Source: an uncultured Eubacteriales bacterium (lineage in GTDB: Bacteria > Bacillota > Clostridia > Oscillospirales > Acutalibacteraceae). Taken from it: 32,032 bases of DNA. This document shows positions 1-32,032 of this stretch, in pieces. The notes under the pieces were generated by a model. That model was given only the letters and a program-made list of their open reading frames with translations. It was not told the origin of the DNA and searched no databases. Made by a program: the position numbers and the translations under genes. Within the stretch, counting starts at the first letter, position 1, and each line of letters opens with the position of its first letter. The stretch is taken from positions 1 to 32,032 of the forward strand of contig ONAX01000012.1 of the NCBI GenBank assembly GCA_900315875.1, written 5' to 3'.

Positions 1-283
1 CGGACGCATACACCAGACCCTCTGCCATGTACAAAAGCCCCTGCGAGGACGTTGCTGTGAACGTCCGCACACCCGCCGCCGATGCGCCGATCGCACAGGA
101 AAGCGCGGAATGTTCGGATTCTACGTGGATGAACTCGGCGTCCAGACTGCCGTCCTCCACCATGTCGGACAGGCGCTCGACTACAATCGTCTGCGGGGTG
201 ATCGGGTACGCGGACACAACCTCCGGACGCGCCAGACGGATACCCGCTGCAAAGGCTTCATCGCCGGATAAATACTGTTTCAT
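1..283 (-). CDS. porA: 2-oxoacid:ferredoxin oxidoreductase alpha subunit (pyruvate-type), N-terminal part, cut by window edge
   Basis: This partial gene encodes the first 94 residues of the alpha (pyrimidine-binding/core) subunit of a four-subunit 2-oxoacid:ferredoxin oxidoreductase, a cytoplasmic enzyme that decarboxylates pyruvate or a similar 2-oxoacid to acyl-CoA with TPP and reduces ferredoxin. The peptide starts MKQYLSGDEAFAAGI and contains the family signatures YPITPQT (about residue 27), ESEHSAL and FTATSSQGL. Its ATG overlaps the stop of the delta gene by 4 bp (ATGA), so the two are translationally coupled. Order gamma-delta-alpha matches the common four-subunit POR layout, and the beta gene is expected beyond position 1. 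Substrate is not proven: pyruvate is likeliest, but a branched-chain or other 2-oxoacid is possible. Confidence 0.88.
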   Translation of the reverse strand, partial: MKQYLSGDEAFAAGIRLARPEVVSAYPITPQTIVVERLSDMVEDGSLDAEFIHVESEHSALSCAIGASAAGVRTFTATSSQGLLYMAEGLVYAS

Positions 284-573
284 TTGCGTTCCGCCTCCAT
301 TCTGATTGCGCCGATTTTGCACGTTTTTTCGCATATTCCGCAGCCCTTGCAAAAGTCATAATCAACGACGGCTTTCCCGTTCTGAATCGAGATCACGCCG
401 TCCGGACAGTACAGGTAGCACTGGGAACATCCCACACATTTCTGGGCATTGATGACCGGGCGGATGCTCCGCCAGCCGGCATTGACCGTCACGAGATACC
501 CGGCTTCATAACAGGTATCCTCCGGCACATCATCAAAGCCGAACACTTTCTTTTCGCGGATAAACGGCCTCAT
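280..573 (-). CDS. porD: 2-oxoacid:ferredoxin oxidoreductase delta subunit (2x[4Fe-4S] ferredoxin)
   Basis: A 97-residue ferredoxin-type subunit that carries electrons from the TPP/core subunits of the POR complex to free ferredoxin. Two complete [4Fe-4S] motifs are visible: C46-x2-C49-x2-C52-x3-C56 and C75-x2-C78-x2-C81-x3-C85. The N-terminal ~40 residues are the usual extension that docks delta subunits to the complex. It overlaps both the gamma gene upstream and the alpha gene downstream by 4 bp. The length is normal for the family and nothing looks damaged. This stretch looks clearly more G+C-rich by eye than the ABC-transporter genes next to it. Confidence 0.92.
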   Translation of the reverse strand: MRPFIREKKVFGFDDVPEDTCYEAGYLVTVNAGWRSIRPVINAQKCVGCSQCYLYCPDGVISIQNGKAVVDYDFCKGCGICEKTCKIGAIRMEAERK

Positions 574-1082
574 GCCGACACCTCCTTTGCTGCCTGCGCG
601 ACAGCCTGCTTGTTTTTCTGACGGATTTTAGGCGCAAGATAGCCGTCAATGGCGGTTTCCAGATCGGAAATGCTCACCACATCCGATACGCCGGACAGTG
701 CGCCGAGCATCACGGTATTGACCACCGGAAGCCGCAGGTTTTTCGCCAGTGCATCGCCGTCAAATGCAGTCCAGTCGCCTTTTTCTGATTTCGTGTTGAC
801 GATAATTTTTCCATCTTGTTTCAATAATTTCTTCAAATTTTCAGAATACAGCGTCTCGTCCAGAATGACGATATAATCCGCAAGCTCCGTTTCACTGCGG
901 TCTAAAATCGGCTTGGAATCGAGCTTTGTGAACGCTCTGATCGGCGCGCCTCTGCGTTCGGGACCGAAGGAAGGAAACGCAAGAGCATATGCACCGTCTT
1001 TCAGGGACGCTGCCTCTCCGAGCAGTCTTGCCGCCGTAAAGGCTCCCTGACCTCCTCTGCCGTGCCATAATATTTCTGTCAC
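570..1082 (-). CDS. porG: 2-oxoacid:ferredoxin oxidoreductase gamma subunit
   Basis: The 170-residue gamma subunit of the POR complex. Near the N-terminus it has the family's glycine-rich WHGRGGQGAFTA segment (residues 6-17), followed by FPSFGPERRGAP, which is typical of pyruvate/2-oxoacid oxidoreductase gamma chains. I chose a GTG start at 1082 because a strong SD (GGAGGG) lies 7 nt upstream and translation from there gives the canonical N-terminus. Only 12 nt separate it from the ABC permease stop and no terminator lies between, so por genes and importer are probably one transcript. That pairing is unusual and is treated in the findings. Confidence 0.9.
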   Translation of the reverse strand: MTEILWHGRGGQGAFTAARLLGEAASLKDGAYALAFPSFGPERRGAPIRAFTKLDSKPILDRSETELADYIVILDETLYSENLKKLLKQDGKIIVNTKSEKGDWTAFDGDALAKNLRLPVVNTVMLGALSGVSDVVSISDLETAIDGYLAPKIRQKNKQAVAQAAKEVSA

Positions 1083-1094
1083 TGTCTGTCCCTC

Positions 1095-2093
1095 CTATAC
1101 CTTCCAGCGAAGCAGGAATTTCTGTATCCTGTTGAATACAAATGAAATAAATACAATCACTATTCCGACAACTATCAGACCGACTATCGTTCTTGTATAA
1201 TCACCGAAATCTGAATAATTCTTTATGTAATAGCCAAGACCGCTTTGTGCGCCGATCATTTCAGCCGAGGTCAGCAGTACAAACGATACCGTAAGACCCT
1301 GGTTGCAGCCTATAAATATCTGCTGCAGTGACGCCGGTAGCATGATTGAAAAAAGCATTGTAAACTTGTTGACATTCAGCACCTTGGCGGAATCTATGGT
1401 CTTTTTCTCTACGTTCATTACACCGCTCATCGTTCCTCCGAGAACAGGCCAGAAGGTTGCAAGGAAGATAACGAATACCGAAACACTTCGGAATGTCGGC
1501 AGCAGTGCAATGCCGTAGGGTATATATACAATCGGCGGTATTGCGCCGAGGAATTTTGAAATGTAGGTTGCGGCGCCTCCGAGTCTTGCACTCCACCCGA
1601 GGAAAAGACCCAGCGGAACAGCAACCGCTATAGCAAGCAGGTAGCCCTGCAGAATAATACTGATAGAACTCTGGATGTTGACAAGTATCTTGTCATAATC
1701 CGCAATAGCCTGCCAGAACACTCTTCCCGGCGGCGGAAAAAGCGCAGGCTTCAGAAGACTGAATTTTGCCGTTGCAAGCGTCCATGCGATAAGCAGTCCG
1801 TAGATAAAGGCAACTATATCGACAAACAGGTTAAGTGCTACAGGCTTTTTTATCAGAGCTGAAACCACCAGCGTCAATACCTCGACACCGATTACAAACC
1901 ATATTGAATAAGCAGCATAGGTTTCAGTCGTCAGCTTATCCGGGATCAGCTGTATCAGTAAAAATACGATGAACAGCGCATGTACAACTCTGAAATATCT
2001 GCGGAAGAATTCCGTTTTAAGCCTGGAATCTGTTTTAACTTTTCTTTCATGACCTATTGCCGGTGAGACAATAGCATCTGCACGGATATTCAT
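1095..2093 (-). CDS. ABC transporter permease, sulfonate/nitrate/taurine (SsuC/TauC) type
   Basis: A 332-residue inner-membrane permease of the binding-protein-dependent superfamily (BPD_transp_1). A hydrophobic N-terminal half with about three membrane segments (near residues 32-50, 62-80 and 88-110) precedes the conserved permease domain (about 140-325). The EAA-like loop that contacts the ATPase lies near GGTMSGVMNVEKKTI. The N-terminal extension is longer than in E. coli SsuC. Its ATG overlaps the ATPase stop (TAATG). With the ATPase and binding protein it forms a complete importer; the substrate could be a sulfonate or another sulfur compound given the regulon, but sequence alone cannot fix it. 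Confidence 0.88.
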   Translation of the reverse strand: MNIRADAIVSPAIGHERKVKTDSRLKTEFFRRYFRVVHALFIVFLLIQLIPDKLTTETYAAYSIWFVIGVEVLTLVVSALIKKPVALNLFVDIVAFIYGLLIAWTLATAKFSLLKPALFPPPGRVFWQAIADYDKILVNIQSSISIILQGYLLAIAVAVPLGLFLGWSARLGGAATYISKFLGAIPPIVYIPYGIALLPTFRSVSVFVIFLATFWPVLGGTMSGVMNVEKKTIDSAKVLNVNKFTMLFSIMLPASLQQIFIGCNQGLTVSFVLLTSAEMIGAQSGLGYYIKNYSDFGDYTRTIVGLIVVGIVIVFISFVFNRIQKFLLRWKV

Positions 2094-2905
2094 TACAGCA
2101 CCACCTCCTCGCCGCCGATCTTTTCGGCAATATCACTGTAAAACAGAGCAAGCAGCTTGTTTCTGAAATTGTTATATTCTTTTGTCTGCACAAGCTGCGC
2201 GCGGTTTCTCGGTCGGTCAAAAGGAACTTCAATTTCCTTGTAAACCTGGCCGGGGTTCGCTCTCATCATAACAATCCTGTCGGAAAGCAGTATTGCCTCG
2301 TCAATATCGTGGGTAACGAATACAACGGTTTTTCTTTCCTTCGTTCCGTCGCCCTCCCACAGCTCAAGCAGAAGCTCCTGAAGGATTGTACGGTTTTTAG
2401 CGTCAATAGCTCCGAACGGCTCATCCATGAGAAGGATATCCGTATCCATCGCAAGCGCCCTTGCAATAGCAACGCGCTGCTGCATTCCGCCGGACAGCTG
2501 GGACGGGTATTTGTTCTTGAACTGCTCAAGTCCGACCTTATCAAGAAATTCATCTGCTATTTTAAGACGTTCTGAGCGGCTTGCCTCTTTATTGACCTGC
2601 TTGATGCCGAATGCGACATTCTTTCTTGCAGTCATCCACGGGAATAGTGAATAATGCTGGAAGACAACCCCTCTGTCTGTTCCGGTGCCATGAACAGGCT
2701 CACCGTCAATCAGTATTTCTCCCTCTGTCGGGGAATTGATGCCCTCAAGGATGCTCAGCAGCGTGCTTTTTCCGCAGCCGCTGGAGCCTATTATGCTGAC
2801 AAATTCGCCTTCCTCAATTTTAAAGCTCACATCCCTGAGTGCCGTAAAGCTCTTTTTCTTTTCGACGTAATCGACCGTCAGATGATTTATCTCTATTTTA
2901 CTCAT
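2093..2905 (-). CDS. ABC transporter ATP-binding protein, SsuB/TauB type
   Basis: A 270-residue cytoplasmic ATPase that powers the importer. All nucleotide-binding motifs are intact: Walker A GSSGCGKST (about residues 39-47), the Q-loop within VFQHYSLFPWM, the signature LSGGMQQRVAIARA (about 138-151), Walker B ILLMDEPFGAID and the switch histidine in FVTHDIDEA. The sequence groups with the nitrate/sulfonate/taurine ATPases. It lies between the binding-protein gene and the permease. A strong hairpin separates it from the binding-protein stop, which may set unequal expression of the two genes. Confidence 0.93.
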   Translation of the reverse strand: MSKIEINHLTVDYVEKKKSFTALRDVSFKIEEGEFVSIIGSSGCGKSTLLSILEGINSPTEGEILIDGEPVHGTGTDRGVVFQHYSLFPWMTARKNVAFGIKQVNKEASRSERLKIADEFLDKVGLEQFKNKYPSQLSGGMQQRVAIARALAMDTDILLMDEPFGAIDAKNRTILQELLLELWEGDGTKERKTVVFVTHDIDEAILLSDRIVMMRANPGQVYKEIEVPFDRPRNRAQLVQTKEYNNFRNKLLALFYSDIAEKIGGEEVVL

Positions 2906-2928
2906 ATCAATTCATCTCTGCTTTTTCC

Positions 2929-2948
2929 TTCCGGCAGAAATGCCGGAA
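2929..2948 (-). promoter_or_regulatory. Intercistronic hairpin after the binding-protein gene
   Basis: A perfect 8-bp stem (TTCCGGCA / TGCCGGAA) with a 4-nt loop begins immediately after the binding-protein stop codon and has no U-tract. By analogy with malE-type operons it probably protects the 3' end of the binding-protein mRNA, so that more binding protein than ATPase is made. It is not a full terminator. Confidence 0.65.
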
Positions 2949-4094
2949 TTATTCAAATTCATCGAAATGCTTCTGCAGACCTGAATATACTGTATCATCG
3001 GGATTTTCTTCGATCAGGCTTGCAAGTGCATTCTTATATATATCGGTATTGTAAAGCTTGTCAATATCATAATCATCTGTATAGCCAAGCTTGACAACAG
3101 AATCCTTAAGAGCTACTGTACCCTGCTTGTCCGGATCCGGAACGGATGTGCCGTACCCGCCGTAAACCTCGGTATTGATAAGCTCTTCATCGATATCGAT
3201 GTACTTCTTTACATCCTTTACTGTCTGTTCCTTGTTTTCCTGTGTAAACTTATATGCCTTTATAAGTGCTCTTTCAAATGCATTGTAGGAATTCGGGTAT
3301 TTGCTCAACGCCGCAGTGGCTGCGACCTGACGGCAGCAGGGCTGGTTTTTGAGCAGTGGCTCTTCTGAGCAGCGGTAAACAATCTTGTAGCCCTGGCTCT
3401 CAGCAAGTGAGGTATAGGGTGAATATGCCGAAACAGCATCTATAGTGTCATTCTGCAGAGCATTGTATGCGTCCTTCTGACTATCAAAATAAACAATGTT
3501 TACCTTGTCCTCTCCCTCGCCTATCTCGATACCTTTGTCTTTAAGAAGTATCTGCAGCTCGGCGTCCTGAACACTGTTTTTAACAGAAGCAACGTTTCTT
3601 CCTTTAAGAATAGATATATCCCATTTATCAAGACCTTCGACATATTCAGGCTTGATAACATAACCGTGACCGTTTGTCATTGCACCGCCGAAGATCGTCA
3701 GATCGTGTCCCTGGCTCTGGAATGTTATTGAGGGAACTGAACCGATAAATGCAACATCGAGCTTTTCGGATTCAAGTCCGGATGCAAGCTCTGCAGCAGA
3801 TGAGAAAAGCGTAAGGGTTACGTCAAGTCCCTCGTCATCAAAGTAACCTTCTTCCTTAGCAACAAAGCCCAGAAGATGAGCTGTAGAATTGAGGTGACCG
3901 AGATTGAAGCTTGTCTTTTCAAGTTCAGCACCCTGTGATGCAGTCGATGCTGCGGATGAATTATCACCACTTGAAGTGCCTGCAGCAGAGGAAGAAGCTC
4001 CGCCGTCGGTTGTATTACAGCCTGCGAGGGCTGTCAGTGAAAGTGTTGCTGCAAAAAACGCAGCTGCTATTCTTGTCTTTATCTTTGTATTCAT
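2949..4094 (-). CDS. ABC transporter substrate-binding lipoprotein, NMT1/SsuA-like
   Basis: A 381-residue extracellular lipoprotein. The signal peptide MNTKIKTRIAAAFFAATLSL is followed by the lipobox LTALAGC, then a Ser/Ala-rich linker and a periplasmic-binding-protein type II fold of the sulfonate/nitrate/taurine group (segments such as YFDDEGLDVTLTLFSS and LDVAFIGSVPSI). I moved the start to the ATG at 4094 because it has an SD (AAAGGAAAG) at proper spacing and yields a clean signal peptide; an in-frame ATG lies 18 nt upstream. A CC pair occurs inside the mature domain (NQPCCRQ), unusual for a secreted protein. It follows the Cys-Cys lipoprotein gene closely, so both share the leader described below. 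Confidence 0.88.
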   Translation of the reverse strand: MNTKIKTRIAAAFFAATLSLTALAGCNTTDGGASSSAAGTSSGDNSSAASTASQGAELEKTSFNLGHLNSTAHLLGFVAKEEGYFDDEGLDVTLTLFSSAAELASGLESEKLDVAFIGSVPSITFQSQGHDLTIFGGAMTNGHGYVIKPEYVEGLDKWDISILKGRNVASVKNSVQDAELQILLKDKGIEIGEGEDKVNIVYFDSQKDAYNALQNDTIDAVSAYSPYTSLAESQGYKIVYRCSEEPLLKNQPCCRQVAATAALSKYPNSYNAFERALIKAYKFTQENKEQTVKDVKKYIDIDEELINTEVYGGYGTSVPDPDKQGTVALKDSVVKLGYTDDYDIDKLYNTDIYKNALASLIEENPDDTVYSGLQKHFDEFE

Positions 4095-4124
4095 GATTAT
4101 CTTTCCTTTCATTCTTATGTATAT

Positions 4125-4580
4125 TTATTCGCCGTCACAGCAATCAGGAATATGAGAGCTTTCTGCTGTTTTGTTTCTGCAGCATTCTGGAACCCCGGAA
4201 TCCTCATCTGAGCCTTCCTTGCAGCAGTCGTGGTTTGCTGATCCCTCTTCTGATTTTTCACTGCAGCAGTCAGGCATGCTGTCTTGTTCTGAGTCCTCCT
4301 GCTTGCAGCAATCAGGCTTTTCACTATGCTGCTCATCGTCTTCATTATGACAACAGCTCTTTTCGTGACTCTTTGCTGCTGATTCTTCGCTGCTTTCTGC
4401 TTCAGTTGATGGAGCCGGACTGTTTTCAGTTGAAGCTTCTGTACTGCTTTCATTTTCAGCAGATGATACTGAGCTGCCATCAGAGCTTGTGTCAGTCTTT
4501 TCCGGGACTGCTGCACATCCTGCCAGGACGGTTACACTCAGTGCTGCGGCAAGCAGTGCCGCTGTGATGATTTTCTTCAT
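4125..4580 (-). CDS. Secreted lipoprotein with six Cys-Cys pairs, function unknown
   Basis: This 151-residue protein matches no family I recognise. It has a signal peptide with lipobox (LSVTVLAGC, lipid Cys at residue 22), a Ser/Glu/Thr-rich linker (about 25-73) and a repeat region (about 74-151) with six CC pairs: one SCCH, then DCC, DCC, DCC, ECC and DCC, spaced roughly 13-16 residues and separated by acidic, hydrophilic spacers. There is no predicted globular core. Such a tail could bind metal ions, exchange disulfides with extracellular cystine, or hand a ligand to the adjacent binding protein; all three are inference. It is the first gene of the importer operon, 30 nt before the binding-protein start, and directly follows a cysteine-rich leader ORF and terminator. 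The start has an AAGGAAAAGGA SD. Confidence 0.8.
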   Translation of the reverse strand: MKKIITAALLAAALSVTVLAGCAAVPEKTDTSSDGSSVSSAENESSTEASTENSPAPSTEAESSEESAAKSHEKSCCHNEDDEQHSEKPDCCKQEDSEQDSMPDCCSEKSEEGSANHDCCKEGSDEDSGVPECCRNKTAESSHIPDCCDGE

Positions 4581-4617
4581 ATTCCTTTTCCTTTCGTATC
4601 TTTTTTGCCCGAAGGCA

Positions 4618-4645
4618 CAAAAAAGGAAGTCAACACATGACTTCC
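4618..4645 (-). terminator. Intrinsic terminator (attenuator) before the Cys-Cys lipoprotein operon
   Basis: Read on the minus strand, GGAAGTCA and TGACTTCC form a perfect 8-bp stem (4638-4645 with 4625-4632) around a 5-nt loop, followed by a run of six U. It lies between the Cys-rich leader ORF (stop at 4668) and the lipoprotein start (4580), so it must be read through for operon expression. A competing helix is available: 4674-4681 (CTTTCCGA, the last codons of the leader ORF) pairs over 8 bp with 4641-4648 (TCGGGAAG), taking five bases of the terminator's 5' arm. A second small hairpin with a UUCG loop follows at about 4605-4617. Confidence 0.8.
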
Positions 4646-4667
4646 CGAGTGAAACGCAGAATAACCA

Positions 4668-4769
4668 TCACATTCGGAAAGCGCAGCAAGCCCTAACGCA
4701 GAAAACTGATCTCTGCGTTCTACACATACAAATCTCTGTACACATTTTCTTTGCAACTGTGGTTGTCAT
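4668..4769 (-). CDS. Cysteine-rich leader peptide (33 aa), putative attenuator of the importer/por operon
   Basis: A short ORF with a strong SD (GAGGAGG, 7 nt before the ATG) encodes 33 residues beginning MTTTVAKKMCTEICMCR. It has six Cys, at positions 10, 14, 16, 24, 28 and 29. Its tail overlaps the RNA arm that can compete with the downstream terminator. Segment 4712-4719 (AACGCAGA, codons 17-20) is complementary to 4695-4702 and also to 4653-4660, so alternative folding is built in. A ribosome paused at Cys14 or Cys16 would cover the first segment. I infer a cysteine-starvation attenuator; the protein itself is probably not functional. It is not similar in sequence to the 49-aa leader described further right. 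Confidence 0.75.
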   Translation of the reverse strand: MTTTVAKKMCTEICMCRTQRSVFCVRACCAFRM

Positions 4770-4771
4770 AG

Positions 4772-4881
4772 CGGTTTCCTCCTCATTGTATTATTCCTGA
4801 TCCGTCAGCAGTTCTTAAAGCTGCTGTATCTGACCAGGATAACGAAATTCTGCTCCGGCGACTTGCCGTTTCTATTTCGTT
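4772..4881 (-). promoter_or_regulatory. Structured 5' untranslated RNA upstream of the Cys leader ORF
   Basis: Between the predicted transcription start and the leader SD, the RNA can form an 8-bp helix AACGAAAT/ATTTCGTT enclosing a small CGGC-AAGTC-GCCG hairpin. A second stem follows, with outer arms CCTGGTC/GATCAGG and inner arms CAGCAG/CTGCTG. This is more structure than a simple leader needs, and could be an RNA element or just a stabilising fold. I do not recognise a known riboswitch class. Confidence 0.4.
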
Positions 4882-4887
4882 GAGCTT

Positions 4888-4938
4888 ATTATAACATCGT
4901 TTTTGGCTCTTGTCCAATATCCTATAGGTATTATAGGT
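4888..4938 (-). promoter_or_regulatory. Promoter and 19-bp operator of the Cys-Cys lipoprotein/importer/por operon
   Basis: On the minus strand a TATAAT -10 box (4888-4893) lies 17-18 nt from a -35-like TTGGACA (4911-4917). Just upstream is ACCTA-N9-TAGGA (4920-4938), part of a run of three direct ACCTAT(T/A) half-sites reaching about 4946. The same inverted repeat with the same 9-nt spacer lies downstream of the -10 box at the cysK and gshA promoters. Here it sits upstream of the -35, so the effect may differ (activation or different geometry). Confidence 0.65.
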
Positions 4939-4953
4939 AATAGGTTTTCCCTA

Positions 4954-5736
4954 TTACCCGTTCAGTATTTCCATTGCATTTCTCCAGGCAATCTGCTCAC
5001 GCTCACCGGCACTGAGCCGGAGCTTCAGAAAGCTGTCAACCTCCTTTGCCGGATCCCAGAGCGGGAAATCAGTTCCGAAGAGTATCCTTTCCGCTCCATA
5101 ACCCCTGATGTAGCGCAGAGTCTGATCCGGCGGCAGAAACATTGTCGTGCTTGATATATCGAGATAGCACTCGGTATCACGCAAAAGCTCAAACGCTTCC
5201 CCGAAAAGAGACCAGCCCCCAAGATGCGCAGCAATTACCTGCAGCCGCGGAAAATCATCTATCACCTTTTTCAGGCGGCGCGGGTGCGAATAGTCAAAAC
5301 GTTTATCGCCGCAATGAATCAGTACAGGCAGCCTGCCCTGAATAAGATCAAATACTTCGTACAGACGTTTGTCATCTGTATTGAAATGCTGTGTATCAGG
5401 GTGCAGCTTTATGCCGCGAAGACCCGAATGCAGAATAAAGTCAGCCTCTCCTGCCGGATCTTCACAGTCCGGATGAAGTGTGCCGAACCCGAAAAATTCC
5501 TGATGAGAGCTGACCTCGTCTATAATAAAATTATTAATGTGCCGAACCTGATCCGGCCTTGTAGCAACAGGCAGCAGTACAAAGCGCGAAATACCTGCCG
5601 CCTTGCCTGCTGTCAGAAGTTCCTCTCCGGTTCCGTTATGAGCCGGAGAGATATTATAGAAATCACCGGTAGCCTGCGTTGCCTTTGCGGCTATTTTATC
5701 CGGATATATATGTGCGTGAAAATCAATTATCTCCAT
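4954..5736 (-). CDS. Amidohydrolase-family metal-dependent hydrolase
   Basis: A 260-residue TIM-barrel protein of the amidohydrolase-2 group (hydrolases and decarboxylases of ACMSD type). Metal-binding positions are visible: H7-A-H9 (FHAHIYP), LIHCGD, the histidine of IAAHLGG and the Asp of FGTDFP. The GIKLHPD segment is also typical. The reaction is unknown. It is the last gene of the cysK/mcc operon, and its ATG lies inside the end of the LysR gene (14-bp overlap), so the two are coupled. A role in clearing a sulfur or amino-acid by-product would fit the context but is only inference. Confidence 0.83.
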   Translation of the reverse strand: MEIIDFHAHIYPDKIAAKATQATGDFYNISPAHNGTGEELLTAGKAAGISRFVLLPVATRPDQVRHINNFIIDEVSSHQEFFGFGTLHPDCEDPAGEADFILHSGLRGIKLHPDTQHFNTDDKRLYEVFDLIQGRLPVLIHCGDKRFDYSHPRRLKKVIDDFPRLQVIAAHLGGWSLFGEAFELLRDTECYLDISSTTMFLPPDQTLRYIRGYGAERILFGTDFPLWDPAKEVDSFLKLRLSAGEREQIAWRNAMEILNG

Positions 5737-6655
5737 CTTCTACTCCTAAATATGCTTTAAGCTCCTCAATATACATTTTGCCGACCCTGCTGAGATGATT
5801 GTCCTTTTTGGTGATGTAACCTATTCTCATGCTGCTGCCGGGATGCTCGCTGTCCGGCTCATAGGGAATCGCGACAAAGTCGCTGCCGTTGAGCTCCTCG
5901 CATATTATGCCGGAGCAAAGCGTGTAGCCATCAAGTCCCACCATCAGGTTAAGCATTGTCGCCCTGTCGGTAGCTTTTATTGTACGCGGATAATGGTTGC
6001 TGCTGAGTATTTCCTCGTCAAAATACATTGAACCGCTGCCGCCCTGTTCAAAAGACAGGCTGGGGTATTCTATCAGCTCATCAAAGCGTATGCTGCTCTT
6101 ATTTGCAAGCGGATGACCCTTGCGCAGATACACATATGCCTCGCAGCGGATAAGCTCGTGGAATTCAAGCTTGTTTGTGCGAAAAAGCTTCGTTAGCAGA
6201 GGTGTATTGAAATCGCTGAGGTACAGGATGCCGATCTCACTCAACATATTGCTTACATCATCAATCACCTTACGTGTACGCACCTCGCGGATAGCAAATT
6301 CATATTCGTCCGTGTTCAGCTTTTTTACAAGCTCCACAAAGCTCTTCACCGCGAAGGAATAGTGCTGGGTGGATACAGCGAATTTCTTTTTGAGCGTGCC
6401 GCCCTCGCCGTAAAGTTCAATTATATTTTCATACTGTCTGTACAGGTCACGGGCGTAAGATATGAATTCGACGCCGTCGCTGGTTAGTGTAACACCCTTG
6501 CCGCTGCGGTGGAATATGGTTATCCCGAGCTCACGTTCAAGCTCGCGCACAGCCTCCGTAAGCGAGGGCTGCGAAATGTACAGCACCTCACTTGCCTTAT
6601 TGAACGAACCCTGCTCCGAAATCGTTATTGCATAATGTATCTGTTGTAATGTCAT
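5723..6655 (-). CDS. LysR-family transcriptional regulator
   Basis: A 310-residue LTTR. The N-terminal winged helix-turn-helix (residues about 1-60, with SFNKASEVLYISQPSLTEAV) is canonical and is followed by a LysR substrate-binding domain (about 90-300). An SD AAGGTG precedes the ATG closely; 9 nt separate it from the mccA stop. Being inside the methionine-to-cysteine operon, it may respond to O-acetylserine or a related intermediate as CysB/CysL-type regulators do. Whether it binds the 19-bp ACCTA repeats is unknown; those look more like an Rrf2-type site. Confidence 0.9.
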   Translation of the reverse strand: MTLQQIHYAITISEQGSFNKASEVLYISQPSLTEAVRELERELGITIFHRSGKGVTLTSDGVEFISYARDLYRQYENIIELYGEGGTLKKKFAVSTQHYSFAVKSFVELVKKLNTDEYEFAIREVRTRKVIDDVSNMLSEIGILYLSDFNTPLLTKLFRTNKLEFHELIRCEAYVYLRKGHPLANKSSIRFDELIEYPSLSFEQGGSGSMYFDEEILSSNHYPRTIKATDRATMLNLMVGLDGYTLCSGIICEELNGSDFVAIPYEPDSEHPGSSMRIGYITKKDNHLSRVGKMYIEELKAYLGVEDGDN

Positions 6656-6664
6656 AGCGCACCT

Positions 6665-7576
6665 TTATTCATATAGATTTTTTGTAAAATATCTGTCTCC
6701 GCGGTCAGGAAGTATTATCACTATATTTCCTCTTGCACCGCCTGCAATCAGTTTTTTTGCGGCCGCAAGTGCAGCGCCTGAGGATGAACCGGCAAATATG
6801 CCCTCTGCCCTTGCAAGCTCTCGCGCACCGTCGAAAGCCTCGCTGTCAGTCATTTTGACAACCTTGTCAACAAGAGACATATCCATTGTATCAGCAATAA
6901 AGTCATTGCCGATGCCCTCAATATCATAATCCCCGTGCTCACCGCCGCCCATTGTTGAACCGACCGGATCGGCAAGGACACCGATAATGCCGCTGTTCCT
7001 TTCCTTGAGGTATTTTACAACTCCGGAATACGTACCGCCGCTGCCTGCGCCTGCAACAAGATAATCTATATTTCCGCCGAGGTCGTCGTATATTTCCTTA
7101 CCCGTTGTTTCATAATGTGCCAGCGGATTTGCCGGATTCTTGAACTGCTCAAGCGTTACGGCACCCGGTATGGACTGTCTTATTTCCTCGGCTTTTTTCC
7201 ATGCGCCAAGCATTCCGCCCTCGCGCGGAGTATTGATTATTCTTGCTCCGAGTGCACGCAGAAGCGTCTGTTTTTCCTGAGAAAACTTTGTCGGAACCAC
7301 AAAGATGATCTGGTATCCCCTGTTAAGAGCTGCAAATGCAATGCCCAGACCGGTGTTTCCGGCAGTTGCCTCAACGATAACTCCGCCTTTTTTCAGTATA
7401 CCGCGTCTTTCGGCATCCTCTATCATGTATTTTCCGATTCTGTCCTTTACGCTGCCTGAGGGATTGAAAAGCTCCAGCTTAGCGTAAAGTCTTACGTCAT
7501 CCGGCAGTCCAAGATGATTGAGTCGTACAAGCGGCGTATTGCCGATCAGCTGCTGCATGTCTTCATAAAGTGCCAT
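6665..7576 (-). CDS. mccA: O-acetylserine-dependent cystathionine beta-synthase / cysteine synthase homolog
   Basis: A 303-residue fold-type II PLP enzyme. PLP lysine K44 is in GSVKDRIGKYM, and the phosphate-binding loop is GAGSGGTYSG. The variant motif EATAGNTGLG (rather than the EPTSGNTG of typical CysK) matches MccA/YrhA, which condenses homocysteine with O-acetylserine to cystathionine. The neighbour MccB lyase, only 2 nt away, supports this. It is the second CysK-like protein in the window, and the two clearly differ in active-site loops. Plain cysteine synthase activity cannot be excluded. Confidence 0.82.
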   Translation of the reverse strand: MALYEDMQQLIGNTPLVRLNHLGLPDDVRLYAKLELFNPSGSVKDRIGKYMIEDAERRGILKKGGVIVEATAGNTGLGIAFAALNRGYQIIFVVPTKFSQEKQTLLRALGARIINTPREGGMLGAWKKAEEIRQSIPGAVTLEQFKNPANPLAHYETTGKEIYDDLGGNIDYLVAGAGSGGTYSGVVKYLKERNSGIIGVLADPVGSTMGGGEHGDYDIEGIGNDFIADTMDMSLVDKVVKMTDSEAFDGARELARAEGIFAGSSSGAALAAAKKLIAGGARGNIVIILPDRGDRYFTKNLYE

Positions 7577-7578
7577 AA

Positions 7579-8736
7579 TCAGACCTCACTTTCTGCAATA
7601 GCGTGTTCAAGATCGGCAAGAATATCGTCGATATTCTCTATACCGATTGAAAGACGGATAAGTCCGTCCGTAATGCCTATCTGCTGACGCACATCATATG
7701 GAATTGACGCATGTGTCATGCTTGCCGGATGGCATACAAGACTCTCAACGCCGCCGAGACTTTCGGCAAGAGCAACAAGTCTGAGCGATTTAAAGAACTT
7801 TTTGATATCATAGTTTTCGTACAGCTCAAACGAAATCATTGCGCCGCCGTTTTTAGCCTGCTTTTTGTTAATTTCATAACCCTGAGCGTCAGGCAGACCG
7901 GGATAGTAAACCTTTTTGACAGCCTTATGATCACTGAGGAATTTTGCAGCCTTTTCAGCATTTTCTACATGACGGTCAAGACGTACTCCGAGGGTCTTTA
8001 TTCCGCGGATAAGCAGGAAGCTGTCAAAGGGACCGAGCACACCGCCCGTGGAATTCTGAATGAATGCAAGCTGTCTTGCAAGCTCATCATCGTTAACCAC
8101 AACAAGTCCTGCAACGACGTCACTGTGACCGCCGAGATACTTTGTTGCGCTGTGGATAACGATATCCGCGCCAAGCTCCAGCGGGCGCTGCAGATACGGA
8201 GTCATAAAGGTATTATCTACTATAGACAGGATACCGTGCTTTGCCGCAAGTCTTGCAACAGCTCCGAGGTCAGTAACGGTAAGCAGGGGGTTGGCAGGGC
8301 TTTCGACAAGAATAGCCTTTACATCATCTGTTATCTTCTTTTCAAGTCCATCAATGTCGGTAGTATCCTCAATTGAATAGCCTATACCGAAATGATTGAA
8401 AACCTTGTCAAGAACACGGAACGTTCCGCCGTAAACATTGCTGGAAATAAGAATACGATCCCCTGTATGAAAAAGACTCAGCACAGCTGTAATTGCAGCC
8501 ATTCCCGAAGCAAAGGCAAAACCGGATTTTCCGTGCTCAAGCTCTGCGATAAGTGCCTCAAGAGCTGCACGGGTGGGGTTACCTGTTCTGGAATATTCCC
8601 AGCGGGGTTCTTCACCGATACCGCTTTGCTCATAGGTCGAAGTCTGATAAATCGGCACATTGACCGCCTTTGTATATTCGTCTCCGTATATTCCCCCGTG
8701 AATGAGGGCTGATTCGACTTTATTATAGTTTGACAT
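7579..8736 (-). CDS. mccB: Cystathionine gamma-lyase (trans-sulfuration PLP enzyme)
   Basis: A 385-residue Cys/Met-metabolism PLP enzyme. The Schiff-base lysine is K199 in HSATKYLGGHSD; the YSRTGNPTR motif (about residues 48-56) binds the cofactor phosphate from the partner subunit, and VESPANP and DNTFMTP are also canonical. It would cleave cystathionine to cysteine, ammonia and 2-oxobutyrate, and may desulfhydrate homocysteine. It sits between luxS (5-nt gap) and mccA (2-nt gap), the arrangement expected for converting methionine-derived homocysteine to cysteine. Length and motifs fit; gamma-synthase activity is a less likely alternative. Confidence 0.88.
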   Translation of the reverse strand: MSNYNKVESALIHGGIYGDEYTKAVNVPIYQTSTYEQSGIGEEPRWEYSRTGNPTRAALEALIAELEHGKSGFAFASGMAAITAVLSLFHTGDRILISSNVYGGTFRVLDKVFNHFGIGYSIEDTTDIDGLEKKITDDVKAILVESPANPLLTVTDLGAVARLAAKHGILSIVDNTFMTPYLQRPLELGADIVIHSATKYLGGHSDVVAGLVVVNDDELARQLAFIQNSTGGVLGPFDSFLLIRGIKTLGVRLDRHVENAEKAAKFLSDHKAVKKVYYPGLPDAQGYEINKKQAKNGGAMISFELYENYDIKKFFKSLRLVALAESLGGVESLVCHPASMTHASIPYDVRQQIGITDGLIRLSIGIENIDDILADLEHAIAESEV

Positions 8737-8741
8737 GATAA

Positions 8742-9203
8742 TTACTCCTTATATTTCAAATTGTTTTCAGTATAATTTCCGAGTATCTCAAGCATATCTT
8801 CTGCAGTTTTTTTCGCTGTTTTTAGATCGTGCTCCAGATAATTACCGCATTCCTCTTTTTTGCTTCCGGGTATTTCACCCTCAAAATCCGCGATGAATCT
8901 GAAACTGTCCTGTACGATTTTTATTGCCTGACTATGTGAAATGCTGTCCCTTACAAGAAGGTAAAAACCTGTACGACACCCCATAGGTCCTACATAAATA
9001 ACGCTATCGGATATTTCGCTGTTTCTTGCGAAGGTTGCGAAAAGATGTTCTATCGTGTGCAGTTCACCGTTTCCGAGATAATCTCCCCCGTTCGGCTTTT
9101 TCATTCTTATATCATATGTCACGACATCTCCGTCAATCCGGGAAATATACATTCCCTTTTCAAGCTTGTCGTGATTTACGGTAAAGCTTGCTATTTTCTT
9201 CAT
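8742..9203 (-). CDS. luxS: S-ribosylhomocysteine lyase (LuxS)
   Basis: A 153-residue iron/zinc-dependent enzyme that splits S-ribosylhomocysteine into homocysteine and DPD, the precursor of autoinducer 2. The metal site is visible: H49 and H53 in HTIEH, and C119 in EECGNY. The catalytic Cys76 lies in GCRTGFY. Its ATG overlaps the metK stop (TGATG). In this operon its main role is probably homocysteine recovery for cysteine synthesis, with AI-2 as a by-product. The nucleosidase (Pfs/MTAN) that makes its substrate is not in the window. Confidence 0.96.
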   Translation of the reverse strand: MKKIASFTVNHDKLEKGMYISRIDGDVVTYDIRMKKPNGGDYLGNGELHTIEHLFATFARNSEISDSVIYVGPMGCRTGFYLLVRDSISHSQAIKIVQDSFRFIADFEGEIPGSKKEECGNYLEHDLKTAKKTAEDMLEILGNYTENNLKYKE

Positions 9204-10396
9204 CAGACCACCTCCCTGAGGTGATTTTCAAAATAGCTTCTAAGCTCAATTGCAAGGTCTGTTTTTTCCCACGGCAGGTCAATATCCGTTCTGCCGAAAT
9301 GACCGTATGAAGCGGTTTCGGAATATATCGGACGCTGCAGATCGAAACGCTCTATTATTTTTGAAGGTCTCAGATCAACAACGTTTTCTATTGCCCGTGT
9401 GATTTTTTCGTCGGATACCTTTCCGGTACCGAATGTATTAACGAGTATAGAAACCGGATGAGCAACACCGATCGCATATGCAAGCTGAATTTCCGCCCTG
9501 TCGGCAAGTCCTGCAGAAACGATATTTTTTGCAAGATACCTTGCAGCATACGCCGCGCTCCTGTCAACCTTTGTGGGATCCTTTCCGGAGAAAGCTCCGC
9601 CTCCGTGAGCGGCTGCGCCGCCGTAGGTATCAACAATGATCTTTCTGCCGGTCAGTCCGCTGTCACCTACTGGTCCTCCGATTACAAATCGTCCGGTGGG
9701 ATTGATCAGAATTTTATAATCATCATCCCTCCACTTTTCAGGAATAACAGGTCTGATAACAAAGCGGATAAGATCCTCTCTGATCTGCTCCTGCGTTACA
9801 TCAGGATCGTGCTGAGTTGAAATCAGGACCGTATCAATCCCGACTGGTACACCATTCTCATATTTTATGGAAACCTGTGTTTTTCCGTCGGGTCTGAGAT
9901 AAGAAAGCGTATGGTTTTCTCTGACCTCCGTCAGCTTTTTTGACAGCTTGTGCGCAAGTGAAATTGCAAGCGGCATAAGCTCCTCTGTTTCGTTTACTGC
10001 ATAGCCGAACATCATTCCCTGATCTCCCGCTCCAAGGCTGCTTTCCTGTATACCGCGGTTTTCAAGTGCTTCATCAACGCCCTGAGCAATATCAGGCGAC
10101 TGTTTATCTATAAGCTGTATTATTTCAGCGGAATGGCCGTCAAACCCAAGCTCGGGCCGGTCATATCCGATACTGTTGATAGTCTGTCTGACTGTTTTCT
10201 CAATTTCGACATTCGCCAGGGAAGAAACCTCGCCGGCAAGTACTACCGTATTGTTTTTTACAACAGTTTCAACAGCCACACGGGCATTTTTATCCTTTTT
10301 CAGGTATGCGTCCAGTATAGAATCAGATATCATATCGCAGACCTTATCGGGATGACCCTTTGTTACCGATTCCGAAGTAAATATATATCTTTCCAT
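9203..10396 (-). CDS. metK: S-adenosylmethionine synthetase
   Basis: A 397-residue enzyme making SAM from methionine and ATP. All signatures are present: [16 protein letters not shown] at the N-terminus, [12 protein letters not shown] (about residue 120), and [19 protein letters not shown] near residue 260. I chose the ATG at 10396, two codons inside the longest open frame, because it gives the canonical [10 protein letters not shown] start and better SD spacing (GGAG, 10 nt). Being inside a methionine-to-cysteine operon rather than alone is unusual: it feeds the methyltransferase upstream and LuxS downstream. Confidence 0.96.
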
Positions 10397-10398
10397 CT

Positions 10399-11307
10399 TC
10401 AATCTTCTCCTTTTATCACTGACATGAAATGAATGTTTTCAAATGCATATATTTCGTCGTCCCTGCCGTCGAAATATTTCTGCTGTATCATCTGGGGTGT
10501 TTCGTGCTCCTCTGTTTCAAAGCCGTATCGATTCATCACTTCTGTTATTTCCGGCAGCGAGTACCCGTGCAGCATTCTTTCTCCGAGCTTTTCCGTTATT
10601 TCGGCAAGAGTCCTGACCCTTTCGGGATTCACGGATTTCAGCGTCGTTTCGTCAGGATAATCAAAAACTATGCTGACCGCAGATCTGCCAAGCTCCGAAA
10701 TTTTCCTGACGGTTTGTTCAAACACCGGCAGAGTCAGGTAATACGACACGCCGAGTATCGCAAAAAATGACGGGATTTCGGGATCAAAGCCTGCCGCAAG
10801 CAGCCGCTCTCCCATATCATCCTTCGAGAAATCGACAGGGACAAAGACCAGATTTTCAGGAACTATCCATTCAAGCTGCCTTATCCTGTCCCTTTTATAC
10901 CTGCCTGTATCGGGATGATCCAGTTCGAAAATCCTGATATCCTTATTGCTGTTTCTGAATGCAAAGGTATCCATTCCGGCTCCGCAGATAACATACTGGC
11001 ATCTGCCGTATCTTGAAGCAAAATCATTCAGCTTCTGCTCGGCAAAGGCTATGCGTGAAAGCGGTATGGGAAAAATATACCTGTTCAGTGCCGGAGCAAT
11101 AAGCGATGTCTCGAATTCCGGATTATCCGTTATTCTGTCCGGCTCAAAATCATTCTGTATAAGCTGACCTATCTCGTCAAATTCCTCCTTACCCATCATA
11201 TCGTAGGCAAGGTAATCGTCAAAAATCTTTTTTCTCCCTGTATTTGAATGATAGGCACGGGCAAAGGAACATAGCTTTGCCGTTATGCTTTCCTGTGTTG
11301 CTATCAT
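10399..11307 (-). CDS. SAM-dependent methyltransferase, Ppm/LCMT-like (TIGR00027-type)
   Basis: A 302-residue class I methyltransferase resembling the leucine-carboxyl-methyltransferase-like bacterial family: N-terminal FARAYHS, a DYLAYDMMG segment, the SAM-binding loop [13 protein letters not shown] (about residues 105-117) and the acidic FELDHP. The substrate is unknown. It opens the part of the operon behind the attenuator and is followed at once by metK, luxS, mccB and mccA. In B. subtilis an unrelated-looking methyltransferase, YrrT, holds the same place in the mcc operon, so this protein probably generates S-adenosylhomocysteine from SAM as the entry to reverse transsulfuration. The SD AAAGGAAG lies 7 nt before the ATG. 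Confidence 0.8.
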
Positions 11308-11325
11308 AAATTATCTTCCTTTCAG

Positions 11326-11365
11326 AAAAAAAGCCGCCTGAACTGCATAAGGCAGAACAGACGGC
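11326..11365 (-). terminator. Intrinsic terminator (attenuator) upstream of the methyltransferase-metK-luxS-mccBA genes
   Basis: On the minus strand two 14-nt arms (11352-11365 and 11333-11346) pair around a 5-nt loop with one G-U and two mismatches, followed by seven U. The methyltransferase ATG is only 19 nt further on. The 5' arm is exactly complementary over 10 nt (11357-11366, TGCCGTCTGT) to 11409-11418 inside the leader ORF, giving a mutually exclusive antiterminator. It functions as a conditional rather than end-of-operon terminator. Confidence 0.85.
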
Positions 11366-11382
11366 ATGGCAGAAAACCTTTT

Positions 11383-11532
11383 TTAAGGTAAAACAAAGCA
11401 CAACAGGCTGCCGTCTGTGTCATTAGAGCACATACAACAGCAACAAAAAGACGCAGCAGTGCCACCGGAAACTATGGCATTGTTTCCGGCAAAAAGGGGG
11501 TTATTATAATAAACACTGCTGCTTCGTTTCAT
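11383..11532 (-). CDS. Cysteine-run leader peptide (49 aa), putative tRNA-Cys attenuator of the methionine-to-cysteine operon
   Basis: A 50-codon ORF starts 12 nt after the cysK stop, with SD AGAGG 8 nt before ATG. The peptide ends ...ASFCCCCMCSNDTDGSLLCFVLP: five of six consecutive codons (30-35) are Cys, with one more at 45. Flanking RNA arms fit a trp-type attenuator. Arm 1 (11450-11459) lies just before the Cys codons. Arm 2 (11408-11418) lies just after and can pair with arm 1 (with a 2-nt bulge) or perfectly with arm 3 (11357-11366), the terminator's 5' side. A ribosome stalled on the Cys codons covers arm 1, freeing arm 2 to block the terminator. A separate 8-bp hairpin (CCGGAAAC/GTTTCCGG, about 11462-11488) lies earlier in the ORF. 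The regulatory role is inference from this geometry. Confidence 0.85.
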   Translation of the reverse strand: MKRSSSVYYNNPLFAGNNAIVSGGTAASFCCCCMCSNDTDGSLLCFVLP

Positions 11533-11544
11533 TTCAATTACCTC

Positions 11545-12468
11545 TTATCCTGTAAACATAGGTGTGGACAGATACCGCTCGCCTGTGTCGGGCAGTATCA
11601 CAACAATTATCTTCCCTTTATTCTCCGGACGCTTCGCAAGCTGACGTGCAGCCCAGACTGCAGCGCCGGAGGAAATACCAACAAGCAGCCCTTCCTCCTT
11701 GGCAAGTTGTCTGCCTGTTTCAAAAGCATCCTCATTGGTTACTTTTATAATTTCGTCATATACTTCCGTGTTCAGCGTTTCCGGCACAAAGCCTGCGCCG
11801 ATACCCTGTATCTTATGCGGACCGGGCTTTTCTCCCGACAGTACCGGTGAACCTGCAGGCTCTACTGCAACCACTCTGACTGCAGGATTCTTACTTTTAA
11901 GATATTCTCCGACACCCGAAATCGTGCCTCCGGTGCCGACGCCTGCAACGAATATATCCACCCTTCCGTCCGTGTCATCCCAGATTTCCGGACCGGTAGT
12001 ATCGAAATGGGCCTGTGGGTTCGCGCTGTTTGTAAACTGACTTGGTATAAAGCTGTGGACATTTTCCGCTGCCAGCTCCTGAGCCTTTTCTATTGCGCCC
12101 TTCATTCCCTTGACGCCCTCGGTCAGAACAACCTTTGCGCCGTATGCCCTCAGAAGATTTCTGCGTTCAATGCTCATCGTTTCCGGCATTGTCAGGATTA
12201 CCTGATATCCTCTTGCAGCCGCAACAGCCGCAAGACCTATTCCGGTATTGCCGCTTGTAGGCTCGATAATTACGGAATCGGGCTTCAGAATGCCCTTTGC
12301 CTCTGCATCCTCTATCATAGCCTTGGCTATTCTGTCCTTAACGCTCCCGGCAGGATTGAAATACTCAAGCTTGCCGAAAATCGTTGCTCCTGTATGACCT
12401 TCAATAGCCTTAAGCTCCAGAAGCGGTGTGTTGCCTATGATATCGGTTATATTCTTGTATGTCTTCAT
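11545..12468 (-). CDS. cysK: Cysteine synthase A (O-acetylserine sulfhydrylase)
   Basis: A 307-residue PLP enzyme that makes cysteine from O-acetylserine and sulfide. PLP lysine K44 is in [11 protein letters not shown]. The substrate loop [10 protein letters not shown] (about 68-77), the phosphate loop [10 protein letters not shown] and [11 protein letters not shown] are all canonical. It is the first structural gene of its transcript; the Cys-run leader ORF begins 12 nt after its stop, so cysK is made whether or not the attenuator lets transcription continue. The SD GAGGAG precedes the ATG and may be partly masked (see the short leader ORF). Confidence 0.95.
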
Positions 12469-12510
12469 AAACTATTCTCTCCTCAGAAATGACTGTACAA
12501 AATAGCAGCG

Positions 12511-12543
12511 TCAACATCGTTTTTGAGGGATTCTTATATTCAT
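12511..12543 (-). CDS. Short leader peptide MNIRIPQKRC upstream of cysK
   Basis: A 10-codon ORF with a strong SD (AAGGAG, 8 nt before the chosen ATG; a second ATG 6 nt upstream is too close) ends in a Cys codon then TGA. Codons 6-7 contain CCTCA (12524-12528), complementary to TGAGG (12481-12485) inside the cysK SD. A ribosome paused at the terminal Cys codon would cover CCTCA and expose that SD, so translational attenuation is possible. The helix is only 5 bp and no terminator is present, so this is weaker than the other two leaders. Confidence 0.5.
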   Translation of the reverse strand: MNIRIPQKRC

Positions 12544-12574
12544 AATCATTGCTCCTTACTAAATATCACATATC

Positions 12575-12636
12575 ACCTATGTAATTAGTAGGTTTATGCT
12601 ATAAAGTATTATCTCACAACAAAAGAGTTTTGTCAA
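12575..12636 (-). promoter_or_regulatory. cysK promoter with 19-bp operator
   Basis: A near-consensus sigma-A promoter on the minus strand: TTGACA (12631-12636), 17-nt spacer, GATAAT (12608-12613). The operator ACCTA-CTAATTACA-TAGGT (12575-12593) lies in the initially transcribed region, the usual place for a repressor. Further upstream, at about 12658-12672, is a near-perfect 15-nt palindrome with ATAGGAT/ATCCTAT arms. Confidence 0.8.
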
Positions 12637-12777
12637 GTTTATTTTTTTATTACATATATAGGATAATCCTATTACCGATTATTCAATTCACTTAATATCT
12701 TAATCTATAAGTTTTTCAGCGAAAAGAGGCACTGCCTGTGCGGATATTGTCTTTTTGGCAGAAACAGTTCCCCGAAA
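12637..12777. other. Intergenic stretch between the thiol-ligase operon and the cysK promoter
   Basis: AT-rich DNA holding only the ATAGGAT/ATCCTAT palindrome (about 12658-12672). I see no convincing intrinsic terminator for the upstream operon, so read-through into cysK is possible. Confidence 0.5.
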
Positions 12778-14163
12778 TCAAACTCTGCCGTAATCTTTTA
12801 CAATATCGTTTATCTTATCGCCGTTTTTCAGCCGCTCAAGCATTGACCTTGCCGGATTGGTCCTTTTCTCAACACGATCATAAAGAGGTGCAAGATATAT
12901 TTCTTCACCAAAACCACGCTCAGCAAGTCCTTCCTTACAAAGGTCAAGAACACTTTTGGCAAGAAGGTACATTCCGTCAATATTGATATAAGCAGGCAAC
13001 TCATTGCACACAAGCTGACGGCGGAGTTCAACTGCATTATAACCGTTATTATATAGCGACCTGTCATTTTTCATCAGATCAGAAAGCTCCGACGTTTTAT
13101 TCAGAAGTCCGAGGTGAAAAGCCGAAACCGACATCACATCAGATATAGGCTGGCAGCAGGCACTGCGGAATTCGATAGTACCCCTGTAGGTCAGGTCTTC
13201 AAATTTGAATGTACGAAGATATGATATATCCTCCGGCTGAGGATGAAACTCCATTGAACGTATCTCTCCGTTTTCAAGGTATTCTCCGGTCAGCGTATTT
13301 GTGTTGAAATATTCAAGGATATTGACAGGCCTGAAATTCAGATACTTACCGTCACGCTCAACGCAGTAGATAGCCGAAGTGGAAATATAATTCAGAATGT
13401 CGTCAACAGTTCTGATTTCACAGTCATACATACCCACATTATGAGGATTAATACCGTGCGTACTATTTTCCCAGAGCATATCACGGCAGCACAGAAGCTC
13501 CTCGTTTTCCCCCAGAAGTACTGAATTATTGTAAAGCAGAGCCTTTACGGGTTCAAGCTGATTGAAGGTATCGATAACCAGCGGTGCGGTTTCTTTGGTA
13601 ACATCAAGCTGCACCTGTGATGCGCTTGAAAACATACCGAACTGGGGATAGCGGTGAAAATACATAGGAATGCAGGCATATTTTGAAAATGACGAAAGAT
13701 GATGAAACAGCATTTTATATCTGCCGTTTTCAATAGGAACATTATTGTTGACAAGCCTGTTCGGATTAATACCCATTCCCGTCAGAGTATAATTATACGG
13801 TCCGAAAAAGTCCTGCACAAAAGCATAATATCTGTAAAAGCGTCCGTGTATCGAATGAAGGTCTTTTTCCTTGCCGAAGGAAAACTCCATATTGTTATAT
13901 GAACAGTCGTAGGAAAAAATATCTCCGTTATCCTGATTCAGTGCGGAGTAGATATTTCCCTGTTCGTCGGTACCCGTGGGGATAAATCCAAACTCCTTCA
14001 GAAATGCCGATGTCAGCCTATGCACTATTTCAAAATCAACAGCCCTGTGTTCAAGATTGACGATAGGCATTTCGATTTCAACACCGATGAAGCTGTCCTT
14101 TTTTGTTTCAGTGGGTTTTATATAGCGGTCATAAAGACGGCTCAGTATTTCTTCTTTTGTCAT
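12778..14163 (-). CDS. Glutamate-cysteine-ligase-like carboxylate-amine ligase (GCS2/EgtA-like)
   Basis: A 461-residue protein of the GCS2 type, the group holding plant/alphaproteobacterial glutamate-cysteine ligases and EgtA. The N-terminal IGVEIEMPIVNLE (about 24-36) is the family's glutamate/metal-binding strand; YNNMEFSFGKEKDL and TIEFRSACCQP (near residue 335) also fit. I start at the ATG at 14163, which has GGAGG at 8 nt; the upstream in-frame ATG overlaps that SD. It presumably joins a gamma-glutamyl group to an amine or thiol-containing amino acid, using ATP. Having this enzyme together with a true GshA suggests a different substrate. It is the last gene of a three-gene operon with gshA and the amidotransferase. 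Confidence 0.75.
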   Translation of the reverse strand: MTKEEILSRLYDRYIKPTETKKDSFIGVEIEMPIVNLEHRAVDFEIVHRLTSAFLKEFGFIPTGTDEQGNIYSALNQDNGDIFSYDCSYNNMEFSFGKEKDLHSIHGRFYRYYAFVQDFFGPYNYTLTGMGINPNRLVNNNVPIENGRYKMLFHHLSSFSKYACIPMYFHRYPQFGMFSSASQVQLDVTKETAPLVIDTFNQLEPVKALLYNNSVLLGENEELLCCRDMLWENSTHGINPHNVGMYDCEIRTVDDILNYISTSAIYCVERDGKYLNFRPVNILEYFNTNTLTGEYLENGEIRSMEFHPQPEDISYLRTFKFEDLTYRGTIEFRSACCQPISDVMSVSAFHLGLLNKTSELSDLMKNDRSLYNNGYNAVELRRQLVCNELPAYINIDGMYLLAKSVLDLCKEGLAERGFGEEIYLAPLYDRVEKRTNPARSMLERLKNGDKINDIVKDYGRV

Positions 14164-14177
14164 ATTACCAGCCTCCA

Positions 14178-14951
14178 TTACAGATTTGCAAAAATGCGGT
14201 AGAGCATTCTCATAGATTCTTCGCTTTCGATATATTCATGCTCGTGATTTGTTCCGGTTTTATAGAGCTTACCGTTATAGAATGCTGTCAGACGGGTAAA
14301 GGGCAGCGGCTGCCATGCCTCCTCGCTGAGGGGAACTGTAGCAAGTATCGTCATATTGTTTTTCGTAAGGCAGTAAAGCGTCCCCTTGCAGTTCGTATGG
14401 GCATAAAGATACTTTCCGTCCGAAAACAACAGATTCAGCTTGTTACCCTTTGCCATATCGCATATGATATTATCAAAAAGCTCAAAGCGTTCCTCAAATA
14501 CAAGTCTTGAGCCTTTTTTGGTCTGTGCAGCGTTCAGCCTGTCCACAAGATAGAGAAAAATTCTTTCACTGTCGGTATCCCCCATCTGTTTCTGTATATA
14601 CGGATTAAGCTTCGGATAGTCAAAAATCGTACCATTGTGTATCAGCGTCCAACGTCTTCCCGTATTGTCCTTTCCGGTAAACGGGTGGCAGTTCCTGTAT
14701 TCAACGTTTCCTATGGTAGCATAGCGGATATGTGCAAGTATTATTTTTGATTCAACAGGCTGCGAAAGACGTTCTTTCAGATAATTGCTTTTTGAAGCCT
14801 CTATGCTTTCCTTTTCGATAAGGGCACCGTTTCTTGCAATGCAGGCAAGTCCCCAGCCATGCGGATGATGAGTGCTGTGACTGTAAAAGTTTTTCAGATA
14901 GTCATTGGCTTCGAAATCGCTCTGAGATGAAAGACCGAATATTTCACACAT
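14178..14951 (-). CDS. Class-II glutamine amidotransferase (EgtC-like)
   Basis: A 257-residue Ntn-hydrolase. The start at 14951 is fixed by an AAGGAG SD and gives Met-Cys-Glu-Ile-Phe-Gly, placing the catalytic nucleophile Cys at residue 2, as the mechanism needs. Further signatures are HHPHGWGLA (about 31-39), the AHIRYAT segment and the IHNGTIFDY glutamine-site loop. EgtC homologs remove a gamma-glutamyl group during ergothioneine synthesis; others act as amidotransferase domains. No ammonia-accepting domain is attached. It overlaps the gshA stop by 8 bp, and its own stop (TAATG) touches the next gene. Removal of a gamma-glutamyl group put on by a neighbour ligase is the best inference. Confidence 0.82.
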   Translation of the reverse strand: MCEIFGLSSQSDFEANDYLKNFYSHSTHHPHGWGLACIARNGALIEKESIEASKSNYLKERLSQPVESKIILAHIRYATIGNVEYRNCHPFTGKDNTGRRWTLIHNGTIFDYPKLNPYIQKQMGDTDSERIFLYLVDRLNAAQTKKGSRLVFEERFELFDNIICDMAKGNKLNLLFSDGKYLYAHTNCKGTLYCLTKNNMTILATVPLSEEAWQPLPFTRLTAFYNGKLYKTGTNHEHEYIESEESMRMLYRIFANL

Positions 14952-16161
14952 AGCTAACACTCCTTTGATATTCCCTTGCCAGCTTTATTCCGTTTTCCAT
15001 ATAGTCACTGCTGAAACGTCGGCTGATTATCTCGGCATAGCTGTTTCCGGGTTTTAATTTCCCAAGCTGATAATCAACGACACCGCTGTATTCCGGAAAA
15101 TGTTTTGATGTGAAACGCTGAATATCGGATAGTATCAGCTCTGCCCTGCGTCTGACATCAGGATTTCCGAAAACAGCGGCTTCCTTGATGTTTCTTATAG
15201 CCTCAATCTGGTCGGTTTCCGAAAAATCAATTTCAGGCAGGCTTGCAAGATAAAGCATCAGAAGGTGTATAAAGCGGATATCTTCAACAATAATTCCTGT
15301 GGAAGAAAGCGGATTTACATCTATCACACGCAGTTCAATGTGATTGATTCCGTTTTCTGCCAGTGCATCAAGACTGTTTGCACCTCGCGGTTTAAGACGC
15401 ACAGGATAGTATAGCTCAGAAACAGAGCGCAGATTTCCGTCATCGATGTATTTCTGAATACTGCTGATGTAACTGTTCAGGTCGGAATAGTCAAGCAAAG
15501 GAACAAAATGATTCCAATATCCCCTTTCTGAACATCGTATGGAAGAATAAACATTGCTTTCAGTTCCGACAGTACCGTCAGAAACAGGACTTGCCGCAGT
15601 CAGATATACCACAAGCCACGCGTATTCTGTAAGTCTTGATGCAAGCCGAAGGTAAATTTCGTTTTTGAATTCAGGATAATCATTCTTTGTATTATTTTCA
15701 AATGCGGCTTTCAGAAGCGGCTCCGAGAATGAAAAATTGAGATGTATACCCGAAAAAAGCATCTTTATTTTACCGTATTTCTGTGCAAGATACTGACGAT
15801 AAACAGACTTGCTTTGCAGACTGCCGGAATACTGAGCAACCGGGACTTCATCCTCTCCGCTTATTCTCGGAGGGTTAGAAAAAGGCCATAGCAGTTCACC
15901 GCTTTCACTCAGCTTTTTATTGATATATCTTTGCAGTTCAAGAAGCTGATCGTTAAGTTTTTGCGGATCGGTAAAAACATCGCCGATAAACTCAATCTGA
16001 TTTTCGCAGAAATCACGGTCAATATTTTTATGATTTTCAAACGGATGCGGCGTCTGCGCCAGAGTTCCGTCTGCGTTTACACGCAGACCTTCTCTTTCTA
16101 TGCCGAATTCTGCCTGTCTGATATATTTGCTAATAACTGCATTTTCAAGATCAAAAAGCAT
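14944..16161 (-). CDS. gshA: Glutamate-cysteine ligase (GshA type, stand-alone)
   Basis: A 405-residue protein similar to E. coli GshA and to the N-terminal half of bifunctional GshAB/GshF, making gamma-glutamylcysteine from glutamate and cysteine with ATP. Typical segments: FGIEREGLRV (about 18-27), ENQIEFIGDVF, HLNFSFSEPLL and IELRVIDVNPLSSTGI. The C-terminal ATP-grasp domain of GshF is absent and no gshB lies nearby, so the operon may stop at gamma-glutamylcysteine or build another thiol. It is the first gene after a promoter with the shared 19-bp operator. Confidence 0.88.
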   Translation of the reverse strand: MLFDLENAVISKYIRQAEFGIEREGLRVNADGTLAQTPHPFENHKNIDRDFCENQIEFIGDVFTDPQKLNDQLLELQRYINKKLSESGELLWPFSNPPRISGEDEVPVAQYSGSLQSKSVYRQYLAQKYGKIKMLFSGIHLNFSFSEPLLKAAFENNTKNDYPEFKNEIYLRLASRLTEYAWLVVYLTAASPVSDGTVGTESNVYSSIRCSERGYWNHFVPLLDYSDLNSYISSIQKYIDDGNLRSVSELYYPVRLKPRGANSLDALAENGINHIELRVIDVNPLSSTGIIVEDIRFIHLLMLYLASLPEIDFSETDQIEAIRNIKEAAVFGNPDVRRRAELILSDIQRFTSKHFPEYSGVVDYQLGKLKPGNSYAEIISRRFSSDYMENGIKLAREYQRSVSYV

Positions 16162-16224
16162 AATATCATCTCAATTCATTGCATATGTTTCAGATTTGTT
16201 TAATAGGTTTTATAATTCAAAATA

Positions 16225-16272
16225 TCCTATCTGTTCAGTAGGTATTATATCATATTAACAATTCCCTGTCAA
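16225..16272 (-). promoter_or_regulatory. gshA promoter with 19-bp operator
   Basis: On the minus strand: TTGACA (16267-16272), 17-nt spacer, TATAAT (16244-16249), then immediately ACCTA-CTGAACAGA-TAGGA (16225-16243). This is the same half-sites and 9-nt spacer as at cysK, placed over the start of transcription. A further AATAGG half-site lies at about 16202-16207. Repression under cysteine sufficiency is the likely logic. Confidence 0.8.
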
Positions 16273-16308
16273 TATTATTATTCAGAATTATCATTCAAAA
16301 ATGCTTCA

Positions 16309-16590
16309 CTAATTCAGCCCGGATGTTGAATAATACAAATCAGACGCAGTCATTCCTGCCTTTTCAAGATAAGCTCTGGCATTTTCTGTAAAGACATCCG
16401 AGTCCTTGAACGATTCTCCCTCAACCCCCGGAAAACCGATGAGCATATCATCCATACGCAGATGAAGAACAGCATCGTATTTCTGACTGTCGGAATCCTC
16501 TGTCAGACGGTAATAGTCAGCATAGGTGGTCATGTAATCCGTCCTGAGCTCATCGTATGTTGCACCGCACAATGCCTCCATCAGAAAAGA
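16309..16590 (-). pseudogene. C-terminal remnant of a tyrosine-protein phosphatase (Y_phosphatase3-like)
   Basis: About 94 residues from FLMEALCGATYDELRTDYM onward resemble the region that follows the catalytic P-loop in Firmicute tyrosine phosphatases of this class. The catalytic HCxxGxxR loop and everything before it are missing. The open frame continues a little further upstream, but those residues (MPGLFMPEYPP...) come from a terminator hairpin and are not homologous. It is a dead fragment left by a rearrangement at about 16600. Confidence 0.7.
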
Positions 16591-16629
16591 TAAACGAATT
16601 AAAGACTGATCAGGAGGATATTCCGGCAT

Positions 16630-16690
16630 AAAAAGACCCGGCACTATCTTATCGAGAGTACTTCTGATAAGACGATGCCGGGTTCAGTTA
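16630..16690. repeat. CCCGGCA hairpin repeat, copy A (also terminator of the next gene)
   Basis: An imperfect palindrome with outer arms ACCCGGCA/TGCCGGGT and inner arms around CTTATC/GATAAG, preceded on the + strand by a run of A (a run of U when read as minus-strand RNA). It can terminate the 16721-17452 gene. Two relatives lie near 26,222 and 29,857, sharing both arm sets and the flanking A-run and TTCAGTT/TTCAATT. Confidence 0.75.
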
Positions 16691-16720
16691 TTTATATTTT
16701 ATTGTGTTTACGAACGATTA

Positions 16721-17452
16721 TTATTTCTTGTTTTTCTTTGTGTTAAAGGAATCCTTTATAAACTGCTCCAGCCTGTCGTTTTCTTCCTCTCCGAAATTCA
16801 GGCGAATAAAATCCTTATTATACATCTTACTGTTTTTGTCAAACGTATATGAAACATTTTTTGTATAGCCGACTCTCACACGGCCACTGTTGCTGTGCCT
16901 CATATAATAAAAGTAAATGACAAAGAAGGAAACCATAGCCGGGCTCAACTCCCCGTCAATAAAATGAGCAATATAGCAGTCCAGATTATCCCTTACACAG
17001 TTCGGCTTAGTGACCTGACCGATCTGCCTTTCGTTTTCATAAACCGAAACCACTTCTTTTTTGCCGGCTCCCTTTACATAACAAAATATCGCTCTGTCCA
17101 TAAATGAAAATACATACTTCATATCGGCAACCGCTGTTTGTTCATAGTAAAACTGTCCCATGACATTATCTGTATTATTCAAGATGCTGTATATTTGTAA
17201 CTGTTTAGAATCCTTATAGAGCCAGCTCAGCGGAAGGGCGGCTTCCACCGCATTCTTTAATCCGTCATACGTTGAATACAAGATCAGATTTCCAGCAGCG
17301 TCTGTCAGCTCCAGCCTTCGGAAATAATCCCCGCCGATCATCGCAGCCGGCTTAATAAACGGAGTTGATCCCAAAAACAAAAGCTGTCCCTCTTGCCTTA
17401 CCTCAAATCTGTTTTCGCCGTTTGACATAACCTGATCAATTCTAAGTATCAT
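16721..17452 (-). CDS. Hypothetical protein, possible tubby/LURP-like beta-barrel
   Basis: A 243-residue cytosolic protein with no signal peptide or clear membrane segment. The alternating beta-rich pattern (GQLLFLGSTPF, LELTDAAGNLILYST, MKYVFSFMDRAIFCY) recalls the tubby C-terminal/LURP-like fold seen in other Firmicute proteins of similar size, but the resemblance is weak. The C-terminal 40 residues are charged (EEENDRLEQF...TKKNKK). It is monocistronic with a GGCGGG-type SD and ends at hairpin repeat A. Function is unknown. Confidence 0.7.
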   Translation of the reverse strand: MILRIDQVMSNGENRFEVRQEGQLLFLGSTPFIKPAAMIGGDYFRRLELTDAAGNLILYSTYDGLKNAVEAALPLSWLYKDSKQLQIYSILNNTDNVMGQFYYEQTAVADMKYVFSFMDRAIFCYVKGAGKKEVVSVYENERQIGQVTKPNCVRDNLDCYIAHFIDGELSPAMVSFFVIYFYYMRHSNSGRVRVGYTKNVSYTFDKNSKMYNKDFIRLNFGEEENDRLEQFIKDSFNTKKNKK

Positions 17453-17766
17453 ATCATTCCCGCCTTTAAACTATTAATAAACCAATTCTGTCATATTCAG
17501 TTTTTTCGTACACCCCACGGCGATGCATTGATATCAACTACATATCCTGCCGTTATTATCCATTATACATACATTCTCACATTTTTCAAGTGCGAAACCG
17601 CCTGTCTCGTTATTTCTGACTGTTACGTCAATATTCACCGGAATGCTGTGTATTTTTGGATGTTAATTTGATTTTTCGTAATAGGTTATGTTGTATGATA
17701 TTGGATTATACCGCAATATAAAAGGCTCTGCCCCATACCTGCAAGCCGGAATTTGTCAGGTGTTTT

Positions 17767-17889
17767 TCAGTACCCGAGGAATTCTTTCAGTTCTTTGTCC
17801 GGCAGATAAGCCGGCACATCACTTCTGATGAATCGTAAGTTACCGTGTATAATAATTCTTGAGTTTTTTGTATGTTCAAATAAGCTCAC
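17767..17889 (-). CDS. Small ORF or gene remnant (40 aa), unknown
   Basis: A GTG-started frame encoding 40 residues ending PAYLPDKELKEFLGY. The composition looks protein-like (RIIIHGNLRF precedes), and a TATAAT box lies about 30 nt upstream, but the SD is weak (GGGTGA). It may be the tail of a lost gene rather than a real small protein. Confidence 0.3.
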   Translation of the reverse strand: MSLFEHTKNSRIIIHGNLRFIRSDVPAYLPDKELKEFLGY

Positions 17890-17969
17890 TTAATCACCCA
17901 TAATTTCAATATATCTCATTATACCACACCCACCCCGCCCACGGCTACCCTTTTTCGCATTTTCACAAA

Positions 17970-17997
17970 AGAAAAAAGCCCCGCACGAGGCGAGGCT
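17970..17997 (-). terminator. Intrinsic terminator
   Basis: Minus-strand GCCTCGC pairs with GCGGGGC (one G-U) around CTCGT, followed by six U. It ends transcripts coming from the 18,0xx-18,9xx genes. Confidence 0.75.
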
Positions 17998-18011
17998 GCA
18001 AAGTCAAAATA

Positions 18012-18110
18012 TTAAACTGATCTGAATAATAACTGCTCCGGCGATGTGTCCGGCTTTTTCTCTATCTCTTTTCTTGCAAGCTCAAGGGCTTCTATGCGCT
18101 TTAGCACCTA
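18012..18110 (-). pseudogene. C-terminal remnant of an unknown coiled-coil protein
   Basis: About 30 codons read in one frame to a stop (LKRIEALELARKEIEKKPD, then TSPEQLLFRSV). The heptad-like, charged character suggests a coiled-coil tail. No start codon or upstream body is present. Confidence 0.4.
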
Positions 18111-18152
18111 TGCATACTCATATTAGAGGTGGGTACAGAGATTCTCGTTAAG

Positions 18153-18560
18153 TTAGTTTCTTATATATACTGATTCACCTATAAACAAATTATCTCCATC
18201 AATATACCAACAATCAGCATACAAGTTACTCTCAAATTTTACATTGCTGTCATAACGATAAGTTTTTAAGCCATATACCAGATCATTATTATCAAGTACT
18301 GAATAGCTGAAACTAACAGATCTGTTATCATATCCACCGGTAATGGTACAGGTTCCGTCCATTTCAAAAGTGATATAACTACTGCTGCCGGGAATACTCC
18401 ACTTACCAATTATCTGATCTTTCGGCTTAGCGTTAAAAACAAAAATAAACAGAATTGTTATAATCACTGCAATCACAACAGTTCCGGTAATAACCGACAA
18501 TACTATTACCCTTTTGTTTGAACCTTGTTTCTGATCTAAAGATTGCATTTCATTATCCAT
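18153..18560 (-). CDS. Membrane-anchored small protein with lipocalin/DUF5640-like domain
   Basis: A 135-residue protein: a short hydrophilic N-terminus, one strong transmembrane helix (about residues 18-43) and an extracellular beta-rich domain with IIGKWSIPGSSSYITFEMDG, which resembles the lipocalin-like/DUF5640 sequences of Firmicutes where GxW marks the first strand. The SD GGAGG is 9-10 nt upstream. It follows the SHOCT protein gene by 19 nt and shares its promoter. Function is unknown. Confidence 0.65.
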   Translation of the reverse strand: MDNEMQSLDQKQGSNKRVIVLSVITGTVVIAVIITILFIFVFNAKPKDQIIGKWSIPGSSSYITFEMDGTCTITGGYDNRSVSFSYSVLDNNDLVYGLKTYRYDSNVKFESNLYADCWYIDGDNLFIGESVYIRN

Positions 18561-18579
18561 AAAATGATACCTCCAAAAA

Positions 18580-18921
18580 CTATAATAAAAGCTTCCGTTT
18601 TTGCTGATTATATTCTTCCTCAGTGATTACACCGGAATCAAGAAGTTCCTTGAATTTTTTTAATTCATCAGCTTTGCTTTTCGGTTCCGTATTAATAATG
18701 TCTGAATCAGCAATATTTATATTTTGAGCTGTGAGATCAGGCTTTGTTAGTGTAAGCAGCAATCCGATAATTCCAAAAAAGAAACCAACAAAAAACCAGG
18801 ACTGAGCCGTTGACTTGTTATAACCACGGTTCTTGATAGTTTCGTAAGTTGCAAATCCAAAACCAAAACACCATGCTAGACCTATAATAAAGTAAATTAA
18901 CACGAGCGTAATATTATTCAT
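18580..18921 (-). CDS. Small membrane protein with C-terminal SHOCT domain
   Basis: A 113-residue protein with two hydrophobic segments (about residues 4-24 and 41-59), a short linker, and a C-terminal SHOCT motif (DELKKFKELLDSGVITEEEY, then QQKRKLL). SHOCT domains are short oligomerisation-type tails found on many unrelated membrane proteins. The SD AGGTGG lies 6 nt before the ATG. It lies divergent to the small XRE gene and could be regulated by it. Confidence 0.8.
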   Translation of the reverse strand: MNNITLVLIYFIIGLAWCFGFGFATYETIKNRGYNKSTAQSWFFVGFFFGIIGLLLTLTKPDLTAQNINIADSDIINTEPKSKADELKKFKELLDSGVITEEEYNQQKRKLLL

Positions 18922-18992
18922 ATTAAGCCACCTCTTTTTGTTAAATTCATTTGATAGCGTTAGATTATTAAGAACAATACTGTACTAAAATA

Positions 18993-19021
18993 AATATAGC
19001 ACACTTCTATTCTAAAGTCAA
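18993..19021 (-). promoter_or_regulatory. Promoter of the SHOCT/membrane protein pair
   Basis: TTGACT (19016-19021), 17-nt spacer, TATATT (18993-18998) on the minus strand. Two AGAATTCTTTA-like direct repeats (about 19025-19055) sit between this promoter and the divergent XRE gene and are candidate binding sites for its product. Confidence 0.65.
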
Positions 19022-19110
19022 TATAATTCTTTATGTTTAAGATAGAATTCTTTATATCTTTATAATTAATTCGGCTTTTAAAAAACTGTATATTTTGGAG
19101 TGTTGCAAAA

Positions 19111-19326
19111 TTGTATGTCCTGCCAAGAATAAGAGAGATACGTAAAGAGAGGGGATTATCGCAAGCAAAGGTTGCAAAAAGAATCGGGATGGAACAAACA
19201 CAGTACAGCAGATATGAACGAGGAGAAAATGAAATTAAAGTAAATGTACTTATTGATATTTGTACTGCTCTGAATGTTTCGTCTGATTATTTGTTAGGAT
19301 TATCAGACGATCCTACTCCGAGATAA
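19111..19326 (+). CDS. Small XRE-family (Cro/CI-type) DNA-binding protein
   Basis: A 71-residue protein that is essentially one helix-turn-helix domain: IREIRKERGLSQAKVAKRIG, then EQTQYSRYERGENEI, typical of XRE regulators of mobile elements. I used the TTG start at 19111, which has GGAG 10 nt upstream; the next in-frame start would cut into the first helix. It is the only + strand gene in the left two thirds of the window and faces the convergent excisionase gene. It is probably a relic regulator of an integrated element. Confidence 0.85.
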   Translation: MYVLPRIREIRKERGLSQAKVAKRIGMEQTQYSRYERGENEIKVNVLIDICTALNVSSDYLLGLSDDPTPR

Positions 19327-19433
19327 CTGATAATTCAATCAGGATATTTGTTTATACTTTCTGCCGTCCGGCGTAGTCTATATATCCCTCAAAAGGCAGA
19401 AAATATCAACTACTTACGGCAAACAAAAGAAAA

Positions 19434-19649
19434 CTATATCGTAGAAGTTTTGCAGATAAATTCTTCGAATTTTGTTCTTATTATGAGATAGCGGTTTCCG
19501 CAGAATACGGAAAAACCGCCGAGATTATCCTCGGCAAGTCGGCGCATTTTCTTTGTGCCGATGTTGAAATATGTTCCTGCTTCTTTGATGCTCAGAAGAT
19601 ACTTTTCGCTGATAGAAACCTCTTTATCGTTTTTTCTGACTTCGTTCAT
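19434..19649 (-). CDS. xis: Excisionase of the Tn916 Xis type, orphan
   Basis: A 71-residue winged-helix recombination directionality factor. It starts MNEVRKNDKEVSISEKYLLS and carries IKEAGTYFNIGTKKMRRLAE and CGNRYLIIRTKFEEFI, the pattern of Tn916-family excisionases. The start at 19649 has a GGGGG SD at 8 nt; the longer open frame has no support. In intact elements the integrase gene follows directly. Here the next sequence is the convergent XRE gene, so the integrase has been lost. Confidence 0.8.
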   Translation of the reverse strand: MNEVRKNDKEVSISEKYLLSIKEAGTYFNIGTKKMRRLAEDNLGGFSVFCGNRYLIIRTKFEEFICKTSTI

Positions 19650-19717
19650 AAAGCATACCCCCGTTAAAAATATTCGGCAGACACCCACACAAAATATGAG
19701 TGTCTGCCTTATCCGTA

Positions 19718-20300
19718 TTACTGATTTTTCATCAGTTCATTGACCCTTGCCTGCACCCTGCCGTAATCGTATCCGGCAGATGTGAGCTTTGCTTTGCGCT
19801 CGTCACCGTTTCCCCATTTGCCCTGGATTACTTCCTTTGCGATCTCGTCCACAGATTTGAGTGTCGGCTTTGCCATAAACTCGTTTACTCTTGCCTGAAC
19901 CTTGCTGTAATCATAACCTGCCTCAGTCAGCTTCTGTTTACGTTCATCTCCTGCTGCCCACTTTCCGGCAATGACTTCTTTTGCAAGTTCATCAACCGTT
20001 TTCTTTTTAGCCGTGGTTGCCGTTGATGTAGTTTTCTTTGCAGTAGTCTTTTTATACCCGTTATATCCGCAGTTCTTGACGGTATTCGGATAATCGGTAT
20101 AACAGTAGTCCATGTCAACATTTCCCCTGATGCCGTTGATTCTGCCCTCGGAAGAATACTGCCAGATACCGTATTTGTTCGCTGTGTATGTACAGCGATA
20201 GTTATACTGTGCTACCCACAGTGCATACTTTCCGGCTACTGAATTTGAGATGTAATTGTTCAGGTAGTAGGTTGAGCAATACAGTCCGGCGGCTTTGATT
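19718..20300 (-). pseudogene. 5'-truncated GH25 lysozyme with two Cpl-7 repeats
   Basis: About 193 residues correspond to the C-terminal half of a GH25 muramidase (AAGLYCSTYYLNNYIS, YALWVAQYNY, YGIWQYSSEGRINGI, GNVDMDYCY), a Lys/Thr-rich linker, and two Cpl-7 cell-wall-binding repeats (VDELAKEVIAGKWAAGDERK and VDEIAKEVIQGKWGNGDERK). The N-terminal half with the first catalytic Asp is missing. The 25 residues that keep the frame open upstream (MPCRSYFCIC...) are translated terminator and junk. It is a prophage or element remnant. Confidence 0.8.
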
Positions 20301-20330
20301 ATAAGGATAGTTCTTAATTCAAAAAAACGA

Positions 20331-20372
20331 AAAAAAGTAGCTGTGCAGATACAAAAATATGATCTGCACGGC
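20331..20372 (-). terminator. Intrinsic terminator after the anti-sigma gene
   Basis: On the minus strand, 11-nt arms (20362-20372 and 20340-20350; GTGCAGAT/ATCTGCAC core) flank an AT-rich loop and are followed by TACTTTTTTT. Confidence 0.75.
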
Positions 20373-20409
20373 ACATTGTCTATTTTTTAATGATATCTTT
20401 TTCTTTTTT

Positions 20410-21708
20410 TCAGCTCTGCTGATAAACTGTAATACCATTGAAAACAATTTTTTCTATGTTCTGAACATCAATAACGCATACAGAAGAATTGAAATTATTC
20501 CATTTGCTGTTATTTGGGAATATACCATACTCGCATCTGACAATGGTTTGTTTACCTTGATAGCTGCATCCGTCTGCAACAAGGTAGTATTTATTTCCAT
20601 TCTTTGTTTTTACATAACAGGATTCAGGGTCAAACCGTATTTTTTCTCCATCATGTTTTCCGTCATTTACGGCATTGATAGAAAAGCTGAATGTAGATAT
20701 ATTCATCACACCATCTGTTTCTTCATTGCCAAAAAGATCATAAAGAGTATTGTTATCAAGCTCATATTTGCATAATGAAATATCATTATCCACAGTAAAC
20801 TCGATTTTAAACGGCAGAGAATATGTCTTGACATATCCTTTTACTAATTCAAACTCATTGCCAACATAGATCAGATCCGTGTAGGCATTGCTGTTTGTAA
20901 ATATGTCATAGGAAGCGAGGCTTTCATTTTTGGCTTTGAGCTTTATAGCACTTTGAAAATTTGCATCAGACATATCCTTGTAGGTTTTCAGAGTTTCTTC
21001 AACACTTGCGGCTGTGTAGCTATAGCTGTTGATATTTATTTTCTTTCCAATAAGAGCATTTTCGCCAGATGTCCCTTCGACAGTCATATAAATAAGGATA
21101 TGAAGTATTTTTCCACCTTCCTCTACATCATAAAGAGCCTTTGATCCCATTCCGATTATTTCTGAATTATCATCTTCGATCTTAACTTCAAGATCATGCA
21201 CATTATCCGAATCCGGATCTCCGGTTGAGGTACTGTAGGCATTAAATCTGCATGGCTTGACAGTATTGAAACATCTGTCGGTAAATGTCCCGCCATCTTT
21301 TTTACTTACCCTTATATCAATAATATTTGCGCCTGAGTTTTCACCTCCTAATTTTATACTGTTGATCTGTATATTTGGATCCGAAATGCTTATTTTAGCA
21401 TCCCTGGCATTTGCCAGCGTCAGTGCAAAGCTATCTCCGCTGACGATAGAGCAGTAAACCATATATACACTTTCAGCTATAACCGGCAAACTGAATACAC
21501 TAACGATCAGCACTGCTGCCGCAGCTACTATAAACAGCTTCTTAAGAGTCAATTTGTTTTTCTTTGTTTTATTCATATGCAGACTCTCGCAGACTTTGTT
21601 CCTGACTTTGTCATAATCAACACCTGTGTTTTCATACAAGGTGCTTTCATCAGCTATATCTATATTTATCGGCAGCATAGCAGCATTATCAAGAAATGAT
21701 TTTTTCAT
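20410..21708 (-). CDS. Membrane anti-sigma-factor-like protein (DUF4179-type)
   Basis: A 432-residue single-pass membrane protein. The cytosolic N-terminus (about 1-53) would hold the sigma-binding segment, one transmembrane helix spans about 57-78 (KLFIVAAAAVLIVSVFSLPV), and the large outer domain is beta-rich, as in DUF4179 anti-sigma proteins of Clostridia. Its ATG overlaps the sigma gene stop (ATGA), the usual coupling for such pairs. It likely holds the ECF sigma factor inactive until an envelope signal arrives. The ligand is unknown. Confidence 0.75.
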   Translation of the reverse strand: MKKSFLDNAAMLPINIDIADESTLYENTGVDYDKVRNKVCESLHMNKTKKNKLTLKKLFIVAAAAVLIVSVFSLPVIAESVYMVYCSIVSGDSFALTLANARDAKISISDPNIQINSIKLGGENSGANIIDIRVSKKDGGTFTDRCFNTVKPCRFNAYSTSTGDPDSDNVHDLEVKIEDDNSEIIGMGSKALYDVEEGGKILHILIYMTVEGTSGENALIGKKININSYSYTAASVEETLKTYKDMSDANFQSAIKLKAKNESLASYDIFTNSNAYTDLIYVGNEFELVKGYVKTYSLPFKIEFTVDNDISLCKYELDNNTLYDLFGNEETDGVMNISTFSFSINAVNDGKHDGEKIRFDPESCYVKTKNGNKYYLVADGCSYQGKQTIVRCEYGIFPNNSKWNNFNSSVCVIDVQNIEKIVFNGITVYQQS

Positions 21709-22265
21709 AGCTTATATCCTCCTTGTTCAATTAATTTTTTTATTCTGGCTCTGGCACGATGAAGTCTGACCTTAACATTGTCAATGCTGATGCCCATATG
21801 ATCTGCTATCACACCTATCCTTTGATAATAGTAGTAATACCTTATTACTATTTCTCTATCCTCCGGATCAAGCTCCTGAATAATTCTGTACAATATTTCA
21901 TTAGCATCAGCTTGCTCAAGCCGATATTCAATGGAGAAACCATCTTCAGCAGCACAGCCAAATTCATCAATGTCAACCGTGATATTTTTTCTGACACTAT
22001 CCAATTTATCAAAAGCCTTTGTTTTTGAAATAGTACATATATATCCCCTCAGCGACCCATATTGGATTTTTTTGCAATTTTTCCACAATGTTATAAAAGT
22101 GTCCATTGCAGCCTCCTCTATATCCTCTGCGGTAAGAGAGCCTCTGCCGATATTGTATATAATCGAAGAAACAAGCGGAAGATATTCATTCATTATTTCG
22201 TTTAACGCCGCTTCATCATGCCTTTTCAGGCGGTCAATAATATTTTTGTCATCCTTCAAATTCAT
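21705..22265 (-). CDS. ECF-type RNA polymerase sigma factor
   Basis: A 186-residue sigma-70-family protein with region 2 (NEIMNEYLPLVSSIIYNIG...DTFITLWKNCKKIQYGSLRGYICTI) and region 4 (LDPEDREIVIRYYYYYQRIG, then VIADHMGISIDNVKVRLHRAR). I favour the ATG at 22265 over the adjacent GTG because of a GGAAG SD at 6 nt. It is translationally coupled to the membrane anti-sigma gene. A GTAACC/CGTTAT pair upstream may be its own target promoter. Confidence 0.9.
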   Translation of the reverse strand: MNLKDDKNIIDRLKRHDEAALNEIMNEYLPLVSSIIYNIGRGSLTAEDIEEAAMDTFITLWKNCKKIQYGSLRGYICTISKTKAFDKLDSVRKNITVDIDEFGCAAEDGFSIEYRLEQADANEILYRIIQELDPEDREIVIRYYYYYQRIGVIADHMGISIDNVKVRLHRARARIKKLIEQGGYKL

Positions 22266-22300
22266 CACCTGCTTCCGTGAACTTGACCGTTCTGTATATT

Positions 22301-22328
22301 ATAACGGTAAAAATGCGGTTTTGGTTAC
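22301..22328 (-). promoter_or_regulatory. Candidate autoregulated ECF promoter
   Basis: On the minus strand GTAACC (22323-22328) and CGTTAT (22301-22306) are 16 nt apart, with the AAC core at -35 that ECF promoters of Firmicutes often carry. It lies 36 nt before the sigma gene start. Autoregulation is inferred from spacing and motif only. Confidence 0.4.
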
Positions 22329-22442
22329 ATATCTTTTTCAAAATATTTACAAGCAGCATATTCTTAATGTTATATACATTTCCTTTGCTGCATCAATAAA
22401 CAATTATAGCAATTTCATTAAAAAACAATTTTACATACAGCA

Positions 22443-22468
22443 TAAAAAAGCACCTCCGAAGAGATGCT
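22443..22468 (-). terminator. Intrinsic terminator of the acetyltransferase gene
   Basis: AGCATCTC-TTCG-GAGGTGCT (22449-22468) followed by six U on the minus strand; 7 nt after the acetyltransferase stop. Confidence 0.88.
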
Positions 22469-22475
22469 AAAGGTT

Positions 22476-23015
22476 TTAATCTTTTATGATGCGAAAATCA
22501 ACAAAACACTTCATAGGAAAACTGACATATCGGTTCATCAGTGCTTTGTATTCTTCCGGTTCAACAGCGTTTCCACTTCCCATAATATTAAAAATCACAG
22601 TTGCCTCTTTCAGCTTATACGGAAGGTCGTGCAGACCGCAGTTAAGATAAAAATCGTGTCTTTTGATTCTCTGAATCTTGTTTTTGGATTCTTCTTTCCA
22701 ATCCTCCAAAGCAAGAAACAGCCGATAATTCTTATACATTTTTATTATTTCTTTCAATGCTTTTGTTCCGTATCCATTTCCCCGGTATGACGGATCTATC
22801 GCATAATAGAACAAATATGCAAGATCTTTATAAGTCACCAGATAAGCCAGACCTATACTTTTTCCTTCTTCGCTTATTATCCAGAAATCAGCCCTGCCTT
22901 GTTCTGCTCTTTTCCTGAGCAATCGGAAGGGTGCTCTTTCATCGGGAGGAAATGCTCCTGTATAAATAGCTTTTATTTCCTTATAATCAGGTTTTTCGAT
23001 TTTGCGAAGTTCCAT
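22476..23015 (-). CDS. GNAT-family N-acetyltransferase
   Basis: A 179-residue acetyl-CoA-dependent acyltransferase. The acetyl-CoA-binding motif A is visible as LFYYAIDPSYRGNGYGTKAL (about residues 68-87), preceded by the beta strands WIISEEGKSIGLAYLV. The acceptor substrate is unknown. It is monocistronic, with its own terminator and about 200 bp of spacer on each side. Confidence 0.88.
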   Translation of the reverse strand: MELRKIEKPDYKEIKAIYTGAFPPDERAPFRLLRKRAEQGRADFWIISEEGKSIGLAYLVTYKDLAYLFYYAIDPSYRGNGYGTKALKEIIKMYKNYRLFLALEDWKEESKNKIQRIKRHDFYLNCGLHDLPYKLKEATVIFNIMGSGNAVEPEEYKALMNRYVSFPMKCFVDFRIIKD

Positions 23016-23103
23016 GACATTGACCTCTTTTAGTTGATTTAAAGCTATTATACTATAAATTTCTACAAATTCGCGCCGCGAGCCGCATATAAAAAGAAAT
23101 TTA

Positions 23104-23160
23104 TTAAATGTTCTCTCAGCCGTCGGCTGAGGCGCAAGCCGAAGCCGCTAACGGCGTGAG
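23104..23160. repeat. GC-rich intergenic hairpin cluster
   Basis: A GC-rich block within AT-rich DNA that contains the near-perfect palindrome CTCAGCCG-N-CGGCTGAG and a second inverted pair GCCGTTAGCGGC. It resembles the REP-like palindromic intergenic units common in gut Clostridia. Confidence 0.5.
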
Positions 23161-23201
23161 GTTATTATACCATTTTATTATAAAAAATGTCACTACCGAA
23201 A

Positions 23202-23462
23202 TCAAAACTCCTTCAAAGTAAATTCCACCGTCCATAACCCTTTATAACTTGTATCCTGCTCTAACCTTGCTTTGAAGCCGTCAATATACATTTCCGTTTC
23301 TTTCAAAGATAAGCTGTCCGTATCAAAATACTGTACAGTCAGCTTGTTCTGTTTTGAATATGCCGTGAGCTTTTTAAGCCACATTGCCGTCACCGTAAAG
23401 GAAACGGATATGTCAACAACACCCTGCCGCACAACATCACGCTGTCTTGTTCCGGCTTCTGT
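23202..23462 (-). pseudogene. C-terminal remnant of a phage-type protein
   Basis: The frame is open from just after a stop at about 23463. The 76-residue part from GTG 23432 (VRQGVVDISVSFTVTAMWLK, ending KGLWTVEFTLKEF) resembles a small structural protein of Clostridial prophages by my recollection. No proper start codon or neighbouring phage genes remain, so it is probably a prophage scar. Confidence 0.45.
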
Positions 23463-23478
23463 TTAACTGATAAAAGTT

Positions 23479-23724
23479 TTATCCATCCAATAGACTATCA
23501 GTAGTCACATTGAACAACTTAGCAAAAGCCTTTAGTTCTATATCTGTTACAAATCTTTGCCCGCTTTCAATTCGCTGTATAGCGTTTTTATCAAGATCAA
23601 TTCCAAGAAGCTGCATCCTGTTTGCAAGTGCCTGCTGCGAATTTGGCTTTGGTAATGATTTTCTTAATTTTGCAATGTTACTGCCTGAAATATTATTTCT
23701 ACTATTTGCTTTATTCTTAAACAT
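23479..23724 (-). CDS. XRE-family transcriptional regulator
   Basis: An 81-residue helix-turn-helix protein (ISGSNIAKLRKSLPKPNSQQ, then ALANRMQLLGIDLDKNAIQRIE with the recognition helix near its end, and TDIELKAFAKLFNVTTDSLL). The start at 23724 has AAGGTGG at 8 nt; ten upstream in-frame residues are unsupported. It is transcribed divergently from an unknown gene across a region containing a perfect 12-bp inverted repeat, and probably represses both directions. Confidence 0.85.
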   Translation of the reverse strand: MFKNKANSRNNISGSNIAKLRKSLPKPNSQQALANRMQLLGIDLDKNAIQRIESGQRFVTDIELKAFAKLFNVTTDSLLDG

Positions 23725-23756
23725 AACAATTACCACCTTTTTTAAAATGCACATTT

Positions 23757-23825
23757 TGACATTTAGTGCTTGACATTTTTAATATAATATGGTAATATAT
23801 ACAAGATGACATTCACTAAATGTCA
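23757..23825. promoter_or_regulatory. Divergent operator/promoter region between XRE gene and unknown gene
   Basis: A perfect 12-bp inverted repeat, TGACATTTAGTG (23757-23768) and CACTAAATGTCA (23814-23825), brackets a + strand promoter TTGACA (23770-23775)-17-TAATAT (23793-23798). Two more TGACATT half-sites fall within (23771 and 23807). The layout is what a dimeric XRE repressor looping or blocking the promoter would use. Confidence 0.7.
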
Positions 23826-23861
23826 TTTTGTATTGCATTTTAATTTGTGAGGAGTTCAAGT

Positions 23862-24242
23862 ATGGCAAAATTAGATTTTTCAAAAATTGAAGAGTTGCTT
23901 AATACTTCAAATACTTTTTCTCTGACCAGTGAGCAGTATAGTGTTGTTATACCTGATCGCAATCTGGTATATACGAAATCATTCAAAGGCACTTTCGAGT
24001 GGCTTTACCTCCCGCAAAAAGATTTTTGGATAATCAAGCAGATAAGCGAGACAGAGACAAAACTTACAGAGATAGATCCCAACAATCTCCCTGAAAAGTG
24101 TCTATTCCAAATGGTGGTGGCGGAGCAACACGAAAACAAGGTTTTTGTCTTCATTCCTTCGAAGAACGGAGATACGGTAAAAGAGTGGAGGTATTTTACG
24201 GATTTTTTCACAGGCATTATCCGCAACAGTGACATATCATAA
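23862..24242 (+). CDS. Hypothetical protein divergent from XRE regulator
   Basis: A 126-residue soluble protein I do not recognise. It begins MAKLDFSKIEELLNTSNTF, has a mixed alpha/beta pattern with aromatic-rich strands (FEWLYLPQKDFWIIKQIS, FQMVVAEQ), and ends RYFTDFFTGIIRNSDIS. The start at 23862 has GAGGAG at 8 nt; an upstream extension is unlikely. It has a strong promoter flanked by the XRE operators, so its expression is probably tightly controlled. The pairing recalls small regulator-effector pairs, but no toxin or antitoxin family is evident. Confidence 0.65.
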   Translation: MAKLDFSKIEELLNTSNTFSLTSEQYSVVIPDRNLVYTKSFKGTFEWLYLPQKDFWIIKQISETETKLTEIDPNNLPEKCLFQMVVAEQHENKVFVFIPSKNGDTVKEWRYFTDFFTGIIRNSDIS

Positions 24243-24261
24243 GTGGATATGATATTATTTG

Positions 24262-24525
24262 CCGAATCGAGTAGGAGGCTGCCCATTAGTTGAGCAGCCG
24301 ACCTCTCACACCACCGTGAGTACCGTTCGGTACACGGCGGTTCAATAGTTCGAGTGCAGTACCTTGTATCTTTCGAGTATGTCATCATACCCGACTGATG
24401 CAAGGTATTTGTTCGTTAATGACATAGCAAGTATGTGACTGTTGGAAATTCGCCAATATTCCTTCCTGCTGTTTGCCCATCTCCAGGCATTTTCATTGTC
24501 GATACCAAGTCTTACAAGATGCTAC
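24262..24525 (-). mobile_element. 3' remnant of a group II intron (RT/maturase tail plus domains V and VI)
   Basis: Read on the minus strand: 59 codons (24521-24342) encode the C-terminus of an intron reverse transcriptase/maturase (AWRWANSRKEYWRISNSHIL, TNKYLASVGYDDILERYK, stop). A 34-nt domain V-like helix follows (about 24309-24342; stem arms ACCGCCGTG/CACGGTGGT with a 2-nt bulge), then a domain VI-like stem (24277-24299, 9-bp arms around ACTAA). Everything 5' of position 24525, including most of the RT, is gone. The intron lies just after the stop of the 23862-24242 gene. Confidence 0.82.
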
Positions 24526-24574
24526 TGCTATAACCTATTATTCGGCAGACTGACTCTGTATTATTGGTATATGC

Positions 24575-24725
24575 CGTCCACAGAGAGCAATCCGCACGGC
24601 TTTTGAGAGACACACTTGCCAGAGCGAGAATCACATCTCCGCCGGATTCCAACAGTACTCTTGCCGGAGTCAGAACGACCCACTTTCAATTCTAAGACAA
24701 ATAAATACATGGGAGTAATGTCGTG
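24575..24725 (+). repeat. 21-bp tandem-repeat element, degenerate copy 1
   Basis: Three degenerate units beginning GAGAGc/GAGAga/GAGAat at 24583, 24605 and 24626 are followed by a tail with GCCGGATTCC...CTCTTGCCGGAGTCAGAACG that matches the tails of the two fuller copies at about 26,508 and 28,689. It lies about 170 bp upstream of the first DUF4143 ATPase gene, on the same strand as the other copies. Confidence 0.65.
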
Positions 24726-24775
24726 TATGAGTCATTGATGTTCCGTACATTATATAATGTAGACTTTTATCCTGT

Positions 24776-24859
24776 GTTGACAAAGCAATAAACATATTTG
24801 GCTAAAATACGATATAATCGCATTTTAGCCTTGATACTTTCTGCTGTTTGTGCTATACT
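24776..24859 (+). promoter_or_regulatory. Palindrome and promoter of the first DUF4143 ATPase gene
   Basis: GTTGACA is followed by a 31-nt palindrome with 14-nt arms (GGCTAAAATACGAT / ATCGCATTTTAGCC, one mismatch; 24800-24830). A promoter TTGATA-17-TATACT (24831-24859) follows directly, 36 nt before the start codon. A near copy of the GTTGACA-plus-palindrome block recurs at about 28,181-28,235. Confidence 0.7.
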
Positions 24860-24895
24860 AAGTTCAGAGCACATTTTAGTCAAGGAGTGAACACT

Positions 24896-26119
24896 ATGAC
24901 ATATATAAAAAGAGACCTTGAAAATAAGATCGTTTCTCTGTCAGATGAGTATTCCTGTATACTCATTACAGGACCCCGTCAGGTAGGAAAAACTACCTGC
25001 CTGCGGCAGCTAATGGATGATAATCGAGAATATGTAACACTTGACGATATGGAGGAAAGAAGTCTTGCAAAGCGTGATCCCGCTTTGTTCTTTCAGCTTC
25101 ATACAACGCCGATAATGATTGATGAGGTGCAGTATGCACCGGAGCTGTTTTCTTACATTAAAATAGCGATCGACAACGGAGCAGACCCCGGAACATTCTG
25201 GCTGACCGGCTCACAATCCTTCAAGCTGATGTCACTTGCTCAGGAATCTCTTGCCGGAAGAGTGGCAATTCTGCATATGTCCGGTCTTTCTCAGCATGAA
25301 ATCTTCGGTTCAGGCGAAAACCAACCTTTCACATTGGAGCTAAGTGTTCTTAAGGAAAGAGAAAAAAACTATAGTCCTGCTGACATAAACGGCATTTATG
25401 AGCGCATCTGGAAAGGCTCAATGCCAGGAATCATCAGCGGAAAATACTCTGACAGGGATGTATTTTATTCGAGCTATCTGCAAACATATATAGATCGTGA
25501 TGTTAAAGATCAGATTCAGCTTACAGATTCATTGCTGTTCAGTGATTTTGTACGAGCAGCTGCCTGCCGTGCAGGGCAGATGCTGAATGTGCATGATATA
25601 GCGCAGGATGTAGGCGTGTCGGATGATACAGCAAAACGATGGCTTAAAGTGCTTGAAAAATCCGATGTTATTTTCTTTCTTCGACCTTATTCAAACAATC
25701 TGCTCAAGCGCACAGTTAAGACTCCGAAGATGTACTTCTTTGACACAGGGCTTGTCGCATACCTTACCCGGTATTCCTCGGCAGAGATCCTTGCAAACGG
25801 AGCGATCAACGGAGCTATACTTGAAAACTATGTTGTATCTGAGCTGCTAAAGTCCTATCATAACGATGCAAAGGAATGTTTGTTATGGTATTACCGTGAC
25901 AAATCCAGCAATGAAATAGATATGGTTATCGAAAGCGACGGGATGCTGCACCCGCTGGAGATCAAGCGGTCTGTCAATCCCGGAAGCGAGTTGCTGAACG
26001 CTTTTAATTTACTTGATAAAGCGTCAGTGCCGAGGGGAACAGGAGCTATACTTTGTATGCGTCCAAAGCTGTCTGCTGTCGATGCTGATAACTTTATAGT
26101 TCCGATATGGATGATTTGA
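24896..26119 (+). CDS. AAA_14/DUF4143 ATP-binding protein 1
   Basis: A 407-residue P-loop ATPase. Walker A GPRQVGKTT (about residues 26-34), Walker B PIMIDEVQ, and sensor segment WLTGSQSF are intact. The C-terminal DUF4143 region has EIDMVIESDG...LHPLEIKRS, a PD-(D/E)xK-like nuclease pattern. The start at 24896 has AAGGAG at 8 nt; the upstream 16 in-frame residues lack support. DUF4143 ATPases are abundant in gut bacteria and archaea, move laterally, and have no firmly known role. It is monocistronic with its own palindrome-bearing promoter. Confidence 0.88.
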   Translation: MTYIKRDLENKIVSLSDEYSCILITGPRQVGKTTCLRQLMDDNREYVTLDDMEERSLAKRDPALFFQLHTTPIMIDEVQYAPELFSYIKIAIDNGADPGTFWLTGSQSFKLMSLAQESLAGRVAILHMSGLSQHEIFGSGENQPFTLELSVLKEREKNYSPADINGIYERIWKGSMPGIISGKYSDRDVFYSSYLQTYIDRDVKDQIQLTDSLLFSDFVRAAACRAGQMLNVHDIAQDVGVSDDTAKRWLKVLEKSDVIFFLRPYSNNLLKRTVKTPKMYFFDTGLVAYLTRYSSAEILANGAINGAILENYVVSELLKSYHNDAKECLLWYYRDKSSNEIDMVIESDGMLHPLEIKRSVNPGSELLNAFNLLDKASVPRGTGAILCMRPKLSAVDADNFIVPIWMI

Positions 26120-26507
26120 ATTGTGTGCGGCTGATTTATACCCTGTCTTAGAAATTACACGCTCTCGCTGAACACAACAGTAGTCCACAATTATTCTTGT
26201 TCTCGATTTATCTTCAACAAAACAAAAAAAGACCCGACAATGCTATCAAGATTTCATACCTGATAACAGTGTCGGGTTCAGTTTTCTTTACTACGGTGAC
26301 AGTGGTGACAGTGAAGTCGCAGGAAATCATTTGTCCTGTTACCGGTTCAAGCCCACTATTGATGCGGCTTTCAACCACCGGTATCAGTAGTAACAGTAAA
26401 AAATATAAAAAACTATATAATCAAACTGCTTGGATGATCAAGTATAAAAAGTTTGGTTTTCTGCTGTCACTACTGGTACTTCTGTTACTTGATTATTCCG
26501 TCCTCTT
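26120..26507. other. Intergenic stretch between ATPase 1 and tandem-repeat copy 2
   Basis: It holds hairpin repeat copy B (26222-26285) and short GTGACAGTGGTGACAGTG / CTGTCACTACTGG-type repeats (about 26288-26490). The frames are open in places but encode low-complexity TTVTVVTV-like residues, and I see no real gene. Confidence 0.5.
26222..26285. repeat. CCCGACA hairpin repeat, copy B
   Basis: ACCCGACA (26232-26239) and TGTCGGGT (26270-26277) enclose inner arms CTATCA/TGATAA, preceded by seven A and followed by TCAGTT. The match with copies A and C includes the loop flanks. Read on the minus strand it would be a good terminator, yet no minus-strand gene ends here, so it is better explained as a dispersed repeat. 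Confidence 0.75.
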
Positions 26508-26711
26508 GAAAGCACCTATCCGCACGAGGAAAGCAGTAAAACGCTTGTGGAAAGCGGCACCCACACCGGCACGATGTTTGAGAGCCAGCTGCACGGTGTT
26601 GAGAGCCACCTTGCCGGAGTAGAGAGCCGCCGGCAAGGAGCTGAGAGCCATCTTGCCGGGGTTTTATACATGCGCTGCCGGACTTCAGTCGCACTCTTGC
26701 CGGATTCAGAA
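26508..26711 (+). repeat. 21-bp tandem-repeat element, copy 2
   Basis: Three GAAAGC-led units (26508, 26529, 26550) precede four GAGAGCC-led units spaced exactly 21 bp (26580, 26601, 26622, 26643), then a tail (TTGCCGGGGTTTTA...GCCGGACTTCAGTCGCACTC...CAGAAC). The same 3+4+tail layout recurs in copy 3. The period of 21 keeps frames open on both strands, which creates spurious ORFs. It lies about 180 bp before the second DUF4143 ATPase. Confidence 0.85.
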
Positions 26712-26892
26712 CGCCCCACTTCCAGTTCTAAGCTAAATACCTGAGAGTGAGGTCGGGTCTTCCTTTATCTTTAAATCATCTCTGATAATTTGTTATGTTG
26801 CTATTCCATGTTCAATTTCGCAGCAATTTCTTAACGCAAAACTATTGATATTTTAAACTTTTGCGTTTATAATGAATACAGGGGTGATTACT

Positions 26893-28116
26893 TTGTATAT
26901 TGATAGACCAAATTATCTTGAAAAGCTTATTCGATACAAGGACAAAGATATTGTTAAGATTATTACAGGTATCCGCAGGTGTGGAAAATCGGTTCTTCTT
27001 AACGAGCTTTATTATAACTATCTGCTGAAAAATGGGGTTGACGCAGACCATATCATTAAGCTGTCATTTGATATGCAGAAGTGGCAAGACCTGCGTGACC
27101 CGGAAAAACTATACCATTATATAGATGATCAAATCAAGGATGAAAGCAGATATTATATCTTTCTTGATGAGATACAAATGGTTGATGGCTTCGAGGAGGT
27201 CGTAAATGGAATAAAAGCCGAGTTTGACAGTGATGTATATATTACCGGTTCTAATTCCAGATTGCTTTCAGGTGATATCAATACAATTTTCCGAGGACGC
27301 GGCATAGAGATAAAGGTGTTTCCGCTTTCGTTCAGCGAATTCTATTGTGTGAAAGGTAATACAGACAAGTCGGCTGCTTTTAATGAATACATTATGTATG
27401 GCGGATTGCCTTATGCTGTCTTAGAAACTGAGGCGGCAGACAAAGCGGCTTATCTTAAAATGATATGCGATACAGTTGTTTCAAGAGATATAATCGACCG
27501 CTACAATATTAAGGATGAGGCTTTGTTTTCGGCAGTTATTGATCTTCTTTGTTCTTCAATCGGATCTTATGTTTCGGCATCTAAGATAGCCAATACTTTG
27601 AAAAGCAACGGTTATAGATCAGTTGATAACGAAACAGTTTCAAGATATCTTTCTTATATGTGTGATGCTTTTTTGTTCTACAAGGTTGATCGATATGACA
27701 TCAAAGGCAAGGAATATCTTAAAACGCAGAACAAGTATTACATCTGTGATATGGGAATACGCAATTCAAAGATCAATTTTCGTCAGATCGAAATGACACA
27801 TATCATTGAAAATATTGTATATCTGGAGCTTATCAGAAGAGGTTATGTTGTAGATATCGGGAAAAACAGGGAAAAGGAGATAGATTTTCTTGTCAAAGAC
27901 CTGAGCGGCGAGCAGTATTACATTCAGGTATCATATTCAATAGAAGATCCTCAGACAAAGGATCGTGAAATATCCGCCTTCTACAATCTTGATGACGGAT
28001 ATAAGAAAATCATTATTACGATGGATAATAATCCATTCACCATGTTAGAGAGAGGGTACAGGAAACTTCATCTGTTTGATTTTCTGTTGAACAACGATTC
28101 TTTGAAAGAGGTCTGA
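26893..28116 (+). CDS. AAA_14/DUF4143 ATP-binding protein 2
   Basis: A 407-residue P-loop ATPase of the same superfamily as its neighbour but only distantly similar: Walker A GIRRCGKSV (about residues 26-34), Walker B YYIFLDEIQ, sensor ITGSNSRLL, and C-terminal DUF4143 with KEIDFLVKDLSGEQYYIQVSYS, where the nuclease-like K is replaced by Q. I prefer the TTG start at 26893, which has GGGG at 8 nt and gives the common YIDRPNYLEKLI start; the ATG 21 nt upstream lacks an SD. Role unknown; fusion with a nuclease-like domain suggests DNA or defence-related work. Confidence 0.87.
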   Translation: MYIDRPNYLEKLIRYKDKDIVKIITGIRRCGKSVLLNELYYNYLLKNGVDADHIIKLSFDMQKWQDLRDPEKLYHYIDDQIKDESRYYIFLDEIQMVDGFEEVVNGIKAEFDSDVYITGSNSRLLSGDINTIFRGRGIEIKVFPLSFSEFYCVKGNTDKSAAFNEYIMYGGLPYAVLETEAADKAAYLKMICDTVVSRDIIDRYNIKDEALFSAVIDLLCSSIGSYVSASKIANTLKSNGYRSVDNETVSRYLSYMCDAFLFYKVDRYDIKGKEYLKTQNKYYICDMGIRNSKINFRQIEMTHIIENIVYLELIRRGYVVDIGKNREKEIDFLVKDLSGEQYYIQVSYSIEDPQTKDREISAFYNLDDGYKKIIITMDNNPFTMLERGYRKLHLFDFLLNNDSLKEV

Positions 28117-28178
28117 TTATTACGAAAATGTATGTAATTTCACAGATTTCCGTAGCGGTCAACATATAATATTGCTTA

Positions 28179-28250
28179 ATGTTGACAGAGCAATACACGA
28201 TTTAGACTAAAATACGATACTATCGTATTTTAGCCAAGGATTGAACACAT
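28179..28250 (+). promoter_or_regulatory. Second copy of the GTTGACA/palindrome regulatory block
   Basis: GTTGACAGAGCAATACACG matches the block before ATPase 1. Perfect 13-bp arms (CTAAAATACGATA / TATCGTATTTTAG, 28207-28233) follow, then AAGGATTGAACAC, which matches the SD and spacer of ATPase 1. About 50 bp present in the first copy (the downstream promoter) are missing here, and what follows is a decayed gene. Confidence 0.65.
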
Positions 28251-28251
28251 T

Positions 28252-28398
28252 GACATCCTCAAGTGTGTGTTCGGCAATGAGAAGCCTGATGATTCATCTG
28301 ATCGTGCAAAGTTGGTACATGATTTCAGATGCAATCGGGTAAGCGAAGAGTTACAAGCTCATGCACGGCGAGGAATGATTATATGTAGCGGATTATAA
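28252..28398 (+). pseudogene. Decayed Rpn/PD-(D/E)xK transposase-like fragment
   Basis: A 48-codon frame whose start (DILKCVFGNEKPDDSSD) resembles the N-terminus of the intact Rpn gene at 28999 (DIIFKRVFGNEKNEK) and whose next part (KLVHDFRCNRVSEE) resembles a C-terminal Rpn segment. The middle is therefore deleted. It has no good start codon. Confidence 0.55.
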
Positions 28399-28403
28399 AG
28401 TGA

Positions 28404-28661
28404 CCTAAGAGAATCTATGTAAAAGTATCCGCTGACTTTGACCGCTCGGGCGGTCTTCATCCACGCTCTATAATCTGGTCAGACGGTCGTGTGTTTGATA
28501 TTGATGATATAACAGACTTCTATCCGGGGTACACAGCCGACCACTGTGGTGATCGATATACTGTGATAATAAAAGGTGAAACAAGGTATCTGTTTTTTGA
28601 AAGAAGCGACGAAATGGTTGCATCGAAAGTAGGTCGGTGGTTTGTGGAAAGAGTGGCGTGA
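28404..28661 (+). pseudogene. Small conserved protein lacking a start codon
   Basis: An 85-codon open frame, RIYVKVSADFDRSGGLHPRS...GDRYTVIIKGETRYLFFERS...VGRWFVERVA, resembles a small Firmicute protein often found beside error-prone DNA polymerase genes (family recalled, not searched). The body is intact, but a stop lies two codons before the expected N-terminus and no ATG/GTG/TTG with an SD precedes it, so it is probably dead. Confidence 0.55.
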
Positions 28662-28688
28662 ATGTAGCGTTGATTATTTCGCACTAAG

Positions 28689-28906
28689 GAAAGCACCTAT
28701 ACGCTCCACGGAAAGCAGTGATACGCGCAAGGAAAGCGGTACTCATACTGCGGTTCTCACACCGGCACGGAGCTTGAGAGCCAGCTGCACGGTGTTGAGA
28801 GCCAGTTGCACGGAGTTGAGAGCCAGTTGCACGGAGTAGAGAGCCACCTTGCCGGGGTTTTAGACACACGCTGCCGGACTTCAGTCGCACTCTTGCCGGA
28901 CTCAGA
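28689..28906 (+). repeat. 21-bp tandem-repeat element, copy 3
   Basis: Three GAAAGC-led units (28689, 28711, 28732), four GAGAGCC-led units spaced exactly 21 bp (28776, 28797, 28818, 28839) and a tail almost identical to copy 2 ending CAGAAC at 28906. The four units here are more alike than those in copy 2, suggesting recent homogenisation. It lies 92 bp upstream of the Rpn gene, on the same strand. Confidence 0.85.
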
Positions 28907-28998
28907 ACCGAACTTCATTCTCTACTTTACCACAGAAATAGCTTGATTTTTTACCCCCACATGGTATAATTAAGATAAAGGAACGGAGACGATTCCCC

Positions 28999-29859
28999 AT
29001 GAACAAGGACGAAAAGATCGTAAAGCTTAAGCTGGATATAATCTTCAAGCGTGTGTTCGGCAACGAGAAGAACGAGAAGATTATAGCCGCATTTATCTCC
29101 GATCTGCTTGATATTCCTCGTGAAAGCATCAAATCTGTTGTTATCAATAATGTAGAGCTTGCTCCGCAGTATCTGAATCAGAAATTCAGCAGATTGAATC
29201 TGAAAATGAATGTTGACGGCAAGATCGTGAATATAGAAATTCAGGTCAACAGAGAGACCTATTTCAAAGAGCGAACACTATTCTACTGGTCAAAGCTCTA
29301 CAGTGATGAGCTTGGTGCAGGAGATGATTACGGCAAATTAAAGCAGACCATCTGTATCAACATCATAAATTTCAATCTGTTTGATTGTGAGGAGTATCAT
29401 TCACACTTCAAGATACTTGAAAATGACAGAGGAGAGCAGCTGACAGACAAATTTGCAATACATTTCTTTGAGCTGAAAAAAGTCAACAAATCCAAGAAAA
29501 GCAGCCGTCAAGAGGACTGGCTTAAGCTAATCGATGCAGAAACGGAGGGTGATCTTATGGCAATACAGCAGACAACTACAATTCCCGAAGTTCAGGACAC
29601 TATCGTTATGATCCGTCAGCTTAGTGCAGATGAGAAGGTACAACAAGAGGCATACTACCGTGAAAAGCAAATCCGTGATGAAATATCAGCTTTGAATGGG
29701 GCAAGAATTGAAGGAGAAGCTATTGGTATTGAAAAAGGCAGACTCTCTGTACTCACAGACTTAGTGCGGAAAGGTATAATAACGATCACACAGGCTGCTG
29801 AACAGGAAAAAATGCCAGTTGAAGAATTCTCAAAATTGACCGGTCTTCCGGTGCAATAA
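28999..29859 (+). CDS. Rpn-family recombination-promoting nuclease / PD-(D/E)xK transposase-like protein
   Basis: A 286-residue protein: N-terminal KLDIIFKRVFGNEKN, the nuclease core NVDGKIVNIEIQVN with the family's E80-x-Q82, then a C-terminal helical part with GEAIGIEKGRLSVLTDLVRKG, typical of Rpn proteins. Rpn nucleases cleave DNA and raise recombination. The Asp expected early in the core (usually RLD in this family) is Asn67 here (RLN), which may weaken or abolish cleavage. The SD GGAG lies 10 nt before the ATG. It is followed at once by hairpin repeat C. Confidence 0.87.
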   Translation: MNKDEKIVKLKLDIIFKRVFGNEKNEKIIAAFISDLLDIPRESIKSVVINNVELAPQYLNQKFSRLNLKMNVDGKIVNIEIQVNRETYFKERTLFYWSKLYSDELGAGDDYGKLKQTICINIINFNLFDCEEYHSHFKILENDRGEQLTDKFAIHFFELKKVNKSKKSSRQEDWLKLIDAETEGDLMAIQQTTTIPEVQDTIVMIRQLSADEKVQQEAYYREKQIRDEISALNGARIEGEAIGIEKGRLSVLTDLVRKGIITITQAAEQEKMPVEEFSKLTGLPVQ

Positions 29860-29920
29860 AAAAATACCCGACACCATTTTATCAAGATTACCTCCGATAA
29901 GACGATGTCGGGTTCAATTA
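29857..29920. repeat. CCCGACA hairpin repeat, copy C (convergent terminator)
   Basis: ACCCGACA (29866-29873) and TGTCGGGT (29906-29913) with inner TTATC/GATAA arms. It overlaps the Rpn stop on one side and ends 10 nt before the stop of the small minus-strand gene on the other. With seven U on the minus strand it can terminate the ATPase/TOPRIM operon. Confidence 0.8.
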
Positions 29921-29929
29921 TTCTTTATT

Positions 29930-30448
29930 CTATTTCAACAGATCAATAAGCGAGTACTCACCTTTGGGGATATTAGCATTTCTTTTATACTCTTTGATTG
30001 CCTTTACAAGTTTTGCAGTATCATTGAAGTATTCTAAGTCAAAATCATAGGATTTAACATTATGCATTTTCAGATCGGCTTTGCAGAAATCACTTGGCTT
30101 TTTACCAGAACGCTTGAATTTTTCATACGCCCCTTCGCGGTGAATGATAAGCATCTCTATTTCGGGAGCGGTTACAACATTTATAACCGAAACTTTATGA
30201 GTATATGCTTTGCTTAGCCGGAACTGTTCTCCTCTTGAATCAAGAATACGTATAACGGATATTTTATCGTCAAATCCCTTTCTCAAGTACCGTTCTTCAA
30301 AAGTTTTTGCATTTCTGCATCTGAGAACGCTTTCTTCCAGCAGTTCTTCACGGGAAAAGATGAGCAGATCGTTATCCAAAAGAATATCAATTATTGCCGA
30401 CTCGGCAGCACCTTCGCATATACAGGCTTTGTATTTTGACAGTTCCAT
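29930..30448 (-). CDS. Small TOPRIM/RloB-like protein paired with an ATPase
   Basis: A 172-residue protein. ACICEGAAESAIIDILL near the N-terminus looks like the first strand and catalytic Glu of a TOPRIM fold. VINVVTAPEIEMLIIHREG (about residues 88-106) resembles the PxFExWLLLH-type segment of RloB-like proteins. It is shorter than RloB or the AriB/DUF4435 partner of PARIS. The gene follows the ATPase gene by 13 nt and shares its promoter. A nuclease effector controlled by the ATPase is the best inference; the family assignment is tentative. Confidence 0.6.
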   Translation of the reverse strand: MELSKYKACICEGAAESAIIDILLDNDLLIFSREELLEESVLRCRNAKTFEERYLRKGFDDKISVIRILDSRGEQFRLSKAYTHKVSVINVVTAPEIEMLIIHREGAYEKFKRSGKKPSDFCKADLKMHNVKSYDFDLEYFNDTAKLVKAIKEYKRNANIPKGEYSLIDLLK

Positions 30449-30461
30449 TTGCGGCCTCCTG

Positions 30462-31607
30462 TTAATCTATCGAAGCCGCAAGGCTCTTTTTTAGCTGCAT
30501 ATATGCCTCATATGCAGGTGTTGTGCCTTCAAGATAACCGCTTTGATATGCATCGCTCTTTTTTATATCATTTCTTTTCAGAATATTGCTCATATTATCG
30601 ACCGTAATACCGTTTCGGTTTCGCACTACATTGATGCTGTCATTGCGATCATACTCGTCAAGCAATTCAGGGTAATGCGTTGTAAAGATAAGAGTTCCAC
30701 CGTTTTTGTTCAGCTTACTGTCCATGAAGAAACGCATAAGTGTTGTTACAATTTCCTTATTGAAATGGTTTTCGATCTCGTCAATCAAAAGGTATCCTCC
30801 GCTTTGCAGTACTTCCTTTACCATAGAAAAGGTTATTATCCCTTTGATAGTACCTGAAGAAAGATAATTTTCCAGGTCCTGAGGATTGTTCAGCACTATC
30901 TCTTTTTCTCCCCTGAATTTCAGATGCAGATGATTCCTTTTTTCCTGCTGCTCGAAATACAACTGCTCAACAGTGGGATCAAGAAATGAAATAATCTCCA
31001 GCGGAATGTCATCAGAAAAGGGAAGAATATTGACATTTGTATAGGACAGTAAGCTAACAAATTCAAGATCATCGTTCAATTTTTTATTTCTAGCTATTAT
31101 AAAGCTTACATCGTCAGGTAAGAACATTTCATTATCATCACGTTCTGATGCAGGAGCAATGTTTCCGAAATCAGTGAGTGTTTTCTTCGTACCGGTTGCG
31201 GATTTTTCCCACAGCCTTTCCTGTGTGATAGTATATTTATATTCACCTGTTTTTGTCTTCTTCGAGGTGATCTCAGTCTCAAGGTAGCATATCTTGCTGT
31301 TTTTATCGCAGAAATAAATATAAAAAACAGCATGTTTAGTACTGCCTAATATTATTTTTTCATCAACATGGTTGATCGGTTTGTTCGACACAATGCTTAA
31401 TGCAAGCTGTATCACCTTCAGAACAGATGTCTTGCCGGACGCATTTATTCCTATAAATGCGTTTGCCGGATTAAGATAAATAGTTGGTGTCAGTTTATGC
31501 AGCTGTTCTTTATCATCCTCGCATACTCTTTGCTGTGCATAAAAGATGATATCCAATTCTTGCTTAAACAGTGGTAATCCTTGAGCTTTTATCCGTAACA
31601 GTTTCAT
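30462..31607 (-). CDS. AAA_15/OLD-like ATPase of a candidate defence pair
   Basis: A 381-residue ABC/SMC-type ATPase. Walker A is GINASGKTS (about residues 53-61), Walker B is GGYLLIDEIEN, the switch His is in LIFTTHYPELLD, and the intervening region is long and charged, as in AAA_15/AAA_21 ATPases that partner with nucleases (RloA, AbiLi, AriA, PtuA types). The start at 31607 has GGAGA at 7 nt and gives MKLLRIKAQG. It is the first gene of a two-gene unit with the TOPRIM-like protein. I cannot name the system from sequence alone. Confidence 0.8.
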   Translation of the reverse strand: MKLLRIKAQGLPLFKQELDIIFYAQQRVCEDDKEQLHKLTPTIYLNPANAFIGINASGKTSVLKVIQLALSIVSNKPINHVDEKIILGSTKHAVFYIYFCDKNSKICYLETEITSKKTKTGEYKYTITQERLWEKSATGTKKTLTDFGNIAPASERDDNEMFLPDDVSFIIARNKKLNDDLEFVSLLSYTNVNILPFSDDIPLEIISFLDPTVEQLYFEQQEKRNHLHLKFRGEKEIVLNNPQDLENYLSSGTIKGIITFSMVKEVLQSGGYLLIDEIENHFNKEIVTTLMRFFMDSKLNKNGGTLIFTTHYPELLDEYDRNDSINVVRNRNGITVDNMSNILKRNDIKKSDAYQSGYLEGTTPAYEAYMQLKKSLAASID

Positions 31608-31658
31608 GACAATCTCCAATTAAAATCAAAAATATCGTTATTAATTTGTTATATGACT

Positions 31659-31687
31659 ATTATATATCATTTTAATTAAAATATCAA
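31659..31687 (-). promoter_or_regulatory. Promoter of the ATPase/TOPRIM pair
   Basis: TTGATA (31682-31687), 17-nt spacer, TATAAT (31659-31664) on the minus strand, about 50 nt before the ATPase start. Confidence 0.75.
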
Positions 31688-31816
31688 CGAAATTTGCGAT
31701 TTTATCTTTAAGCCCTTTTGGGTGCGTTTCGCATATGGATTTATTGCTTTGTTTTCGGCTTGTAATCAACCTTTCGCACTTATCGCTCTATTGAGTTTCA
31801 CGGATTCAGGTATCAT

Positions 31817-32032
31817 TTAAAATATTAATCGCATTGTGCATGGAAGAAACAACAACCACAGAAGCTTAAGTGTGACACCCGTCTTTTTCAGTTCACTGTG
31901 AACATACTCATAGTTAACAGGAGCGTACACCGTTTCCTTCGTATCCGCCCAATAACCCCGCGCCATGCCGAATTGAAGAAACCATGGTAAAATAAACTCC
32001 GAATAGAAATACTCCAATGAAGTGAAACGGAG
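31817..32032 (-). pseudogene. IS21-type transposase (IstA-like) fragment, cut by window edge
   Basis: A frame open to the window edge reads GMARGYWADTKETVYAPVNY then EYVHSELKKTGVTLKLLW, which resembles the N-terminal region of IstA transposases (EYIHKELxKxGVTLKLLW). After KLLW the homology stops and a short unrelated tail (LFLPCTMRLIF) runs to a stop, so the gene is broken there. The DDE catalytic domain is missing. Confidence 0.6.

Follow-up and report, generated by a model that had tools for sequence, protein, structure and literature searches.

A probable cysteine leader-peptide transcription attenuator, conserved in a genus of rumen Clostridia, that separates cysK from the methionine-to-cysteine genes

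In the attenuators of the trp, his, and leu operons of enterobacteria, a leader ORF with control codons is followed by mutually exclusive 1:2, 2:3, and 3:4 pairings and by an intrinsic terminator. In the Clostridia, amino acid sensing is usually ascribed to T-boxes. The polycysteine short ORFs of mycobacteria treated by Canestrari in 2020 are reportedly leaderless, going by the title of that study. A number of leader peptides have been described closer to the element presented here, either in lineage or in amino acid. Bacilli harbor a histidine leader peptide of hisZ and of a hisS paralog, and according to the portion of the article cited here, its authors knew of no earlier leader peptide system demonstrated outside the Proteobacteria and Actinobacteria (Naville and Gautheret 2010, PMC2965389). 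In the Rhodobacterales, uORFC-8-2 upstream of cysS combines Cys codons in a uORF with stems and a U-run terminator, and a response to Cys-tRNA has been proposed in the section drawn on here (PMC8632094). Cys leader peptides occur in Actinobacteria, and those of Mycobacterium are described, in the part of the source used, as having no conserved terminator hairpins (PMC1262725). The ubiGmccBA operons of Clostridium perfringens and Clostridium acetobutylicum are governed by a Cys T-box, to which the latter species adds an S-box and an antisense RNA, as given in the excerpt of the paper considered here (PMC2940859). In searches of an open-access PMC library, we recognized no clostridial attenuator with a cysteine leader peptide, nor one preceding mccB or luxS.

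The stretch of DNA analyzed here, referred to as the window, is 32,032 nucleotides long and derives from a genome of 2.26 Mb that is 98.5% complete. The genes and leader elements described for it are on its minus strand, where the gene order is cysK, leader ORF, terminator, methyltransferase, metK, luxS, mccB, mccA, and a lysR-type gene. The gene upstream of the leader is cysK (PALP family; 11545 to 12468). Past the attenuator, the first gene encodes a SAM-dependent methyltransferase (LCM, PF04072; TIGR00027; 10399 to 11307), with its own Shine-Dalgarno (SD) sequence, AAGGAAG, outside the terminator hairpin. It is followed by metK (9203 to 10402), luxS (8742 to 9203), a gene for an mccB-type Cys/Met PLP enzyme (7579 to 8736), and one for an mccA-type PALP enzyme (6665 to 7576), the last two being named from family and context. 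The gene families of the operon are consistent with cysteine synthesis. The element between cysK and the methionine-to-cysteine genes is very probably a ribosome-mediated, cysteine-specific transcription attenuator. A sequence-only reading of this DNA had proposed a cysteine leader-peptide transcription attenuator in front of methyltransferase-metK-luxS-mccB-mccA, and the proposal is supported by the anatomy of the element, by the conservation of that anatomy, and by complementarity that, in the antiterminator, co-varies among diverse leaders.

The leader ORF (11383 to 11532), directly behind cysK, encodes the 49-residue peptide MKRSSSVYYNNPLFAGNNAIVSGGTAASFCCCCMCSNDTDGSLLCFVLP. It starts 12 bases past the cysK stop codon, which is overlapped by the leader's SD sequence, AAGAGG; this SD block is kept in an alignment of genus-level leaders (A1, see below). 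Residues 30 to 35 are CCCCMC, and the putative regulatory codons, TGT TGC TGT TGT (ATG) TGC, span 11428 to 11445, with Cys codons at 11445-11434 and 11430-11428, so that five of six codons specify Cys and the remaining one Met. The 49-codon ORF, the SD sequence, and the five Cys in six codons that had been read from the letters are all present. In relatives, Cys is retained and its codons vary: the Cys clusters of 53 leaders contain TGT 180 times versus TGC 80 times, the residue being kept while the codon alternates. The usual forms of the run are CCCMCC, CCCMCCC, CCMCC, and CCMCCC, commonly with DTGG or DTDG next. Within the genus, the DTGG stretch is almost invariant as nucleotides (ACAGRCGGC), as expected because it constitutes arm 2. 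The odd Met/Leu codon within the Cys run may fit the pairing of arm 1 with arm 2.

Arm 2, CACAGACGGCAGC (11407 to 11419), has a 10-nt core (11409-11418) that is common to the 1:2 and 2:3 pairings. As the earlier reading had it, this core (11418-11409, ACAGACGGCA) forms a perfect 10-bp match with arm 3 (11366-11357, TGCCGTCTGT). Arm 3 can be the partner either of arm 2, forming the antiterminator, or of arm 4, forming the terminator, and the two structures overlap. The intrinsic terminator (11326 to 11365) consists of a stem, 11365-11358 with 11340-11333, and a T-run at 11332-11326, ending at 11326. At -21.7 kcal/mol and a z score of -5.9 against shuffles (11365-11333 plus T-run), the predicted arm 3:arm 4 terminator with its U-run is present in the sequence, and the whole region 11304-11550 has a folding z score of -5.6.

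The assignment of arm 1 had to be revised. The pairing originally claimed, 11450-11459 with 11408-11415, can form, with a best duplex of -12.3 kcal/mol, but the Cys codons pair better: 11441-11429 with arm 2 at 11419-11407 reaches -15.7 kcal/mol. Arm 2 likewise pairs better with the Cys codons than with the preceding stretch in 41 of the 48 leaders compared, the other five of the 53 having no arm 2 motif. Arm 1 is thus best assigned to the Cys codons themselves (11429 to 11441; 12 of 13 positions paired with arm 2) and not to the stretch upstream of them. We rejected the stretch 11450-11459 as the main protector because its duplex is weaker and because it belongs to a separate covarying hairpin. 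The 1:2 pairing displayed no covariation above shuffles among genus-level leaders.

That separate hairpin lies within the leader ORF, 5' of the Cys codons (11453 to 11522). It pairs 11522-11514 with 11461-11453 and, in its inner part, 11489-11482 with 11472-11465, with a folding energy of -32.1 kcal/mol and a z score of -4.1; the stretch previously taken for arm 1 is its 3' side. Among 32 leaders, 8 of its 17 pairs are changed on both sides, which 9 of 500 shuffles reach, and its percentage paired and covariation score are reached by none of 500. In four leaders (L008, L011, L021, and L047) the hairpin is absent and the ORF is far shorter. The hairpin is probably a pause or spacing element; as a pause signal, it might let the ribosome catch up after cysK.

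Conservation was examined in 80 methyltransferase upstream regions, comprising the window and 79 relatives, in which ORFs of 10 to 80 residues were considered; L095, with only 99 nt upstream, was dropped. A short ORF with at least four Cys in seven codons is present in 61 of the 80 regions and absent from 19, compared with 0 of 80 on the antisense strand and a mean of 0.4 of 80 in shuffles. When other residues were submitted to the same run test, Val reached 20 of 80, presumably as the +1 frame of the Cys run. The regions are related to one another, falling into 54 groups at 0.8 similarity, and the Cys run is found in 41 of the 54 representatives. A hairpin of -15 kcal/mol or lower with a T-run follows the Cys run in 56 of the 61 four-Cys leaders, versus 2 to 6 in three shuffles. 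This cutoff was applied because hairpins of any strength with a T-run, found in 59 of the 61, are common in shuffles (39 to 51).

The three arms were evaluated by a strict rule, under which each of the two helices must have 8 or more of its 9 pairs and arm 3 must contain 5 G+C; 45 of 53 leaders satisfy it, versus 6.7 in shuffles. A loose rule with three 9-nt arms is satisfied by 52 of 53 but also by 33.4 of 53 in shuffles; as this makes the loose count weak evidence, the strict rule was used instead. Two leaders are exceptions: L024 is devoid of a T-run, and a credible arm triple is missing from L026. Both were left out of the alignments, the triple being absent or spurious. Removal of near-duplicates at 93% similarity reduced the remaining 51 leaders to 45, of which the 32 at genus level make up alignment A1; A2 consists of 27 of those 32. 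In A1, 2:3 pairs occupy 95.6% of cells, against 24 to 43% when the arms are slid, and both partners have changed in a single pair only. Of the 3:4 helix, the outer eight pairs are present in 31 or 32 of the 32 leaders. Arms 2 to 4 are nearly invariant in the genus, and 3:4 displays no clear covariation above shuffles there. As the arms barely vary at this level, co-variation had to be sought in more distant leaders. With 24 diverse leaders picked by hand from 62, pairing with the leaders' own terminator arms beats pairing with those of other leaders in 500 of 500 permutations (-20.4 versus a permuted value of -17.3, standard deviation 0.56). The antiterminator pairing therefore co-varies between diverse leaders. 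Both the Cys run and the helix complementarity are conserved in relatives, and on this point the original reading stands.

Within the genus, the methyltransferase gene was found in 32 of 64 genomes (the source genome and 63 others), and a Cys-run leader precedes it in 31 of these 32. In 29 of the 31 the leader was found beside the gene by a covariance model built here; in G006 and G054 it was recognized from the ORF. The one remaining genome, G014, has a gene fragment only. In a family sample of 300 genomes, the genus-built model gave 15 matches at an E value of 0.001, four of them strong, own genome included. In the searches of the genus and of the family, all matches with an E value below 1e-6 are in front of this methyltransferase gene. 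Among the weak matches (E above 1e-6) whose loci were inspected and that lie away from the gene (L176 and L180-L190), a Cys cluster is present only in L176, a Cys/Gly-rich small ORF, and in L186, the five-residue MFCCC. At L030, L080, L082, L100, and L107 the leader is present where no cysK match precedes the methyltransferase, indicating that the leader goes with the methyltransferase and not with cysK. Named isolates with the leader include Eubacterium oxidoreducens DSM 3217, Ruminiclostridium sufflavum DSM 19573, Anaerotignum sp. MB30-C6, Ruminococcus bromii YE282, Lachnoclostridium sp. MSJ-17, and Ruminococcaceae bacterium P7, so the mechanism can be tested. Cys-run leaders were also found in bins labeled Treponema/Spirochaetaceae (L100, L105, and L107), Gastranaerophilales (L101), and Alphaproteobacteria (L093), where misassigned contigs are possible. 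If the leaders before methyltransferase-mccBA in the Treponema-labeled and other non-Clostridia bins are true members of those lineages, the switch would travel with its operon across phyla.

Within the source genome, the pattern TGYTGYTGYATGTG has one other match, apparently antisense to another ORF, and the looser TGYTGYTGYTGY has 63 matches. Inspection of 22 loci (20 of the 63 TGYTGYTGYTGY matches and two earlier ones) revealed several short ORFs with three or four consecutive Cys, which were judged to be chance frames (for example L124, L136, and L143), and a wider regulon of this exact element was rejected on these grounds. Other Cys-containing ORFs were seen at related loci. At L086 (about 4068-4126) an ORF of the KRC type, described below for cysK, directly precedes the methyltransferase gene, and at L074 (about 1209) a KRCC-type ORF precedes a leader region that has no Cys run. 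In Selenomonas (L104, L106, and L108-L111), a different short ORF, MKC(D/I)CC, ends about 15 nt before the methyltransferase gene; no terminator was found behind it at these loci, and it is perhaps a translation-level cysteine sensor.

Other explanations of the element were considered. Attenuation might act on translation, or the Cys peptide might itself be bioactive, with transcription termination playing no part; mycobacterial polycysteine ORFs are cited as cysteine-responsive, as translation attenuation, in the part of PMC13236596 used here, and the several Selenomonas loci with a short MKCxCC ORF and no terminator found would fit as well. Against this, the -15 kcal/mol hairpin with its T-run recurs behind nearly all four-Cys leaders (the 56 of 61 above), and the methyltransferase SD sequence is outside the hairpin, which makes this explanation quite unlikely. 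Another possibility is that an ordinary cysK terminator happens to be accompanied by a chance ORF and that the methyltransferase gene has its own promoter. A strong intrinsic terminator is indeed present, and a weak promoter-like ATGAAA-18-TATAAT lies inside the leader. However, the leader and arm 2 are conserved in dozens of genomes, arm 2 would be useless in a plain terminator, and the leader precedes the gene also where no cysK match does; the TATAAT is not kept in alignment A1, and an internal promoter was rejected for that reason. We consider this second possibility very unlikely.

A riboswitch or T-box would account for the hairpin and arms with a ligand other than charged tRNA-Cys, the Cys ORF being incidental, and the same type of operon is under a Cys T-box and an S-box in other clostridia, according to the portion of PMC2940859 cited. 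At the gathering level, however, no T-box, SAM, or other Rfam family matches the site or 31 relative loci, and the Cys residues persist despite the alternation of TGT and TGC. Specifically, neither the T-box (RF00230) nor an S-box/SAM family matches at the site, and the scan of the whole window at the gathering level gave no match; with E values up to 10 allowed, 11200-12800 contains a single match, inside cysK, which we take for chance. A T-box or S-box identity was rejected on this basis, and we regard a riboswitch or T-box here as extremely unlikely. Taken with the evidence above, transcription attenuation governed by the Cys codons is the reading that we prefer.

From this anatomy we infer that the leader is translated, that ribosomes stall in it, that transcription terminates at the hairpin in vivo, and that the response is to tRNA-Cys or cysteine. 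Ribosomes finishing cysK, or binding the SD sequence on the cysK stop codon, would translate the leader. With ample Cys-tRNA, the ribosome would pass the Cys codons, and arm 1 would re-pair with arm 2, or a ribosome at the stop codon would cover arm 2. With arm 2 occupied, arm 3 would pair with arm 4, and transcription would end at about 11326. When Cys-tRNA is scarce, the ribosome would stall on the Cys codons and mask arm 1, leaving arm 2 free to capture arm 3 ahead of the synthesis of arm 4. The polymerase would then continue into the methyltransferase, metK, luxS, mccB, and mccA genes.

The feasibility of this switch was evaluated with an equilibrium folding model in which the ribosome is a mask, with an assumed footprint that reaches 15 nt back and 14 nt forward from the A site, in 43 of the 45 leaders (L084 and L092, whose arms are doubtful, were left out). 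Before arm 4 exists, the median 2:3 probability was 0.74 with no ribosome on the leader. It was 0.96 and 0.98 when the A site contained the first and the second Cys codon, respectively, 0.11 for the last Cys codon, and 0.00 for a ribosome at the stop codon. The value at the first Cys codon exceeded that at the stop codon in 36 of the 43 leaders and that without a ribosome in 37. A ribosome stalled at the last Cys codon covers arm 2 (mean 0.25). In the model, this pattern is the behavior of an attenuator opened by early stalling. Low 2:3 probabilities even at the first Cys codon were obtained for the distant leaders L090 (0.49), L091 (0.05), and L101 (0.23). For the window's own leader, 2:3 is predicted at 0.94 to 0.99 at the first two Cys codons and still at 0.72 at the stop codon; with no ribosome the value is 0.74. 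The modeled switch in the window itself is thus weak. In its full-length RNA at equilibrium, 3:4 is favored (0.89) in every ribosome state; as the terminator is favored in all of these states, the decision would have to be kinetic.

The sequence-only reading also held that cysK is made regardless of cysteine supply. This is unsupported, as a uORF and an operator-like palindrome precede cysK, and cysK itself is therefore probably controlled too, judging from these sequence elements. The uORF, MIMNIRIPQKRC-stop (12511 to 12549), with the core CGATGTTG, ends in ...QKRC-stop and is a possible first cysteine sensor. Of 48 cysK upstream regions, 32 contain the motif, CGATGTTG or CGTTGTTG, along with an in-frame ATG; L023 has CGATGTTC, and L068 also has the motif though scored as a miss, its other cysK having been taken. 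With its 3' context, the motif occurs once in its own genome. At L006, L014, L091, and L092 a further Cys codon replaces the uORF stop (RCC...), suggesting that Cys matters in this uORF. Sequestration of the cysK SD sequence by the uORF was not supported (self pairing of -6.72 versus permuted -6.41, standard deviation 0.33), and alifold found no consensus structure around the uORF. At L009 and L051, a different, structured-looking region (GGGACGA...GTAACTGTATAAAGCAGTA...) lies between the uORF and cysK; it has no Rfam match.

The palindrome AACCTACTAATTACATAGGT (12575 to 12594) lies downstream of the -10 of a promoter-like TTGACA-17-GATAAT (12608 to 12636; a consensus match only). A palindrome of this shape occurs in 39 of 48 cysK upstream regions, versus 0.1 in shuffles. 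Within one mismatch, AACCTAY-N7-ATAGGT has only two sites in the genome, 12575-12594 and 4919-4938, both in the window. We take the palindrome to resemble operators of the Rrf2/CymR/IscR type. The genome encodes one Rrf2-family protein above the family cutoff (C52), which scores below the curated IscR and CymR cutoffs; by analogy with CymR and IscR sites, it may be the reader of the palindrome.

The second palindrome is adjoined by an ORF ending in ...SQKRC and then by a second Cys-rich leader, MTTTVAKKMCTEICMCRTQRSVFCVRACCAFRM (4769-4668), behind which is a hairpin with a T-run (4645-4619). This leader and its terminator precede a lipoprotein rich in Cys pairs and an SsuA-like binding protein, the latter assigned with 100.8 bits, below the NCBIfam cutoff of 163.5. 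The small lipoprotein-like protein with many Cys-Cys pairs, encoded between the leader and the binding protein (4125-4580), has no convincing NCBIfam family. In 19 hand-picked loci spanning the region before the binding protein, a homologue of the second leader ORF was found in all 19 (with fewer Cys in L038). An alignment of 18 of them with the window has a shared terminator, with a different one in L067 and L076. With this second Cys leader and its terminator, control through cysteine codons becomes a recurring theme at the locus.

Elsewhere in the genome there are nine T-box matches, five above the cutoff. Among eight T-boxes inspected, L114 (G000:C44:7627-7840) precedes the serine acetyltransferase gene cysE (TIGR01172 above cutoff) and has TGC where the tyrS and pheS T-boxes of the same genome have TAC and TTC, the specifiers being read by eye. 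A Cys T-box and Cys leaders thus apparently operate side by side in one genome, and the evolutionary choice of sensor is directly testable in it. Tiered cysteine-codon control at the locus, made up of the twice-occurring operator, the KRC ORF near both copies, and the two Cys-leader attenuators (CCCMCC; C..CMC..FCVRACCAFRM), is in our view about as likely as not. If so, cysteine shortage would raise cysK first, and leader stalling would then open the methionine route and uptake, beside the cysE T-box.

Our results describe a probable Cys-run attenuator conserved across a genus of rumen bacteria. If its proposed function is true, LuxS, and possibly AI-2 production, would be placed under cysteine supply. 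The element is real and conserved. Its probable mechanism is a known one, the lineage, the gene set, and the position are new, and the conserved 5' hairpin comes in addition. Like the trp, his, and leu attenuators, it has a leader ORF, control codons, exclusive pairings, and an intrinsic terminator. Unlike them, its control amino acid is Cys and its host belongs to the Clostridia, it lies in the intercistronic space downstream of cysK, its leader SD sequence overlapping the cysK stop codon, and it has an extra covarying hairpin inside the leader ORF; the textbook attenuator has no such hairpin, which is a feature of the present leader.

Among the systems nearest in lineage or amino acid, the histidine leader of bacilli, as portrayed in the cited part of PMC2965389, is likewise a leader peptide of Firmicutes in a gene family that is elsewhere controlled by T-boxes, but with another amino acid, other genes, and another class. 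The alphaproteobacterial uORFC-8-2 shares the Cys codons in a uORF, the stems, and the U-run terminator, but in the section cited it has two tandem Cys codons and precedes a tRNA synthetase gene, cysS (PMC8632094); the present element is not upstream of cysS and thus has a different gene context. Runs of Cys codons before cys genes are also common to the actinobacterial and mycobacterial Cys leaders, whereas an SD sequence, a terminator, and an antiterminator are present here, unlike in the mycobacterial polycysteine ORFs, which are leaderless by title and without conserved terminator hairpins in the part of PMC1262725 drawn on. Finally, as with the Cys T-box of ubiGmccBA in the excerpt of PMC2940859 considered, methionine-to-cysteine genes would respond to cysteine supply at the present locus as well; that T-box binds tRNA directly, whereas the proposed sensor here is a translated run of Cys codons.
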